From assembly GCA_902561015.1 (NCBI GenBank), contig CACENB010000003.1, forward strand, positions 1-64,000: a DNA stretch of 64,000 nucleotides, written 5' to 3'. The position numbers and the translations under genes were made by a program. This DNA comes from an uncultured Pelagibacteraceae bacterium. Lineage in GTDB: Bacteria; Pseudomonadota; Alphaproteobacteria; Pelagibacterales; Pelagibacteraceae. The notes under the pieces are model-generated. The model was not told the origin of the DNA. It did not search any database and saw only the letters and a list, made by a program, of their open reading frames with translations. Positions 1 to 64,000 of this stretch are shown here, piece after piece. The stretch's first letter is position 1. Each line of letters opens with the position of its first letter.

Positions 1-500
1 TTTTGAAATGGTTTGGTTCTCATTTTAATTATACTAGAGATTACTTGAGCTATAATAATTAAACTATGAGAAAGATTTAATGACTTAAATTCTGGATTAG
101 TTAGAATTTGTAAAGTGTAATTAGCATAACTCACCTCTTCATTTGAAAGACCTGAGGCTTCAGATCCAAATAAAAAACCAACTTTTTTTTTAAAATCTAT
201 TTTCTTCAAATCATCTAAATTTATATGTTTTATATTTTTATTTCTAAATCGCGCTGAAGTAGCAATTACAATATCAATATCTTTGAGTGCTTTTTCAATA
301 TTCTCATACACTTTACTTTGACTAATAATATTTTTTGCACCTACTGATGTAGCAAAAATTTTGTCATTTGGAAAAATAGGCTTAGGATTTATTAAAATTA
401 ACTTTTTAAAGCTAAAATTTTTTATTGCTCTTGCACATGCACCGATATTTTCTGACAACTGCGGCTTATGTAAAATAAATGAAATATTATTTTTTGACAT
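1..500 (-). CDS. trmJ: tRNA (cytidine/uridine-2'-O-)-methyltransferase TrmJ-like, partial (C-terminus off the left edge)
   Basis: The ORF is open to the left edge and is absent from the ORF track. Translating the complement gives MSKNNISFILHKPQLSENIGACARA near the start, then a basic region and the motif GFLFGSEASGLSNEE. Both are typical of the SpoU/TrmH SPOUT class of RNA ribose methyltransferases, and the N-terminal 'P.L.ENIGA.AR' plus 'LVFG.E..GL' pattern fits TrmJ, which 2'-O-methylates position 32 of tRNAs using SAM. The start ATG is at 500, one base from the stop of the DUF1989 gene upstream on the same strand, so the two are probably co-transcribed. The C-terminal knot is not seen, so TrmJ versus another SpoU family member is an inference. 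Confidence 0.8.
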   Translation of the reverse strand, partial: MSKNNISFILHKPQLSENIGACARAIKNFSFKKLILINPKPIFPNDKIFATSVGAKNIISQSKVYENIEKALKDIDIVIATSARFRNKNIKHINLDDLKKIDFKKKVGFLFGSEASGLSNEEVSYANYTLQILTNPEFKSLNLSHSLIIIAQVISSIIKMRTKPFQ

Positions 501-501
501 G

Positions 502-1365
502 TTAATCAGTCAGACCATGGTCTCTATTATAAGATGAAATCTTAGAATTTTTTATACCTTCCAAAAATTTTTTGTCTACATCCCAAATAGAAACTTTTAG
601 TGGATAACATTTTGCTACATCAGATGAATGTTCAGAACCGCAATCACCACCGGGACATGCAGATAAGGCTCCTAGCAGATCAGTCTCAGCAAAAAATTCT
701 AAATAATCGCCAGGTCTTACCGGGCTTGATTTCATAAAATATTGCTTTGTATCATTGGTAAAACCAGTAAGCATAAATACATTTAATACATCGTGCACAA
801 TTTTTTCTGCCTCATCCACTTTGATATTCTTTTCCTTAACTAAAGCTCTCGTTAAATTTGAATGACAACAATAATGGTAATCGTTGTTTGATGTTAGCTT
901 GTAAGTATAAGGATCACATCTAGTACCAATAACATCATGAACTGAGCCCCCATCTTTATCATAACCATACCAATCTAACGTATCCCACGTAATTGTTGCC
1001 AATGATCTTAAATATGGAAAACTGCTGAACATTTTATCTCCAACTGATATATGTGTTCCGTAGAGAGCTCTAGTTTTTCCAGAATAAAACTTTTCATTTA
1101 AATTATCAGCTTGAAATATATTTAAATCTCCTACTTGTGGACCTTCAACACTTTCAATTCTAAAAAAATTACCTGATTTAACATTGAAAGTTTTAGCATC
1201 TCTTGGAGGGACTATAACTTCATCAATTTTTTTAATATGTTTTCTCGCTTCATGTAATATTTCAAGATTATTATTTATACTATCATTTGGGTAACAAACT
1301 ACAGGATCTGCTCCTACCCTGCTTTCAATATCAGCAGGTTTCAAAGAGAACTTTTTAATTTTCAT
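502..1365 (-). CDS. DUF1989 (urea carboxylase-associated / carboxyguanidine deiminase-like) family protein
   Basis: A 287-residue protein of the DUF1989 family. Family-type signatures are a central GTRCDPY, a following His/Cys pair (HYCCHSNL) and the C-terminal SACPGGDCG, a likely metal-binding set of Cys/His residues. DUF1989 proteins include the two subunits of carboxyguanidine deiminase and the urea-carboxylase-associated proteins. Here there is only one copy and no urea carboxylase or guanidine transporter nearby, so the substrate is unknown. It abuts cimA upstream (end 1365, next gene 1366) and trmJ downstream, which suggests one long transcript rather than a shared pathway. No signal peptide; cytoplasmic. 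Confidence 0.75.
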   Translation of the reverse strand: MKIKKFSLKPADIESRVGADPVVCYPNDSINNNLEILHEARKHIKKIDEVIVPPRDAKTFNVKSGNFFRIESVEGPQVGDLNIFQADNLNEKFYSGKTRALYGTHISVGDKMFSSFPYLRSLATITWDTLDWYGYDKDGGSVHDVIGTRCDPYTYKLTSNNDYHYCCHSNLTRALVKEKNIKVDEAEKIVHDVLNVFMLTGFTNDTKQYFMKSSPVRPGDYLEFFAETDLLGALSACPGGDCGSEHSSDVAKCYPLKVSIWDVDKKFLEGIKNSKISSYNRDHGLTD

Positions 1366-2967
1366 TTATTTACTTGCAGGAGCTTTGTCCTTGAATAATT
1401 TGAAATCTAAACTATCAATAAGAGCTTTAAAAGATGCATCAATTATGTTTGGTGACACGCCGATTGTAAACCAATTTTTTCCTTGGGAGTCTGTACTTTC
1501 AATAGATACTCTAGTGGTCGCTTCAGTTCCTGTATTTAAAATTCTTACCTTATAGTCAACTAGCTTTAAATCTTTTAAATATTCAGAATATTTTTCTAAC
1601 TTAGTAACATTTTTTCTTATAGCGTTATCTAAAGCATGAACGGGTCCATTACCCTCACCTTCGCAAACTATTTGCTCACCATCAACTTCTAATTTTGCTT
1701 TTGCTCTAGAAACTATTTTATCTTGATTATTTTTTGAGACTGAAACGTCGTATTCCTTAATTGAGATATATCTTGGAATTTCTCCCATTACTCTTCTAGC
1801 TAGTAATTCAAAAGATGCATCTGCTCCATCATAACTATAACCAATGAACTCTCTATCTTTAACTTCTTCTAATAGTTTTTTAACCTTAGGATCATTTTCC
1901 TTAATATCAATTCCAATTGTTTTAAGTCTAGACAGAATATTTGATTTACCTGATTGATCAGAAACAACAATATTTCTATTGTTACCAACATCTTCAGGAT
2001 TTATATGCTCATAAGTTTTAGGATCTTTTTGAACAGCAGATACATGTAAACCGCCTTTATGTGAAAATGCTGCAGCACCAACGTATGGTAAATGTTTATT
2101 TGGTTTTCTATTTAGTATCTCATCAAGCAACCTTGAACATTGTGTAATATGTTTGATATTTTTATTTTTTATACTTATTTCAAATTTATCTGATAGCTCT
2201 TTTTTAAGATGGAAAGTTGGAATAATTGACATTAAGTTAGCATTACCACATCTTTCACCTAAACCATTTATAGTACCTTGAATTTGTCTTGCTCCTGACA
2301 AAACTGCTGCTATTGAATTTGCAACAGCATTACCAGTATCATTATGTGCATGAATACCTAAATTTTCACCAGGTATGTGTTCTGAAACTTCTTTTACTAT
2401 CTTAGTTACTTCATGAGGAAGTGTACCACCATTAGTATCGCATAGAACTATCCATTTAGCTCCGTTATCATAAGCAGCTTTAATGCAAGCTAAAGCATAT
2501 TCGGGGTTTGCCTTGTAGCCATCAAAGAAATGTTCAGCATCAAACATGAACTCTTTATTATTTTTTACAAAATGCTTTGTGGTTTCTTTAATGTTATCTA
2601 AATTTTCCTCTTTAGATATTCCTAAAGCTACATCAACATGGAAATCCCAAGACTTTCCAACTAAACAAACAGATTTAGTATTAGAATTTAAAATTGCTGA
2701 CAAACCCGGATCATTTTCAGCACTTCGTCCTGCTTTTTTTGTCATTCCAAATGCAGTAAAGGTAGAGTTTTTTAATTCTAAACCTTTCTGAAAAAATTCT
2801 GTATCAGCTGGATTAGCACCTGGCCAACCTCCTTCAATATAATCTACGCCAAGATCATCTAAAGCATGTGCAATTTTTGTTTTTTCATCAATTGAAAAAT
2901 GCACACCTTGAGTTTGAGCTCCATCTCGAAGGGTTGTATCAAATATGTATAATCTTTCTTTACTCAT
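1366..2967 (-). CDS. cimA: (R)-citramalate synthase
   Basis: 533 residues of the LeuA/HMG-CoA-lyase-like superfamily. The catalytic motif DTTLRDGAQ is at residues 10-18, a divalent-metal HAHND motif is in the TIM barrel, and a LeuA-type allosteric domain fills the last ~130 residues. Length and the GGWPGANP segment fit the citramalate synthase branch rather than 2-isopropylmalate or homocitrate synthase. It condenses pyruvate with acetyl-CoA, giving a threonine-independent route to 2-oxobutyrate and isoleucine. The start overlaps the cysS stop by 4 nt (ATGA), so translation is probably coupled. The leucine-pathway enzymes needed downstream are not in the window. Feedback by isoleucine through the C-terminal domain is known for the family but not tested here. 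Confidence 0.9.
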   Translation of the reverse strand: MSKERLYIFDTTLRDGAQTQGVHFSIDEKTKIAHALDDLGVDYIEGGWPGANPADTEFFQKGLELKNSTFTAFGMTKKAGRSAENDPGLSAILNSNTKSVCLVGKSWDFHVDVALGISKEENLDNIKETTKHFVKNNKEFMFDAEHFFDGYKANPEYALACIKAAYDNGAKWIVLCDTNGGTLPHEVTKIVKEVSEHIPGENLGIHAHNDTGNAVANSIAAVLSGARQIQGTINGLGERCGNANLMSIIPTFHLKKELSDKFEISIKNKNIKHITQCSRLLDEILNRKPNKHLPYVGAAAFSHKGGLHVSAVQKDPKTYEHINPEDVGNNRNIVVSDQSGKSNILSRLKTIGIDIKENDPKVKKLLEEVKDREFIGYSYDGADASFELLARRVMGEIPRYISIKEYDVSVSKNNQDKIVSRAKAKLEVDGEQIVCEGEGNGPVHALDNAIRKNVTKLEKYSEYLKDLKLVDYKVRILNTGTEATTRVSIESTDSQGKNWFTIGVSPNIIDASFKALIDSLDFKLFKDKAPASK

Positions 2968-4307
2968 TTAAATTTCCACAGTGTTTTACCATCTTTGTCC
3001 TCTATTAAAACACCTTTGTCTGAAAGTTCATCTCTAATTCGATCAGCCTCTTTATAATCCTTATTTTCTCTAGCTTTATCTCTTAAGTTTACCATTTTTT
3101 CGATTTCAGACTCACTTAATGAAACTCTATCTCTTTTAAAATTATGCCACTGCTCACTTGTTTCGTTTAGTAAACCAATAAATCTACATGCTGATATAAA
3201 TAAATCTTTGTTATCATCTTTAATTGCTTTTTCATACAAGCCATGGAGATTAGCAATATAACCCGGGGTATTTAAATCATCATAAAGAGGTTTCAATATT
3301 TCATCAGAAACTTTTACAGGTTTGAAATTGTCTAATTTTATTCGATACCACTTATCTAAAGTATTTTCACAATCAATTAATAATTTATCGTTCCAATCTA
3401 AAGGTTGTTTATAATGTGCACTCATCAGTGCTAACCTGATTATTTGACCACTGATTTTTTTTCTAAAGTCTTTTATCTTTAAGATATTACCTTGAGACTT
3501 GGCCATTTTTTCATTGGACATTGTTATAAAGGCATTATGAATCCAAAAGTTAGCGAAAACTTCAGTATCATTAGCACATCTAGATTGAGCAATTTCATTT
3601 TCGTGGTGAGGAAAAATTAAATCAATACCACCACCATGTATATCAAATTTATCACCTAAAAGTTTTTTTGACATAGCAGAACATTCTAAATGCCATCCTG
3701 GTCTACCTGGTCCCCAAGGAGAGTCCCAAGAAGGTTCATCTTTAATTGATGGCTTCCATAACACAAAATCCTCAGAGTTTCTTTTATTGTCACTTATTTC
3801 AACTCTCGAACCTGCAATTAAATCTTCTAACTTTTTATTTGATAATTTTCCATACTCAGAAAATTTTTTTACCTCAAAATATACATGTTTATTGTTTTCA
3901 TATGCGTAACCTTTTTTAATTAAATCATTAATCATTTGAATCATTAGACTTATATGCTCTGTAGCTTTGGGTTGATGAGTAGGATCCTCACAATTTAAAA
4001 ATTTACAGTCTTCGAAAAAACTTTTAGTTATTTTTTCAGTCAACTCTTTTGTCGATATTTTAAGTTTTTGTGAAGATAAAATAATCTTATCATCAATATC
4101 TGTAATGTTTCTTACATATGTGACTTTTGAAAAATTATTTTTTAAAATCTTAAAAAGAATATCAAAAATAACTAGTGGTCTTGCATTTCCAATATGTGGA
4201 TCATCATAAACTGTTGGTCCACAAACATACATGCCAATATTTTCTTTTTGTATCGGGATGAACTGCTCTTTTTTATTTGTTAAATTGTTTGTTAAAAAAA
4301 TATCCAT
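2964..4307 (-). CDS. cysS: Cysteinyl-tRNA synthetase
   Basis: 447 residues, close to the usual bacterial length. Class I aminoacyl-tRNA synthetase signatures are clear: HIGN at residues 38-41 preceded by the zinc-ligand Cys29 (VCGPTVYDDP), the CysRS-specific GWHLECSAM and HHENEIAQS segments that supply further zinc ligands, and KMAKS as the KMSKS loop. The C-terminal DALR-like helical domain ends with RDELSDKGVLIED, typical of CysRS. It charges tRNA-Cys in the cytoplasm. It lies upstream of cimA on the same strand with a 4-nt overlap and 51 nt downstream of nadE. Confidence 0.97.
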   Translation of the reverse strand: MDIFLTNNLTNKKEQFIPIQKENIGMYVCGPTVYDDPHIGNARPLVIFDILFKILKNNFSKVTYVRNITDIDDKIILSSQKLKISTKELTEKITKSFFEDCKFLNCEDPTHQPKATEHISLMIQMINDLIKKGYAYENNKHVYFEVKKFSEYGKLSNKKLEDLIAGSRVEISDNKRNSEDFVLWKPSIKDEPSWDSPWGPGRPGWHLECSAMSKKLLGDKFDIHGGGIDLIFPHHENEIAQSRCANDTEVFANFWIHNAFITMSNEKMAKSQGNILKIKDFRKKISGQIIRLALMSAHYKQPLDWNDKLLIDCENTLDKWYRIKLDNFKPVKVSDEILKPLYDDLNTPGYIANLHGLYEKAIKDDNKDLFISACRFIGLLNETSEQWHNFKRDRVSLSESEIEKMVNLRDKARENKDYKEADRIRDELSDKGVLIEDKDGKTLWKFK

Positions 4308-4358
4308 TTCACTTGATTAAGAAATATACCTTATTTGATGATTTGTTAATCTAATTGA

Positions 4359-5096
4359 TTAACTAGGAATTTTGCATACTGGAATAGGCTCCATTTTATG
4401 CATATTTTGTTTTCTAATTTTTTCGTATTCTGCTTTATGTGGAGAATTAGGATTCTTCATTGCATCCTCTAGAGCTTGATAGTCAAAACCTAACTGACCC
4501 TCATCAGTTCTCCCATCATCCCAAAGACCATCTGTTGGAGCGGCATCGATAATCTCTTGTAATATTCCAAGTTCTTTTCCAATTTCCCAAACTTCAGTTT
4601 TGTTACAATCTGCAATTGGTGAAATATCAACACCTCCATCTCCATATTTTGTATAAAATCCAACTCCAAAATCCTCTACTTTATTACCTGTTCCAACAAC
4701 TATTCCTTTATTGGCAGCTGCTACTTGGTAAAGAGTTGTCATTCTTAATCTTGCTCTTGAATTTGCAAATCCGTGTTCGTTGTCAAATTTATTTAATGTT
4801 GATGAAAATGTCTCAAATAATTTATCTAAACTTATAGTATGTGCCTCTACATTCTTAAAATTTTTTACTAACCATTGTTGGTGTTTTAAACTTAAATCAT
4901 GTTGGTTTTCTATTTGCTTAATGGGCATAGTCAAAACAATAGTTTTTAAACCTGTCATCGCGCTTAATGTACTTGATACAGATGAGTCGATTCCTCCTGA
5001 TATACCAATTACCAAAGCCTGAGCTTTAGATGGCATTTGATCAACGTATGATTTGATCCAATTTGATATATATTTTACTTTTTCTTTAGGATTCAT
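4359..5096 (-). CDS. nadE: NAD synthetase (NH3-dependent type)
   Basis: 245 residues with no nitrilase/glutaminase domain, so the ammonia-dependent short form. The P-loop of N-type ATP pyrophosphatases, SGGIDSS, is at residues 33-39. The later GTGNKVEDFGVGFYTKYGDGGVD-type region binds deamido-NAD and magnesium, and PTDGLWDDGRTDE is a family hallmark near the C-terminus. It carries out the last step of NAD synthesis. It lies between the DAHP synthase gene and cysS, all on the minus strand with 40-50 nt gaps. No regulatory element was recognised. Confidence 0.95.
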   Translation of the reverse strand: MNPKEKVKYISNWIKSYVDQMPSKAQALVIGISGGIDSSVSSTLSAMTGLKTIVLTMPIKQIENQHDLSLKHQQWLVKNFKNVEAHTISLDKLFETFSSTLNKFDNEHGFANSRARLRMTTLYQVAAANKGIVVGTGNKVEDFGVGFYTKYGDGGVDISPIADCNKTEVWEIGKELGILQEIIDAAPTDGLWDDGRTDEGQLGFDYQALEDAMKNPNSPHKAEYEKIRKQNMHKMEPIPVCKIPS

Positions 5097-5135
5097 AAAA
5101 TAATATTTAACAATCTTACAATTTAAAGCAATAGA

Positions 5136-6515
5136 TCAAGATGCCACTTGAATAGAATTTTTTGAATAGCTGCTATTCTTTTTAATCTCATCTGATATTA
5201 AAAATGCTAATTCTAAGGCTTGATCTGCATTAAGCCTAGGATCACAGTGAGTGTGGTATCTGCTTGATAAATCAGCATCAGAAATTTTTCTTGCACCACC
5301 AGTACATTCTGTCACATTTTGACCAGTCATTTCAATATGTAAGCCTCCTGCGTACGAACCCTCACTTTGGTGAACTGCAAATACATCTCGTACTTCTTTT
5401 AAAACTCTATTGAATGGCCTAGTTTTAAATCCAGTTGTAGATTTGATCGTGTTTCCATGCATAGGATCACAAGACCAAATCACGTTTAAACCTTCTTTCT
5501 TAATGGTTCTTACGAGTTTTGGTAAAAATTTTTCAACTGAGTCGTGTCCAAATCTAGATATAAGTGTAATTTTACCTTTTTCATTTTTTGGATTTATTAA
5601 GTTGCAAATTTTTACTATTTCTTCTGGTTTACTTGTAGGGCCACATTTTATTCCTATTGGATTTTCTATACCTCTGCAAAATTCAACATGACCCCCATCT
5701 AACTGTCGAGTTCTATCACCAATCCATACAAAATGAGCAGATGTATCGTGGTATTCTCCAGTTGTAGAATCTATTCTTGTCATGCTTTCCTCAAAAGGTA
5801 GATGTAATGCCTCATGTGATGTCCAAAAATTAACTGTATATAATCTGTTATTAAAGTCTGAAGTAATTCCGCATGCTGACATAAATGCTAATGCATCAGC
5901 AATCTTATCCTCTAGATCTTTAAATTTTTTAGCTTGAGGACTTTTTTTGATATAGTCTAAATTCCACAAGTGAACTTTATTCAGGTCTGCAAAACCTCCT
6001 TTTGAAAATGCTCTTAATAAATTTAGAGTTGATGCAGATTGTGAGTAAGCTCTAAAAAGTCTTTTTGGATCGTGCTCTCTAGCTTTTTTATTAAATTCAA
6101 TACCATTTACATTATCGCCTAAATAGCTTGGTAGTTCTAAATTTCCTTGTTTTTCGGTTGGTGCACTTCTTGGTTTGGCAAACTGACCTGCAATTCTTCC
6201 AAGCTTAATTACTGGCAGTGATGCTGAATAGGTTAACACCAATGACATTTGTAAAATTAATTTAAAGGTATCTCTAATATTATCTGGATTAAATTCAGCA
6301 AAACTTTCAGCGCAATCTCCTCCCTGAAGTAAAAAAGCTTTACCATCTACTACTTCAGCAAGTTGTTGTTTTAAGTGTCTTGTCTCACCAGCAAAAACAA
6401 GTGGTGGAAAATTTTTTATTTTACCTAACACTTGCTCCAATTCCTTTTTATCTGAATATTCAGGAATATGTTTTACTGGATATTTTCTCCAACTATTTAT
6501 TTTCCAATTTTTCAT
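5136..6515 (-). CDS. aroG: Class II 3-deoxy-D-arabino-heptulosonate-7-phosphate synthase
   Basis: About 459 residues of the plant/class II DAHP synthase family. NSWR near the N-terminus, FLLQGGDCAESF, RIAGQFAKPRS, the metal-binding WSCDPMHGNT and the C-terminal TECTGG are all class II signatures. It joins phosphoenolpyruvate and erythrose 4-phosphate to start the shikimate pathway. The ORF track begins two codons earlier at a TTG (6521); the ATG at 6515 has an AGG six bases upstream and gives MKNWKINSWR, the normal family start, so it is preferred. The symbol is by common usage; class II genes are also called aroH or aroF. Confidence 0.93.
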   Translation of the reverse strand: MKNWKINSWRKYPVKHIPEYSDKKELEQVLGKIKNFPPLVFAGETRHLKQQLAEVVDGKAFLLQGGDCAESFAEFNPDNIRDTFKLILQMSLVLTYSASLPVIKLGRIAGQFAKPRSAPTEKQGNLELPSYLGDNVNGIEFNKKAREHDPKRLFRAYSQSASTLNLLRAFSKGGFADLNKVHLWNLDYIKKSPQAKKFKDLEDKIADALAFMSACGITSDFNNRLYTVNFWTSHEALHLPFEESMTRIDSTTGEYHDTSAHFVWIGDRTRQLDGGHVEFCRGIENPIGIKCGPTSKPEEIVKICNLINPKNEKGKITLISRFGHDSVEKFLPKLVRTIKKEGLNVIWSCDPMHGNTIKSTTGFKTRPFNRVLKEVRDVFAVHQSEGSYAGGLHIEMTGQNVTECTGGARKISDADLSSRYHTHCDPRLNADQALELAFLISDEIKKNSSYSKNSIQVAS

Positions 6516-6580
6516 GTTCAACCTAGAGTAGTTTTAGCAGAGTTTTGAAACTATACAACTTAGATTTAATTTAATAGATA

Positions 6581-7510
6581 TTATTTAGCCTTTTTTTTAC
6601 AAATTATAGACCACGACTTAGGTAAAGGGTCGATCAATTCCATAACTCTTACTTTTTCCCAGAACCCTAACTTTTCCCAAGAATTTACCCATGTATCTGG
6701 CAAACGTTTTTTGTTTATATTCCCTAAAGTTACAAACTCTAAAACTTCCAAATCAGCTTTTTCCAAAATTTTCTTTATTTCAAATGTGTCATAAGCTTCA
6801 TCAACGGGAGTGAGATAAGCGTCTGCAAACATCGCATCACTAATAGAAATATGTGTTGGATAACCATAAGAACGAATTTTCAAAATTTGTTTAACTTTAC
6901 GGGATACATTATCTCTAATATCTTGGTAAATTGTTCTAATTGTTTTATCAAAAAAACTACCATATTTTTTGTTAAAACTTTTTACAGCCACTTTGGCACT
7001 TTCAAGATCTTTATTTAAACCTAATATAGATATGGCTTCTCTTAGCATATATCTTTTGTAGTGGCCTTTTTTTGAATAAAACATCATACCTAAAATGCCA
7101 CCAGGTTTCAGAGCATTCTTAATGTTATTTATTGATTTAATAATATCAGTTGAGTGATGTAAAGCCCCAATGGATATTGCACAATCAGCTAAATTATTTA
7201 TTGAAATTTCATCTAAAAATGATTGGTTCAAAATTTTTACTCTATTTGAAAAACCTTTTTCTTTGAACAAAGCTTCTGCTAATTGCAGACTAGGTTTTGA
7301 AATATCTAAACATATTGCATTACAATTCGGATACAAATCTAAAAATCCTGCAGTATGTCTTCCTGCTCCACAACCTGCATCAAGAAGTAAAAATTCTTTA
7401 GAGGGAATATATGGCTTTAATCTTTGTGCCCATTGATATGTTATTAAGGAATTAGGTCCAGGATATTTTATCTGAGCATAAAATTCTTTTGTAAGTTTAT
7501 CTTGATCCAT
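6581..7510 (-). CDS. Class I SAM-dependent methyltransferase, specificity unknown
   Basis: 309 residues. The Rossmann SAM-binding motif I is LLDAGCGAGRHT near residue 43, followed by an acidic motif II (NAICLDIS) and a motif IV region (ADCAISIGALHHS) that places it among small-molecule methyltransferases of the Methyltransf_11/25 type. The C-terminal ~170 residues hold a long helical insertion with conserved-looking YGYPTHISISDAMFADAYL, which probably forms the substrate pocket. It sits alone between glmS and the DAHP synthase gene on the same strand with ~60 nt gaps. I do not recognise the substrate. No membrane segment or signal peptide is seen. Confidence 0.75.
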   Translation of the reverse strand: MDQDKLTKEFYAQIKYPGPNSLITYQWAQRLKPYIPSKEFLLLDAGCGAGRHTAGFLDLYPNCNAICLDISKPSLQLAEALFKEKGFSNRVKILNQSFLDEISINNLADCAISIGALHHSTDIIKSINNIKNALKPGGILGMMFYSKKGHYKRYMLREAISILGLNKDLESAKVAVKSFNKKYGSFFDKTIRTIYQDIRDNVSRKVKQILKIRSYGYPTHISISDAMFADAYLTPVDEAYDTFEIKKILEKADLEVLEFVTLGNINKKRLPDTWVNSWEKLGFWEKVRVMELIDPLPKSWSIICKKKAK

Positions 7511-7577
7511 AATTTAAATTTTTTGTTATTATAAGTTTAATTAGCATCCTTGTAGTATGAGGTAAATTCAATACTTG

Positions 7578-9398
7578 CTACTCAACTGTAACCGATTTGG
7601 CTAAATTTCTTGGCTTATCAATATCATAACCCTTTTTAAGAGCTGAGTAATATGCCAATTTTTGAAGCGGAATAGTTAAAAGGAACGGAAGTAAGTCATC
7701 ATTTGTATTCTCGACTACAATAGTTTCCCAAATATTTTCTGAAACAACTTCATCTTTACTTTTATTGGTTATTAATAATACCTTTGCTCCTCTAGCAATA
7801 ACTTCCTGCATGTTAGAAATGGTTTTTTTATAGTAATTATCTCTAGGCGCCAACACTACAACTGGCATACCTTCTTCAATCAAAGCCAAAGGTCCATGTT
7901 TCATTTCTCCTGCGGGGTAACCCTCGGCATGAACGTAAGATAATTCTTTTAATTTTAAAGCTCCCTCTAATGCGATAGGGTATGAAAATCCTCGACCCAA
8001 AAACATTGAACCTTTGGCCTCAATAAAAGTACTTGAGGTATTTTGAATTTTATTATCAATAAGCAATGTTTTGCCAACTAATTCAGGTAGAGCTTTTAAA
8101 TCTTTCAGCTTTTTTGAAAATTTTTTCTTATTGATATCTCCTCTAATTAATCCAAGTTTTAAAGAGAGAATATATAAAATTAACATTTGACCTAAGAAGG
8201 CTTTTGTCGAGGCAACACCTATCTCTGTGCCACAGTGAATTGGTAAAACAAATTTAGAGTCTCTTGCTATAGAGCTTTCGATTACATTAACGATGCCACA
8301 AGTTTTCATACCATTTTTATTACACAAATCTAAAGCTGCATAAGTATCAGCAGTTTCGCCTGATTGCGATACAAAAATATATAAACTATCTTTTTTAAAT
8401 CTATTTTTTCTGTACCTAAATTCTGAGGCTATATCTACACTTACATCTAGAGATGTTAATTCCTCAAACCAATATTTGGCCATTAAACATGAATGATATG
8501 CGGTACCACATCCTATCAATGTTATTGATGAAATATCTTCTGCATTCCAGGGAAAATTAAATATATTAATGTCATTGTTTGCTGTATCTAAGTATTCTTT
8601 AATACCGTTCTTTATTGACATTGGTTGTTCGTCTATTTCTTTAGCCATAAAATGTTTGTAGTCTCCTTTATCGTATTTTTGATCCTCACTAGATAATTCT
8701 AAAACTTTTTTATTAATTTTTTTTCCCTTTTCATCAAAAAACTCGACTAGATCTTTTTTAATCACACAAAATTCACCATCATTTAGATATGTAATTTTGT
8801 TTGTCATTGATTTCAAAGCATATGAGTCTGAACCTAAATAATTTTCATTTGGACCATAACCGACAGCTAAAGGTGAACCTCTTCTAGCGCCTATGATTAA
8901 ATCTGGTTGATCTTTAAAAATGATTCCTAAAGCAAAACTTCCATGAAGTAATTTCAAAGTTTTTTTTATAGAATTAATTACATTTTCTGTTTTTAAATGT
9001 TCAGTTATTAAATGAACAATAACCTCTGTATCTGTTTGAGATTTGAATTTATGACCTTTACCAATTAAAAACTTTTTTAAGATAGTTGAATTTTCAATTA
9101 TTCCATTATGTACTACAGAAACATTTTGGGAAGAATGCGGATGAGCATTTAAACTGCTAGGTATTCCATGTGTTGCCCATCTAACATGACCAATGCCTAT
9201 AGTTCCTTCCATCTTTTGGACAAGTGAATTTTTTTCTAAATTATCTACCCTGCCCTCAGATTTAATCTCATTAATTGAACCTCTTGATAGAGTGGCTATT
9301 CCTGCTGAGTCATAACCTCTATATTCTAATTTTTTTAACGAATTAATTATCGTAGATGAGACCGGCTTGTAACTATTAATTCCAATAATTCCACACAT
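7578..9398 (-). CDS. glmS: Glutamine--fructose-6-phosphate aminotransferase (isomerizing)
   Basis: 606 residues, matching the usual length. The N-terminal MCGIIGIN provides the catalytic Cys2 of the class II glutamine amidotransferase domain, with GHVRWATHG and TDTEV following. Two SIS sugar-isomerase domains fill the second half, with the first containing SQSGETADT, and the C-terminus DKPRNLAKSVTVE is diagnostic. It makes glucosamine 6-phosphate, the entry to peptidoglycan and LPS amino sugars. Its start overlaps the stop of the GlmU-like gene by one base, so the two form an operon for consecutive UDP-GlcNAc steps. No glmS ribozyme-like element fits, since there is no leader between the two genes. 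Confidence 0.97.
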   Translation of the reverse strand: MCGIIGINSYKPVSSTIINSLKKLEYRGYDSAGIATLSRGSINEIKSEGRVDNLEKNSLVQKMEGTIGIGHVRWATHGIPSSLNAHPHSSQNVSVVHNGIIENSTILKKFLIGKGHKFKSQTDTEVIVHLITEHLKTENVINSIKKTLKLLHGSFALGIIFKDQPDLIIGARRGSPLAVGYGPNENYLGSDSYALKSMTNKITYLNDGEFCVIKKDLVEFFDEKGKKINKKVLELSSEDQKYDKGDYKHFMAKEIDEQPMSIKNGIKEYLDTANNDINIFNFPWNAEDISSITLIGCGTAYHSCLMAKYWFEELTSLDVSVDIASEFRYRKNRFKKDSLYIFVSQSGETADTYAALDLCNKNGMKTCGIVNVIESSIARDSKFVLPIHCGTEIGVASTKAFLGQMLILYILSLKLGLIRGDINKKKFSKKLKDLKALPELVGKTLLIDNKIQNTSSTFIEAKGSMFLGRGFSYPIALEGALKLKELSYVHAEGYPAGEMKHGPLALIEEGMPVVVLAPRDNYYKKTISNMQEVIARGAKVLLITNKSKDEVVSENIWETIVVENTNDDLLPFLLTIPLQKLAYYSALKKGYDIDKPRNLAKSVTVE

Positions 9399-10021
9399 TA
9401 TTTTTTTCTTGGTTTGTAATTCTTAATTTCTTTTTGTTCACTTCTTGTTAAAGCCAAAGATTTTTTTTTTACATTTCTTGTTATAACAGATCCAGCTCCG
9501 ATTGTACTACCTTCACCAAGAGTTATTGGAGCCACAAGTGATGAATTTGATCCTATAAATACTTTATCTTTTATGTTAGTTACGTATTTTTTTTTTCCAT
9601 CATAATTACACGTAATTGTTCCTGCACCAACATTTACAGATTTACCGATTTTACTATCACCAATATATGTTAAGTGATTTACCTTTGACTTTTTACCGAT
9701 TACACTTTTTTTAACTTCAACAAAATTTCCAACTTTTGAACCCTCTTTTAAAATTGTATTAGGTCTTATTCTTGCATAGGGTCCAATTTCAACTTTATTC
9801 TCAATTTGACATGATTCAAGATGGGAAAAAGATTTAATCACAACATCATTTCCAATTTTAACTTTAGAACCAATCACAACATAAGGCTCAATTATTACAT
9901 TTTTTCCTATTTGTGTATCATTGGAAAAAAAGATTGTTTCAGGACCAATCATTTTCACTCCTGACTTTAAAAACTTGTTTCTTAAATTAATTTGAGAGTT
10001 TTTTAAATTAAGCTGTTTCAT
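9398..10021 (-). CDS. glmU: Stand-alone GlmU acetyltransferase (left-handed beta-helix) domain protein
   Basis: 207 residues that align by eye only with the C-terminal half of GlmU. Hexapeptide repeats (residues ~25-170) are followed by RIRPNT, VGNFVEVKKS, HLTYIGD (holding the catalytic His of the acetyltransferase) and NVGAGTITCNYDG, then a basic tail. The N-terminal uridyltransferase domain (~230 residues with the GXGTRM nucleotide loop) is absent, and the 72-bp upstream gap to gph leaves no room for it. It would acetylate glucosamine 1-phosphate; the uridylyltransfer must be done by another protein. Overlap with glmS supports the assignment. The truncation looks like a stable form, since the ORF has its own ATG and a complete helix. 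Confidence 0.85.
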   Translation of the reverse strand: MKQLNLKNSQINLRNKFLKSGVKMIGPETIFFSNDTQIGKNVIIEPYVVIGSKVKIGNDVVIKSFSHLESCQIENKVEIGPYARIRPNTILKEGSKVGNFVEVKKSVIGKKSKVNHLTYIGDSKIGKSVNVGAGTITCNYDGKKKYVTNIKDKVFIGSNSSLVAPITLGEGSTIGAGSVITRNVKKKSLALTRSEQKEIKNYKPRKK

Positions 10022-10092
10022 CTTTTAAATTCTTTATATTATGTATATATGTTTCTTAATTCACAAAATATTTCTTAAAAATACTTTTAAAT

Positions 10093-10776
10093 ATGAAACA
10101 AAAATTTACAATTTTATTTGATTTAGATGGAACTTTAGTTGATACGGCTCCAGATCTTATGCGCGCTCATAATCATGTAATGAAGAAATTTGGTTACCCA
10201 ACAAAATCTACTGAGGAAATTAGAAATCTTGTTGGACAAGGTGCTGGTGCAATGCTTGGAAGATCGATTTGGGGACAAGCTAAAAAAGAATTCGGTAAAG
10301 TTCAAGATGATAAAATAAAAAAAGAAATGGTAAAAGATTTTGTAGATTTTTATGGAAAAAATATTGTTAATGAAAGTAAATTGATTAATGGCGTTAAAGA
10401 TTTTTTAGAGTGGTCAAAAAAAAATAAAATTTCTATGGCGGTTTGTACAAATAAACAAGAACATTTAGCTATTGATCTTTTAAAAAAAATTGGGATTTAT
10501 GATTTTTTTGAATATGTGGCTGGGCATAATACTTTTGATTATTGTAAGCCTGATCCACGACATTTGACTTCAGTAATTGAAATACTTAATGGAAATTTAA
10601 AAAAATCACTGATGATAGGAGATAGTGAGACGGATGCTAATGCTGCAAAAAGCGCAGGTATTCCAGTTATTTTACTCGAAGATGGATATACAGAAAAAAA
10701 TACAACTGAAATTTACCACAATCACTTGGTAAAAGACTTTATTGGTATTGAAAAAATAGTGTCTAAATATCTTTAA
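10093..10776 (+). CDS. gph: Phosphoglycolate phosphatase-like HAD hydrolase
   Basis: 227 residues of the HAD superfamily. Motif I FDLDGTLVDTAP contains the nucleophile Asp10 and acid/base Asp12; motif II is AVCTNK; motif III/IV is the KPDPRHL loop followed by MIGDSETDANAAKSAG. The all-helical cap between motifs I and II has the size of Gph. The likely role is to dephosphorylate 2-phosphoglycolate, feeding glycolate oxidation, although other small phosphate esters are possible in this broad family. It diverges from the glmU-like gene across a 71-nt AT-rich gap that must hold both promoters, and lies 54 nt ahead of prpD. Confidence 0.85.
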   Translation: MKQKFTILFDLDGTLVDTAPDLMRAHNHVMKKFGYPTKSTEEIRNLVGQGAGAMLGRSIWGQAKKEFGKVQDDKIKKEMVKDFVDFYGKNIVNESKLINGVKDFLEWSKKNKISMAVCTNKQEHLAIDLLKKIGIYDFFEYVAGHNTFDYCKPDPRHLTSVIEILNGNLKKSLMIGDSETDANAAKSAGIPVILLEDGYTEKNTTEIYHNHLVKDFIGIEKIVSKYL

Positions 10777-10830
10777 TATTGATTATTTTTTTTTAACTAT
10801 TACAAACAGTTTCGATAGTAAGGAGTTATT

Positions 10831-12333
10831 TTGATATTACATAAAGTAAAAGTTTATCCATCCAAAATTCACTTACCTAAAAAAAAACAACTTGCTTGGA
10901 AAATTGCTGAAATAGCTAGTGATAATGTAAAATTAAATAAAGATGCCATAGAAATGGTTATAAACAGAATAATTGATAATGCATCTGTTGCAATCGCATC
11001 TCTAAACAGAAAACCTGTAGTTTCATCTAGAGAAATGGCTTTAAAACATTCTAGAAAAAATGGTGCTACACTCTTTGGTCTTAATAAAAAATTAAAATTT
11101 GATTGTGAATGGGCAGCATGGTCAAATGGAACAGCCGTTAGAGAGCTTGATTTCCATGATACTTTTTTAGCTGCAGATTACAGTCATCCTGGTGATAACA
11201 TTCCTCCATTGATAAGTGTGGCACAACAAAATAAAAAAAGTGGATTAGACCTTTTGAGAGGAGTCATTACCGCTTATGAAGTACAAGTTAATTTAGTTAA
11301 AGGAATATGTTTGCATAAACACAAAGTTGATCATATTGCACATTTAGGACCTAGTGTTGCTGCAGGAATAGGATCGATGCTCAAATTAAACACTGAAACA
11401 ATTTATCAGGCTGTTCAACAAGCTTTACATACAACTATTTCTACAAGACAATCTAGAAAAGGTGAAATATCAAGTTGGAAAGCTTATGCACCAGCTCATG
11501 CTGGTAAACTAGCAATAGAAGCTGTAGACAGAGTTATGCGGGGAGAAGGTGCTCCAAGTCCAATTTACGAAGGTGAAGATAGTGTGATCGCCAGAATACT
11601 AAATGGTAAAAAAGCATTATATAAAGTTCCACTTCCAAAAAAAGGTGAGGCTAAAAAAGCAATACTTGAAACTTACACAAAAGAATATTCAGCTGAATAC
11701 CAATCACAGGCATTAATTGATTTAGCAAAAAAGTTAAAAAAGAAAATTCAAAACTTAAATCAAATAAAAAAAATTGATATTTATACAAGTCATCATACTC
11801 ATTATGTAATTGGAACTGGTGCAAATGATCCACAAAAAATGGACCCCAATGCTAGTAGAGAAACTTTAGATCATTCAATAATGTATATTTTTGCTGTTGC
11901 TTTAGAGGACGGAAACTGGCACCACATAAGATCTTACACAAAATCCAGGGCTAAGAAAAAAAGCACAATAAAAATTTGGAGATCTATAAAAACTCATGAA
12001 GATAAAAAATGGACTAAAAAATACCATAATTCAGATCCTAGGAAAAAGGCTTTTGGTGCAAAAGTAGTAATTTCTTTAAAAAATGGTAAAAAAATTTCAG
12101 AACAACAAGATATAGCTGATGCCCATCCTTATGGATCAAGACCTTTTAAAAGAAAGAATTATATAAACAAATTTTTAACTTTAACTGAAAACTTAATTGA
12201 CAAAAAAGAGAGTGACAGATTTTTAAAAGTAGTCCAAAATTTGAAAAAATTAAAACCGGGTCAATTAGATAATTTAAATATAGAAGTGAAAAAAAATAAA
12301 ATAAAGAGAAACTTAAAAAAAGGGATTTTTTAA
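10831..12333 (+). CDS. prpD: 2-methylcitrate dehydratase
   Basis: 500 residues of the MmgE/PrpD family. Characteristic segments include [27 protein letters not shown]-like [12 protein letters not shown] and [15 protein letters not shown]. It dehydrates 2-methylcitrate to 2-methylaconitate or isocitrate-type products in the methylcitrate cycle, which oxidises propionyl-CoA to pyruvate and succinate. The start is a TTG at 10831, supported by a clear AGGAG at 10821-10825 with five-base spacing; no ATG with a ribosome site lies nearby. It is the first gene of prpDBC, with prpB starting on the last base of its stop codon (TAATG). Length slightly exceeds the E. coli protein because of a lysine-rich C-terminus. 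Confidence 0.92.
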
Positions 12334-13229
12334 TGCATTTTGTTGAGAAAGAACCAAAACAAAAAAGAGAAGATTTCGATAAGAAATTAAAATCAAATAA
12401 AATTTTAAGGGTTCCTGGTGCTTATAATCCTTTGACAGCAAAACTTATCGAAGAAATTGGTTATGATGCAGTTTATGTTTCGGGTGGTGTTATGGCCAAT
12501 GATCTTGGTTTTCCTGATATTGGATTAACAACATTGCAAGATGTAAGTACAAGATCATATTTAATATCTAGAGTTACAAATCTTCCAACGATTGTTGATA
12601 TAGATACTGGTTTTAAATCTTGTAAAGAGACAATAGAAACTTTTGAGGAATTTGGAATTTCAGCTGTACATCTTGAAGATCAGATTGAAAGAAAAAGATG
12701 TGGTCATCTAGATAATAAAGAGCTGATATCTACGGATGCTATGGTTAAAAAAATTAAAGAGTGTGTTTCGGCTAGAAAAGATAAAAATTTTAAGATTATA
12801 GCTAGGTCAGATGCAAAAAGTGTAGAAGGAATAGATAAAACGATTGATAGATGTAAAGCTTACGTCGATGCTGGAGCAGAAATTATTTTTCCAGAAGCTT
12901 TACATGATGAAAAAGATTTTGAAAAAGTAAGAAAAGAGCTTTCGTGTTATTTACTAGCAAACATGACTGAATTTGGAAAAACAAAATTGTTCAATTTTAA
13001 AGAATTAGAAGCTTTTGGTTATAATATAGTTATCTATCCAGTCACAACTCAAAGATTAGCTATGAAAAACGTAGAAGATGGATTAAGAGACATTTATGCA
13101 AATGGACATCAAAACAATATTATAGATAAGATGCAATCAAGAAAAAGGTTATATGAGCTTGTGGATTATGAAAAATATAATAGTTTAGACGAGACTATTT
13201 ATAATTTTAATACTGATGGACATGAATAA
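12333..13229 (+). CDS. prpB: 2-methylisocitrate lyase
   Basis: 298 residues of the isocitrate lyase/PEP mutase TIM-barrel family. PGAYNPLTAKL opens the barrel, VDIDTGF carries magnesium ligands, and KRCGH at the mobile catalytic loop is the methylisocitrate/isocitrate lyase signature holding the catalytic Cys. The short length and IARSDA segment match PrpB rather than AceA. It cleaves 2-methylisocitrate to pyruvate and succinate. It overlaps both prpD and prpC by single bases, so the three cycle enzymes are translationally coupled. Confidence 0.92.
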   Translation: MHFVEKEPKQKREDFDKKLKSNKILRVPGAYNPLTAKLIEEIGYDAVYVSGGVMANDLGFPDIGLTTLQDVSTRSYLISRVTNLPTIVDIDTGFKSCKETIETFEEFGISAVHLEDQIERKRCGHLDNKELISTDAMVKKIKECVSARKDKNFKIIARSDAKSVEGIDKTIDRCKAYVDAGAEIIFPEALHDEKDFEKVRKELSCYLLANMTEFGKTKLFNFKELEAFGYNIVIYPVTTQRLAMKNVEDGLRDIYANGHQNNIIDKMQSRKRLYELVDYEKYNSLDETIYNFNTDGHE

Positions 13230-14353
13230 TGAGTGATGACATAAAAAAAGGCTTACTTGGAATAGTCGTTGATGAAACAGAAGTTTCAAAAGTTATGCCT
13301 GAGATAAATTCTCTTACATATAGGGGTTATGCAGCTCAAGATTTATGTGAATATTGTAAATTTGAAGAAGTCGCATTCTTAATTTTAAATAAAGATTTGC
13401 CAAACTCAATAGAGTTAAAAAAGTTTGAAAAGGAGGAGAGAAATAATAGGGATCTCTCTAAAGATCTATATTCATTCATTAAAAAAATGCCGAAAAAATC
13501 CCATCCAATGGATGTAGCTAGAACTGCGGTCAGCATAATGGGTTTAGAAGATAAAGAGACAACAAACTCTTCACCTGAAGCAAACATGAGAAAAGCTGTA
13601 AGAATTTTGGCAAAAACGCCAACTGCTTTAGCTGCATTTTATAGAGTAAGAAAAGGTAAAAATATCATTAAACCTAAAAAAAATTTAAACATGTCAGAGA
13701 ATTTTTTTCATATGTGCTTTGGCAAAGTTCCTCAAAAAGAAATTGTAAAAGCTTTTGATGTCTCTCTAATCTTATATGCTGAACATAGTTTTAATGTTTC
13801 AACATTCACTGCAAGAACTATAACAAGTAGTTTATCTGATATACACGGAGCTATTACTGGCGCAATAGCAAGCTTAAAGGGTCCCCTTCACGGTGGGGCC
13901 AATGAAGAAGTTATGCATATGATGAATAAAATAAAAGACCCAAAAAATGCCTTAAAATGGATAAACAATGCTTTAGCAAATAAAGAAGTGGTTATGGGGT
14001 TTGGTCATAGAGTTTATAAATCTGGTGACTCGAGAGTGCCTACGATGAGGAAATATTTTGCTAAAGTTGCAAAGATAAAAAAAGATAAAAAATTTGAAAA
14101 AATCTACGACATTGTTGAGAAAGTTATGATTGATAAAAAAAACATACATCCTAATGTGGATTATCCCACTGGACCCACTTATCATTTAATGGGTTTTGAT
14201 ACAGATTTTTTTACACCAATATTTGTTATTTCAAGAATTACAGGATGGTCGGCACATATAATGGAACAACATGCTGCAAATAAACTAATTAGACCTTTAG
14301 CGAGCTACAAAGGCAATAAACATAGAAAAGTTCTACAATTAAATCAAAGATAA
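13229..14353 (+). CDS. prpC: 2-methylcitrate synthase / citrate synthase family
   Basis: 374 residues, the short bacterial methylcitrate-synthase size. The citrate synthase catalytic residues are in HGGANEEVM and MGFGHRVYKSGDSR, with the aspartate in the later FDTDFFTPIFVISR segment. N-terminal GLLGIVVDETEVSKV is the usual PrpC opening. It condenses propionyl-CoA with oxaloacetate. Position as third gene of prpDBC gives the function; promiscuous citrate synthase activity is possible. The gene ends nine bases from a convergent gene. A short perfect hairpin (AGATAAA-tat-TTTATCT, 14348-14364) spans the junction and might act as a weak terminator for either strand. Confidence 0.92.
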   Translation: MSDDIKKGLLGIVVDETEVSKVMPEINSLTYRGYAAQDLCEYCKFEEVAFLILNKDLPNSIELKKFEKEERNNRDLSKDLYSFIKKMPKKSHPMDVARTAVSIMGLEDKETTNSSPEANMRKAVRILAKTPTALAAFYRVRKGKNIIKPKKNLNMSENFFHMCFGKVPQKEIVKAFDVSLILYAEHSFNVSTFTARTITSSLSDIHGAITGAIASLKGPLHGGANEEVMHMMNKIKDPKNALKWINNALANKEVVMGFGHRVYKSGDSRVPTMRKYFAKVAKIKKDKKFEKIYDIVEKVMIDKKNIHPNVDYPTGPTYHLMGFDTDFFTPIFVISRITGWSAHIMEQHAANKLIRPLASYKGNKHRKVLQLNQR

Positions 14354-14362
14354 ATATTTTAT

Positions 14363-15064
14363 CTAAGTCCAAAATTCACTACAAACAACCCTTTTTGATT
14401 TATGAACTGTATTGTTATAAGTTTTAATAATTTCAACTTTTTTAAAAATTTTTAAAAAATAGTCAGCTCTAATTGTGTCAAAAATAATTTTTGTATCTGA
14501 TTTTGAAACTTTTCTTAAGTAATCTTTATATAAATTGAAATCGTAATGATAATCTAAAGAAAACAATGAGATAATTATATCAAATTCTTTATCTGGCAAT
14601 TTATCGTTATCAAAATCATAAATATCTATTTGATTTTCATTCATATCATTCATTTTTAAAAAATCTTTTTGTAAATTCAGATCATTGTAGGCTTCTTTGT
14701 TTTCCATACCACCCCAGCCATATTTTACTTTTTTTGAAACATAATTTTTCTCTATGAAATGATATTCGTTATTTTTAAATTTTTGATTGATTATCAGTTC
14801 TAATCCTCCTACCCCACCACCAATGCTAAGAAAAATTTTGTCATTTGAGTCAATAAATCTCTCTATAATTGAAAATTCATCGGCCATTATTTGATAATAT
14901 TTTTCTCTTATTATTTTAGGATCCAAAAAAAATCTTGTGATAAAGTTTGAAAAAAAATACCTGCCAAATAACTTTCTTATTTTTGCTAAAAAGGGACTTA
15001 ATAGTTCTATTCTTTGTAGAACAATTAATCTTGCAGCTTTTTTTGGTAAGTTAAAATTTCCCAT
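14363..15064 (-). CDS. Methyltransferase-like protein of unknown function
   Basis: 233 residues. A glycine-rich motif FLSIGGGVGGLEL near residue 80 followed by an acidic position (HFIEKNYVSKK) resembles the SAM-binding motifs I and II, and FDIIISLFSLDYHYDF resembles motif IV. The order fits a Rossmann methyltransferase, and the final strands KIIFDTIRADYFLKIF-type fit motif VI. I cannot name a substrate. Methyltransferases of this form in other bacteria are often beside polysaccharide genes, but here the neighbours are prpC (convergent) and a DUF1289 gene 36 nt upstream. The N-terminal 60 residues are basic and hydrophobic and may touch the membrane. Confidence 0.5.
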   Translation of the reverse strand: MGNFNLPKKAARLIVLQRIELLSPFLAKIRKLFGRYFFSNFITRFFLDPKIIREKYYQIMADEFSIIERFIDSNDKIFLSIGGGVGGLELIINQKFKNNEYHFIEKNYVSKKVKYGWGGMENKEAYNDLNLQKDFLKMNDMNENQIDIYDFDNDKLPDKEFDIIISLFSLDYHYDFNLYKDYLRKVSKSDTKIIFDTIRADYFLKIFKKVEIIKTYNNTVHKSKRVVCSEFWT

Positions 15065-15100
15065 AATAAATTTGAAATATGTTTTTGGATCAAAAAATAT

Positions 15101-15349
15101 TTATTTAAGAATTTCTTTTTTAAAAAGAGAAATACCATTATCAATTTTATTTTTATAAGACTCTTCAAAGCTTTTCAATTGCCAGCCTGTAAGCCTACTT
15201 TTTATTTTGAGAATATTTTCTTTTTTCCACTCATCAGTAGTCTCGTTGAGTTTCCAATTTCTTTTTTCCTCATTGGTTCTTCCGCAACCATAACAGTAAC
15301 CTGTAACGGGATCTGTCCTACATATACTTATACAAGGCGAAACGATCAT
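15101..15349 (-). CDS. DUF1289 family small cysteine-rich protein
   Basis: 82 residues beginning MIVSPCISICRTDPVTGYCYGCGRT, the DUF1289 signature with four cysteines (C-x3-C-x7-C-x2-C) and a following W. Such a cluster could bind zinc or an iron-sulfur centre, but the family has no settled function. The DUF1289 domain covers the first ~50 residues; the rest is a lysine-rich helix longer than in many members. It lies downstream of nrdB with 51 nt between them, so it may be read through from the nrdAB promoter. Confidence 0.8.
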   Translation of the reverse strand: MIVSPCISICRTDPVTGYCYGCGRTNEEKRNWKLNETTDEWKKENILKIKSRLTGWQLKSFEESYKNKIDNGISLFKKEILK

Positions 15350-15400
15350 CTAATCATATTAGATAATTTACAATCTACTATCTAGTCCTTTATATAGAAA

Positions 15401-16417
15401 TTAACTAAAAGCCTCGACCCAAGTTCCTTGCGTTGATGCTTTAGAATACTCTGTAGCACGACCTTCAAAGAAGTTCATGTGCTCAACGGCATTAAGCATT
15501 GTGTCAAGCCATCCAAGTGGATTTTTTTCTACATCATAAATTGGCTCTAATCCTAATTGAACCAATCTTCTATTTCCAATAAATCTGATGTAATCCTTAA
15601 CCTCTTGCGCAGTTAAACCTTCCATTGGACCCATTTCAAAAGCTAAATCTATAAAAGCATCTTCATGCTCAACAATTGTTCTGCAAGCCTCGTAAAGTTC
15701 TTTTTTAAGTTTTGGTGTCCAAATTTCTGGATTCTCTTTTATAAATTCTTTAAAGATTCTAATCATTGAGTTGCAATGAAGAGTTTCATCTCTAACAGAC
15801 CAAGTTACTATCTGTCCCATTCCTTTCAATTTGTTATGTCTTGGAAAATTTAAAAGAATTGCGAAACTAGCAAATAACTGCAAACCTTCTGTGAAAGCAC
15901 TAAAAACTGCAACTGTCTTTGCAATGTCCTCTTTCGAATTTACGTTAAAACCTTGCATGTAATCATATTTATCTTTCATCTCCTTGTACTTCATAAAAGC
16001 TGAGTATTCTGACTCAGGCATGCCGATTGTATCTAATAAGTGTGAATATGCAGCAACATGAACTGTTTCCATCGCTGCAAAAGCTGTCATCATCATTAAT
16101 ACTTCTGTTGGTTTAAATACTGTTGTGTAGTGTCTTAAGTAACAGTTGTTAACTTCAACATCCGCTTGAGTAAAAAATCTAAATATTTGAGTAACTAAAT
16201 TTTTTTCAGGTTGTGACAAATTTTTTTGCCAATCTCTTACATCATCACCAAGTGGTACTTCTTCTGGTAACCAGTGAATTCTTTGTTGAGTTAACCATGC
16301 ATCATAACACCATGGATATCTAAATGGTTTGTATACGGGGTTTTCAACTAATAAACCCATTTTTTTTGGCTGAATAATTTCTTTTTTCTCCGTCTTAGTT
16401 TTTTCTGCTACTGACAT
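15401..16417 (-). CDS. nrdB: Ribonucleoside-diphosphate reductase beta subunit (class Ia)
   Basis: 338 residues of the ferritin-like R2 family. The metal ligands and radical tyrosine are visible: TQADVEVN, then METVHVAAYSHLL, where E..H are ligands and the Tyr four residues after the His corresponds to E. coli Tyr122, then EGLQLFASF and DETLHCNS. It holds the diferric-tyrosyl radical that drives NrdA. The ORF track starts at a GTG (16426) that overlaps the ribosome site; the ATG at 16417 has GAGGAG eight bases upstream and is preferred. It overlaps the nrdA 3' end by 10 nt, so the subunits are coupled. Confidence 0.95.
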   Translation of the reverse strand: MSVAEKTKTEKKEIIQPKKMGLLVENPVYKPFRYPWCYDAWLTQQRIHWLPEEVPLGDDVRDWQKNLSQPEKNLVTQIFRFFTQADVEVNNCYLRHYTTVFKPTEVLMMMTAFAAMETVHVAAYSHLLDTIGMPESEYSAFMKYKEMKDKYDYMQGFNVNSKEDIAKTVAVFSAFTEGLQLFASFAILLNFPRHNKLKGMGQIVTWSVRDETLHCNSMIRIFKEFIKENPEIWTPKLKKELYEACRTIVEHEDAFIDLAFEMGPMEGLTAQEVKDYIRFIGNRRLVQLGLEPIYDVEKNPLGWLDTMLNAVEHMNFFEGRATEYSKASTQGTWVEAFS

Positions 16418-18348
16418 GATAAACACTCCTCATATTCTGGTTGTTCGTTAGATTGTTGTTTTTTTGATTTATATACATTAGCTGTAATATCAGTAGAGTT
16501 AGCATTATTGATATTTTCAGCTCTTTGAATTGATTTCGATCTACAATAATAAAGGCTTTTAAGACCCTTTTTCCATGCATCGAAATGAATTCTATGTAAT
16601 TCTTTTTTATGAACATCTGCTGGCAAAAATAAATTAACTGACTGGGCTTGAGAGATATATGGAGTTCGATCTCCGCTTAATTCAATAATCCATTTTTGAT
16701 TTAACTCAAATGCAGTTTTAAAAACATCTTTTTCAAGATCAGTTAAAAAATCTAGATGAGAAACTGAACCTTGGTTGGTAGTAATTGTTGACCAAGTTTC
16801 ATCATCATTTTTACCGTGGCTTTCAAGTATTTCTTCAAGATATCTATTTCTGACATTAAAAGAACCTGACAAAGTTTTGTGTGTATAACTATTAGCAGCA
16901 ATTGGTTCAACCCCTGGTGAGGCTCCTCCACAAATAATTGAAATTGATGCGGTTGGAGCTATTGCAGTTTTATTTGAAAATCTTTCCATGTAACCATACT
17001 CAGCTGCATCTGGACAAGCACCTCTTTCTTCTGCCAAATCTTTTGAAGCTTGATTGACTTGTTCATCAATTTGTTTGAATATTTTTTTATTCCAAGATTT
17101 TGCCATTACAGACTCAAGCGGAATTCTTTTCTTTTGTAAGAAAGAATGAAAACCCATTACACCAAGTCCGACACTTCTCTCTCTTTCTGCAGAATATTTA
17201 GCATCTTTAAATTGATCTGGAGCTTTATTAATAAAATCAGATAAAACGTTATCTAAAAATCTCATCACATCTGTAATCATATTTGGATCGTCTTTCCACT
17301 CATCATATTTTTCTAAATTTAATGATGATAAACAACAAACAGCTGTTCTGTCTCTTCCATCTTTATCGATACCTGTTGGTAAAGTTATTTCACTGCAAAG
17401 ATTGGATGTTTTGACTGTTAAGTTTGCAAGTTTATGATGTTGCGGGATTTGTCTGTTGACTGTGTCGATGTAAATAATATAAGGCTCTCCAGTTTCAATT
17501 CGAGCTGTTAATAATCTTATCCATAAATTTCTTGCTGAAATTGTTTGTTGAATGGATCCATCAGCTGGACTTTTCAATGCCCATTCTTCATCATTTTCAA
17601 CCGCTCTCATAAATGCATCTGTAACCAAAACGCCATGATGTAAATTAAGAGCTTTTCTATTTGGATCACCACCAGTTGGTCTTCTCATTTCCATAAATTC
17701 CTCAATCTCAGGATGATCAATTGGAAGATAACATGCTGCAGATCCTCTTCTTAATGAGCCTTGACTTATTGCCATAGTTAAAGAGTCCATAACTTTTATG
17801 AAAGGAATAATTCCGGAAGTTTTTCCTACTTTACCAATTTTTTCTCCGATAGATCTTAAGTTTCCCCAGTAACTACCTATACCACCACCTTTTGCGGCTA
17901 ACCAAACATTCTCACTCCAAAGATCAAGTATACCTCCTAAACTATCAGAAGCTTCATTCAGAAAACAAGAAATAGGTAAACCTCTTTTTGTCCCACCATT
18001 CGATAAAACTGGTGTTGCTGGCATAAACCATAATTTACTTATGTAGTTATAAATTCTTTGAGCATGCAAATTATCATCTGCATAAGTGCTAGCAACTCTT
18101 GCAAATAAATCTTGAAAAGATTCATTGTGGCCAAGATATCTATCTTTTAAAGTTGCTTTTCCAAAATCAGTTAAATTTGAATCTCTGGATCGGTCAATTT
18201 TGATTATGATGCCTCTATCATTTTGAAAAAGTTCAGTTTCATTGTTGAGCGAGAATAAATCAGGCCTGTTATCATTTTCGACTTTTTCAACCTTGGGGTT
18301 ATATTCAGAGACAGCTTTCTTAATTGCTAGCGATACTATTTTATTCAT
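16408..18348 (-). CDS. nrdA: Ribonucleoside-diphosphate reductase alpha subunit (class Ia, no ATP-cone)
   Basis: 646 residues. Catalytic features are present: ISCFLNE (first cysteine of the redox pair), NLCSEITLP (the Asn-Cys-Glu triad with the thiyl radical cysteine), CCLSSLNL, PTASISIICG, and a C-terminal ECLSCQ that forms the swinging CxxC pair. Compared with the ~760-residue E. coli protein it lacks the N-terminal ATP-cone: only ~95 residues precede the barrel and they show no VVKRDG..-type cone motif. It should therefore lack dATP overall-activity inhibition, leaving substrate specificity control. Candidate NrdR sites lie directly upstream, consistent with transcriptional control. Confidence 0.95.
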   Translation of the reverse strand: MNKIVSLAIKKAVSEYNPKVEKVENDNRPDLFSLNNETELFQNDRGIIIKIDRSRDSNLTDFGKATLKDRYLGHNESFQDLFARVASTYADDNLHAQRIYNYISKLWFMPATPVLSNGGTKRGLPISCFLNEASDSLGGILDLWSENVWLAAKGGGIGSYWGNLRSIGEKIGKVGKTSGIIPFIKVMDSLTMAISQGSLRRGSAACYLPIDHPEIEEFMEMRRPTGGDPNRKALNLHHGVLVTDAFMRAVENDEEWALKSPADGSIQQTISARNLWIRLLTARIETGEPYIIYIDTVNRQIPQHHKLANLTVKTSNLCSEITLPTGIDKDGRDRTAVCCLSSLNLEKYDEWKDDPNMITDVMRFLDNVLSDFINKAPDQFKDAKYSAERERSVGLGVMGFHSFLQKKRIPLESVMAKSWNKKIFKQIDEQVNQASKDLAEERGACPDAAEYGYMERFSNKTAIAPTASISIICGGASPGVEPIAANSYTHKTLSGSFNVRNRYLEEILESHGKNDDETWSTITTNQGSVSHLDFLTDLEKDVFKTAFELNQKWIIELSGDRTPYISQAQSVNLFLPADVHKKELHRIHFDAWKKGLKSLYYCRSKSIQRAENINNANSTDITANVYKSKKQQSNEQPEYEECLSCQ

Positions 18349-18382
18349 AAATAATGTATTATATTTGTTATTTTAACGAAAA

Positions 18383-18429
18383 CAACTATATGTTGTGTGC
18401 GTTTGGTGTTAATATACTATATAAACAAC
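18383..18429 (-). promoter_or_regulatory. Candidate tandem NrdR boxes upstream of nrdAB
   Basis: The 16-mer at 18383-18398 (caactatatgttgtgt) matches the NrdR box consensus acaCwAtATaTwGtgt at 13 of 16 positions by eye, including the whole CwAtAT core and the Gtgt end. A weaker copy at 18414-18429 (atactatataaacaac) matches 10 of 16. The two are 31 bp apart start to start, the spacing expected when both are bound on one DNA face. On the minus strand a TTGTTT (18385-18380) and TATAAT (18363-18358), 16 bp apart, would overlap the better box and start RNA only a few bases before the nrdA ATG. NrdR itself is not in the window. Confidence 0.6.
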
Positions 18430-18508
18430 AAATCAATAGAACATTTATAGAACGTGGCAAAAAAAATATCAATAAAAAAATCCAAAAAAATGTAAGTAAT
18501 TAACAATT

Positions 18509-20113
18509 ATGTCTGAAAATTTAAAAATAAGTCCATACGGGTTTAGAGAATATGATGCCCGATGGTTGTATGAAAAAGATATAAATTTAGAGGGAATGAC
18601 GAATCTTGGAAAAGGATTCGGCTCTCAAATTATAAAACATACAAAAAAAATTAATCCAAGAGTAATAGTGGGTCATGATTATAGATCTTACAGTGAAGGA
18701 ATTAAGAAAGGATTTAAAAAGGGTCTTATTTCAACGGGATGTTATGTGGAAGATGTAGGATTATCATTGTCTCCAATGGTCTACTTTGCTCAATTTAATT
18801 TAAACTCTGATGCGGTTGCAATGATAACTGCCAGCCATAACGAGAATGGTTGGACTGGTGTAAAAATGGGTATTAAAAAGGGATTAACCCATGCACCAGA
18901 TGAGATGAAAGAATTAAAAGAGATTACATTGAATCAAAGTTTTTCGACAGGTAGTGGAAGTGAAAAACAAATAAACAATTTTCAACAAATATATAAAGAC
19001 GATTTAATAAAAAAAAATAAAATTAAAAAAAAGATAAAGGCTGTTGTTGCTTGTGGAAACGGTACTGCAGGTATTTTCGCACCTGATATTTTAAGGGGAA
19101 TAGGTTGTGACGTAATTGAATTAGACTGTAAATTAGACTGGACATTTCCGAAATATAATCCAAATCCAGAAGATCTAGAAATGCTTCACGAAATATCAAA
19201 ATTTGTAAAAGAAAATAATGCCGATATTGGTTTTGGTTTTGATGGTGATGGTGATAGATTAGGAGTGATAGATGATAAAGGAAATGAAATATTTTCAGAC
19301 AAAATTGGCCTTTTAATTGCAAGAAATCTTTCTAACACTCATAAAAATTCTAAATTCATTGTAGATGTCAAATCAACAGGTTTATATTCTAACGACAAAA
19401 TATTAAAAGATAATCAATGCCAAACGATTTATTGGAAGACAGGTCATTCCCATATCAAAAGAAAAGTTCATAATGAGAAAGCGCTAGCCGGTTTTGAGAA
19501 AAGCGGGCATTTCTTTTTTAATCAACCTCTAGGGTATGGATATGATGATGGTATTAACTCAGCTATCCAAGTATGCCACTTACTTGATAACGATAATAGA
19601 AAAATTAGTGAAATAATGGATGAGTTACCAAAAACATTTCAATCACCTACAATGGCTCCATTTTGCAAAGATAATGAAAAATATGAGGTGGTAAATCAGC
19701 TTGTAAAGGAAATCGAAAATATAAAAAATAATAAAACAAAAATCGACCAACAAGAAATAACAGAAATTATTACTGTAAATGGAGTAAGATTTTCATTTAA
19801 TGATGGGTCCTGGGGCTTAATTAGAGCTTCATCAAATAAACCTTCGCTAGTGGTTGTTACTGAGAGCCCAACCTCTGATGAGAGAAAAAAAAGATATTTG
19901 AATTTATTGATAAATTATTACAAAAAACTGGTAAAATTGGAGAATACGACCAAAAAATATAATCTTCCTCAAATCTATTTATCAACAACTAATAAATTCA
20001 ATTATTACGAGTTTTGTGTTTTTTTAAGAATCAAATATAGTTTTATTAAGGGTGGCAGAGGGAGACTGAAACCACCCTTGCCCCATCTTTTAAGCAGAAT
20101 TAAATACTGTTAA
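18509..20113 (+). CDS. manB: Phosphomannomutase/phosphoglucomutase with apparent 3' frameshift
   Basis: The alpha-D-phosphohexomutase fold is clear: AMITASHNENGWTG carries the phosphoserine, GFDGDGDRLG the metal-binding loop, GEKSG-like GFEKSGH the sugar-binding loop, and RASSNKPSLVVVTES the phosphate-binding domain 4. It interconverts hexose 6- and 1-phosphates for nucleotide-sugar synthesis. After SDERKK (a run of eight A at 19885-19892) the reading frame gives an unlikely tail ending at 20113. Adding one A restores a natural ending, IFEFIDKLLQKTGKIGEYDQ..., with a stop at 19960-19962. So the last ~75 residues of the 534-residue ORF are probably not native. Mannose versus glucose specificity is not decidable here. 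Confidence 0.85.
   Translation: MSENLKISPYGFREYDARWLYEKDINLEGMTNLGKGFGSQIIKHTKKINPRVIVGHDYRSYSEGIKKGFKKGLISTGCYVEDVGLSLSPMVYFAQFNLNSDAVAMITASHNENGWTGVKMGIKKGLTHAPDEMKELKEITLNQSFSTGSGSEKQINNFQQIYKDDLIKKNKIKKKIKAVVACGNGTAGIFAPDILRGIGCDVIELDCKLDWTFPKYNPNPEDLEMLHEISKFVKENNADIGFGFDGDGDRLGVIDDKGNEIFSDKIGLLIARNLSNTHKNSKFIVDVKSTGLYSNDKILKDNQCQTIYWKTGHSHIKRKVHNEKALAGFEKSGHFFFNQPLGYGYDDGINSAIQVCHLLDNDNRKISEIMDELPKTFQSPTMAPFCKDNEKYEVVNQLVKEIENIKNNKTKIDQQEITEIITVNGVRFSFNDGSWGLIRASSNKPSLVVVTESPTSDERKKRYLNLLINYYKKLVKLENTTKKYNLPQIYLSTTNKFNYYEFCVFLRIKYSFIKGGRGRLKPPLPHLLSRIKYC
20048..20079 (+). other. GC-rich hairpin, possible structured RNA element
   Basis: AAGGGTGG (20048-20055) pairs perfectly with CCACCCTT (20072-20079) around a 16-nt purine-rich loop, in a region that is otherwise very AT-rich. 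It lies in what becomes the intergenic space once the phosphohexomutase frameshift is corrected, 34 nt before the DUF2061 start. There is no T-run after the 3' arm (TTGCCCCATC follows), so it is not a standard terminator. The loop/stem GGCA (20054-20057) could instead pair with TGCC just 3' of the hairpin, so alternative or pseudoknotted folding is possible. I do not recognise a known riboswitch class. Confidence 0.4.
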
Positions 20114-20326
20114 ATGGCAGACAAAAAAATAAGGTCAGTTGCAAAAACTTTTTCTTGGAGATTTCTTATATTTGTATACTGGATGCTGTTTGGATATATT
20201 TTTACAGGTTCTTTTAAAGTTGCGGGAATATTAGGAATTGGATCGATAATACCACTTTTTTTCTATTATTTTCACGAAAGGATTTGGAACAAGATTAAAT
20301 GGGGCACTGATCAAGATAAATTTTAA
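20114..20326 (+). CDS. DUF2061 small membrane protein
   Basis: 70 residues beginning MADKKIRSVAKTFSWRF, the typical DUF2061 opening, then two hydrophobic segments (about residues 18-35 and 37-54) and a short basic cytoplasmic end with HERIWNKIKWG. The domain is sometimes fused to APS kinase in other bacteria, hinting at a link with sulfate/sulfite handling, but the function is unknown. Its stop TAA overlaps the stop of the convergent TauE/SafE-type gene within a shared TTAA at 20323-20326. It starts immediately after the ORF-track end of the phosphohexomutase; after frameshift correction it has ~150 nt of upstream leader containing the GC-rich hairpin. Confidence 0.8.
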   Translation: MADKKIRSVAKTFSWRFLIFVYWMLFGYIFTGSFKVAGILGIGSIIPLFFYYFHERIWNKIKWGTDQDKF

Positions 20327-21159
20327 CTAATATTCAGATACTCAATAAATGATCTAATAGACACTATAATTAAGAAAGTTCCGAAAATTTTACTCAATAA
20401 TTTTTTATCAATTCGATAAACTGCTTTTGCGCCTATACGAGCCATGACTGTTGTTACTGGTACAAAAACTAGAAAACCCAATAAATTTATGTAACCAATA
20501 CTAAAAGGAGTACTAACATTATCAATTATTTTACCCCCTAAAATCATTGTTATACTACCACTCAAAGCAATCAAAAAACCTATTGCAGCGGCTGTTCCAA
20601 TGGATTTTCTAATATCATAACCAAATGTTCTCATAAAAGGCACCATTAATGAACCACCACCAATTCCAAGAGGCACTGAAATGAAGCCTATTACAATCCC
20701 AGAAATATTTTTTACTAAATCAGAAATCTCTTTTGGATTTTCAAGAAGTTTTTCTCTCAAAAAAATAAAAAATAAACCTACAATAAACGCAAATATAGAA
20801 AAGAATAAAACTAACGCTGCCGTTTTCAAGTTCACAGCTAAAAAAGTTCCAGCAATTACTCCAAATAAAATAAAAATACCAAATGATTTTACCATTTTAA
20901 AATCTACTGCATCATATTCCATATGTGTTTTGGTAGAAATAATAGAAGTTGGAATTATTATTGCTAAGGAAGTACCAACTGACAAATGCATTCTTGTTAT
21001 AATATCAAAATCTAAAACTGTGAAAGCATAGTATAAAGCAGGAACCATAATTATTCCTCCACCAACACCTAGTAAGCCAGCTAAAAAACCTGCGACTGCT
21101 GCAGCAACACCTAAGACAAATAGTAAGTTTATTAATTCACCTAAATCTATTATTTCCAT
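20323..21159 (-). CDS. TauE/SafE (TSUP) family permease, probable sulfite/organosulfur exporter
   Basis: 278 residues with about eight hydrophobic segments arranged as two homologous halves, each opening with a glycine-rich stretch: AGFLAGLLGVGGGIIMVPAL near residue 20 and SVPLGIGGGSLMVPFM near residue 160. This pair is the TSUP (TauE/SafE, DUF81) signature. Family members export sulfite, sulfoacetate or related anions. An export role would suit the organosulfonate genes at 55-64 kb, whose expected product includes sulfite, but the distance makes this an inference. Its start codon abuts the dusA stop (shared base 21159), so it is probably in the dctPQM-dusA transcript. Confidence 0.8.
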   Translation of the reverse strand: MEIIDLGELINLLFVLGVAAAVAGFLAGLLGVGGGIIMVPALYYAFTVLDFDIITRMHLSVGTSLAIIIPTSIISTKTHMEYDAVDFKMVKSFGIFILFGVIAGTFLAVNLKTAALVLFFSIFAFIVGLFFIFLREKLLENPKEISDLVKNISGIVIGFISVPLGIGGGSLMVPFMRTFGYDIRKSIGTAAAIGFLIALSGSITMILGGKIIDNVSTPFSIGYINLLGFLVFVPVTTVMARIGAKAVYRIDKKLLSKIFGTFLIIVSIRSFIEYLNIS

Positions 21160-22163
21160 TACTGACTTGTTTGATTTGCTTTTTCATTATTTTGAACAAT
21201 AGTCATAATATGTTTTGCTTTTTGAAAATCAGAGTCTCTAGCCATCATGTTATCACTTAAATACCTTTTCCATTCTTTAGATCCAACTTGACCATGATAT
21301 AGTCCAACTGTGTGTCTCATTATGTGATTAACTTTGGTACCCTCTTTAACTTCTTTATCTATATACTCTAAAAGTTTTTGAACAACTTCTTCTCTTGTAG
21401 GGTTATTGTCGACATTAAAAATTTCTTTTTCTATTTCCACGAGAGAATATGGGTTTTGATAAATAGATCTGCCAATCATTACACCGTCGCAATAATTTAA
21501 ATGATCTTTTATTTCACTTACTTTGGTTATGCCTCCATTAATTATAATTTCTAAATTTGGATTTTCTTTTTTAATTTTGTAAACCATATCGTAGTTTAAC
21601 TTTGGAATATTCAAATTTTGTTTTGGAGATAATCCACTTAGCATTGCTTTTCTTGCATGCAAAATAAACGTCTTCGCTCCTGCATCTCTCATTTGTCTAA
21701 TAAAATTATTTAGATAATCAAAATCTTCTACATCATCAAAACCAATACGTGTTTTAGCAGTCACTGGAATTTTACAAGCATTTACCATTGCGTGTATACA
21801 CTCAGCTACTAACTCTGGTTCTTTCATTAAACAAGCGCCAAATTTATTCTTTTGAACTTTTTTACTAGGACATCCAAGGTTGATATTTATTTCATCATAC
21901 CCCATGTCTTCTCCAATTTTAGCAACTTCTGCTAATTCATCTTTATTGGAACCACCAACTTGTAAAGCAAGAGGTTTTTCCTCCTGACTAAAAGACAAGA
22001 TTTTTTTTCTATCACCGTGAATTGCTGATTTTGTAGCTACCATTTCAGTATAGAGCATTACATTTTTGCTCATCAGTCTTAAGAAGAAACGATCATGTCT
22101 ATCAGTGCAATCCATCATTGGAGCAACTGATATTTTTCTATTTATTTCTTTTTTAGAATCCAA
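21159..22163 (-). CDS. dusA: tRNA-dihydrouridine synthase A
   Basis: 334 residues. N-terminal ISVAPMMDCTDRHDRFFLRL and TEMV are DusA-specific, INLGCPSKKVQKNKFGACLM carries the catalytic Cys and FMN contacts, and INGGI and DGVMIGRSIYQNPY complete the FMN phosphate site. It reduces uridines in the tRNA D-loop (positions 20/20a) using NADPH. The start lies inside the end of dctM with an 11-nt overlap, an odd operon partner for a TRAP transporter and best explained by genome compaction. About 80 C-terminal residues form the expected helical RNA-binding domain. Confidence 0.95.
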   Translation of the reverse strand: MDSKKEINRKISVAPMMDCTDRHDRFFLRLMSKNVMLYTEMVATKSAIHGDRKKILSFSQEEKPLALQVGGSNKDELAEVAKIGEDMGYDEININLGCPSKKVQKNKFGACLMKEPELVAECIHAMVNACKIPVTAKTRIGFDDVEDFDYLNNFIRQMRDAGAKTFILHARKAMLSGLSPKQNLNIPKLNYDMVYKIKKENPNLEIIINGGITKVSEIKDHLNYCDGVMIGRSIYQNPYSLVEIEKEIFNVDNNPTREEVVQKLLEYIDKEVKEGTKVNHIMRHTVGLYHGQVGSKEWKRYLSDNMMARDSDFQKAKHIMTIVQNNEKANQTSQ

Positions 22164-23484
22164 GGTCTTTACCCATTATTTTATCAGGTAACCATGTAAC
22201 AATCTCAGGAAAAATACATAAAATTACTATAGCTAAAGCCATAATTATCATGAATGGTATAGACCCTTTTAAAATTTCTGACAAACTAACGTCTGGGGTA
22301 ATTCCTTTTATAATATAAAGATTTAGTCCAACTGGCGGTGTAATTAAGCCAATCTCCATATTGATTGTAAATACTATTGCAAACCAATACGGATCAAATC
22401 CTAAAGTGGTGATTACTGGCAATAATATAGCTGAGGTCATTACAATAACTGCAACTGGCGGTAAAAAGAAACCAGCTATTAAAAGAAATATATTTATTAA
22501 AATGAACACAACCCATTTGTTTGAACTTAATTCAACCATGCTCTGTGCTAAAGACTGGGTTACATAGAGTTGTGAGAGAGTAAAAGCAAAAAGATATGAT
22601 GCAGCAATGATAAACATTATCATCACACTTTCTTTCATTGAAACTTTAACAATGTTCCAAATTTTGCTTGGTTGATAAATTTTATAAACTACCGCAATCA
22701 ATACAAAAACTAAGAATGCTCCTACTCCAGATGCCTCAGATGGTGTTGCAACACCTCCATAAAGAACATACAAAACACCTGCAATAATAGCTAAGAAAGG
22801 AAGAATTCTTGGTAATACTTCAAGTTTTTCTTTTAAAGTTGGTCTCACTCTATTTCTTAGAGCTTTTGCAGCATCTTTATCAATAAAATAACTGTGAATA
22901 AGAGCCCAAATTGCAAACATACCCGCTAACATGAATCCAGGTACAAGACCGCATAAAAATAATCTACCAATTGATGTACCTGTTGCAATTCCATAAACAA
23001 TTAAAACAATACTGGGAGGTATTAAAACTCCTAAGGTTCCTCCAGCTGCAATAGTTCCTGTTGCGATTTGGTCGGAATACCCTCTTTTTCTCATTTCAGG
23101 TATTCCCATTGTTCCAATTGCTGCACAAGTTGCAGGGCTCGATCCACTTAAAGCGGCAAAAATTGAACAAGCACCAATATTAGAAATTACTAATCCACCT
23201 GGTACTCTCCAAAGCCATCTATCCAAACCTGTATATAAATCTTTTCCTGCAGGAGAATTAGCGACAGCCATTCCCATTAAAATAAACATCGGTATGGAAA
23301 GTAAAACAAAAGAATTTAATCCTGCAAAAAATGTTTCAGCAAATACGTCAAGCATTTGAAATCCCTCAAATGTAACTAACAAAGCAATCGAAACAAAACT
23401 CAAACCAAAAGCAATTGGAATTCCAGAAAAAAGTACTAATAAAGTAAAAACTGCAACAATTAATGCTATAATCAGTGGATCCAT
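22153..23484 (-). CDS. dctM: TRAP transporter large permease (DctM type)
   Basis: 443 residues with about twelve hydrophobic segments and the family signatures: GIPIAFGLSF near the N-terminus, IGACSIFAALSGSSPATCAAIG, GYSDQIATGTIAAGGTLGVLIPPSI and, in the second half, INMEIGLITPPVGLNLYIIKG. It is the sodium-driven membrane subunit that moves substrate delivered by DctP. dctQ precedes it with no gap (stop 23485, start 23484). The substrate cannot be read from the permease; DctM families carry C4-dicarboxylates, keto acids, sialic acid, ectoine and sulfonates among others. Confidence 0.93.
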   Translation of the reverse strand: MDPLIIALIVAVFTLLVLFSGIPIAFGLSFVSIALLVTFEGFQMLDVFAETFFAGLNSFVLLSIPMFILMGMAVANSPAGKDLYTGLDRWLWRVPGGLVISNIGACSIFAALSGSSPATCAAIGTMGIPEMRKRGYSDQIATGTIAAGGTLGVLIPPSIVLIVYGIATGTSIGRLFLCGLVPGFMLAGMFAIWALIHSYFIDKDAAKALRNRVRPTLKEKLEVLPRILPFLAIIAGVLYVLYGGVATPSEASGVGAFLVFVLIAVVYKIYQPSKIWNIVKVSMKESVMIMFIIAASYLFAFTLSQLYVTQSLAQSMVELSSNKWVVFILINIFLLIAGFFLPPVAVIVMTSAILLPVITTLGFDPYWFAIVFTINMEIGLITPPVGLNLYIIKGITPDVSLSEILKGSIPFMIIMALAIVILCIFPEIVTWLPDKIMGKDLGF

Positions 23485-23979
23485 TTATTTAAAATCCTTG
23501 TCATCAGTTAATTTTATAATTTCTGCAATATACTGTAATATCATTAACAAAGCCCCCAACATCATTGATGAATATGGTATCCACAGTGGTGGATCCCAAA
23601 CTGTTCCTGTTGAATAATTTTTAGTAAATGCTTCCTCAAACATTAAAAATCCAAAATAAAATAAAATTAAGAAAAAAAGTAAACTTATTGATGATGTAAA
23701 AATTTTTAATCTAATTATATTTTTTTTTGATAGAAAGTCATAAATCCATTCCATACTAACATGAGCTTTTTCACTTAAAACGTATACACTTCCTATGAAA
23801 GTTGAAGCTACCAATAACATGGTGACAAGTTCTGTCTGCCATGTAATTGCTCTTTGAAAAAAATATCTTTCAAAAACAAGCTCAACGATTACCAAAATTG
23901 ATAAAAGCAATGCCAATACAGCAAAAGCACCGCATGCCTTAGCTATATGGTCACAAAGTTGTAGATATTTTTTTTTCAT
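23485..23979 (-). CDS. dctQ: TRAP transporter small permease (DctQ type)
   Basis: 164 residues with four hydrophobic segments (about 15-35, 49-70, 90-112, 130-150). WQTELVTMLLVASTFIGSVYVLSEKAHVSMEW is the usual DctQ core region, here noted only in part: the WQTEL, FIGS and HVSMEW positions. It pairs with DctM in the inner membrane. The start ATG directly follows a T-run at the foot of a strong hairpin, and the only purine-rich ribosome site (AGGGG) is inside the 3' arm of that hairpin, so translation may be reduced or controlled. Confidence 0.9.
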   Translation of the reverse strand: MKKKYLQLCDHIAKACGAFAVLALLLSILVIVELVFERYFFQRAITWQTELVTMLLVASTFIGSVYVLSEKAHVSMEWIYDFLSKKNIIRLKIFTSSISLLFFLILFYFGFLMFEEAFTKNYSTGTVWDPPLWIPYSSMMLGALLMILQYIAEIIKLTDDKDFK

Positions 23980-24015
23980 AAAAAAACCCCTATTTAATAA
24001 GAATAAATAGGGGTT
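23980..24015 (-). terminator. Intrinsic terminator/attenuator between dctP and dctQM
   Basis: Read on the minus strand, AACCCCTATTTA (24015-24004) pairs perfectly with TAAATAGGGGTT (23996-23985) around a 7-nt loop, followed at once by a run of seven T. This is a classical rho-independent terminator. It sits 14 nt after the dctP stop and immediately before the dctQ start, so it should let binding-protein mRNA exceed permease mRNA. The AGGGG of the 3' arm is also the best ribosome site for dctQ. Confidence 0.85.
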
Positions 24016-24029
24016 CTTTATATATTATT

Positions 24030-25040
24030 TTATTTAACTGCTAAAGCCATTTCCATCAGCTTATCGCCACCTGGAACTTTATCAGCAAATGCTTTATGAG
24101 AAGATTTTTTCGCAATCTCTACCCATGCAGCATGGTCTTTTGCATCCATGTATACCAATTTTACACCAGCAGCTTTATAAGCATCTTCAAACTTTTTATC
24201 TAAGTTTTCAACTTGAGCTGTCATGTATTTCTCAGCAACTTTACCAGCTTTCATTAAAGCTTTTTGTTGCTTAGAACTTAAAGCATCATAAGACTTTTTT
24301 GACATTAAGATTGGTTCGTACATAAACCATAGACCAAATTTTCCTGGAGGAGTTGCACATGAAACTTGTTCATAAATTTTGTAACTTACAAAACTTCCTG
24401 AACTAGTGTTGGCACCTGTTAATACACCAGTTTGTAAACCTGTGTAAATTTCAGATGATGGCATACTTTGTATACCAGCTCCTGCTGCTTCTAACATTTG
24501 GTTAAATGCTTTACCTGCAGCTCTCATAACTTGACCTTTTGCATCGCTAGGATTTTTGATACATTTTGTTTTTGAAGCAAAACCACCTCCCAACCAAGCA
24601 TCAGATAAAACTACAACACCAGCATCATTAATGATTTTTTTGATCTCAGTCATCATTGGACCTTTATTAAATCTCAATGCATGGTCATGATTTTTGACTG
24701 TTCCTGGCATTAGAGTTGCGTCAAACTCTGGGTGGAATTTAGATGCATACGCTAATGGAAAAGCAGAAATGTCTAACTGACCTGTTGTCATTGGTTTCCA
24801 CTGTTCTTTTGGTTTGTATAATGATTTAGCTGGATAAATTCTTATATCTATTCCAACATTTGCTTTTTTGACTTCGTCAGCAATGATTTGCACCATTTCA
24901 TGACGCGGGTCAAAAGATCCATCAGCTCTCGGTGTTCCTGGCCATTGGTGACTTGCTTTTAAAGTTACAGCAAAAGCAGAACCAATAGTTGTGAAAACGA
25001 AAACTAATGAAGTTAAGTATAAAGATATTTTTTTTAACAT
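24030..25040 (-). CDS. dctP: TRAP transporter substrate-binding protein (DctP type)
   Basis: About 336 residues. The ORF track starts 21 codons too early; the ATG at 25040 has GAGGG eight bases upstream and begins a clean signal peptide, MLKKISLYLTSLVFVFTTIG..AFA. The mature protein shows the DctP family layout: ASHQWPG at the N-terminus, IRIYPAKSLYKPKEQW, MTTGQLDISAF, RAAGKAFNQML, and PSSEIYTGLQTGVLTGAN, the conserved Arg region that binds a substrate carboxylate. It delivers an organic anion to DctQM. The region 25041-25136 separates it from the divergent CoA transferase. The substrate is unknown; an organic acid that is activated with CoA is suggested by the neighbour. Confidence 0.92.
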   Translation of the reverse strand: MLKKISLYLTSLVFVFTTIGSAFAVTLKASHQWPGTPRADGSFDPRHEMVQIIADEVKKANVGIDIRIYPAKSLYKPKEQWKPMTTGQLDISAFPLAYASKFHPEFDATLMPGTVKNHDHALRFNKGPMMTEIKKIINDAGVVVLSDAWLGGGFASKTKCIKNPSDAKGQVMRAAGKAFNQMLEAAGAGIQSMPSSEIYTGLQTGVLTGANTSSGSFVSYKIYEQVSCATPPGKFGLWFMYEPILMSKKSYDALSSKQQKALMKAGKVAEKYMTAQVENLDKKFEDAYKAAGVKLVYMDAKDHAAWVEIAKKSSHKAFADKVPGGDKLMEMALAVK

Positions 25041-25136
25041 TATTTTTCCCTCTATTGTTATTTTTAATAATTCAATTAAAGTGAACTTATTAATAAGAGT
25101 CAAGTCGGTAAAAGCACTTAATATAAAACTATATTT

Positions 25137-26282
25137 ATGGATGGACCTTTAAAAAACCTTTTAGTTGTTGATTTAACGAGAGTATTAGTTGGGCCTTATT
25201 GCACAATGATATTATCAGATTTAGGTGCAAGGGTGATAAAAGTTGAAGCTCCAGAAATCGGAGATGACTCAAGAAATTTTGGACCATTTATAAAAGATTA
25301 CTCTGCTTATTTTATGTCTTTAAATAGGGGTAAAGAAAGTATTGCTCTCAATTTAAAAAATGCAGAGGATAAAAAAATTTTTGATAAAATTTTATCTAAA
25401 GCAGATATTTTAGTCGAAAATTTTAAACCAGGAACTTTAGAAAAATGGGGTTATGGCTGGAAGGATGTGTCCAAAAAATATCCCAAACTAATTTATGCTT
25501 CAGCTTCAGGATTTGGTCAAACAGGTCCACTTAAAGAGTTACCAGCTTACGACATGGTAGTACAAGGTATGGGAGGATTGATGAGTGTAACTGGTCAACC
25601 AAATTCTGAACCTACAAGAGTTGGAACATCTATAGGAGATATAACTGCAGGACTTTTTACTACTATTGGAATTAACGCTGCTCTTTACGATAGACAAAAA
25701 ACTGGCAAAGGAATGTACATAGATGTATCGATGCTTGATTGTCAAATAGCTATTCTAGAAAATGCTATCGCACGATATCTCTCAAAGAATGAAATTCCAA
25801 AACCGATGGGATCACGTCATCCATCAATTGCTCCATTTGAAGCCTTCAAGACAAAAGATAGTTATATAATAATTGCAGCAGGCAATGATAAATTATTTGA
25901 AAAACTATGCAATGTCTTAAAAATAAGTGAAGTAAATCAAAATCCAAAATTTTCAAATAATTCATCTAGAGCTAAAAATATGGACGAGCTTAAAAAAATT
26001 TTAGAAGATAAATTATTTGCCAAAAAAACTGATGAGTGGGTTAAAGAAATGGAAAAAGATAAAATTCCATGTGGTCCAATTTTTAATATAAAAGAGGCTG
26101 TTGAAAATCCTCAGATAGAGTCAAGAAACATGATCGTAAAAGCTTTTCATAAAGTTGTGGGGGATTTCAAATTAGCTGGAAACCCAATCAAAATGTCATC
26201 ATATAAGGATGAAAAGACTAGAGGTGATATTCCTGATTTGGATGAGCATCGACAAAAAATTTTAGAAGAATTTAATAATTAA
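25137..26282 (+). CDS. CaiB/BaiF family (class III) CoA transferase
   Basis: 381 residues. [30 protein letters not shown] is the CoA-transferase family III opening (cited in part), [14 protein letters not shown] and [12 protein letters not shown] follow, and the [12 protein letters not shown] segment carries the aspartate that forms the acyl-enzyme anhydride in formyl-CoA transferase. It moves CoA between carboxylic acids. It diverges from dctP across a 96-nt gap and may activate the acid imported by the TRAP system, although no sequence feature fixes the substrate. Its TAA overlaps the stop of convergent rpoZ in a shared TTAA. Confidence 0.88.
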
Positions 26283-26812
26283 TTATTTTCTTCAGAAGAC
26301 TCTGCATCTTGTTGACTTACCTGTTCCTCTGCTTCTGAAACTTCATCAAGAGAAACATCATCAGAGTCGCTCTCCGTTTCCTCTGATGGTTGAGAGTCTA
26401 CGTCAGGACTAGCTGTTTGAGATAGTTCGGCTAAATCATCTTTTGAAACTTGAATTTTTTCTGGAGCTTTTCTGGCTCTTTTTGATGGTAATATAGGAGC
26501 ACCACTTTTTGAAATTTCACCTTTGTATAAACTTTCAAAATCATCACCTACATCTTCATCATCTTCCGTTCCATCATCAACTTGCTCTACATGTTTTCTT
26601 AATTTATAGATTGCGCTTTCACTTAAATCTGAAACTTTAATTTTTTCTTCAGCTATTTCTCTGAGTGATATGACTGTATTTTTATCATTATCTCTATCTA
26701 AAGTTGGCTCAATACCAGAGTTCAATTGAGTTGCTCTTTCTTTTGCAACTAAAACAAGCTCATAGGGACTTTCAACTTTATCGATACAATCTTCAACGGT
26801 AACTCTAGCCAT
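26279..26812 (-). CDS. rpoZ: RNA polymerase omega subunit with long acidic tail
   Basis: 177 residues. [27 protein letters not shown] and the later [14 protein letters not shown] are the omega hallmarks and occupy roughly the first 75 residues. The remaining ~100 residues are low-complexity and strongly acidic (runs such as [15 protein letters not shown] and repeated SEE/DSDD) with one short basic stretch ([11 protein letters not shown]). The E. coli protein has 91 residues, so the tail roughly doubles the length. Omega chaperones beta' assembly and helps ppGpp sensing. The tail is probably disordered. It is convergent with the CoA transferase and downstream of an MFS gene transcribed the same way. 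Confidence 0.93.
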
Positions 26813-26856
26813 GCGCAGTATCTATACAGTGACTAAAAAAAAATCAAGGAGATTTT

Positions 26857-28065
26857 TTATATATATTGTGGATTTAGCTTATTTCTTACAAAAAATAATA
26901 AGATCAAGGAGATTAAAATATAAACAAATGAAACCATAGCAATTTGCTCAATAGAAAAGCCTCTATCTATCAAAAAACCGAATAAAGCTGTTCCAAAAGC
27001 AGTGGAAAAAACCATTAAAGCTGTAGTTAGAGCTTTAATTGAGCCAATAAATTTTACACCATAAATTTCAGCCCATGTTGATGAACCTAGAACATTGGCT
27101 AAACCATTAGAAATACCTATTAATCCAAGAAAAATAAAAGATGTTATTGGATTATTAAAATAAAATAAAACTAAAGTAGAAATTAACAAAGGTATATTCA
27201 TAAAGATTAAAAGTTTTCTGCTAGTAAACTTATCTATTAGAAATCCAGATCCTAGCAAAGTGAGCACAGACAATATTGAATAAACCATGAATGATTGAGC
27301 AATAACAAAAGAACCCCATTCCTTAGCTTCAGTAATGAAAGACTGATAAACAAATACACCAGTTGCAATCCACGGCATTGCTAACATATTTAAACATACA
27401 ATATAAAATCTATAATCTTTTATAACCTCAATTCTTTTCCATTGTTTAATTTCTTTTATTTCAGAGTCAGTTGGGTCTACTTGTTCTCTCGTATCAAAAT
27501 CCAATTTTTTAATTAAAAAAAATGATATCAAAGGTAAAAAAAGCAAAACTAAAATTGCAATAGATATCCAAATATTCTGCCAAGCTGTAATTGAAAGTAA
27601 ATAAACAATTAATACAGGTAAAATAAATTCAGCTGTTGAAAGACCAAACCAACCTACACTTAAGGCTTTCCCTCTAGATTTTGTAAAATACCTTGTAATT
27701 GTTGTAGTTGCAGTGTGAGACATTAATCCTTGTCCAGAAAATCTCATCAAAAAAACAGCTATAAATAAAAAAATTATTGAAGATATTTTTGAAAAAAAGA
27801 AACATGAAAATGCTAAGAGTAAAGTAACATAAAATGCAAATCGAAAAATATTGATATCATCAATTTTTTTTCCAACCCAAATTAAAAGAAAACTACTTAA
27901 TAAAGTGGCTGATGCATATATTGAGCCAAATTGTCCATGAGTGATAGAAAGTGTTTCTCTTATGCTCGAATTAAACAAACCTAAAAAAAAACTCTGTCCA
28001 AAACTAGAAAAAAATGTAAAAATAAATCCAAATATAATTACTTTTAAACTTAAACTATTAAACAT
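26857..28065 (-). CDS. MFS transporter, substrate unknown
   Basis: 402 residues with about twelve hydrophobic segments in two groups of six, separated near residue 200 by a charged cytoplasmic loop (DFDTREQVDPTDSEIKEIKQWKR). The major facilitator layout is supported by motif-A-like VGKKIDD after TM2 and SGFLIDKFTSRKL after TM8. It resembles oxalate/formate- or monocarboxylate-type MFS carriers, but I cannot name a substrate. It is divergent from the beta-hydroxyacid dehydrogenase gene with only 8 nt between start codons, so their promoters must lie inside each other's coding sequence or the genes share a neighbouring promoter; this tight arrangement is unusual. Confidence 0.85.
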   Translation of the reverse strand: MFNSLSLKVIIFGFIFTFFSSFGQSFFLGLFNSSIRETLSITHGQFGSIYASATLLSSFLLIWVGKKIDDINIFRFAFYVTLLLAFSCFFFSKISSIIFLFIAVFLMRFSGQGLMSHTATTTITRYFTKSRGKALSVGWFGLSTAEFILPVLIVYLLSITAWQNIWISIAILVLLFLPLISFFLIKKLDFDTREQVDPTDSEIKEIKQWKRIEVIKDYRFYIVCLNMLAMPWIATGVFVYQSFITEAKEWGSFVIAQSFMVYSILSVLTLLGSGFLIDKFTSRKLLIFMNIPLLISTLVLFYFNNPITSFIFLGLIGISNGLANVLGSSTWAEIYGVKFIGSIKALTTALMVFSTAFGTALFGFLIDRGFSIEQIAMVSFVYILISLILLFFVRNKLNPQYI

Positions 28066-28073
28066 AAAAAATT

Positions 28074-28943
28074 ATGAGTTGTAATGTTGCTTTCATAGGT
28101 CTTGGTGTCATGGGGTATCCAATGGCTGGTTATATATCAAAAGGTGGACACAATGTAACTGTTTTTAATCGAACAAAATCAAAAGCAGAAAAATGGATTA
28201 GTGAATACAAAGGTAAATTGGCTGAAAGTCCAGCTGAAGCAGCTAAAGATGCAGAATATATTTTTACCTGTGTTGGTAATGACAATGATTTAAGAGAAGT
28301 AACTTTTGGAAACAATGGTGCCTTCAAAACAATTAAAAAAGGTGCTGTTTATATCGACAACACTACAGCCTCTGCAACTATTGCAAGAGAAATTTACGAG
28401 TATGCAAAAAAAAATGGATTTGGTGCACTCGATGCTCCAGTATCTGGTGGACAAGCTGGTGCAGAGAATGGTGCACTAACAGTGATGATTGGTGGTGATC
28501 AAGCTGATTTTGATAAAGCAAAAGATAAAATTGATTGCTACAGTAAAAAGATGAAACTACTGGGTAGTGCTGGCAATGGACAACTTGCCAAAATGGTTAA
28601 TCAAATTTGTATTGCTGGTTTAGTTCAAGGTTTATCTGAAGCAATTAACTTTGGTATGAAAGCTGGACTGAATATGGAAGATGTAATTGAAGTTATTTCA
28701 AAAGGTGCAGCTCAATCATGGCAAATGGAAAATAGATATAAGACAATGATAGATGATAAGTTTGATTTTGGTTTTGCAGTCGATTGGATGAGAAAAGATT
28801 TAAAAATTGCAATGGATGAGGCAAAAAATAATGGCTCATTATTACCTGTCACAGAACTAGTAGATAAATATTACGGGGAAGTTCAAGGCATGGGCGGCAA
28901 TCGTTGGGATACTTCAAGTTTAATTAAAAGATTTAGAAAGTAA
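28074..28943 (+). CDS. 3-hydroxyisobutyrate dehydrogenase-family oxidoreductase
   Basis: 289 residues of the beta-hydroxyacid dehydrogenase family. The Rossmann motif VAFIGLGVMGYPMAG is at the N-terminus, NRTKSKAEK indicates preference for NADP(H) over NAD(H), DAPVSGGQAGAENGALTVMIGG is the substrate loop, and GNGQLAKMVNQI holds the catalytic lysine (K in LAKMVNQ). Members act on 3-hydroxyisobutyrate, tartronate semialdehyde, succinic semialdehyde or sulfolactaldehyde. The exact substrate is not decided by sequence. A PNPOx-like gene follows 3 nt later on the same strand. Confidence 0.88.
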   Translation: MSCNVAFIGLGVMGYPMAGYISKGGHNVTVFNRTKSKAEKWISEYKGKLAESPAEAAKDAEYIFTCVGNDNDLREVTFGNNGAFKTIKKGAVYIDNTTASATIAREIYEYAKKNGFGALDAPVSGGQAGAENGALTVMIGGDQADFDKAKDKIDCYSKKMKLLGSAGNGQLAKMVNQICIAGLVQGLSEAINFGMKAGLNMEDVIEVISKGAAQSWQMENRYKTMIDDKFDFGFAVDWMRKDLKIAMDEAKNNGSLLPVTELVDKYYGEVQGMGGNRWDTSSLIKRFRK

Positions 28944-28946
28944 AGT

Positions 28947-29546
28947 ATGCAGCCAGCATACTATGAAGATTTTGTAGAAATTCAAAATAAGTATTGGTCT
29001 ATGTTAGATGATGCTGTGACTAACAGAGGTTCACCATTTAGAATTCCAGTTTTTATTTGTGCTCATCAAAACGAAGTTGATGGCAGAATTGTAGTTTTAC
29101 GTAAATCAGATAGAGCAAGCAATCTATTACAATTTCATACAGACTTAAGATCTCCTAAAGTCGATATTCTAAAAAAAAATAAGAATGCCTCTCTAGTTTT
29201 CTACGATAAAGAAGAAAAGATACAATTAAGAGTAAAAGTAGAATGTGAAGTTAATAATCAAAATTCTACAACTGAAGAGTCATGGAAGAAAACTCAACAT
29301 ATAAGTAGACGTTGTTATTTAACTGATAGCCCTCCTGGAACTACTTCAGAAAATCCAACTTCTGGAATGATATCTAAATTAGAAGATTTCGATTACACAA
29401 TGAAACAAAGTGAAGAAGGTTATAAAAATTTCACTGTAATTAAATGTAAAATTAAATCTATTGAATGGCTTTATCTTGCAGCCAAAGGTCACCGTAGAGC
29501 AAAGTTTGATTTAGAAACTAATAAAATGGATTGGTTGGTTCCTTAA
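28947..29546 (+). CDS. Pyridoxamine 5'-phosphate oxidase-related FMN-binding protein
   Basis: 199 residues with a PNPOx split-barrel pattern: GRIVVLRKSDRASNLLQFHTD corresponds to the flavin-binding strand pair, followed by KVDILKKNKNASLVFYD and a C-terminal EWLYLAAKGHRRAKFD, where the RA.F motif closes the active site in PdxH-like proteins. The central SRRCYLTDSPPG region resembles the Alr4036-type subgroup rather than true PdxH (which has R.VLLKG and a C-terminal LAP). It probably reduces or oxidises a small molecule with FMN. It follows the dehydrogenase by 3 nt, so the two are an operon. Function unknown. Confidence 0.75.
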   Translation: MQPAYYEDFVEIQNKYWSMLDDAVTNRGSPFRIPVFICAHQNEVDGRIVVLRKSDRASNLLQFHTDLRSPKVDILKKNKNASLVFYDKEEKIQLRVKVECEVNNQNSTTEESWKKTQHISRRCYLTDSPPGTTSENPTSGMISKLEDFDYTMKQSEEGYKNFTVIKCKIKSIEWLYLAAKGHRRAKFDLETNKMDWLVP

Positions 29547-29578
29547 TATCTTATAATTAATTAAACAAGCCTTAGGGA

Positions 29579-30220
29579 CTATTTTTTTAAAAAGTTAGTA
29601 ATACTTTTTTTTATTGTTTCTGCAATAATTAATACCCCTTTTTCATTTGGATGTATTCCGTCAGCCTGATTTAAACTTGGATTAAGAGCTACTCCTTTTA
29701 AAAGAAATGGAATTAATTCTAACTCAAATTTTTTTGATAAATCAGGATAGATCTTGTCAAATTTTTTTTTATAATTTAACCCATTTGTTGGTGAAGCAAT
29801 CATGCCAGCAAGTATAATTTTGATATTATTACTTGTTATAATGTTAATTATATCCTCTAAATTTTGCTTTGTTTGATCTGGGTTAATTCTTCTTAACATG
29901 TCATTTGCTCCAAGACCAATAATTATTAAATCGTAACTTGTATCTGATAATTCATCCTCAATTCTATCTAAACCATCTGAAGATGTATCTCCGGAAATAC
30001 TGCCATTAAAAATTTGAATTTCATATTTATCAGATTTTAAACTTTTTTCTAATACAACAGATAAATGGTCATCCTCAGGTAAGCCATAACCTGACATTAG
30101 GCTATCACCAAATAACAATACCTTTTCTATTTTAATTTGTGATTTTTTTTCACTACAACCAACTACTATTGCAGCTACTAAAACAAAGACCAAGACCCTT
30201 AAAAAATTTTTTTTAGACAC
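29579..30220 (-). CDS. SGNH-hydrolase lipoprotein, TesA-like arylesterase/lysophospholipase
   Basis: 213 residues. A signal peptide ends in the lipobox VVGC (Cys at residue 22), so it is a predicted lipoprotein. SGNH catalytic blocks are in order: GDSLMSGYG (nucleophile Ser), GSISGDTS (Gly), GLGANDML (Asn) and DGIHPNEKG (Asp/His). It should hydrolyse ester or thioester bonds at the envelope. The start is GTG at 30220; the only upstream sequence in frame is a copy of its own first codons followed by a stop. It is 30 nt downstream of the serine-hydrolase pair. Confidence 0.87.
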   Translation of the reverse strand: MSKKNFLRVLVFVLVAAIVVGCSEKKSQIKIEKVLLFGDSLMSGYGLPEDDHLSVVLEKSLKSDKYEIQIFNGSISGDTSSDGLDRIEDELSDTSYDLIIIGLGANDMLRRINPDQTKQNLEDIINIITSNNIKIILAGMIASPTNGLNYKKKFDKIYPDLSKKFELELIPFLLKGVALNPSLNQADGIHPNEKGVLIIAETIKKSITNFLKK

Positions 30221-30238
30221 TAAAAAATTTTTTTTAGA
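30200..30238. repeat. Two tandem copies of an 18-nt AT repeat at the SGNH gene start
   Basis: TAAAAAATTTTTTTTAGA occurs at 30200-30217 and again at 30221-30238, period 21 nt. One copy is inside the first codons of the SGNH gene and the other is just upstream in the same frame, ended by a TAA. Each copy can fold on itself (AAAAAA/TTTTTT). It looks like a small local duplication, exactly seven codons long, that may have moved the start codon. Confidence 0.7.
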
Positions 30239-30250
30239 TTATCTAATAGA

Positions 30251-31681
30251 CTAGGATCCATTTTTAATTACTGAATGGGCAATTTTTGTCCAATTATAGG
30301 TTGTATGTATCGAATTAATAACAATTATACGTCCACGATCAAAATCAATCATTATTGATTGACCACCATTTCCATCCATACCCATAATTGTTCTATCTTT
30401 CATACCTGAATAATCTGTATGAAAAAAACCTGCATAACCTTTAGGATTTAGAAAACTGTTTTTATCATTTTTGTACGAGTGATTTTTTTTAATTCTATTT
30501 TTATAAATATTTTTTAGATATTTACCAACGCACGTATCATTTTGCCAATCATCTAACATTGCTTTTGCAATTCTCATATAATCATATCTAGTAGCCCAAA
30601 ATTGATTTGTTAAAATACCATCATCATATGTTCCGTCCTTGTGTTTTGAAAATATAGCATAATTTTTAATTTTCGATTTTTCCCTAAATGTTTTGTCTAA
30701 AATCTTTTGGTAATCACCGTTTGACTTATACCAAATATAGTTAATTAAAATTATTGGAGGAAATCCATTATAATTATATTTTTTTTTCGATTTTTCTGAA
30801 CCTTTAAATACACCTTCCATGTGGTATCTAATAGGTGCAAATCCTGCCATCTTGCCAGTTTTTTTAATTCTTTTCTCAAGAGTTACATATTTTTGATCTC
30901 CTGAAGCCATGTTAAGAAGGTCAATTATTCGTTGCCCATCATAAACTGTATTTTTTAATAACGGATAATCATCGATTTTTGATTCAACACTGTCAATATA
31001 TCCACCACAAACAGCATGCCCTAGCATATATGATACCATTGTTTTACCAACTGATGATGAAAGAAATTTAGCCCCATCATGCACCAGTATACCAAATCGA
31101 TCATCTGGACTTTTTTTATCTACGGTGATTTTACCGTTTTCAAATAACAGATAACTCATTATAGGTGATTTCTTAAGTTCTTTATCTACGTTTTTATCTT
31201 CACGTAAATCAAATTCAAATTCATATGGATTTGATGAAGCTTCAATTAAATATTTATCATTTGATAAATCTGCTTTTTTACTTCTAACAAATCCATAATA
31301 TAACAAAGTATCATCATTAATATTTTTTGCATTCCATGGTATTGAATGACGAATTTTACCATCTTTTTTTTTAAAAAACTTTATTTTGAGTTTATTTTTA
31401 TATTTTTTGTGGTCTGCCCACTTATATCCGTCTTCACCATAACTTTGATCACCATCTAAAACACATTGTTTTTTAGGTTTTCCAACTTCCTCAAAACATC
31501 TTGGTCCTGCGTCCCATCTTGTACAATTTTTACACTCATCATAATCTTTATTAACTTCTATGTATTGTGTATGATTATTGATAAGAAACCATTCATTTAA
31601 CGCTTCTTCATATTTATCTTTTGCATTTACATTAACACTTAAAATTAATGAGAGAATTAAAGTTAAAAATATTTTTTTCAT
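30251..31681 (-). CDS. Secreted serine hydrolase, beta-lactamase/DD-peptidase fold, copy 1
   Basis: 476 residues. A signal peptide (MKKIFLTLILSLILSVNVNA, cut about 20/21) is followed by a cysteine-rich segment with Cys 50, 53, 62 and 73. Then comes a class C beta-lactamase-like region: S210-V-G-K213 as SxxK in LSSSVGKTMVSY, a later KYNYNGF where the YxN motif is expected but reads Y-N-G, and GMDGNGGQSIMIDF as the third motif with flanking strands. Paralogue of the next gene, 7 nt away; both are probably one transcript. Family members hydrolyse esters, amides or peptidoglycan peptides; beta-lactam resistance should not be inferred. Confidence 0.7.
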   Translation of the reverse strand: MKKIFLTLILSLILSVNVNAKDKYEEALNEWFLINNHTQYIEVNKDYDECKNCTRWDAGPRCFEEVGKPKKQCVLDGDQSYGEDGYKWADHKKYKNKLKIKFFKKKDGKIRHSIPWNAKNINDDTLLYYGFVRSKKADLSNDKYLIEASSNPYEFEFDLREDKNVDKELKKSPIMSYLLFENGKITVDKKSPDDRFGILVHDGAKFLSSSVGKTMVSYMLGHAVCGGYIDSVESKIDDYPLLKNTVYDGQRIIDLLNMASGDQKYVTLEKRIKKTGKMAGFAPIRYHMEGVFKGSEKSKKKYNYNGFPPIILINYIWYKSNGDYQKILDKTFREKSKIKNYAIFSKHKDGTYDDGILTNQFWATRYDYMRIAKAMLDDWQNDTCVGKYLKNIYKNRIKKNHSYKNDKNSFLNPKGYAGFFHTDYSGMKDRTIMGMDGNGGQSIMIDFDRGRIIVINSIHTTYNWTKIAHSVIKNGS

Positions 31682-31688
31682 AATTTAC

Positions 31689-33158
31689 TTATTTACCATT
31701 TTTAATTACTGAATGGGAAATTCTTTTCCAATTATAATTTGAATGCATTGTATTAATAACAACAATTCTACCTTGATCAAAATCAATCATAATACTTTGA
31801 TTACCTTTACCAACCATCCCCATTATATTCCTTCCACGCATTCCTGGATAGTCTGCGTAGAACTGCCCAGCATATGATTTGGGATTTAAACTCGGACTTT
31901 TGTCATCTTTCCATTTATCATTTTTTGGAATTCTTCTATCATGAATATCTTTTAAATATTTTCCAACACAAGTATCATTTTGCCAATCATCCAACATTGC
32001 TTTAGCTATTCTCAGATAATCATACCTTGAAGCTCTAAACGAATATCTTAAAGGTCCATCTTCATCTCTTACTTTATACTCTTTTAAAATTTTATTATTT
32101 CTATTGTTATCTTTAACATTTTTGTCATTCATTTTTAAAAACCATACATCATTTTCAACTTTTGCTTTATCTATAAATATTTCATCTAAAAGATTTTGAA
32201 ATTGACCTTCAGATTTAAACCAAACATAGTTTATTAAAATATTGGTTATAAAATTAGTGTATTGATATTTATTTTTTGCCTTTTTTGAGTTTTTAAAAAC
32301 TCCCTTCTGCAAGTGAAATTCAACGGTATTTGCGTTTGCATTTTTTTTGTATTGGTTAGTTTTTAAATTCTTGTCTGCATATTTATGATGACCAGCAGCC
32401 ATATTTAAAAGATTTATTAATTCTTGATCATAGAAAAGTGTGTTTTTCAATAATGGCCAGTCATTTAATTTGGTATCGACACTATCAATATAACCTTTGC
32501 AAATAGCATGACCTGTTACATAAGATACAATACTTTTTCCAACAGACATGCTGGTAAACTGGGTATTATTATCATACAAAATTCCAAAACGATCTTTTGG
32601 TGATATTTCATCTATTGTAATTTTACCGTCTTCGTAAAGTAAGTAACTAAGCAAAGCTGTTTTTTGCATATGTTTTTTTATATATTTCGAAATTTTGTCA
32701 TCTCTTAATTCGGTTTTAAATTTATAAGGATTTTTTGATGCTTTAGAGCCAGCACGGTCATGTTCATCATCATTATCTAGGTATCTAAATAAATAATATA
32801 TTAAAGTATCTTTATTTGGGTTTGTACCCCAAGGTATTTCTGACGATTTATAAAACTTAACATTTAAATTAGTTTTATATTTTTTGTGGTCTGCCCACTT
32901 ATATCCGCCCTCACCATAACTTTGATCACCATCTAAAACACATTGTTTTTTAGGTTTTCCAACTTCCTCAAAACATCTTGGTCCTGCGTCCCATCTTGTA
33001 CAATTTTTACACTCATCATAATTTTTATTAATTTCTAAATATTGAGTATGATTATTATTTTCTAACCATTTAATAAATTTATTAAATTTACTATCTGTTG
33101 CATTTGCATTTACACTTAAAATAAATGAGAGAATTAAAGTTAAAAATATTTTTTTCAT
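31689..33158 (-). CDS. Secreted serine hydrolase, beta-lactamase/DD-peptidase fold, copy 2
   Basis: 489 residues. Same layout as copy 1: signal peptide MKKIFLTLILSFILSVNANA, the same four cysteines (50, 53, 62, 73), S205-V-G-K208 as SxxK, KYQYTNF giving an intact Y-T-N, and GMVGKGNQSIMIDF. The two proteins share the last ~50 residues and the Cys-rich segment closely but differ over the middle, including an insertion in copy 2 (about residues 320-350). It lies first in the pair; the 29-nt gap to the carbonic-anhydrase-like gene upstream carries no obvious terminator. Confidence 0.72.
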   Translation of the reverse strand: MKKIFLTLILSFILSVNANATDSKFNKFIKWLENNNHTQYLEINKNYDECKNCTRWDAGPRCFEEVGKPKKQCVLDGDQSYGEGGYKWADHKKYKTNLNVKFYKSSEIPWGTNPNKDTLIYYLFRYLDNDDEHDRAGSKASKNPYKFKTELRDDKISKYIKKHMQKTALLSYLLYEDGKITIDEISPKDRFGILYDNNTQFTSMSVGKSIVSYVTGHAICKGYIDSVDTKLNDWPLLKNTLFYDQELINLLNMAAGHHKYADKNLKTNQYKKNANANTVEFHLQKGVFKNSKKAKNKYQYTNFITNILINYVWFKSEGQFQNLLDEIFIDKAKVENDVWFLKMNDKNVKDNNRNNKILKEYKVRDEDGPLRYSFRASRYDYLRIAKAMLDDWQNDTCVGKYLKDIHDRRIPKNDKWKDDKSPSLNPKSYAGQFYADYPGMRGRNIMGMVGKGNQSIMIDFDQGRIVVINTMHSNYNWKRISHSVIKNGK

Positions 33159-33187
33159 AAATAAATATTATCTAATTTATTGACTTT

Positions 33188-33700
33188 TTAGAATATAGAT
33201 TTTGAATATTTTTTCCAATTATCTTGGTAATGTTTTGTATTTTCCCAAACTGCCTTTTTTTCTTCTTCGGTTACTTCTCTAACAACTTTACCTGGTGAAC
33301 CAACGACTAGTGAATTATCAGGAATTACTTTGTTTTCTGTGATTAAAGCTTTTGCACCTATAATACAATTTTTACCGATCTTAGCATTATTTAGAATCAC
33401 TGCACCGATGCCTATTAAACTATTATCTCCAACTGTACATCCATGAAGCATAACAAGGTGTCCAACGGTTACATCTTTTCCAACTTTTAAAGGGCAGCCT
33501 GGGTCTGTATGCAGAACACATCCATCTTGAACGTTTGATCCCTCACCTATATGAATATTTTCAATATCGCCTCTTAAAGTTGCATTAAACCAAACGCTAG
33601 TATTTTTTTCTAAAGTAACATCGCCAATGACTACTGCATTTGGAGCCACCCAATTTTCGCCAGAGTTTTTTGGTTTTTTATCTTTTAAATCGTAAAACAT
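33188..33700 (-). CDS. Gamma-carbonic-anhydrase-like hexapeptide protein (YrdA/CaiE/PaaY family)
   Basis: 170 residues forming a left-handed beta-helix with hexapeptide repeats from about residue 18 to 135. Signature positions are [42 protein letters not shown] and [12 protein letters not shown]; the three metal-binding histidines are the H of VLHTD, GHLV and LHGC. The C-terminus is a helix ([17 protein letters not shown]). Members are zinc- or iron-dependent carbonic anhydrases or thioesterases of unsure role. It diverges from the thioredoxin-like gene with 20 nt between starts. Confidence 0.9.
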
Positions 33701-33720
33701 AATTTATATATTATTACATT

Positions 33721-34275
33721 ATGCCATTACAAACTCCAATATGTGATTTCGGCCAAAAGGCTCATGACTTTAGGTTAAAATCTACAGAAAATAAAATTAT
33801 TTCTCTAAATGACATTAAAGGTGAAAACGGAACTTTAATAATGTTCATTTGTAACCACTGCCCATACGTCAAAGCAGTGACCAAAGATATTGTTGATGAT
33901 TGTAATAAATTAAAAGAGTTAGGTATTAATTCAGTAGCTATATGTGCTAATGATGCAGAAAATTATCCAGAGGATTCATTCGATAATATGATCGAATTTG
34001 CCAAAAAAAACCAATTTAGTTTTCCGTATTTAAGTGATGAGTCACAAGAGGTCGCTAAAACTTATGATGCAGTATGCACGCCTGACTTTTTTGGCTATAA
34101 TAAAAACTTGGAGCTTCAATATAGAGGAAGACTAAGAGAATTAAAAAACTTAATTCCTGTAAGAGATGGGGATAGTGACCTCCTGAAAGCTATGAGACTA
34201 ATAGCTGAAACTGGCAAAGGGCCAGAGAGTCAAGTCCCGAGTGCTGGCTGTGGTATTAAGTGGAAAACTAATTAA
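33721..34275 (+). CDS. Thioredoxin-family (AhpC/TSA-like) protein
   Basis: 184 residues with a thioredoxin fold of the redoxin type. The N-terminal CDFGQKAHDFRLKSTENKIISL is peroxiredoxin-like, and the active-site motif is CNHCPYVKA (CxxC followed by P-Y-V-K), typical of a family of thioredoxin-like proteins with a conserved cis-Pro at AVCTPDFF. A C-terminal SAGCGIKWK adds a further Cys. It probably reduces disulfides or peroxides in the cytoplasm; there is no signal peptide. It overlaps the next glycosyltransferase by one base. Confidence 0.85.
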   Translation: MPLQTPICDFGQKAHDFRLKSTENKIISLNDIKGENGTLIMFICNHCPYVKAVTKDIVDDCNKLKELGINSVAICANDAENYPEDSFDNMIEFAKKNQFSFPYLSDESQEVAKTYDAVCTPDFFGYNKNLELQYRGRLRELKNLIPVRDGDSDLLKAMRLIAETGKGPESQVPSAGCGIKWKTN

Positions 34276-35357
34276 TGTATTTAATCGCTACAAGATCTTT
34301 TCCACCAGAAATTGGTGGAATGCAAAGTTTAATGTGGGGTCTCGCACGAGAGATGTCAAAAAACTTTATGATTAAAGTTTTTGCTGATTATTATGAAAAT
34401 CACAAAGAATTTGATGAAGACGTAAATTTTTCTATTGAAAGAGTTGGTGGTCTTAAATTTTTAAGAAAAATTAGAAAAGCCCAATTAATTAATGAGTTTC
34501 TCAAAGATAATAAAGTTCAAGGAATTATAGCTGACCATTGGAAAAGTTTAGAATTAATTAAATCTAATAAGAAGAAATATTGCTTGATACACGGTAAAGA
34601 AATTAATCATCCAAAAGATAGTTACCAAAATAAAAGGATTATGAAAGTGTTTGATAAAGTCGAAAAAATAGTTGCTAACTCTGAATATACAAAGAACCTA
34701 GCTATTAATATTGGCATAAATCCTGACAAAATTATAGTTATAAATCCTGGGGTAAACCCTCCTAAAGACCTAAATAAAAAATCTTTAGATAAAGTTGAAA
34801 GTTTACTCAAAATAAAAACACCACGCCTAATCACTGTCTCAAGATTTGATAAAAGAAAAAATCATGAAAAAGTATTAATGGCTTTAAGAAACTTAAAACA
34901 AATTTATCCAGATATAGTCTATATTTGTATAGGTTATGGGGATGAGGAAAAAAATATTAAAGACTTAGTCAAAGAGCTTGATTTAAGTTCACAAGTAATG
35001 TTTTTCAAAGAAATTAGTGAAGATTTAAAAAATGCTTTAATAGCAAAATCAAATATCTTTGTGATGCCATCAATTATTCACAAGAAGTCTGTTGAAGGAT
35101 TTGGAATAGCTTACGTAGAAGCTGCTCAGTATGGTGTTGCTTCTCTTGGTGGTAAAGATGGAGGTGCCTCTGATGCTATCAAGCATGATACAACAGGATT
35201 AATTTGTGATGGAAATGAGTTAGAAGATATTTATTCTTCTTTAAATTCTATGTTAGAAAATAAAAAATATTTAGAGTTAGGTAAAAATGCAAGAGAATAT
35301 TCTTCTAAATTTAGTTGGTCTAATACAATAGAAGAATATAAAAAGATCTTACAATAA
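34275..35357 (+). CDS. Glycosyltransferase, GT4 family
   Basis: 360 residues with a GT-B fold. The N-terminal ATRSFPPEIGGMQSLMWGLA is the usual glycine-rich acceptor side motif, INPGVNPP separates the domains, LITVSRFDKRKNHEKVLMAL is the donor-domain opening, and EGFGIAYVEAAQYGVASLG is the EX7E motif of GT4 retaining enzymes. It transfers a sugar from a nucleotide donor to an envelope or glycolipid acceptor. It converges with the GT9 heptosyltransferase-like gene with a 9-nt overlap. The acceptor is unknown. Confidence 0.87.
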   Translation: MYLIATRSFPPEIGGMQSLMWGLAREMSKNFMIKVFADYYENHKEFDEDVNFSIERVGGLKFLRKIRKAQLINEFLKDNKVQGIIADHWKSLELIKSNKKKYCLIHGKEINHPKDSYQNKRIMKVFDKVEKIVANSEYTKNLAINIGINPDKIIVINPGVNPPKDLNKKSLDKVESLLKIKTPRLITVSRFDKRKNHEKVLMALRNLKQIYPDIVYICIGYGDEEKNIKDLVKELDLSSQVMFFKEISEDLKNALIAKSNIFVMPSIIHKKSVEGFGIAYVEAAQYGVASLGGKDGGASDAIKHDTTGLICDGNELEDIYSSLNSMLENKKYLELGKNAREYSSKFSWSNTIEEYKKILQ

Positions 35358-36287
35358 GTTTAATAACCTTTCAAAAACTTTATTAGCACTTAAATTATTT
35401 AAATCAGTCACCTGTATCGCTTTAAAATTTTCTCTTTCAATACTAACTTTATAAGCAGTAGTATGTTTTCCAAATAAAGTTAAACCTTTTGCTGCAACAT
35501 GAGCAGCTATATGAGCGGGACCAGTATCATTAGCAACAACAAAAGAGCTCTCTTTGATAAGAGATGTTAACTGAGATAAATTCAAGGCTTTATCATTATC
35601 AAGAACACTTATTGCATCAAATTTTCCAGCATCATCTATTTCATTAGGTCCAGGTGCTATTACAACTTTATATTCTGAGCCAAACCTATCTTTAATCAAT
35701 ACAATCAGTTCATCGTAATAAGGCCATTTTTTAACTGATAGATGTGGTGAACAAAAAGGAAATAATAGAATATATTTTTGTAAGTCATATTTACTTTTTA
35801 TTTGATTGATTTCAGAACAAGCCCAACTAAAATTAGGTTTGAGTGTGTTAATAGTATTTAATCCAGACTCTTTTAATTGATGATCAAGTCTATCTAATAC
35901 TGAATCCTTATCAAATTTTTTCTTATTTATATCCACTGGTAAAGTTGTTTTAGTACTGGACCAAGTATCTTTATTAGCTTTTGGGAAAAGAATATTTTTA
36001 TAAAAAGAAGTCCTAGATGAATTTTGAAGGTCAAACACTCTTAAAAAATTATACTTCTTAAGCTCTCTCATTAGAAAATATAGATAAATTAAATTATATT
36101 TTGGTAATCTTTTGTCTAAGATCACCTCATTTACAAAAGGATTTTTCTTAAATAATTCAAAATAGGGTTTTGTTGTCAGCATATATATTTGGTCATTTTT
36201 ATGATTTTCAGATATGTCTTGAATTGCACCACTTGCTTGAGCTATATCTCCTAATGACCCGTGTTTAATAATTAAAATATTAGACAT
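35349..36287 (-). CDS. Glycosyltransferase, GT9 heptosyltransferase family
   Basis: 312 residues. The start ILIIKHGSLGDIAQASGAIQDI is the GT9 acceptor loop with the GD pair, YILLFPFCSPHLSVKKWPYYDELI is the Sxx..KxWP donor motif, and FVVANDTGPAHIAAHVAAKGLTLFG contains the conserved D-T-G-P-x-H block. Members add ADP-heptose to the LPS core. No waa or kdo genes are adjacent here, so the substrate is inferred only from the family. It diverges from the DUF6165 gene with 32 nt between starts. Confidence 0.88.
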   Translation of the reverse strand: MSNILIIKHGSLGDIAQASGAIQDISENHKNDQIYMLTTKPYFELFKKNPFVNEVILDKRLPKYNLIYLYFLMRELKKYNFLRVFDLQNSSRTSFYKNILFPKANKDTWSSTKTTLPVDINKKKFDKDSVLDRLDHQLKESGLNTINTLKPNFSWACSEINQIKSKYDLQKYILLFPFCSPHLSVKKWPYYDELIVLIKDRFGSEYKVVIAPGPNEIDDAGKFDAISVLDNDKALNLSQLTSLIKESSFVVANDTGPAHIAAHVAAKGLTLFGKHTTAYKVSIERENFKAIQVTDLNNLSANKVFERLLNLL

Positions 36288-36319
36288 ATTTATAACAAGA
36301 TAGCACAGTATTAAATTTT

Positions 36320-36709
36320 ATGAATAAAATTATAGTCGAAGTTTCAATTGGGGAACTTTTAGACAAAGTTTCAATTTTAGAGATTAAGCAAGAAAAAATT
36401 AAAGACACTGAAAAATTAAAATTTATTAACAACGAACATTCTGTTTTAAAAGATCAATTAGATAAAAATGTAAAGTCTGATGAAAAACTCGATAAGCTTT
36501 ATCAATCACTAAAAGAAATAAATTCTAAACTTTGGTTAATTGAAGATGAAAAAAGATTATGTGAAAAAGAAAAAGATTTTGGAGAAAAATTTATTAAACT
36601 TTCCAGAGATGTTCACTTTTTAAATGATGACCGTGCAAAAATAAAATTAGAAATCAATAATCATACTGGCTCAAAAATCAAAGAAATTAAAGAATATACA
36701 AAATATTAA
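36320..36709 (+). CDS. DUF6165 family protein
   Basis: 129 residues, highly charged and helical. The opening IIVEVSIGELLDKVSILEIKQEKIKD, a mid-protein LWLIEDEKRLCEKEKDFGEKF and the ending DDRAKIKLEINNHTGSKIKEIKEYT follow the DUF6165 pattern as I recall it. The sequence is predicted to form long helices. The function is not known; members are often found beside glycosyltransferase or sulfotransferase/TPR genes, and here the gene is next to the GT9 gene. The stop overlaps that of the convergent ABC permease in a shared TTAA. Confidence 0.7.
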   Translation: MNKIIVEVSIGELLDKVSILEIKQEKIKDTEKLKFINNEHSVLKDQLDKNVKSDEKLDKLYQSLKEINSKLWLIEDEKRLCEKEKDFGEKFIKLSRDVHFLNDDRAKIKLEINNHTGSKIKEIKEYTKY

Positions 36710-37380
36710 TAGCTATATTTTTTTTCCAAAAACTTTATTAAATTGTGAATTATAAAAGTCATAAATAAATAAATTCCACCTGCAACTATAAAGACTTCAA
36801 TTGGTTTAAAAGTAGTAGATATTATGTATTTTGCTACGCCCGTTAAATCCATCAATGTAACTGTGCTTGCTAACGAGGTACCTTTAAGCATTAGTATTAT
36901 TTCATTCCCATATGCGGGAAGAGATTGTCTAATAGCTATAGGAATTTGAACTTTGTAAAAAATAATCTTATTAGATATACCTAAACTTTTTCCAGCCTCA
37001 ATAATGCCTGGTTTAATTGTTTGAAAAGCAGACCTTAAAATTTCAGAAGTATAAGCACCAGTATTTAACGCAAAAGCTATAATTGCACACCAGTAAGGTT
37101 CTTTAAGTATTAACCACAAAAAAGAATACCTTAAAGACTCTATCTGGCCTAATCCGAAATATATAATAAATATTTGTACCAACAATGGAGTTCCCCTAAA
37201 CACATATGAATATCCATAAGCGAATTTATTAATAAAGATATTTTTATTTAATCTTAAAATTGCAAATAATAATCCAATAAATAACCCAACAATTAAAGAA
37301 ACTGATAGAAGTTTCAAAGTTACTACTGCAGCATTTAATAGCTTTGGAAAACTATTGATCATTAACTCAAAATCCATCAA
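36706..37380 (-). CDS. Polar amino-acid ABC transporter permease (HisM-like)
   Basis: 224 residues with about five hydrophobic segments and the HisMQ family features: FRGTPLLVQIFIIYFGLGQI near the middle, FALNTGAYTSEILRSAFQTIKPGIIEAGKSLG (EAA-type loop preceding), and LPAYGNEIILMLKGTSLAS near the C-terminus. It forms the membrane channel with the next permease. They overlap by 4 nt, so translation is coupled. No ATP-binding subunit gene follows; the operon ends at a convergent gene. Confidence 0.92.
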   Translation of the reverse strand: MMDFELMINSFPKLLNAAVVTLKLLSVSLIVGLFIGLLFAILRLNKNIFINKFAYGYSYVFRGTPLLVQIFIIYFGLGQIESLRYSFLWLILKEPYWCAIIAFALNTGAYTSEILRSAFQTIKPGIIEAGKSLGISNKIIFYKVQIPIAIRQSLPAYGNEIILMLKGTSLASTVTLMDLTGVAKYIISTTFKPIEVFIVAGGIYLFMTFIIHNLIKFLEKKYSY

Positions 37381-38069
37381 TACCCTCTACTGTACTTAAC
37401 TTCTAATTTATTTATTAACTTCATGCTTATGAAAGTAAGTGATAAATATAAAACTGCAGCGAATGAATAAAAGAATAGTGGATCTCTCGTAGATCCAGCA
37501 GCAATGTAAGATTGTCTCATTATTTCAACTAAACCTGTTACAGAGATTAAAGATGTATCTTTCAGAGTAATTTGCCAAATGTTACTTAAATTTGGTATGG
37601 CTAGTCTAAGCATTTGTGGAAGAACAATTTTATAAAACTGTTTAAATTTACTAAATCCTAAAACCTTTGCAGCCTCAAATTGACCTTTATCAATCGATTG
37701 AATTGCCCCCCTAAAAACTTCAGTCGAATATGCACCAGATATAATACCAATGGCAAATGAGCCTGTAACAAACGCATTAATCTCAATGTATTCGTTGTAT
37801 CCAAACATTGAAGCAACAAACATAATTGCTCCACTCCCACCAAAAAAGAAAAGATAAATAACTAATAATTCAGGAACACCTCTGATAACTGTTGTGTAAA
37901 TATTGGCAATTAAATTTAGAAATTTAAATTTAGATAGTTTTAAAGGAGTGAAAATTGCGGCGAAACTAAAACCGATTAACATTGCTGTTATCGAAACAGC
38001 TATGGTCATTAGGGTTGCACGAAATAACTCATCACCCCAACCAGTATCTCCAAAAGCTAGAAGTTCCAT
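37377..38069 (-). CDS. Polar amino-acid ABC transporter permease (HisQ-like)
   Basis: 230 residues. VIRGVPELLVIYLFFFGG, GIISGAYSTEVFRGAIQSIDKGQFEAAKVLG (the EAA region) and LPNLSNIW-like AIPNLSNIWQITLKDTSLISVTGL match the HisQ/ArtQ group of polar amino-acid permeases. It pairs with the downstream HisM-like permease. A strong 11-bp hairpin lies between this gene and the binding-protein gene upstream. Substrate class is basic or polar amino acids by family, not tested. Confidence 0.92.
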   Translation of the reverse strand: MELLAFGDTGWGDELFRATLMTIAVSITAMLIGFSFAAIFTPLKLSKFKFLNLIANIYTTVIRGVPELLVIYLFFFGGSGAIMFVASMFGYNEYIEINAFVTGSFAIGIISGAYSTEVFRGAIQSIDKGQFEAAKVLGFSKFKQFYKIVLPQMLRLAIPNLSNIWQITLKDTSLISVTGLVEIMRQSYIAAGSTRDPLFFYSFAAVLYLSLTFISMKLINKLEVKYSRGY

Positions 38070-38074
38070 ATAGA

Positions 38075-38101
38075 TTGGCGACTATACATGATAGTCGCCA
38101 A
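38075..38101 (-). other. Intercistronic hairpin between binding protein and permease genes
   Basis: TTGGCGACTAT (38075-38085) pairs perfectly with ATAGTCGCCAA (38091-38101) around a 5-nt loop. It sits in the 45-nt gap after the binding-protein stop and just before the HisQ-like start. On the minus strand no T-run follows, so it is more likely an RNA-stabilising or processing hairpin that protects the upstream binding-protein mRNA than a true terminator. Confidence 0.75.
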
Positions 38102-38114
38102 ACCTAAAATTTAA

Positions 38115-38942
38115 TTACATGGAAGCGTCAAAACCGAACCATTTAGTAGCTATTCTACTAATATCTCCGTTTTTTCTCGCTTTATTAATTGCAGCATTAA
38201 ACTTTTTTAAAAGTTCAGTATCATCTTTTCTGATACCTACCCCAACACCATTTCCAAAAGCACCGCCTGAAAAAGTTGGTCCGGTTAAAACAACTGGCTT
38301 ACCAGATTTTTCTGCATAATCACTAAATGCTACTGCAGCAGCTAATGCAGCATCACATCTTCCCGATGCTAAATCTAAGTTAACTTCATCCTGTGTTTTA
38401 TATGTTCTGACATTTACTTTTCCTACATCACCTGAATCTAAAAAGTTTTGATGAATTGTAGCAGTTTGAACACAAACAGTTTTACCTGCTAATGCAGCAG
38501 TAAGTGTTTTAAGATCTTTTTTAGCTGCAGCATTTGGTTTAGTAAGATTTATCCCAGCAGATGTATCTAAACTTTCTAGGCTAGATCCTTTCATGACGGC
38601 TAAAGATGCAACTTCATCTGCATATCCTTGAGAAAAGCTAATAGCTTTTTGTCTTTCTGCAGTAATTGACATACCAGCCATTATTGCATCAAATTTTCTC
38701 ATGATTAAAGCTGGAATCATTCCATCCCAATCTTGCTCAACTATTACACACTGCTGTCCGATGTATCTGCATAGTGTGTAAGCTAATTCAACTTCGAAAC
38801 CTATTAACTTACCTGCTTCATTTTTTGAGTTCCATGGAGGATAAGCACCTTCTGTTCCAATTCTTATTTTATCAGCATTAACATTTCCAATTACCAATAG
38901 AGAAAGTAAAACTGAAAAAATAGTTTTTTTAAATATATTCAT
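38115..38942 (-). CDS. Amino-acid ABC transporter periplasmic binding protein (HisJ/ArgT family)
   Basis: 275 residues. A signal peptide MNIFKKTIFSVLLSLLVIGNVNA is followed by KIRIGTEGAYPPWNSKNEAGKLIGFEVELA (the family SBP_bac_3 opening), WDGMIPALIMRKFDAIMAGMSITAERQKAISFS, and a C-terminal FNAAINKARKNGDISRIATKWFG. The pattern resembles lysine/arginine/ornithine/histidine binders. The position 60 nt downstream of the SpeDE fusion is notable because arginine or ornithine feed polyamine synthesis, but that link is an inference from proximity. Confidence 0.92.
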   Translation of the reverse strand: MNIFKKTIFSVLLSLLVIGNVNADKIRIGTEGAYPPWNSKNEAGKLIGFEVELAYTLCRYIGQQCVIVEQDWDGMIPALIMRKFDAIMAGMSITAERQKAISFSQGYADEVASLAVMKGSSLESLDTSAGINLTKPNAAAKKDLKTLTAALAGKTVCVQTATIHQNFLDSGDVGKVNVRTYKTQDEVNLDLASGRCDAALAAAVAFSDYAEKSGKPVVLTGPTFSGGAFGNGVGVGIRKDDTELLKKFNAAINKARKNGDISRIATKWFGFDASM

Positions 38943-39002
38943 TATTATCTCCTTTAATATAAAAATATTATTTCACAGATTATGGATATTAAAAAGAAAA
39001 AA

Positions 39003-40043
39003 TTAATGATTTATTGAAGAGGAAAAATTCCAAGAACAATCAAAACTAGGTATGTAAACTCTTGATAAATTAGTATTTCCAAAATGATGATTAAATACAT
39101 TCAACCAATTTTCAACTTGAAGAGGTTTTTTATCCTGACTTCCTACTTGAGCAGTAATTACACCCTTGGGTTTGAGTATTCTTACTAAAGAGTCCATATT
39201 TTTAGCAGCTAGATCTATGCAAAACTGGTCATCATTTAAATCAACAAAAATATGATCATATGTATCTTCATTTACTGTCTTTATACTTTCAAAAGCATCT
39301 CCCCAAACACATTTTACAGAATTTTTTTCTGTAGCTTTTTTTCCAATATCACCAAGATGTTTATTGCAAACTTCAACAACTTCAGGATCTAATTCGTACC
39401 AGTCAATAAAGTTAAACTTTTTTGAAATACATTCTCTTGCAACACCACCATCACCACCACCAATTATTGCTGCTCTATCATTTTTTTTATTTAACTTAAG
39501 ACCAGCTCCAACAAAAGTTGAGCTATATAAATGTTCGTCTGATGCCGCTACTTGTATTTCACCATCAATAAATAGAGATTTTCCAAATTGCTCCAATTCT
39601 AAAATTTCTATATGTTGGCCAACTTTTGATTTAAAATCCTCTAAAACTTCATTTACAACATATGATTTTTGTAAACCAGGTGAACTATAAATGTCATGAT
39701 ACAAAGATCGGGTATCTCTATTAAATTCTTTCTTTACAATTCTTTTGTGTTCAAATTCTTTTTTAATAATATCAATTGCCACCGATGGACTTATTTTTCC
39801 ACAGGTAAAAAAATCAAAACTAATTATTCCATTTTCTGGAAATGTATGAAAACTAATATGACTTTCAGCCAATAAAGCTAAAATAGTAAAACCCTGAGGT
39901 TCAAATTTATATTTTGAAATATTTAAAATAGTTACATTAGCTGCTTTAGCTATTTTATGTATAACTTTCTCATAAACTGAAGGATCGTACTCTTTTGTAG
40001 TACCTATAATATCTAAAGTAATATGCTCCCCAACTTTAATCAT
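39003..40043 (-). CDS. Fused S-adenosylmethionine decarboxylase - spermidine synthase-like aminopropyltransferase
   Basis: 346 residues joining two enzymes. Residues 1-~115 are a prokaryotic AdoMet decarboxylase: ESHISFHTFPENG with Ser61 as the pyruvoyl-forming residue after Glu60, the catalytic His in HTFPE, and Cys81 in FFTCGK. Residues ~118-346 are a SpeE-like transferase with IIGGGDGGVARE (195-204) for decarboxylated SAM and DLNDD (268-272) at the catalytic aspartate site, which reads D-x-N-D-D rather than the common D-x-T-D-P. Product is probably spermidine or another aminopropylated amine plus methylthioadenosine. One-base gap to the aldolase gene; fusions of this type have been reported in bacteria. 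Confidence 0.9.
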   Translation of the reverse strand: MIKVGEHITLDIIGTTKEYDPSVYEKVIHKIAKAANVTILNISKYKFEPQGFTILALLAESHISFHTFPENGIISFDFFTCGKISPSVAIDIIKKEFEHKRIVKKEFNRDTRSLYHDIYSSPGLQKSYVVNEVLEDFKSKVGQHIEILELEQFGKSLFIDGEIQVAASDEHLYSSTFVGAGLKLNKKNDRAAIIGGGDGGVARECISKKFNFIDWYELDPEVVEVCNKHLGDIGKKATEKNSVKCVWGDAFESIKTVNEDTYDHIFVDLNDDQFCIDLAAKNMDSLVRILKPKGVITAQVGSQDKKPLQVENWLNVFNHHFGNTNLSRVYIPSFDCSWNFSSSINH

Positions 40044-40044
40044 C

Positions 40045-40701
40045 TTACCCTTTTTTATAGTTTTTAGCCTTATCTAAAACTTTTTTCATTTCTTCAAAAG
40101 AAAGTATCTTAGGTTGTCCTAGTTTTAAAGCAATAGTGTATTGATGACAAATATTTTCTATCTCTTGTGCAAGTTCAAAGGCTTGCTCTAAATTTTTCCC
40201 AAAAGCAACCTGGCCGTGATTGGACATTAAACAGGCGCTTCTATTCTCTAGAGCTTTAATTACATTTTTGGACAACTCCTCTGTTCCAAAAGTAGCGTAT
40301 TCTGCACATTTGATATCCTCTCCTCCTGCAAGAGCAATCATATAATGAAAAGGTGGTACTGATTTTCCATGTGAAGATACAGCTGTTGCGTGTGGAGAAT
40401 GAGCATGGACAATTGCTTTAGCATCTTTTTTATTCACATAAATATCTCGGTGAAATCTCCATTCAGATGATGGTTTGTTGGTTGAATTGTTTTTTTCTTC
40501 TTCTTCATTTAAACCCATAAAAACAATATCTTCAGGTTTGAGTGTTTCATATTTTTTTCCTGATGGAGTAATTAAATATCCCTCTATGTCATCCTCTATT
40601 TCTCTCAATGATATATTGCCTGATCTAAGAGGTGAAAGATTTGTAGAATTTAATTTTAACGAATATTCTATAATCTGATTTCTTTGCTCTAAATTCTTCA
40701 T
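40045..40701 (-). CDS. Class II aldolase/adducin protein, probable methylthioribulose-1-phosphate aldolase or dehydratase
   Basis: 218 residues. Aldolase class II features: SGNISLRE near residue 24, TPSGKKYETLKPEDIV, a metal-binding VHAHSPHATAVS with the His pair, and SNHGQVAFGKNLEQAFELA. The family contains L-fuculose-phosphate aldolase, MtnB and the Ald2 methylthioribulose-1-phosphate aldolase. Neighbours mtnA and speDE (4-nt overlap and 1-nt gap) say the substrate is methylthioribulose 1-phosphate. The C-terminal LSFEEMKKVLDKAKNYKKG resembles FucA/Ald2 proteins more than MtnB, and no mtnC, mtnD or mtnE are adjacent. Confidence 0.82.
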   Translation of the reverse strand: MKNLEQRNQIIEYSLKLNSTNLSPLRSGNISLREIEDDIEGYLITPSGKKYETLKPEDIVFMGLNEEEEKNNSTNKPSSEWRFHRDIYVNKKDAKAIVHAHSPHATAVSSHGKSVPPFHYMIALAGGEDIKCAEYATFGTEELSKNVIKALENRSACLMSNHGQVAFGKNLEQAFELAQEIENICHQYTIALKLGQPKILSFEEMKKVLDKAKNYKKG

Positions 40702-41768
40702 TTAAATAATTCTTTAAGTCCTTTTTCTGAAGCCTCACATACACCTTTTTCGGTAATTAATCCTGTAACATATTTTGCTGGAGTTACATCAAAAGCTAAA
40801 TTCATAGCTTTACTTTTTTTTGGATAAATTTGTATTTTCTTTATCTCTCCTTTTTCATCTAAACCTTCAACATGAGATAATTCATCTGAATTTCTCTCCT
40901 CTATTGGGATATCTTTATGATCTTTAATATTCCAGTCAATTGTTGAACTTGGTAGCGCAACATAAAAAGGAATATTATTATCATGAGCTGCTAATGCTTT
41001 AAGATAAGTTCCAACCTTATTACAAACATCTCCATTGGCTAGAGTTCTATCTGTTCCAACAATACATATATCAACTTCACCTCTTTGCATTAATATGCCG
41101 CCTGTATTATCTGCAATGATTGTGTTTTTAATTCCTTCTTCATTCAATTCATAAGATGTAAGATTTGCTCCTTGATTTCTTGGTCTAGTTTCATCTGCCC
41201 AGACATGAACGGGAATTCCTTTTTTGTGTGCATGATAGATTGGAGAGGTTGCGGTTCCCCAATTTATTGTTGCAAGCCAACCTGCGTTACAATGAGTTAA
41301 TATATTAACTGTATTTTTTTTTTTATTATAGATTTCCTCAATAATCTTTAGTCCATTTAATCCTATATTTTCACAAAATTTTACATCCTCTTCACAAATA
41401 TCTTTTGCTTCATTCAAGGCTATTTCTAGGATTTTATCACTATTAACACCTGATAATTTATTCATCATTCTATCAACAGCCCACTTTAAATTTATTGCTG
41501 TTGGTCTTGAACTAATTAAATTTTCTGCAGATTTCTTTAAAAATGATTGATCATTATTTTCAATTATAGCTAAAACCATTCCATAAGCTGCTGTAGCTCC
41601 TATTAGAGGTGCACCTCTTACTTCCATTACCTTAATCGCATTTATTGAGTCCTTAACGGTTTTAAGGTCTTTAATAACAAATTGGTGTGGCAGTTTTGTT
41701 TGATCAATAATTTTTACAACATTATTTTCAAACCAAATAGTACGATATTCTTTTCCTTCTATTCTCAT
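40698..41768 (-). CDS. mtnA: S-methyl-5-thioribose-1-phosphate isomerase
   Basis: 356 residues of the eIF2B-like aldose-ketose isomerase family. Signatures are MEVRGAPLIGATAAYG, ILTHCNAGWLATINWGTA (containing the catalytic Cys), ADETRPRNQGANLTSYEL and IVGTDRTLANGDVCNKVGTY with the catalytic Asp. It converts methylthioribose 1-phosphate to methylthioribulose 1-phosphate. It overlaps mtnP (ATGA) and the aldolase gene by 4 nt each, the tightest coupling in this pathway. Confidence 0.95.
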   Translation of the reverse strand: MRIEGKEYRTIWFENNVVKIIDQTKLPHQFVIKDLKTVKDSINAIKVMEVRGAPLIGATAAYGMVLAIIENNDQSFLKKSAENLISSRPTAINLKWAVDRMMNKLSGVNSDKILEIALNEAKDICEEDVKFCENIGLNGLKIIEEIYNKKKNTVNILTHCNAGWLATINWGTATSPIYHAHKKGIPVHVWADETRPRNQGANLTSYELNEEGIKNTIIADNTGGILMQRGEVDICIVGTDRTLANGDVCNKVGTYLKALAAHDNNIPFYVALPSSTIDWNIKDHKDIPIEERNSDELSHVEGLDEKGEIKKIQIYPKKSKAMNLAFDVTPAKYVTGLITEKGVCEASEKGLKELFK

Positions 41769-42637
41769 TGATTTAAAACTCTACCAGCAACAGTTTTAAG
41801 TTTTTCTATTGTTTTTTTTGTTCTTTTTTCAGGCGATGTGATAATTGCAACATCTAAACAATTATTGGTTGGATCATTAGGATCAATATGATTTTCAAAA
41901 TTTTCTATTAAGTTTTTAATCATATTTTTTGCTTTAGCAGCATTACTTAATAAAACTTTTACAACTTTTTGAACATCAACGTTTTCATGATCAGGATGCC
42001 AACAATCATAGTCTGTGACCATTGATACAGATGCATATCTTATCTCTGCCTCTCTTGCTAATTTTGCCTCTGGCATATTAGTCATTCCAATTACGTCTGC
42101 TTTCCAAGATCTATATAAGTTTGACTCTGCTAATGTTGAAAATTGAGGTCCTTCCATAACAACGTATGTTCCATTTCTTTGATATTGAATTTGCTCATTT
42201 TTTATTGCCTCTTCACATGCGTTCATCAAACCATTAGATGTTGGATGAGCCATAGAAACATGTGCAACTATTTCATCATCAAAAAAAGTTTTCACTCTTG
42301 AAAAAGTTCTATCAATAAATTGATCTACTATTACAAACTTTCCAGGAGGTAAATCCTCTTTTAATGAACCAACAGCTGAAACAGAGACGATATCTGTAAC
42401 ACCTAATTGTTTCAGTGCATCAATATTTGCTCTAAAATTAATGTTTGATGGTGAAATAAAATGTCCTTTTCCATGTCTTGGTAGGAAATAAACTTCTTTA
42501 TTTTTATAAATTGTTTTCAAAATTTGATCAGATGGCTTTCCCCATGGAGTACTCAAATCCATTAACTCCCTATCAGTAAATTCCTCAACGTCATAAAGAC
42601 CGCTTCCACCAATTATTGCTAATTTATTTCTTGTCAT
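41765..42637 (-). CDS. mtnP: 5'-methylthioadenosine phosphorylase
   Basis: 290 residues of the PNP/MTAP family. AIIGGSGLYD starts the fold, LPRHGKGHFISPSNINFRAN supplies the phosphate-binding region, VVMEGPQFSTLAES is the purine/methylthio side, and VTDYDCWHP is the base-recognition loop of MtnP. It phosphorolyses methylthioadenosine to adenine and methylthioribose 1-phosphate. First gene of the minus-strand unit mtnP-mtnA-aldolase-speDE; it diverges from apt with 41 nt between the starts, so the pathway and adenine salvage share one promoter region. Confidence 0.95.
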   Translation of the reverse strand: MTRNKLAIIGGSGLYDVEEFTDRELMDLSTPWGKPSDQILKTIYKNKEVYFLPRHGKGHFISPSNINFRANIDALKQLGVTDIVSVSAVGSLKEDLPPGKFVIVDQFIDRTFSRVKTFFDDEIVAHVSMAHPTSNGLMNACEEAIKNEQIQYQRNGTYVVMEGPQFSTLAESNLYRSWKADVIGMTNMPEAKLAREAEIRYASVSMVTDYDCWHPDHENVDVQKVVKVLLSNAAKAKNMIKNLIENFENHIDPNDPTNNCLDVAIITSPEKRTKKTIEKLKTVAGRVLNQ

Positions 42638-42678
42638 GTTTAAAATTTAAATTATTTATACTGCAATAATTACTTATT

Positions 42679-43206
42679 ATGAATTTAAAAGATTTTATCA
42701 GATCCATTCAAGACTACCCCAAAAAAGGGATTCTTTTCAGAGATATTACGACACTAATAAAAGATAAAGACGCATTTGCTGAAGCAATTAATCAAATAGT
42801 TGAAAGATCAAAAAAATACAATTTTAATAAAATTGCAGCAATTGAGTCTCGAGGATTTGTTTTTGCTTCAGCAGTTTCTTATATTTCAAAAAAACCTTTT
42901 ATCATGCTTAGAAAAAAGAATAAACTTCCTGCAGAAGTTCACTCTGTTGATTTTGAGCTAGAATATGGAACAGCGACAATTGAAGTTCATAAGGACTCTT
43001 TTGAAAAAAATGATAATGTTTTAATCATTGATGATTTAATTGCGACTGGAGGAACAGCCGAAGCTGCTGCAAAGTTAATTAAGATGTCAGATGCTAATGT
43101 TGCAGCATTCATTTTTGTTATAAATTTGTTTGACTTGGATGGATGCAAAAAGCTTGAAGATAAAGGTTTTAAAGTTGAAAATTTAATAGAATTTCCCGGG
43201 CATTAA
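42679..43206 (+). CDS. apt: Adenine phosphoribosyltransferase
   Basis: 175 residues. IRSIQDYPKKGILFRDITTL is the canonical Apt opening, IESRGFVFASAVSY and the PRPP motif VLIIDDLIATGGTAEAA follow, and the C-terminus matches Apt length. It converts adenine plus PRPP to AMP. Placed back to back with mtnP, it would take the adenine freed by methylthioadenosine cleavage. The stop TAA overlaps that of the SGNH gene in a shared TTAA at 43203-43206. Confidence 0.97.
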   Translation: MNLKDFIRSIQDYPKKGILFRDITTLIKDKDAFAEAINQIVERSKKYNFNKIAAIESRGFVFASAVSYISKKPFIMLRKKNKLPAEVHSVDFELEYGTATIEVHKDSFEKNDNVLIIDDLIATGGTAEAAAKLIKMSDANVAAFIFVINLFDLDGCKKLEDKGFKVENLIEFPGH

Positions 43207-44240
43207 TTTTTGAAGGTTCTTACAAAATTTTGAAATATTTTTTCATTACCTAGAGAATTAAAATGCACATCACCTTCAATATAATACTTAGAAATAATTT
43301 TTTCTTTATCAGTAAAAGTAATTTCATTAAAGAAATCAGTAAAATTATTAAAGAAAAACTCGCATTTATTAAAACAGAAATTCTCCATTAATTTAACAAT
43401 CTTTGATTGACTATTGTCGTACAAAATTTGAGCTGGCCAAGGATAAATTCCAATTGACATTTTAATGTTATTTTTCTGTAAAAGCTCATATGTCATTTCC
43501 ATATAATCTAATGATTTATTGATTTCTTTATCTCCAAAAAATTTATTGTTAAAAGTCCACGAACTTTTTTCATGGCAGTAATCTAGATAAGTACATTCAT
43601 TAACTGTTAATGTTTTTTTAAATACATCATTCTTTACTGTTTTTAGTGAATAAGCCAAAAATGGAAAAGCTGATTTAAGTGTTCTTTGGATATTTGATAA
43701 TATTTTTGATTTTTTTCTACTTATTTTATTATCTATAAGTTTATATTTTCTATTATCATCGTAAATATCACTAATATCAAAATAAATTATCACTCTTTTA
43801 AATTTATAACCACTATCTAATAGGTGTCTAAGTTTAGTAAAATAAATTGATGGCGAATAAGATACAACACCTAAATTAGCAATCATTAAATCATCAAATT
43901 TATTTTCGATTCTTCCAACAAAAGTATCTTCATAATCTACTCCAACCCCTTCGGTAAAACTATCTCCTATGAACGCAATGTCAAATTCTTTTGATTCAAA
44001 ATCCATCTTATCACAAAAAGTTCTAAATGAATTTTTGTTAGTACAAAAAAGGTATGTTTCACCAGGAGACCACTCCAAGTTTTCCTTAAATTTTCTTTTT
44101 AAATCATGATCATAAATATTGTGATTAATTGTATGATCAACCTTTTTTGGAGTTAATTTTAATAAATAAGACCCAAATAATAAGTCAATTAATAGAATAG
44201 ATATTAAACTAATACCAATAACAGAAAATGTTTTTTTCAT
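43203..44240 (-). CDS. SGNH/GDSL hydrolase-like membrane-anchored protein
   Basis: 345 residues. An N-terminal hydrophobic segment (about residues 4-24, VIGISLISILLIDLLFGSYL) fits a membrane anchor or uncleaved signal. IAFIGDSFTEGVGVDYEDTF carries the GDS nucleophile motif of the SGNH fold, and the C-terminal GDVHFNSLGNEKIFQNF supplies a D-x-H pair. The middle is unlike the TesA-type proteins and more like the SGNH domains of polysaccharide-modifying enzymes. It lies 5 nt downstream of tRNA-Met on the same strand, so it may be read from the tRNA promoter. Confidence 0.7.
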   Translation of the reverse strand: MKKTFSVIGISLISILLIDLLFGSYLLKLTPKKVDHTINHNIYDHDLKRKFKENLEWSPGETYLFCTNKNSFRTFCDKMDFESKEFDIAFIGDSFTEGVGVDYEDTFVGRIENKFDDLMIANLGVVSYSPSIYFTKLRHLLDSGYKFKRVIIYFDISDIYDDNRKYKLIDNKISRKKSKILSNIQRTLKSAFPFLAYSLKTVKNDVFKKTLTVNECTYLDYCHEKSSWTFNNKFFGDKEINKSLDYMEMTYELLQKNNIKMSIGIYPWPAQILYDNSQSKIVKLMENFCFNKCEFFFNNFTDFFNEITFTDKEKIISKYYIEGDVHFNSLGNEKIFQNFVRTFKN

Positions 44241-44245
44241 TTAAA

Positions 44246-44322
44246 TGGTAGCGGGAAGTGGGATCGAACCACTGACCTCAGGCTTATGAGTCCTGCGCTC
44301 TAACCAACTGAGCTACCCCGCC
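44246..44322 (-). tRNA. tRNA-Met (CAT), elongator type
   Basis: The complement folds as a 77-nt cloverleaf: acceptor GGCGGGG/TCCCGCT, D-arm GCTC...GAGC with AGTTGGTTA loop, anticodon loop CTCATAA with CAT anticodon, variable AGGTC, T-arm AGTGG-TTCGATC-CCACT, discriminator A and an encoded CCA. Lack of the C1:A72 pair and of the GGG/CCC anticodon stem argues against initiator. The pairs at 1:72 and 7:66 are G-T, and position 31:39 reads A-G, a mismatch. A lysidine-type tRNA-Ile2 with CAT cannot be fully excluded by eye. Confidence 0.85.
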
Positions 44323-44497
44323 ATTAAATTAACGTTGATATATACTACTTTTATTTCTTGTTGCAAACAAGTTTTGCCAAAAAATTTTTATTAGTAAATT
44401 AAACTGTAACTGATTTTTCTTCGAGAAATTTTAGATTATACATTTTAAACAATTGTCAATTTAATATATCTGACCCTTTTTGAGGTAAGTTGACTTG

Positions 44498-46273
44498 CTA
44501 ATCAAACCAAGAATAATTATTTCCATGCTTAGATAAAAAATTTTTATATTGAGTATATTTGTTGTTCGAGTCTTTATAAATAGATTTTCTTATTTGCATA
44601 TTGCTCGCAGTTCTCGAAATTAAGTCTTGTCTATTATAAAATTCTAAACATTTTATATCCCAAGGTAAGCCACAAAATTTCATCAATTTTTTCGACTCAT
44701 TTTCTGGATCATTTATAAACTTTTCATATTGCAATTGATAAATAAAATTTGGATTATTTTTTTCAAAGTTTTCAACTAATTTATGATAAAGATCATAATA
44801 TCTTAAAATATTCTCTAACTGATGTGCCCATGCTAAAAATACTTGATTATTTTTCAATGTAGACATAATAGAAGATGTTATATCTCTTCTGCAGTCAATT
44901 ACTTTAGCCTTAGGAAAAATTTTACTTATTATATCTAAATAAAAAAAATTCTCTAAACTTTTATCAGTGAAGATAAAATTGCTTTTTTCTAGAATTAATC
45001 TTCTTTTTTTATACATCTCAATTATTTCGGTATAAAGGTTTTCCAAATCCGAATTTAATTGCTGCGTATTATTTAATAATTTCTTAACAGCCCTGTGTAC
45101 AATTCCTGTCTCTTCTCCAATAGGAATATATCTTTTACCTGATGCAATTACTTTTTCTATTAAAGTTGATCCACATCTTGGGACACCAATTATAAAAATA
45201 GGTACTATTGAATAATTTTTTTTATTGGTATTATTGTTATATCTATCTAAATTTACTAATTTTTTTCTTTTAGGTAATATATTTAACCAATAATCAATTT
45301 CATTTTTAAACTTTAAACTTCTTGCATCAAAAAAATAGTTATGTCCTTTTAAAAGATAGTTAATTTCATTTTCATATTTTTTATTATTTAGCTCATATTT
45401 TGATAACAAAAAATTTCCATAGGCAATATTTTCTTTTGTAGAATTACTTCTTTCTATAATTTTAGATATTTTATTTCTTAAATTGGAATCTAAAATTCCT
45501 TTTTTTAACTGGCTTAAATCAAATAGATAAATTAAGTTTTCAGGATCATACTTTACAGCCATTTCATAGCTATCTTCTGCTTTTTGCTTCTCCCCTAATT
45601 CTTTGTATACTAAAGCTAAATTATAATAAGTTTGTGCTGAATTTTTTTTAATTTTAATTGCTTTTTTATAACTACTTATTGCTTTTTGATATTCTCCTAA
45701 TTCTTTCAATGTATTTCCAAAATTATTATGTGCTTCTGCATAATCAGGCTGAAGTTTTATCGCTTTCTCATAACTACTTGATGCCTTTTGATAATTTCTC
45801 AAATCTTTCAATGCATTTCCTAGATTGTTATAAATAATTGCATTATTTGGTTGAATTTTTATGGCTTTCTCATAGTTATTTATTGCTTTTTGGTAGTCTC
45901 CTAATTCTCTTTGTACATTTCCAATATTATTATGTGCATATGCGTTGTTTGGTTGAATTTGAATTGCTTTTTCATAACTCCTTAATGCCTTTTGGTAGTT
46001 TCCAAGTTCTTTGTATAATAATCCAAGATTATAGTGAGCATCAACATTATTAGGCTGGGTTTGGATTACTTTTAAAAGTAATGGTTTAGCTAAATCAAAT
46101 CTTTTAGTTTGAATATATAGCGTACCCAAATAAAAAATTGACTTAAAGTGATTTAACTCTTTTTCTAAGACTTTTTTGTAATATTCTTCAGCGATTTGAT
46201 AATTATTTTTTTTGTGATTTTGAATTGCTTTTAAAAAATTTTCCTCAACATTAAAATTTTTCTTATCATTCAT
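44498..46273 (-). CDS. TPR-repeat sulfotransferase
   Basis: 591 residues. The first ~240 residues are six to seven tetratricopeptide repeats of 34 residues with consensus AHNNLGN.L.ELGDYQKAISSYEKAIKIQPN; the repeats are so similar that a 102-nt period shows in the DNA. The second half is a sulfotransferase domain: PIFIIGVPRCGSTLIEKVIAS holds the PAPS-binding loop, followed by the GEETGIVHR and VIDCRRDITSSIMS regions. It sulfates a glycan, protein or small molecule with PAPS. There is no signal peptide. It stands alone with 175 nt on the tRNA side. Confidence 0.87.
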   Translation of the reverse strand: MNDKKNFNVEENFLKAIQNHKKNNYQIAEEYYKKVLEKELNHFKSIFYLGTLYIQTKRFDLAKPLLLKVIQTQPNNVDAHYNLGLLYKELGNYQKALRSYEKAIQIQPNNAYAHNNIGNVQRELGDYQKAINNYEKAIKIQPNNAIIYNNLGNALKDLRNYQKASSSYEKAIKLQPDYAEAHNNFGNTLKELGEYQKAISSYKKAIKIKKNSAQTYYNLALVYKELGEKQKAEDSYEMAVKYDPENLIYLFDLSQLKKGILDSNLRNKISKIIERSNSTKENIAYGNFLLSKYELNNKKYENEINYLLKGHNYFFDARSLKFKNEIDYWLNILPKRKKLVNLDRYNNNTNKKNYSIVPIFIIGVPRCGSTLIEKVIASGKRYIPIGEETGIVHRAVKKLLNNTQQLNSDLENLYTEIIEMYKKRRLILEKSNFIFTDKSLENFFYLDIISKIFPKAKVIDCRRDITSSIMSTLKNNQVFLAWAHQLENILRYYDLYHKLVENFEKNNPNFIYQLQYEKFINDPENESKKLMKFCGLPWDIKCLEFYNRQDLISRTASNMQIRKSIYKDSNNKYTQYKNFLSKHGNNYSWFD

Positions 46274-46423
46274 ATTAATTTTAAATAAAAGAATAACCCA
46301 TATATTAGTTTAAATACAATCTGTTAGCTCTGTAAAGTACAGAATAATATCTCGCTTTAACTTAATTTGTATGTTTAAACGTTAATGAAAAGAAAGTAAA
46401 TTTATCAAATTTAAAAAAATTAT

Positions 46424-46561
46424 ATGAGCTTCAAATTATATACGCCTGCAAAACATAGACTACATAGAAGTGAGTTGGCTGTTCCGGGATCATCCCCAAA
46501 AATGTTTGAAAAAGCTTATTCCGCTCAAAAACTGTTAATTATTAATACGTTCGCATTATAG
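46424..46561 (+). pseudogene. Broken 5' end of a malyl-CoA lyase / CitE-like (HpcH/HpaI) aldolase gene
   Basis: The ORF MSFKLYTPAKHRLHRSELAVPGSSPKMFEKAYSAQK... is 45 codons long and looks like the normal N-terminus of HpcH/HpaI-family CoA lyases (K-H-R-L-x-R-S-x-L-x-V-P-G-S-x-P-x-M-x-E-K-A). After AYSAQK the similarity stops and the ORF ends in TAG at 46559-46561. Its last ~37 bases overlap the 3' end of the convergent autotransporter gene (stop 46525-46527). It is best read as a remnant cut where that gene was inserted or joined. No canonical active-site sequence remains. Confidence 0.65.
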
Positions 46562-48645
46562 TTGGGCGCCACACTTAAAAAATCGTAATTTGTATTAATC
46601 TTAAAATGTAAATCATTTAATTCTTTCGTAAATTCTAAGCCAGCATTTTTAAAATCATTGATCTTGAAGGCATATTTAATTTCGTCAATTGGAACATATC
46701 CCAATGATAAATAAAATTCATTTGTATGACCTTTACCTCTTGAACCAAATCTTTCAAAATTTGCTACAGTCGACCAACCAGAAATTGAGGTTGTATCAAT
46801 ACCATAACCGATTCTGTAATTATGTTTTGATTTATTGCTAGATTTATATCTATATATTGTGCTTTGATCGTTAAAAAAATAAAATTCTGCATCAGAAGAT
46901 GAACTTAGATCTCCAACATATTCAATTCTTCCATGACGGTTAATTATTTTATCATCTTTTTTATCTGTCGTGTCAAATAGAATTCCTATTGTTGCAATAG
47001 CAGTTTTAATATCTTGATCTTTATAAATCAATGCATCAGCCTTACTATCACCCAATGTCGTTTTTTCTCTGAACGCTTTTAATTTTGTGTATCCTAGATC
47101 TACTTTAATTCCAGGATTGAAATTAAATTTTTCATCGATTAATCTTTTTCCAAAATTTAAAGAGCCATATATTTGATGTCCTTCTCTATCACCTTTTAAA
47201 ATGTTACCATTGATTACTCTTTTGTGATCAATATGTAATAAACTTACCCCGATAAGACTATCGGTGAAAAATTGATTATCTCTAAGTTTGGTATCATATA
47301 AAGCTAAACTATAAGAGTCTGTGTTTAGATTTGTACCATTACTTCCGATATCAACATTATCATTTCCATATTGAAAGACATAACCATGCATTGAATCTCT
47401 ATCTTCTTTTTTTATTTTATCTGAGCCAATTGAAAAACCGTAACTATTAATATCTCGTGCAGATGCATTGTTAGTATCTTTTTTACCAATGGTAATTCTC
47501 CCCTCACTCCACTCAAACCAATCATCACTATTATAAGTTCTATCCTTTTCTTTTTTAAGAGTATTTAAAGCACTTACTAGTTTTGCAACTTTTTGATTTG
47601 TAAAATTAATTTCTGCATTTAAGTTCGAAAGATTATCTTTATTTTTATGTCTTCTTAGCCACTCAGTTCTATGAAATATTGGAAGAGTATTATTATTTAT
47701 AATACGTTTAGCTGACTCTACATTAGCTTCGATAATAGCTTTTACATCATCGTTGGTTGATGCATCAACACAGCTTATAGTTCCAGCACAATCCACATCA
47801 TATTCATAAATCGTATCCAACGTATCTCCTGTAACATATAGTTTTGTGAAATTTGATGAAAAATGAAATCCTCTCATCTTATCTGTTTGAGAGCTTACTG
47901 AAAAAGTTGTTGCTTGAAGAGTAATTGATGTAATATCGTAAGGTGCGGCCAACGAATATCTTTTAATATCATCGTCCTCATTTCCTCCAAGATATAAAGT
48001 ATTTCCATCTGCGCTTAACTGTATATTTCTAACCTGTTCTTCATCAAAACTTGAACATACTTGATTAGTTGCTGTCGAAATATCCCAAGGGGTAGTTAAA
48101 TCGTATTGCCCCACTTTTTTATTTCCTTGACTAGCAACGAATACTCTAGTTCCATCAGGTTTAAAGTCTAAACCTCTTTGTTGAATACTATCAAAGCATC
48201 CTGTCTTTATATTTTTAAAAGTAGTCCAAGATATAGTTGTTGTGTCCCAAGGCGTAGAAAGTGTAAATTGTTCAATTGAAACTCTAGTACTACCATCACT
48301 TCGAATAATATACATTTCTGTTCCGTCAGTCTTAAACTCAATTGCATGAGGATTGTCTATAACTGATACAAGACCACCTTCAGTCACTGCTAAAAGCGTT
48401 TTTTTTGGGTTACTTGCAGTTGTTACGTCAAAAGGTGTTGTTAAGGTATACTCAATTACATTTTGTTGGCTAGTATCTCTATCCTCAGTAACATATAGCC
48501 GTGTTCCGTCAGGCTTTATAAAAATTCCTCGTAAACGACTAGTGTCCTCAGAAATATCTTTAGATTGTTTAAATTGTAGATTTGCAAAAGAATTAGATAA
48601 AAAAGTAAAAAAAAAAATTAAACAAAAAGAAATAGTTTTTCTCAT
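46525..48645 (-). CDS. Autotransporter with beta-propeller-like passenger
   Basis: 706 residues. Signal peptide MRKTISFCLIFFFTFLSNSFA, then residues ~25-290 with five propeller-like repeats centred on FIKPDGTRLYVTED, FKTDGTEMYIIRS, FKPDGTRVFVASQ, LSADGNTLYLGG and FSSNFTKLYVTG, separated by TTPFDVTTA/TTPWDISTA strands. A helical linker (to ~360) leads to a C-terminal beta-barrel of alternating strands ending NANVLIINSF, with the terminal Phe expected for BAM recognition. It should display the propeller on the cell surface. Transcription runs away from the guaC gene; the 3' end truncates an aldolase gene. Confidence 0.78.
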   Translation of the reverse strand: MRKTISFCLIFFFTFLSNSFANLQFKQSKDISEDTSRLRGIFIKPDGTRLYVTEDRDTSQQNVIEYTLTTPFDVTTASNPKKTLLAVTEGGLVSVIDNPHAIEFKTDGTEMYIIRSDGSTRVSIEQFTLSTPWDTTTISWTTFKNIKTGCFDSIQQRGLDFKPDGTRVFVASQGNKKVGQYDLTTPWDISTATNQVCSSFDEEQVRNIQLSADGNTLYLGGNEDDDIKRYSLAAPYDITSITLQATTFSVSSQTDKMRGFHFSSNFTKLYVTGDTLDTIYEYDVDCAGTISCVDASTNDDVKAIIEANVESAKRIINNNTLPIFHRTEWLRRHKNKDNLSNLNAEINFTNQKVAKLVSALNTLKKEKDRTYNSDDWFEWSEGRITIGKKDTNNASARDINSYGFSIGSDKIKKEDRDSMHGYVFQYGNDNVDIGSNGTNLNTDSYSLALYDTKLRDNQFFTDSLIGVSLLHIDHKRVINGNILKGDREGHQIYGSLNFGKRLIDEKFNFNPGIKVDLGYTKLKAFREKTTLGDSKADALIYKDQDIKTAIATIGILFDTTDKKDDKIINRHGRIEYVGDLSSSSDAEFYFFNDQSTIYRYKSSNKSKHNYRIGYGIDTTSISGWSTVANFERFGSRGKGHTNEFYLSLGYVPIDEIKYAFKINDFKNAGLEFTKELNDLHFKINTNYDFLSVAPNYNANVLIINSF

Positions 48646-48775
48646 ATTTTACACAATTTTTATCTGTTAATGATAATAAATATCGATTTATAATAGTTTT
48701 AAGTTTAGTTTCAATACTTATCCACAACTAATAATTTAATTGAAATAATGATTTTGGTTGGTAGTTTCTTTTTTT

Positions 48776-49810
48776 GTGAGAATAGAAGAAGAATTAAAAC
48801 TAGACTACTCAGATGTTTTATTCAGACCGAAAAGAAGTACATTAAAAAGTCGTAAAGACGTAAACCTTCTTAGAACTTATCGTTTTAAATATAGTAAAAA
48901 TGAATGGTCAGGAATTCCAATTATAGCTGCTAATATGGATGGTGTTGGTGAACTTAGTGTAGCAGAAAAGTTAAATGAGCATGGAATGATAACATGCCTT
49001 ACTAAACAACACGATGTTAAAAAGATTAAACAAAATAAAAATATAAAGAAAATTTATCAAAACATAGCTTTAAGTGTTGGCATTAAGAAAGAGGATTTTC
49101 GTAATTTAGATAAAGTATTGAAAGAATTTAGTTTTTTTAAATTTATATGTATAGATGTAGCTAATGGATATACAGAACATTTTACCAATTTCATAAAATC
49201 TGTAAGAGATAAATATCCAACTAAAACTATTATTGCGGGTAACGTTGTTACAGCAGATATGACACAAGAATTAGTCTTGAGTGGTGCTGATATTATAAAA
49301 GTAGGTATTGGACCTGGAAGCGTGTGCACCACAAGAATACAAACAGGAGTTGGTTATCCTCAATTAAGTGCTGTAATTGAATGTGCAGATGCAGCTCATG
49401 GTTTAGGAGCACATATTATTGCGGATGGAGGTTGTACTTGTCCTGGTGATGTTGCAAAAGGTTTTGGTGGAGGTGCTGATTTTGTTATGTTGGGTGGAAT
49501 GTTGGCAGGCCATGATGAGGGTGGCGGAAAAATAATAAAAAAAAATGGCTCAAAATATATCGAATTTTATGGCTCTAGTTCTGAAGTTGCTAATAAAAAA
49601 CATTATGGAGGTCTTTCCAATTACAGGAGCAGTGAGGGAAGATCTGTTAAGGTAAATTACCGAGGAAAAATTAATGAGACTATTTTAAATATTCTTGGTG
49701 GTGTTAGAAGCAGCTGTACTTATGTTGGTGCTCCATCCTTAAAACAACTGAGTAAATGCACAACTTTTGTAAGAGTAAGCAATCAGTTTAATGAAACTTT
49801 TACAAAATAA
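48776..49810 (+). CDS. guaC: GMP reductase
   Basis: 344 residues of the IMPDH/GMPR TIM-barrel family. RIEEELKLDYSDVLFRPKRSTLKSR is the GMP reductase opening, and GPGSVCTTRIQTGVGYPQLSAV holds the catalytic Cys; ADGGCTCPGDVAKGFGGGADFVMLGG binds the phosphate. No CBS domains, as in GuaC. It reduces GMP to IMP and ammonia. The ORF track begins at a TTG (48758), but GTG at 48776 gives MRIEEELK, matching the usual family start, so it is preferred. It is convergent with the two small membrane genes (4 nt apart). Confidence 0.95.
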   Translation: MRIEEELKLDYSDVLFRPKRSTLKSRKDVNLLRTYRFKYSKNEWSGIPIIAANMDGVGELSVAEKLNEHGMITCLTKQHDVKKIKQNKNIKKIYQNIALSVGIKKEDFRNLDKVLKEFSFFKFICIDVANGYTEHFTNFIKSVRDKYPTKTIIAGNVVTADMTQELVLSGADIIKVGIGPGSVCTTRIQTGVGYPQLSAVIECADAAHGLGAHIIADGGCTCPGDVAKGFGGGADFVMLGGMLAGHDEGGGKIIKKNGSKYIEFYGSSSEVANKKHYGGLSNYRSSEGRSVKVNYRGKINETILNILGGVRSSCTYVGAPSLKQLSKCTTFVRVSNQFNETFTK

Positions 49811-49813
49811 CTT

Positions 49814-50062
49814 TTAGAAAATCAGAAGTCCAAATAATACTAAACCAGTAGAAGCTACAGCAGAAAAGTATAATTTCCTCATACTTTCATTCTTTTTTTC
49901 AGTCCTTACTCTGTTTAGTAAAACATTTATATTCGTACTCTTATACTGTTTTTTTGGATGGTCTTTTACTAAATATTTTTCAGTTAATTTGTCAGTTACA
50001 CTAAAACCAGAATTTTTCATTATCCTATTAAACCATGGAAAACTTGTATTTGCAAATTTCAT
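49814..50062 (-). CDS. Small C-terminally anchored membrane protein, paralogue A
   Basis: 82 residues, no recognised domain. A charged N-terminal domain is followed by a single transmembrane segment at the C-terminus (YFSAVASTGLVLFGLLIF). Residues 46-60 (NINVLLNRVRTEKKNES) resemble DINVLKSKLQETESRE in the next gene upstream, which has the same layout, so the two look like an ancient duplication. Its start overlaps that gene's stop by one base. Function unknown; the topology suggests a soluble cytoplasmic head tethered to the inner membrane. Confidence 0.65.
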   Translation of the reverse strand: MKFANTSFPWFNRIMKNSGFSVTDKLTEKYLVKDHPKKQYKSTNINVLLNRVRTEKKNESMRKLYFSAVASTGLVLFGLLIF

Positions 50063-50274
50063 TATAGTGAAAGGTTAATGCCTAAAATTCCTAACAATGT
50101 AAATAACAATACAAGAATGATAAGATTTTTTTTAAATTCTCTACTCTCAGTTTCTTGAAGTTTTGATTTTAAAACGTTGATATCAACTCTTCTTTTTAAA
50201 GGCTTTCCAGCTTCACTGAAATCATTTGGGGTCTCGATTTCGGTATTTAAATCTGTAAAGCCTTTATTTTTCAT
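50062..50274 (-). CDS. Small C-terminally anchored membrane protein, paralogue B
   Basis: 70 residues. Charged N-terminal 45 residues with KRRVDINVLKSKLQETESREFKKN, then one transmembrane segment (LIILVLLFTLLGILGINLSL) at the C-terminus. It is paralogous to the downstream 82-residue protein by the shared [RS]..INVL.(N/S)(R/K)... block placed just before the membrane. I do not recognise the family. The pair is expressed away from the double-winged-helix gene across a 113-nt gap. Confidence 0.6.
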   Translation of the reverse strand: MKNKGFTDLNTEIETPNDFSEAGKPLKRRVDINVLKSKLQETESREFKKNLIILVLLFTLLGILGINLSL

Positions 50275-50387
50275 ACAATCTATAAATCATAGAGTGTAAA
50301 TTTTTTCAATTTACAAAAAAGTCCAATATGGGTCTGTATTTAATTGACATGTGTTCAATTTGGGTCATTAATATCTAATTTTAATTT

Positions 50388-51365
50388 ATGGAAGTTAAAC
50401 AAATAGATTTTTCAAAAACACTCTCAGAGGATCAAGTTTATAATTGTATTCTACAAAATTATGAAGCCCTAGGTACGGATTGGATAACGCATCAGTGGAA
50501 TTGGATTAATGGAATCTACAAGTCTTTTCAAGATCACATAAAATTTTTAATAATAATTTCTCTAGTTGAAAAAACTTTAAATTTCTATCATCAAGTTAAT
50601 ATTACACAAAATTATGACCAATATTATGCAAAAGATAATTTAAAAATAGATAAGTTTAGTATCTCAGAATTATGTGAAAAACTTAATTTACCTAAGGAAA
50701 CTGTAAGACGTAAAGTTTTAGAATTAGAAAAATTAGGTGTTATCAAGAGAAAAAAAAAACAAGTTGAAATTGATGGATCTGCTTATGTATATGTTAAACC
50801 ACAAAATCAAATACCACTAACTGCTAAATATCTTGCTAGAGTAGGAGAGCTTTTAAATAAAGAAAAAATATACGATAAAAAAATCGACAAGAATAGTTTA
50901 GAAAAATTAATAAAAAAAAATTTTACATTATGTTGGAGATGGTATTATAGAATGCAAATTCCATGGATTATTGGTTATCAAAAAATGTTTAATGACTTAA
51001 CGACTGTTCATGTCATAGGAACAATTATGATGCATCAAGCATTAAATACAAAAACATTTCCAAGAGACTTCTCTATAAATAGAGATAACAGACATTTTGT
51101 TGATAATACATTTACTAATCCTCTTCAATTAACTAAACCAGGTTTAAGTGCTATGTCTATTTCAGAAATGACAAATATTCCAAGAGCAACAGTTATAAGA
51201 AAATGTAAATTTTTAATTAAAAAAGGAAATTTAAAAGTTAATGATAAAAAACAATATTTTCTTACAGGAAATAACAGAGACCAGATACTTAATTATCAAT
51301 TAGATTTTTTTAAGAAAAAATCAAAATTTATAACAAGAATTTTAAATTTAATTGCAATTTCATAA
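50388..51365 (+). CDS. Putative transcriptional regulator with two winged-helix motifs
   Basis: 325 residues, no named family. Two helix-turn-helix motifs are visible: FSISELCEKLNLPKETVRRKVLELEKLGVI (about residues 93-122) and MSISEMTNIPRATVIRKCKFLIKKGNL (about 259-285), each followed by a basic wing (KRKKKQVE; KVNDKKQYF). They resemble the Crp/MarR type. Between them is an aromatic-rich helical region (CWRWYYRMQIPWIIGYQK). There is no cyclic-nucleotide or PAS domain. It may bind DNA as a dimer or as a single two-winged chain. The upstream gap (50275-50387) separates it from the small membrane genes. Confidence 0.55.
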   Translation: MEVKQIDFSKTLSEDQVYNCILQNYEALGTDWITHQWNWINGIYKSFQDHIKFLIIISLVEKTLNFYHQVNITQNYDQYYAKDNLKIDKFSISELCEKLNLPKETVRRKVLELEKLGVIKRKKKQVEIDGSAYVYVKPQNQIPLTAKYLARVGELLNKEKIYDKKIDKNSLEKLIKKNFTLCWRWYYRMQIPWIIGYQKMFNDLTTVHVIGTIMMHQALNTKTFPRDFSINRDNRHFVDNTFTNPLQLTKPGLSAMSISEMTNIPRATVIRKCKFLIKKGNLKVNDKKQYFLTGNNRDQILNYQLDFFKKKSKFITRILNLIAIS

Positions 51366-51409
51366 AACTTAAATAAGTTATATTTGTTAAACTATTTTAC
51401 AGAGGGGTC

Positions 51410-52261
51410 ATGGAGATAGTTACAAAAATAGCACCTATCATACTCGCATTAATAATGTTGGGTTTAGGTTTGGGTTTAAAATTTGAAGATTTTACGAGAG
51501 TATTAAAAACTCCAAAAGATTTTTTTGTAGGTTTTTTTTCTCAATTAATTATTCTTCCATTAATTGCTTACTTATTAATTATTATTTTAAAAGTACCACC
51601 TGAAATGGCTATTGGAGTTATGATAATTGCTGCTGCACCAGGTGGAGTTACATCGAATATATTAACAAAATTTGCTAATGGAGATGTTGCTTTATCTATT
51701 ACTTTAACAGCTATAATAAGTTTAATTTCTATTATTACCGTTCCTCTTATAGTTTTTACATCTGCTGATCTATTTGAAATTACAAATATTTCTCAAAATA
51801 TTTCAATGACTGGTATAGCGCTAAAAATGTTTTTAGTTGTAACTGTTCCAGTAATCTTAGGGATGATTATAAGAAAATTTGCTGAAAATTTTGTAAATTC
51901 GAAAATTCAAATATTTGAAAAACTCAACATGATATTATTTGTTATTTTTTTTATAGCTGCGTTTTATGAAGAAAGAGAAAGTTTTATAGATTTTCTAATA
52001 CAGGCAGGTTTCATTACTTTTATTCTAAATATAACAATGATGATTGTGGCTTATTACCTTGGTAAAACTTTTACCTCAGGAATAAAACAACAAAAATGTA
52101 TTGCTTTAGAATGTGGATTACAAAATGGTACTTTAGCAATATTTGTTTCTACACAAATATTCGGTACAGATATAGTCTACATAACTCCAACAGCTTCATA
52201 CGCTTTGATTATGTACATCACTGGCTTTATATTTGTTTTTCTTTTAAAAAATAAGGTTTAA
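51410..52261 (+). CDS. Bile acid:sodium symporter (BASS) family transporter
   Basis: 283 residues with about nine to ten hydrophobic segments. MLGLGLGLKFEDFTRVLKTPKDFFVGF, the AAAPGGVTSNILTKFANGDVALSITLTAI block and CIALECGLQNGTLAIFV near the C-terminus carry the sodium-binding residues of the SBF/BASS fold. A clear GAGGGG ribosome site precedes the ATG. Bacterial BASS proteins carry pantothenate, pyruvate, keto acids or sulfur compounds, so substrate is unknown. Its stop overlaps the convergent DMGDH-like gene in TTAA at 52258-52261. Confidence 0.88.
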   Translation: MEIVTKIAPIILALIMLGLGLGLKFEDFTRVLKTPKDFFVGFFSQLIILPLIAYLLIIILKVPPEMAIGVMIIAAAPGGVTSNILTKFANGDVALSITLTAIISLISIITVPLIVFTSADLFEITNISQNISMTGIALKMFLVVTVPVILGMIIRKFAENFVNSKIQIFEKLNMILFVIFFIAAFYEERESFIDFLIQAGFITFILNITMMIVAYYLGKTFTSGIKQQKCIALECGLQNGTLAIFVSTQIFGTDIVYITPTASYALIMYITGFIFVFLLKNKV

Positions 52262-54702
52262 TTTGTCTTAAAATTGGTCTGTTTTAATGGTTTATTAATC
52301 AATTCAATTTCGTATTTCCTTTTCTCAACCTCGATAAATAATTTACTATCTCTCAATTTTTCATTGGAAAAATCGTTTTTGATGTAACCAAAAGTCAGAT
52401 TTTTCTTAAAGTTAAAAGAGTAATTTCCTGAAGTTGATCTACCTATTATCTTATCTTCTAAATAAATAGGCTCATCATGAAGTAATAGTGGTTCTCCAGG
52501 TTTACTATCTTTTAAGGTAAACATAGCAAATCTTGTTTTGATCTTCTTATTATTAATTTTTTCAAGAGCTGACTTACCAATAAAATCTATATTTTTTTTA
52601 TTACTGATTGTAAAAGATAATCCTGCTTGATATTGATTTTCCTCAGGTGAAATATCGTGTCCCCAATGTAGAAAGCCACTCTCCATTCGCATAATATCCA
52701 TTGCGTGCATACCACAATTTGAAAGATTAAAATTTTTACCTTTTTCTATAATTAATTCATAAATATTTTTCGCATCTTTGGCTTCAACGTAAAGTTCATA
52801 TCCTAACTCCCCAACATAAGACAATCTCTGTATCCAAATTTTAATATCCTCGATTGAAATAAATTTTGCTGTTCCAAATTTGAAATTTTCATTATCAAAA
52901 TTATCTTTACTTAATGAACTTAATAGATTTCTGCTTTTGGGTCCAAATAAACCAAAAACACAATAATCATCAGTTACATCTTTCAATTCAATATCTTTAT
53001 TTAAATGTTTTTTGATGTGATGTTTGTCTCTTTCTCTTGTTGCGGCAGAACTAATTATTCTAAAATGGTTTTCATCTACCGCCACTATGGTTAAATCAGT
53101 CTCAATACCTCCATCTGAGTTTAACATATGAGTATAGGTACATTTACCAACTTCTTTTTTAATATTTGCAGTACAAATTCTTTGTAATTCTTGATGGGCT
53201 TTATCAGATTTTATTTCGAACTTTGAAAAAGGAGTTAGATCAAATAAACCAACATTTTTTATTGTATTACTTGTTTCATACTCAGCTGAAGGATACCAAC
53301 TTTGATAGTTATAACTATATTCATACTCCGCCTTTTCACCATCTAGTGCAAACCACATTGGTCTTTCATATCCACCAGAGACACCAAAACAGGCTCCAAA
53401 ACTTTTCAAATTATCATGATGTGGAAGTTTTTTTATATCTCGAGAAGTTTTGTGTTGTTTGAAGGGCCAATGCATTCCATACAAATCTCCCAATGACTCT
53501 GTAATCCTTTTTTTGATAAAACCTAATTCTGAATGAAACTTTTGAAATCTTTTTATATCATAACTAAAAATATCTTCATTAATATGACCAGTCATCAACC
53601 ACTCCGCTGTAACCTTACCAACTCCACCACCACTGCCAATTCCAATACTATTTAACCCACAACATACAAAAAAATTTTCAATTTCAGGTACCTCTCCTAA
53701 TAATGTGTTGGTGTCAGGAGTAAACGACTCTGGTCCAGAAAAAAATTTTCTAATTCCTGCGGTTTCTAGAATTGGAAATCTTTTAATTGCTGAAGCTAAA
53801 TAAGGTTCAAAATGTTCAAAATTTTCTTGAAACTCACCAAAGGAAAAATCTTCTGGAACTTTATTAGTTTTATTCCAGGCAGGAATTGAATTCCCTTCAA
53901 AAATTCCAACTAGTATTTTTCCTGCATCTTCTTTTATATAAGTTCGATTATCAAAATCTCTAACAACTGGTAATGTTTTAGATAAATTTTTAATTGGTTC
54001 AGTAATAATGTAAAAATGTTCTGCTGGATACAAGGGAATACTAACACCAGCTTTTTCTCCTATTTGCCTTGACCACATACCTGAGGCTAAAACAATATAT
54101 TCACATTCAATTTTTTGGCCTTTGACTTTAACTCCAGAAATTTTTCCATCTTTAGTTAAAATTTCTTCAACCGGTGACTTTTCAAAAATTTGTGCACCCT
54201 CCATTCTTGCTGCTTTAGCTAACATATGGGTAACACCTGAAGGATCTGCAGCACCATCACCTGGCATTAAAATTCCTCCTATAACTTCATCTGTATTGAT
54301 TATGGGATAATCTTTTCTGATTTGATCCTTATCTAAAATTCTTACATCGACATCATAAAGTTGTGCTGTGGTTGCTTGTCTTTGAAGTTCTTGCCATCTG
54401 CCTTTATGTTGAGCGATCGAAAGTGCTCCGTTTAATCTTAAACCTGCAGAATGATCAACTTTTTTTTCAAGCTCTTTATATAAATCTAAAGTATATTTTC
54501 TAATTTTTGTGACTGCTGCAGTTGGGCCTAATTGACTTACTAAACCTGCTGCATGCCAAGTTGTTCCTGACGTTAATTGATCTCTCTCTAAAAGAATTGT
54601 GTCTTTCCAACCAAATTTAGCTAAATGATAAGCTACAGAGCAACCTACTACTCCTCCTCCTATCACAACAACTTTTGTGCTACTTGGAAGTTTTTTTTCC
54701 AT
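52258..54702 (-). CDS. Dimethylglycine/sarcosine dehydrogenase-like FAD and GcvT-domain enzyme
   Basis: 814 residues. A DAO-type FAD domain (residues 10-~370) opens with VVVIGGGVVGCSVAYHL; GTTWHAAGL has His50 at the position that carries covalent FAD in eukaryotic DMGDH/SARDH. The central FAO_M region and a GcvT aminomethyltransferase domain (about 440-720) plus C-terminal GcvT_C follow, so the C1 unit can pass to tetrahydrofolate. It demethylates dimethylglycine, sarcosine or a related N-methyl amine, as in glycine-betaine breakdown. It lies 4 nt downstream of ald on the same strand; no bhmT or betaine transporter is in the window. Confidence 0.88.
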   Translation of the reverse strand: MEKKLPSSTKVVVIGGGVVGCSVAYHLAKFGWKDTILLERDQLTSGTTWHAAGLVSQLGPTAAVTKIRKYTLDLYKELEKKVDHSAGLRLNGALSIAQHKGRWQELQRQATTAQLYDVDVRILDKDQIRKDYPIINTDEVIGGILMPGDGAADPSGVTHMLAKAARMEGAQIFEKSPVEEILTKDGKISGVKVKGQKIECEYIVLASGMWSRQIGEKAGVSIPLYPAEHFYIITEPIKNLSKTLPVVRDFDNRTYIKEDAGKILVGIFEGNSIPAWNKTNKVPEDFSFGEFQENFEHFEPYLASAIKRFPILETAGIRKFFSGPESFTPDTNTLLGEVPEIENFFVCCGLNSIGIGSGGGVGKVTAEWLMTGHINEDIFSYDIKRFQKFHSELGFIKKRITESLGDLYGMHWPFKQHKTSRDIKKLPHHDNLKSFGACFGVSGGYERPMWFALDGEKAEYEYSYNYQSWYPSAEYETSNTIKNVGLFDLTPFSKFEIKSDKAHQELQRICTANIKKEVGKCTYTHMLNSDGGIETDLTIVAVDENHFRIISSAATRERDKHHIKKHLNKDIELKDVTDDYCVFGLFGPKSRNLLSSLSKDNFDNENFKFGTAKFISIEDIKIWIQRLSYVGELGYELYVEAKDAKNIYELIIEKGKNFNLSNCGMHAMDIMRMESGFLHWGHDISPEENQYQAGLSFTISNKKNIDFIGKSALEKINNKKIKTRFAMFTLKDSKPGEPLLLHDEPIYLEDKIIGRSTSGNYSFNFKKNLTFGYIKNDFSNEKLRDSKLFIEVEKRKYEIELINKPLKQTNFKTN

Positions 54703-54706
54703 CTAA

Positions 54707-55825
54707 TTAGTTATTGATTGCATCTCCTGGATTAACATATTCATGTCCAAAAACATCTGCAACCGCTTTATAAGTCACATGACCCTTGTGAACATTTAAT
54801 CCTGCTAGAAAGTTTTTATCTTCACCAAGAGCTTTTTGATAACCTTTGTTAGCTAATTTTATTAAATATGGAAGTGTTGCTTTATTTAATGCAATAGTCG
54901 AAGTTCTTGGAACTCCACCTGGCATATTAGCTACACAATAATGGACAACATTGTCTACTATAAAAGTTGGATCATTAAATGTTGTGGGTTTACTTGTTTC
55001 TACACATCCTCCTTGATCGATTGCAACATCAACAATTACAGAACCTCTTTTCATTAATTTAAGCATATCTTTAGTAACTAATTTTGGTGCCTCTGCTCCC
55101 GGGATTAAGACCCCACCTACTATTAAGTCTGCTTCAGCTACTAACCTTTTTAAATCTATTTTGTCACTTTGTTCTGGAATAATTTTGTCTCCAAACATTT
55201 CAACTAATTGTTTTAGTCTTGCTTCTGATTTATCGACAACATGAACTTTTGCTTTCATACCAGTTGCTATTGTTGCAGCATTTTCACCTACAACTCCTCC
55301 ACCTAAAATTAAAACATTTGCGGGCTCACCACCTGGAGCTCCTCCTAATAAAACTCCCCTACCTTTTTGATTTTTTTCTAGACAATGTGCTCCTGCTTGA
55401 ACTGACATACGTCCAGCTACAGCACTCATAGGTGCCAGCAAAGGAAGTCTTCCATTATCATCTGTAATAGTTTCGTAGGCAATATTAATACTTTTTGATT
55501 TTACCAAACCCTCTGTTAATTCCTTTGCGGCCGCTAAATGTAAGTAGGTATAAACAATTTGATTTTCCCTAATCATTTCAACCTCAACTTTTTGAGGTTC
55601 TTTAACTTTAACAATTATCTCAGCATCATTAAAAATATCACTAGCTTTTTCTATAATTTTTGCTCCAGCATTTTTGTACTGATCATTATCGAAACCTGCT
55701 TCAAAGCCTCCATTATTTTCAACTAAAACTTCATGACCCTCTGAAACCAAAGTTTTAACACTGTCAGGTGTCAGGCCAATTCTATTTTCTTGAGGTTTTA
55801 TTTCTTTAGGTACGCCAATTCTCAT
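54707..55825 (-). CDS. ald: Alanine dehydrogenase
   Basis: 372 residues. MRIGVPKEIKPQENRIGLTPDSV is the canonical N-terminal signature, YTYLHLAA holds the active-site His, and VLILGGGVVGENAATIATGMKAKV is the NAD-binding motif. It oxidises alanine to pyruvate and ammonia. Located 9 nt downstream of the omega-aminotransferase gene, it would recycle the alanine made when pyruvate accepts the amino group of taurine or beta-alanine and would release ammonium. Confidence 0.96.
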   Translation of the reverse strand: MRIGVPKEIKPQENRIGLTPDSVKTLVSEGHEVLVENNGGFEAGFDNDQYKNAGAKIIEKASDIFNDAEIIVKVKEPQKVEVEMIRENQIVYTYLHLAAAKELTEGLVKSKSINIAYETITDDNGRLPLLAPMSAVAGRMSVQAGAHCLEKNQKGRGVLLGGAPGGEPANVLILGGGVVGENAATIATGMKAKVHVVDKSEARLKQLVEMFGDKIIPEQSDKIDLKRLVAEADLIVGGVLIPGAEAPKLVTKDMLKLMKRGSVIVDVAIDQGGCVETSKPTTFNDPTFIVDNVVHYCVANMPGGVPRTSTIALNKATLPYLIKLANKGYQKALGEDKNFLAGLNVHKGHVTYKAVADVFGHEYVNPGDAINN

Positions 55826-55834
55826 TAACGAAAT

Positions 55835-57181
55835 TTAATTCTTTTTACTCTTTGCGTAATTAGTAATTCCAGTTCTTAGTTTTTCTATGATTTCATCAAT
55901 GTGTTTTTTTTCGCAGATAAACATTGGTGCTATAATTAAGCAATCGCCAGTCGCTTTGAAATTTACTCCTGCATCGTAACAATGTTTGAAAGTAGCTAAA
56001 CCAGCTTTACCAGGTCTACCATCGGTTTTAATATCTATACCACCCATCATTCCATAACCTCTAATATTATCCACTACATCGATGTCTTTTAGAGAAAATA
56101 GACCTTCTTGGAAATAAGGAGCAAGTTCTTTCGCTCTGTTAAAAATATCTTCTTTCTCAAAAATATCTTGAACAGCTAACGCTGCAGCTACTGAAACTGG
56201 AATTCCAGAGTATGTATAGCCATGAAATAATTCTATTACACCTTTTGGAGAATTATCCATCACTGCATCATAAATTTCTTCTTTACAAGCAACCACACCA
56301 AAAGGAACTATTCCATTAGTTGTTGCTTTTGCCATCGTCATTATATCAGGTGTCACACCAAATTCTTGAGCTCCAAAAGCTGAACCAGTTCTTCCCCAGC
56401 CCGTGATAACTTCATCAAAAATTAATAGTATTTTATGTTTGTCACAAAGTTCTCTTAGTCTTTGTAAATATCCAACTGGTGGCACTAACGTTCCTGTTGA
56501 ACCAGCAATAGGTTCAACGATACAAGCTGCGATGTTTTCAGATCCAAAATTAGTACAAATTCTCTCTAAGTCATTTGCAATCTCAGCTCCCGTTTCTGGT
56601 TGACCTGAAATAAATTTATGTTCATCTAAATGTGTGTGTCTCATATGAACAACACCTGGCATCAATACACTTGCATACGCTTTAACGTTATTGATCATAC
56701 CACCAACTGAGGTTGCTCCAATATTCATACCATGATAAGCACGTTCTCTACCTACAAATCTAAATCTTTGTCCCTCACCTCTTGCTTTGTGATATGCAAT
56801 ACTAATTTTTATTGCGGTTTCTACTGCAGTAGATCCACATATCGTATAAAAAATTTTATTTAAGTTTCCTGGTGTGTGTTTTGAAATTCTTGTTGCTAAT
56901 TCAAATGAACCACCAAATCCTTGTTGAAACGGCTGACAATAATCAAGAGTGTTTAATTGATTTGTTATTGCTTCGATAATTTCTTTTCTTCCATGTCCCA
57001 ATGGATTACAGAATAATCCTGAGCTTGCATCAATTTGTGTTTTGCCATGATGATTTTTTAAATAAACACCTTTTGCCTCAACAATCAATTTTGGATTTTC
57101 TTTAAAATCCTTATTAGATGTAAATGGCATCCAATGTTCATTGAGTGAATTAGGCACTGATGTTCTTTTTTCTGAGCTCAT
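55835..57181 (-). CDS. Class III omega-aminotransferase, probable taurine/beta-alanine:pyruvate type
   Basis: 448 residues of the PLP-dependent fold-type I, class III family. The PLP-lysine is in TMAKATTNGIVPFG; LIFDEVITGWGRTG and the HGYTYSGIPVS loop are the class III hallmarks. Length and HGYTYSGIP resemble omega-amino-acid:pyruvate aminotransferases (Tpa, beta-alanine). Its place at the head of the ald operon, divergent from tauABC with a 174-nt gap, makes taurine (giving sulfoacetaldehyde and alanine) the likely substrate; beta-alanine or other omega-amines are possible. The symbol tpa is not assigned because specificity is unproven. Confidence 0.88.
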   Translation of the reverse strand: MSSEKRTSVPNSLNEHWMPFTSNKDFKENPKLIVEAKGVYLKNHHGKTQIDASSGLFCNPLGHGRKEIIEAITNQLNTLDYCQPFQQGFGGSFELATRISKHTPGNLNKIFYTICGSTAVETAIKISIAYHKARGEGQRFRFVGRERAYHGMNIGATSVGGMINNVKAYASVLMPGVVHMRHTHLDEHKFISGQPETGAEIANDLERICTNFGSENIAACIVEPIAGSTGTLVPPVGYLQRLRELCDKHKILLIFDEVITGWGRTGSAFGAQEFGVTPDIMTMAKATTNGIVPFGVVACKEEIYDAVMDNSPKGVIELFHGYTYSGIPVSVAAALAVQDIFEKEDIFNRAKELAPYFQEGLFSLKDIDVVDNIRGYGMMGGIDIKTDGRPGKAGLATFKHCYDAGVNFKATGDCLIIAPMFICEKKHIDEIIEKLRTGITNYAKSKKN

Positions 57182-57251
57182 AAATAAATTTAAAATGTTT
57201 AATAGTTAAATCCTTAGACTAATTAATAGAAATTAACCATCAAAATAATGT

Positions 57252-57278
57252 CACAACTTAAAGTTGTGTAACTATAAT
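57252..57278 (+). promoter_or_regulatory. Candidate tauABC promoter with 17-nt palindromic operator
   Basis: CACAACTT (57252-57259) and AAGTTGTG (57261-57268) form a perfect inverted repeat with a one-base centre in the gap between the divergent aminotransferase and tauA. A TATAAT hexamer follows at 57273-57278. With the usual spacer the palindrome would cover the -35 to spacer region, a normal repressor site. No regulator gene is adjacent. A ribosome site (AAGAGG) lies before the tauA ATG at 57356. Confidence 0.6.
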
Positions 57279-57355
57279 GATCATTTTTTTGTTTTACATA
57301 TAGGTCAAATTAATCTTAAAATTGAAACATATAAATAAACAAAGAAGAGGCATAA

Positions 57356-58297
57356 ATGAAAAAAATAATTAGTTTTATTCTTGGATGTTTTGTAGCTCTA
57401 AATCTTTCAATATCAGTTGCTAATTCAGCAGCTAATGAGGTTAGAGTCGCATACTTCTTAGAGTGGCCAAGTCCAAATCTAGAGGACATGATGAAGAAAA
57501 ACTTCGCAAAAGCTCTAGGGGTTCCTGTAAAGTGGACTAACTTTACTAATGGTGGTGCTATGACTGATGCGATGTTAGCAGGAGATATTGATATTTCTTA
57601 TTCTCAAGGTTTAGTTCCATTTATTAACGCTGTAAAATCTAAAGCACCTATCAAATTAGTTGATATTGCAATGGAATACGGAATGGGAGGAACAACCTGT
57701 GTTACATCTAATGCATCTGGAATTACAAAAGCGAACGCAACTGAATTAGAAGGTAAAAAAGTTGCTGTTCCACTTGGAACAATGGCTGAATACGTTTTTG
57801 ATGAAAGTATGAAAGTTGTTGGAGCAGATAGAAAAAAAATGGATATCATTCAAATGGACCCTGAAGAAGGTGCTGCTGCTTTAGTAAGTGGTGATGTTGT
57901 AATGGCATGTTTGTTTGGTGGTAATTCTATTAAAGCTGCTGTTGCAGTTGGATCTAGATTACTAACAGTTCAAGAAGCTAGAGATGCAGGTATCCTAGGG
58001 ATTGATATTACTTCTGTAACTACAAAGTTTATGAAGGAAAATCCAGGAATGTTGAGAACTTTCATTGAAGTAACTCATGAAGCTAATGCAAGATATAGAG
58101 CCGGAAAAAGCGATATGAATGCAATGTCAAAAGCTTCAGAAATGAAAATTCCTGACATGAAAGAAACTTTAAGTGGTTTCAAATTTCTAACTCCAGAGGA
58201 AACAAAAAGTTCTATGGAAAGTGGAAATCTTGATGCATTCTTAAAAGGAATGGGAACACCAAGAGGAAACGTAGATACAAGTTTCTTACCTTTGTAA
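57356..58297 (+). CDS. tauA: Taurine-type ABC transporter periplasmic binding protein
   Basis: 313 residues. Signal peptide MKKIISFILGCFVALNLSISVANSA leads into EVRVAYFLEWPSPNLEDMMKKNF, typical of the TauA/SsuA (NMT1-like) group. GAMTDAMLAGDIDISYSQG, GKKVAVPLGTMAEYVF and the later AALVSGDVVMACLFGG are conserved features of sulfonate binders. An intrinsic terminator follows the stop. Substrate is inferred as taurine or another sulfonate from the neighbours, not proven by the pocket. Confidence 0.87.
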   Translation: MKKIISFILGCFVALNLSISVANSAANEVRVAYFLEWPSPNLEDMMKKNFAKALGVPVKWTNFTNGGAMTDAMLAGDIDISYSQGLVPFINAVKSKAPIKLVDIAMEYGMGGTTCVTSNASGITKANATELEGKKVAVPLGTMAEYVFDESMKVVGADRKKMDIIQMDPEEGAAALVSGDVVMACLFGGNSIKAAVAVGSRLLTVQEARDAGILGIDITSVTTKFMKENPGMLRTFIEVTHEANARYRAGKSDMNAMSKASEMKIPDMKETLSGFKFLTPEETKSSMESGNLDAFLKGMGTPRGNVDTSFLPL

Positions 58298-58317
58298 TTT
58301 TAAGGTAATTAAAATTT

Positions 58318-58359
58318 AAATAGGCGCCAATTTTTTATTAAATTGGTGCCTATTTTTTT
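58318..58359 (+). terminator. Intrinsic terminator between tauA and tauBC
   Basis: AAATAGGCGCCAATTT (58318-58333) pairs with AAATTGGTGCCTATTT (58340-58355) around a 6-nt loop, with one G-T pair, and is followed by a T-run (58353-58359). It is a classical rho-independent terminator and lies 20 nt after the tauA stop. Partial read-through would give excess binding protein over TauBC. A purine-rich site for tauB is not strong, and the ATG is 29 nt after the T-run. Confidence 0.9.
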
Positions 58360-58387
58360 ACTATAAATTCTAATATAAAGTGAACAG

Positions 58388-59185
58388 ATGAGTGATCTAG
58401 TTTCTCAAAATCTTAATATGATTTTTAAAACTCCGAAAGGAGAAACTGTTCACGCTTTAAAAGATTTAAATTTTACTCTTAAAAAAGGAGAGCTTTTAAC
58501 AGTTCTTGGACCATCAGGTTGTGGAAAAACAACCTTATTAAATATTACCGCAGGATTTATTCGACCAACTTCCGGAAGTATTACTTTAAATAGTAAAGAG
58601 ATTGATGGACCAGGTGTAGAGAGAGGTATGGTTTTTCAGCAAGGTGCATTGTTCGAATGGTTAACGGTTGCTGAAAATGTCAACTTTGGATTAAGAATGA
58701 AAAAAAAAGATCCAATTGAAACTCAAAAAAAAGTTGATGAATGGTTAGAAATAGTTGGCTTAAAAGGTTTTGGTAATACTCCAACCTATCAACTTTCTGG
58801 TGGTATGCAGCAAAGAGTTGCTCTTGCAAGATGTTTGATTAATGATCCTGACCTAATTTTAATGGATGAACCTTTAGGAGCCCTTGATGCGTTAACAAGA
58901 GAAAAAATGCAGTCTCTAGTTTTAAAAATTTGGAAAGAGACAGGGAAAACAATTATTTTAATCACCCACTCAGTTGAAGAAGCTCTTTTACTTGGTGAAA
59001 GATTATATGTTATGGCGCCTCGACCAGGGCGAATTCATAAAGAATACAATCTTCCATTTGCCTCAATGGGACTGAAAGAAGATCTAAGAGAGATTAAAAA
59101 GAACAAAGATTTTTCTGCGAAACGTGAAGAAATATTAGAGATGATTTGGAATATGGAAGAAGAAATTATGGGGAAAGACAATTAA
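58388..59185 (+). CDS. tauB: Taurine-type ABC transporter ATP-binding protein
   Basis: 265 residues. Walker A GPSGCGKTTLL near residue 42, Q-loop MVFQQGALFEWLTV, signature LSGGMQQRVALARC, Walker B LILMDEPLGALD and the switch ITHSVEEALLL are all intact. The C-terminal APRPGRIHKEYNLPF is typical of the SsuB/TauB/NitT group. It powers uptake by TauC. It is directly joined to tauC (stop 59183-59185, start 59186). Confidence 0.93.
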   Translation: MSDLVSQNLNMIFKTPKGETVHALKDLNFTLKKGELLTVLGPSGCGKTTLLNITAGFIRPTSGSITLNSKEIDGPGVERGMVFQQGALFEWLTVAENVNFGLRMKKKDPIETQKKVDEWLEIVGLKGFGNTPTYQLSGGMQQRVALARCLINDPDLILMDEPLGALDALTREKMQSLVLKIWKETGKTIILITHSVEEALLLGERLYVMAPRPGRIHKEYNLPFASMGLKEDLREIKKNKDFSAKREEILEMIWNMEEEIMGKDN

Positions 59186-61111
59186 ATGTTAACTCAAATA
59201 GTCACATTTTTAATTTTTTTTGCTGTTATTGGCTGTATTCTCTATGGAAGAAGGTTAATCAAAACTGAAAAAGTAGATGCTGTTTTTGGAAATCCTGAAA
59301 GAGCAAGAGGTGGTACTCATTGGATTATAGTCGGAAGTAGCTTTCTATTATTGGTATGGCTTTACTATTCTTGGGATATTGCAAAAGGTTTTTACCCAAA
59401 ATCTGCTAATGAACTTTGCCAAGTAGCAAAAGTTAACGACTCTTTATTAGGTTTAAAATATCAATTTCCAATAGAGGAACGAGAATTCAAAAGCACTGCT
59501 CAAATTAAGAAAGAAAATAAAAATCTTAAAGCAACTTTAAATGAAATCAAACTTTCTGATGATCTTAACTTGCAACAAAAAACAGATCTTACAGAGTTTA
59601 TCAACAAAACTATTAAGCTAATTCCTTTATTAACTAATGAGGATTTAATTGAAAATGAGACAAAATTCAAAATAGATGACATCACTGGGAAAATTAACCT
59701 ATTAACAGAAAATTTCAGAAAACCTGAATATCCTTTTGAAACAGAGCAAGAGGCAAACGAAAGACTTAAAGCAGTAAGTGAGCAAGGAGATTGGGGAATT
59801 ATAAAGGTTCAATCTGGAACGGGGTCTATAGAAAATACTATCGAAGTACCTTTAGTTCCAGAGACTAAAAGAGGTTTAAAATTTGATGCTGCCGCAAAAG
59901 AATTACAAATTATTAGTGATGAATTTTTTAAGTTAAGAAATCATAATCCTCAATTTAAAGATAAAATAAAAGAGCTCAAAGATGAGATCAAAGCTTATCG
60001 AAAAAATTTAGATGATACTCAAGAAGTAGCTTCAACTTACGCTAAAGATATTGTTAAAATTGCACGACGAATAGAATTTGCAAGTATATATCCACCCAAT
60101 GCGTTAAACGAAATGCAAAATGCAATTATCAATTTTGATGTTGCCCTAAAAGAAGCTCAAGGGGGGTTGAGATTTGTAGATATATTTCTATTTCCAGCTG
60201 GTACTATTGTTGCAAGTGGGCCAAGCTGTTCAGAACAAGGATCTGGTAGATGGCTACCTAAGCCGTCAGATACATTTGATAAGTTTATGCTTATGCTTAA
60301 ACCGAGTGTAGGTTACAAAGAAATTCCTCTCCTATGGATAGAACTGGTTGATGTTAGTAAAATGATTGGTTTTATTTTACCAGATTGGATAGCTGATATT
60401 TTACCTGGTGAATACCCAGTTCACACTCAAGATGGAATTGTGAAACAAAATTTTAAAGGCCAAGTTTTAAAATTAGTAACAGGAGACTTTAAGCTATTTA
60501 AAGTACCAGTGCCTTATGGTCATATTTGGGATTCATTTTTAAGAGTATTTTTAGGATTAGTGTTTGGAATATTAATTGGTGTGCCGCTTGGATTATTTAT
60601 GGGATTAAATAGATTTGCTAAAGGTTTTTTTGATCCGTTAATTGAGCTTTACAGACCTGTTCCCCCTCTGGCTTGGGCTCCTTTAATCATTTCGGTTTTA
60701 GGAATAGATAATACTGGCAAGGTTTTCTTGTTATTTATGGTCTCATTATCAATCATGATTATTTCTGCGAGAGCTGGTGCCTCTGGTACTCAGTTATCAA
60801 AAATCCATGCAGCTCACTCACTTGGTGCATCAAAAAAACAAATCTTGAGGTATGTAATTTTTCCCAACTCTTTACCAGAAATACTTACTGGAATAAGAGT
60901 TGCAGTAGGAATGTGCTGGGGAACTCTGGTTGCTGCCGAATTTTTAGCTGGAACAACTGGAATTGGTTTCGTTGAAAACGTTGCTAAAAAATATTTTCAA
61001 TATGAAGTTATTTGGATCACTATATTTATAATGGGAATGCTTGGTTTATTATTTGATGTCACCTTGAGAAAAATAATAGACAAAACAATTCCATGGCGTG
61101 GAAAAGGCTAA
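59186..61111 (+). CDS. tauC: Taurine-type ABC transporter permease with large N-terminal extension
   Basis: 641 residues, more than twice the usual TauC size. Two hydrophobic segments (about 3-23 and 46-66) precede a mostly polar, charged region (67-~395) rich in E/K heptad-like stretches, e.g. LKATLNEIKLSDDLNLQQK, ending with a Cys-containing ASGPSCSEQGSG. The normal permease domain is in the last ~200 residues with five to six segments and the EAA loop AAHSLGASKKQILRYVIFPNSLPE. The extension probably sits in the periplasm and may contact TauA or the wall. Family members with such a length are unusual. Confidence 0.88.
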   Translation: MLTQIVTFLIFFAVIGCILYGRRLIKTEKVDAVFGNPERARGGTHWIIVGSSFLLLVWLYYSWDIAKGFYPKSANELCQVAKVNDSLLGLKYQFPIEEREFKSTAQIKKENKNLKATLNEIKLSDDLNLQQKTDLTEFINKTIKLIPLLTNEDLIENETKFKIDDITGKINLLTENFRKPEYPFETEQEANERLKAVSEQGDWGIIKVQSGTGSIENTIEVPLVPETKRGLKFDAAAKELQIISDEFFKLRNHNPQFKDKIKELKDEIKAYRKNLDDTQEVASTYAKDIVKIARRIEFASIYPPNALNEMQNAIINFDVALKEAQGGLRFVDIFLFPAGTIVASGPSCSEQGSGRWLPKPSDTFDKFMLMLKPSVGYKEIPLLWIELVDVSKMIGFILPDWIADILPGEYPVHTQDGIVKQNFKGQVLKLVTGDFKLFKVPVPYGHIWDSFLRVFLGLVFGILIGVPLGLFMGLNRFAKGFFDPLIELYRPVPPLAWAPLIISVLGIDNTGKVFLLFMVSLSIMIISARAGASGTQLSKIHAAHSLGASKKQILRYVIFPNSLPEILTGIRVAVGMCWGTLVAAEFLAGTTGIGFVENVAKKYFQYEVIWITIFIMGMLGLLFDVTLRKIIDKTIPWRGKG

Positions 61112-61112
61112 T

Positions 61113-62117
61113 TTGAAAACAGAAAATCTTAAAAAAGAAGTTATCAAAATTTTTAAAAATTACGGATTAATTAATCCACATGCTGTTATTTCAGCTAATG
61201 CTTTGATTAATGCCGAGTTAGTTGGTGCTTATGGTCATGGTCTTTCTAGATTAAGAATGTATTGTGAAAGAATATCTAAAAAAGTTATTAATCCAAAACC
61301 TAGAATAAAAGTTAAAAAAATATCTCAATCGATAGCTCACATTGATGCTGATAATAGTATTGGCTTCGTTGCAGCTGATCTTGCGATTAGAAAAGCAATC
61401 GAATGTGCCAAAAAAACAGGTATCGGTTTAGTGGCAGTAAAAAATAGTGGTCACTATGGATTGTCTGGTTATTACGCTGAGCAAGCAGTCAAAAAAAATT
61501 TAATCACTATGATTTATACTAACGCTCCACCAGCAATCGCTCCTTATGGTGCAAAAAAAAGTTTGTTTGGAACTAATCCCATATGTTTTGGTTCTCCAAC
61601 TGGAGCAAAGGTACCTTTTATATTAGACACAGCTATTGCAAAAATTAATAGAGGAAAAATTAGATTTGCAGCTAGAAATAATCAAAAAATACCAAAAGGT
61701 GTTGCATTAGATAAATTTGGTAAACCTACAACGGATGCAAAAAAGGCTCTTTACGGAGTTCAATTACCTATTGCAGGTTTTAGAGGTTCAGGTTTAGCGT
61801 GGATGGTAGATATTCTAAGTGGTGTTTTAACTGGTGGAAATCATGCAGGTAAGGTTAAGGATCCTTTCGATGATTTTTCAGGTCCACAAAATATTGGACA
61901 TTTGTTTATCACATTTAAAACAAACTTATTTGTCAAAAATTATACCTCAAGAATTAAGAATAATATTAAAACGATTAAAAGATTGCCTAAAATAAAAGGA
62001 GTAAAAGAAATAATGTATCCTGGTCAAAATAAAGATAAAAGGTTTAGAATGAACGTAAAAAAAGAAATCAAATTGTCAAAAATTATCAAAAAAGATTTAG
62101 TAGATTTAAAAAAATAG
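61113..62117 (+). CDS. Ldh_2-family dehydrogenase (sulfolactate/malate/lactate type)
   Basis: 334 residues. GAYGHGLSRLRMY near residue 40, HIDADNSIGFVAADLA, AVKNSGHYGLSGYYAEQA (with the catalytic His) and TNAPPAIAPYGAKKSLFGTNP are Ldh_2/ComC signatures. Members include malate, ureidoglycolate and sulfolactate dehydrogenases. Between tauC and pta/hpsN, oxidation of (R)- or (S)-sulfolactate to sulfopyruvate is plausible. The ORF track starts at GTG 61098 inside tauC; TTG at 61113 has AAAAGG five bases upstream and follows the tauC stop, so it is preferred. Confidence 0.85.
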   Translation: MKTENLKKEVIKIFKNYGLINPHAVISANALINAELVGAYGHGLSRLRMYCERISKKVINPKPRIKVKKISQSIAHIDADNSIGFVAADLAIRKAIECAKKTGIGLVAVKNSGHYGLSGYYAEQAVKKNLITMIYTNAPPAIAPYGAKKSLFGTNPICFGSPTGAKVPFILDTAIAKINRGKIRFAARNNQKIPKGVALDKFGKPTTDAKKALYGVQLPIAGFRGSGLAWMVDILSGVLTGGNHAGKVKDPFDDFSGPQNIGHLFITFKTNLFVKNYTSRIKNNIKTIKRLPKIKGVKEIMYPGQNKDKRFRMNVKKEIKLSKIIKKDLVDLKK

Positions 62118-62119
62118 TC

Positions 62120-63031
62120 ATGCTGTCCAAAAAAGAAATTATTTGTCCTGATAACTTGCTCAACGTTGCTCATAAAAAGAAAGGTGTTAAAGCAGGGATT
62201 GTTAATGCAGGAAAACCTCTTCCTATGCAGTCGGTGCAAGATGCTGTTAAAGAAAATCTAATTGAGCCAATTTTTATAGGTGATGAAAAAGAAATAAATA
62301 AGTGCGCACAAGATTTAAAATGGGATATCTCAAATTATGAGATAATTCATGAACCTATTGAAAACAATACAGCCGTCATTGCTGCAAAACTTGCGAGCGA
62401 ACAAAAGATCAAAATTATTGTTAAAGGCCATATTCATACTGACATTCTAATGAAAGAAGTTTTGAAAAGAGAATATGGTTTACTTGGAAAAACCAGATTA
62501 AGTCATATTTGGCATATGACTTTAGGAAAAGAGGATAAACCTTTAATAATTACTGATGGAGCATTGAATGTTTTACCTAATGTAAAAACAAAATTACATA
62601 TTCTTAAAAATGTTATAAATTTTTCCAATAGAATTGGTATTGAAAAACCTAAGGTCGCAATATTATCTGCTACTGAAGAAATTTTAGATAGTGTTCCAAG
62701 TTCGAAAGAGGCTGAAGAATTAACTAAATTAGCTAAAAAAGAAAATTTAAATGCCGATGTTTTCGGTCCGCTAGCATTTGATAATAGTATCTCAAAAAAA
62801 TCTGCGGCTATTAAAGGAATACAAAATAGTGTAGCTGGTATGGCTGATGTATTACTGGTTCCAAGTGTTGAAACAGGAAATGGATTAGTAAAAATGCTTA
62901 TATATTTTTGTGGAGCGTGTGCAGCAGGTGTGGTTGTTGGTGGTAAAGTTCCAGTAGTAATAACCAGTCGTTCTGATGAAGCTCCAGCAAGATTAGCTTC
63001 TATTGCTGCAGCTGTTGTTGCTTTAGATTAA
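62120..63031 (+). CDS. pta: Phosphate acetyl/butyryltransferase
   Basis: 303 residues of the PTA_PTB family. KAGIVNAGKPLPMQSVQDAV, VKGHIHTDILMKEVLKREYGL and the C-terminal PARLASIAAAVVALD with GVVVGGKVPVVITSRSDEAPAR are family motifs, the last being the phosphate-binding loop. In sulfonate degradation it turns acetyl phosphate, released by sulfoacetaldehyde acetyltransferase, into acetyl-CoA. The length is typical of the short Pta/Ptb proteins. xsc would be expected nearby but is not in the window; it may lie to the right. Confidence 0.9.
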   Translation: MLSKKEIICPDNLLNVAHKKKGVKAGIVNAGKPLPMQSVQDAVKENLIEPIFIGDEKEINKCAQDLKWDISNYEIIHEPIENNTAVIAAKLASEQKIKIIVKGHIHTDILMKEVLKREYGLLGKTRLSHIWHMTLGKEDKPLIITDGALNVLPNVKTKLHILKNVINFSNRIGIEKPKVAILSATEEILDSVPSSKEAEELTKLAKKENLNADVFGPLAFDNSISKKSAAIKGIQNSVAGMADVLLVPSVETGNGLVKMLIYFCGACAAGVVVGGKVPVVITSRSDEAPARLASIAAAVVALD

Positions 63032-63092
63032 TTGTTTGATTGCAATAAAATTGAAATTGTCTTAAATAATTCAACTATAGTAAACAATTAAT

Positions 63093-64000
63093 ATGGCTAT
63101 CACATATCTAAAAAAATCTCCAAAAACATCATCAACAGATGACAATAAGACAACAGGAATAGTTCAAGATTTATTAAAAGACATTGAAACTACAAAAGAA
63201 CAAGGTTGTATTGATTTAACAAAAAAGTTTGACAAATACGATGGGGAAATAATTGTTTCAAAAGAAAGAATTGATGAAATAAAAAAAACTTTAGATCAAA
63301 AAACTAAAGATGATATCCAATTTTCTTTTGATCGAGTAAGAAAATTTGCTGAAGCTCAACTTAAAAATTATGGTCAAGATTTTGAAGTTGAATTATCTGA
63401 TGGTTTATATGCAGGTCAAAAATTAGTTCCTGTTAATACTGCTGGTTGTTACATACCAGGTGGAAGATATGCTCATATCGCTTCTGCTGTTATGAGTGTT
63501 ACTACAGCTAAAGTTGCCGGTGTTAAAAATATAATCGCATGTAGCCCTCCAAAAGAAAATGTTGGTGCCCACCCTGCTATTGTCTACACTGCTGATCTCT
63601 GTGGAGCAAATGTAATACTGAACTTAGGTGGTGTTCCAGCGATTGCTGCGATGACTAATGGATTATTTAAAAACCCTCCAGCAGACATCATTGTTGGTCC
63701 GGGAAACCAGTTTGTAGCTGAAGCGAAAAGAATTTTATATGGCAAAGTGGGAATAGATTTATTTGCGGGTCCAACTGAAATTGGAATAATTGCTGATGCA
63801 AAAGCTGATCCAGAGATAGTTGCTGTAGACTTAGTGGGTCAAGCAGAGCACGGCTATAATTCTCCATGTTGGTTATACACAACAAGTAAAGAGTTAGCTG
63901 AGAAAGTATTAAAGAGAGTTCCAGAATTAATTTCAGAATTACCCGAAGTTCCTAGAAAAAGTGCAGAAGCAGCTTGGAGAGATTATGGTGAGGTAATTCT
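63093..64000 (+). CDS. hpsN: Histidinol-dehydrogenase-like protein, probable sulfopropanediol dehydrogenase HpsN, partial
   Basis: The ORF starts MAITYLKKSPKTSS at 63093 and runs off the right edge. NTAGCYIPGGRYAHIASAVMSVTTAKVAGVKNIIACSPP, DIIVGPGNQFVAEAKRILYG, GIDLFAGPTEIGIIAD and LVGQAEHGYNSPCWLYTT mark the HisD fold, and the last segment reads like the HpsN branch. HpsN oxidises (R)-2,3-dihydroxypropane-1-sulfonate to sulfolactate, which the upstream Ldh_2 enzyme could oxidise further. A true HisD is not excluded but would be out of place here. 61 nt separate it from pta. Confidence 0.78.
   Translation, partial: MAITYLKKSPKTSSTDDNKTTGIVQDLLKDIETTKEQGCIDLTKKFDKYDGEIIVSKERIDEIKKTLDQKTKDDIQFSFDRVRKFAEAQLKNYGQDFEVELSDGLYAGQKLVPVNTAGCYIPGGRYAHIASAVMSVTTAKVAGVKNIIACSPPKENVGAHPAIVYTADLCGANVILNLGGVPAIAAMTNGLFKNPPADIIVGPGNQFVAEAKRILYGKVGIDLFAGPTEIGIIADAKADPEIVAVDLVGQAEHGYNSPCWLYTTSKELAEKVLKRVPELISELPEVPRKSAEAAWRDYGEVI

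Follow-up and report, generated by a model that had tools for sequence, protein, structure and literature searches.

Recombined cysteine cassette in a tandem pair of putative exported serine hydrolases of SAR11, and exchange of such cassettes among diverged members of the family

The closest described relatives of the proteins analyzed here are recognized by their fold. When the AlphaFold2 model was compared with the PDB in Foldseek, PIB-1 of Pseudomonas aeruginosa (PDB 8RLJ/8RLK/8RLL) was the first match (8rlj, E=1.7e-13, TM 0.65 by target), followed by NylB-type enzymes, ADC beta-lactamases, Lsa45 and FmtA-like proteins; PIB-1 is also the only PDB match of the sequence profile of the family (E=0.0034). 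It shows 15-16% identity to the family, and the N-terminal Cys cassette described below is known here from the family only. The 6-aminohexanoate-dimer hydrolase (NylB/EstB type) and the FmtA-like/Lsa45 esterases (PF00144 superfamily) have a like fold and a like Ser-x-x-Lys/Tyr arrangement at 12-14% identity, and the family differs from them by an extra N-terminal region and a Pfam score below the gathering cut-off.

In respect to the genomic setting, two described systems are close. The auxiliary or moron genes of T4-like marine phages (pelagimyophages, PMC7029224) likewise present a host-type gene beside structural genes, with a low GC content like that of SAR11 phages; lactamases and hydrolases are unmentioned in that survey. 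The replacement flexible genomic islands and the O-chain cluster of Pelagibacterales, for which phage selection was proposed, likewise have a fixed chromosomal place with cargo varying between close relatives, whereas in the present case a cassette of 45 residues is also exchanged within individual genes (PMC11898729 for the islands, where hydrolases and lactamases are unmentioned). No publication joining the terms "pelagiphage" and "serine hydrolase" was found within the limits of the literature searched. Recombination in flexible islands is an established principle and the fold is likewise known, while a cassette exchange inside the gene of an exported hydrolase common to phages appears to be undescribed within that literature.

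The window, i.e. the whole analyzed stretch of 64,000 nucleotides, comes from a partial assembly of 37 contigs that is 68% complete. The features of the locus are collected in Table 1. The open reading frames of A and B, predicted as tandem serine hydrolases at 30251-33158 in the earlier note, are both present, start with ATG, have no internal stops, and are separated by a gap of 7 nt. The pair occupies a slot with variable cargo: in two relatives (G019 and G025) the border genes lie 3 bp apart and the slot is empty, the GDSL esterase/lipase gene is found in the slot of some relatives only, and the slot of other relatives holds different short cargo, which in G033, G085, and G127 includes further members of the family. 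Across the relatives listed as L183-L210, the interval corresponding to 28947-33700 carries methyltransferase-like, small conserved, lipase or hydrolase genes.

Table 1. Features of the A/B locus in the window (catalytic roles are predicted).
Feature	Coordinates	Strand	Basis
Slot right border (conserved), pyridoxamine-phosphate-oxidase-like protein	28947..29546	+	PF12766
GDSL esterase/lipase, probable lipoprotein, next after A on the same strand	29579..30220	-	PF13472, E=7e-20
Gene A, putative exported serine hydrolase, 476 aa, downstream pair member	30251..31681	-	ORF; 60% protein identity with B
A predicted catalytic SVGK motif, Ser210-Lys213	31043..31054	-	Alignment with B
A Cys cassette, codons 46-95, Cys50/53/62/73	31397..31546	-	150 nt, 2 mismatches vs B
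A signal peptide (predicted)	31622..31681	-	Sequence; exact 33-nt 5' match
Gene B, putative exported serine hydrolase, 489 aa, upstream pair member	31689..33158	-	ORF; class C serine-hydrolase fold (AlphaFold2 and Foldseek)
B predicted catalytic Tyr300	32259..32261	-	Tyr in 116/116 family members
B predicted catalytic SVGK motif, Ser205-Lys208	32535..32546	-	Ser 116/116, Lys 115/116 family members
B Cys cassette, codons 46-95, Cys50/53/62/73	32874..33023	-	150 nt, 2 mismatches vs A
B signal peptide (predicted), MKKIFLTLILSFILSVNANA	33099..33158	-	Sequence; codons 1-20 95% nt identical to A
Slot left border (conserved), hexapeptide-repeat protein, gamma-carbonic-anhydrase-like	33188..33700	-	PF00132; in 51/61 genomes searched

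Judged from their sequences, the A and B proteins look like exported enzymes, in line with the earlier description of them as secreted serine hydrolases. The signal peptide and a short helix precede the cassette, after which come a strand and the catalytic body. The AlphaFold2 model has a mean pLDDT of 86, with the cassette region of low confidence (pLDDT 57-80), and its 340 Foldseek matches in the PDB at E<=0.001 assign it to the class C serine-hydrolase fold. The Ser-x-x-Lys active site of the PF00144 superfamily is present in the family, and besides the nearly invariant Ser205, Lys208, and Tyr300 (Table 1) two cysteines of the body, Cys220 and Cys397, are kept in 116/116 members. Together with the fold, the near-invariance of these three residues makes catalysis likely. 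The Tyr of the YxN motif is kept throughout, while the Asn is found in a minority of members only, being mostly replaced by Ala or Gly. The third motif is of the GxGGQ type, as in the NylB/EstB type, and the KTG-type motif of true class C beta-lactamases is absent. The PF00144 scores of the pair, 14.7 and 12.9 bits, are below the gathering cut-off of 27, a match at E<=0.01 is obtained for 4 of 58 family members, and NCBIfam yields only sub-threshold class C beta-lactamase matches. The four cysteines previously reported at positions 50, 53, 62, and 73 are found in both proteins. The block that contains them had not been recognized as any domain, and a search with this block alone agrees: it has no match in Pfam and only chance-level sequence matches in the PDB (a complement receptor fragment, E=0.027).

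A stretch of ~150 nt with two mismatches between A and B had been noted at 31401-31550 and 32878-33027. At exactly these coordinates there are three mismatches (31431, 31433, and 31546), but the observation stands when the block is shifted by 4 nt to the cassette coordinates of Table 1, where two remain; no longer run of this kind occurs between A and B. In 5000 codon permutations of A/B the longest run was 65 nt, and the observed one was reproduced in 0/5000. The signal-peptide codons are near-identical, as stated before (44/45 nt in codons 1-15), and the exact 33-nt match at the 5' end occurs at two sites in the genome only, in A and in B. Since the 75 nt between the signal peptide and the block (codons 21-45) are only 65% identical, the sliding identity resolves two tracts and not one. 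Outside the block the bodies are ~60-73% identical overall: 63% in the linker, 62% in codons 161-350, which bears out the wide divergence described for the central catalytic regions, and 73% in codons 361-485, so that the C-terminal third is somewhat closer.

The synonymous positions show the same contrast. At shared residues other than Met and Trp the same codon is used in 42/43 cases within the block as against 120/190 elsewhere (Fisher p=5.8e-7). The argument that protein constraint is insufficient for the matched synonymous sites holds, recombination being required as well. The tract has sharp bounds, synonymous sites included, and neither coding overlap nor RNA structure accounts for its identity: an overlapping antisense gene was rejected because the block lacks an antisense frame that stays open along its length, and a structured RNA because the RNA folding is ordinary (z=-0.3). 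It is very probable that recombination made the block; the bodies of A and B had already diverged when recombination gave both genes one and the same cassette allele.

The close relative AG-899-J03 (L005, G226), with a single gene at this locus, allows a comparison of the kind the earlier note had called for. In this gene, which adjoins the same left border gene, a B front is fused to an A body (about 99.5% identity), and the 3.28-kb flank is 94.9% identical. Against A the gene shows 5 nt differences after codon 65 and no protein difference from codon 47 on. As the 5' part is that of B and the body that of A, a recombination junction is placed in the block. The fusion could also be an assembly loop-skip between two 150-nt repeats, since repeats of this length are difficult for assemblers and the loss of short contigs is possible; the B body was not found elsewhere in the partial AG-899-J03 genome. 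The C4 cassette allele is found only in the source genome and in AG-899-J03, and a diverged form, only 50% identical in protein, is present in G129.

The family is carried by 46/201 and 87/399 sampled genomes of this SAR11 genus (about 22%), and tandem copies are common among the carriers. The common body begins at about residue 95-100 and is preceded by N-terminal parts of differing types. One other cassette, NEWFW, has been put by cassette exchange on at least four different bodies: B-type (L004, L006, L095, L216), A-type (L010, L093), a third (L099), and a fourth (L015). Between different bodies the NEWFW cassette DNA is 84-97% identical, against about 60-66% for the bodies, and the 25-35 shared codons are the same with at most one exception. 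In the body tree the NEWFW carriers do not form one clade; 4 changes are needed, and a single origin is rejected (AU p=2e-57). L006 and L057 have a common 4.4-kb block that is 89.6% identical, with the cassette at 97%. Module searches of 201 genomes for the cassette in other protein families matched only this family, apart from two marginal matches. Across the genus, the N-terminal Cys segment behaves like a unit that can be exchanged between strains and between many bodies that have diverged.

Family copies in other genomes adjoin genes of PF14099 polysaccharide lyases, a GH10-like protein, a sulfatase, and DUF1800/DUF1501 proteins. This glycan neighborhood is seen at some loci only, and other copies lie beside groEL, NAD kinase, thioesterase or transporter genes. 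DUF1800 and DUF1501 occur as adjacent pairs by hydrolase/polysaccharide lyase genes in several SAR11 genomes (L055, L060, L064, L071). The island of L057 that holds family members and the GH10-like gene also encodes, at 6067-8457, a low-complexity protein of ~800 aa rich in Met, Gly, and Ala.

The family profile matches 36/197 genomes of the order and none of 298 other Pseudomonadota genomes. In IMG/VR, 64 viral contigs, one of them 171 kb long, carry homologues, and in 31/64 of them the fetched stretch has T4-type baseplate genes, namely gp6, gp25 or PAAR, beside the homologue. Several phage copies show the cassette motif C...YSxxWYYNxC. A tblastn search with B and the phage copy L124 against 50,697 catalogued phages gave no match, nor did a PHROG search or the PADLOC models of anti-phage defence. 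Within these searches the family is restricted to SAR11 and T4-like phages. In the body tree the cell and phage copies are interleaved, with a single viral clade rejected (AU p=3.8e-6), and the DNA identity between cell and phage bodies reaches 88.7% over 948 aligned nt, the cellular partner of this match adjoining groEL on a 227-kb host contig. SAR11 chromosomes and T4-like phages exchange homologues of the family. The possibility that the chromosomal members are unrecognized phage contigs was rejected, as the tested phage genes are absent from their flanks; the family copies of G063, G107, G058, G065, and G178 sit among core host genes, e.g. groEL and ileS.

Phage-like members next to groES/groEL are observed in three SAR11 genomes (L224 11401-12675, L225 9325-10500, L226 8563-9768), with DNA identities of up to 89% to copies from T4-like phages. 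For the cellular L050 (G063) and the phage L174, the 5' 132 nt (gene nt 29-160) are 91.7% identical and the bodies 73%, a contrast which suggests that front ends are also exchanged between host and phage copies. At G530:C5:67434-68723, where an intact gene of 380 aa (L217) is also located, the family match spans 9 stop codons; it may overrun the gene end or take in a decayed copy.

How the block between A and B arose can be weighed against these data. Recent gene conversion had been proposed for it, and what stands of this proposal is that recombination is needed; conversion within the pair becomes one case of the genus-wide cassette exchange. With the N-terminal segment exchangeable across the genus, the tract could equally stem from an unequal crossover or an incoming gene, and a transfer from A to B or from B to A would fit alike. 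A purely local process, in which one of two ordinary tandem duplicates was partly overwritten by the other with no special cassette exchange, would fit the two identity tracts around the diverged 75-nt stretch, as these resemble patchy conversion, and the narrow occurrence of the C4 allele. We nevertheless regard it as rather unlikely, being already weakened by the NEWFW data: the front/body mosaic is found in at least seven genomes and on four bodies, with no second NEWFW copy seen there. Maintenance of the block by constraint on the DNA or strongly on the protein (an overlapping gene, an RNA element, an essential motif), without recombination, draws on the identical codons of the NEWFW cassettes even in distant strains. 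Conservation of the same block in DNA between distant strains, named beforehand as an observation that would count against conversion, is seen in part, for this sister cassette only; it is accompanied by incongruent body trees, which indicates transfer and not constraint at the DNA level. The rejected antisense frame and the ordinary folding, the divergence of the G129 form, and the ordinary substitutions in the YSNLWYY-type cassettes also leave constraint with hardly any probability. An artefact created by repeat handling in the single-cell or metagenome assembly is nearly as improbable: the assembly is fragmented and 150 nt is near the short-read k-mer limit, but the two copies differ at 2 sites, have unique sequence on either side, and the same cassette/body mosaics occur in independent single-copy genomes.

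In respect to function, the reading we prefer is an exported esterase or amidase whose target would be an envelope glycan, under phage-driven selection. The envelope role suggested in the earlier note stays plausible, and the link to phages had not been anticipated there. The protein would consist of the signal peptide, the short helix, an exchangeable Cys cassette of ~45 residues, and a body of the class C beta-lactamase fold with Ser-x-x-Lys/Tyr, and its sequence predicts export to the periplasm or surface. By analogy with the superfamily, Ser205 would form the acyl-enzyme on an ester or amide, with Lys208 as base and Tyr300 assisting, and the gene context points to a glycan of the envelope or surface as the possible target. 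The cassette, probably disulfide-stapled, may set the specificity for the target or a partner, and phage pressure would drive its exchange, by receptor editing in the host and exclusion of rival phages in the phage. To the combined model of a swapped-cassette hydrolase acting on the envelope we give a probability of about 0.6. A beta-lactamase or peptidoglycan DD-peptidase, giving protection from beta-lactams or remodelling the wall and used by phages for lysis or wall repair, seems rather unlikely by comparison; the fold, the Ser-Lys-Tyr triad, and the best PDB match to PIB-1, a class C-related enzyme, speak for it, while the GxGGQ third motif, the loss of the YxN Asn in most members, and the scores below the Pfam cut-off do not, and patchy presence with cassette swapping would be odd for a housekeeping wall enzyme. 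The favoured envelope hydrolase can be extended, quite tentatively, to a surface hydrolase common to SAR11 and T4-like phages with a swappable, disulfide-stapled specificity cassette, by which phages would edit the receptor and exclude rivals while hosts would capture and reshuffle it to escape.

SAR11 are among the most abundant cell groups of the ocean, and their coexistence with abundant phages is an open question. The data show that in these streamlined genomes recombination acts on single domains and not on whole genomic islands alone. Enzymes carried by both SAR11 and phages, found in variable slots and swapping a specificity-like segment, are a concrete and testable candidate for such an interaction between SAR11 and phages. 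If true, the receptor-editing reading would represent a combinatorial cassette-exchange system not described before.
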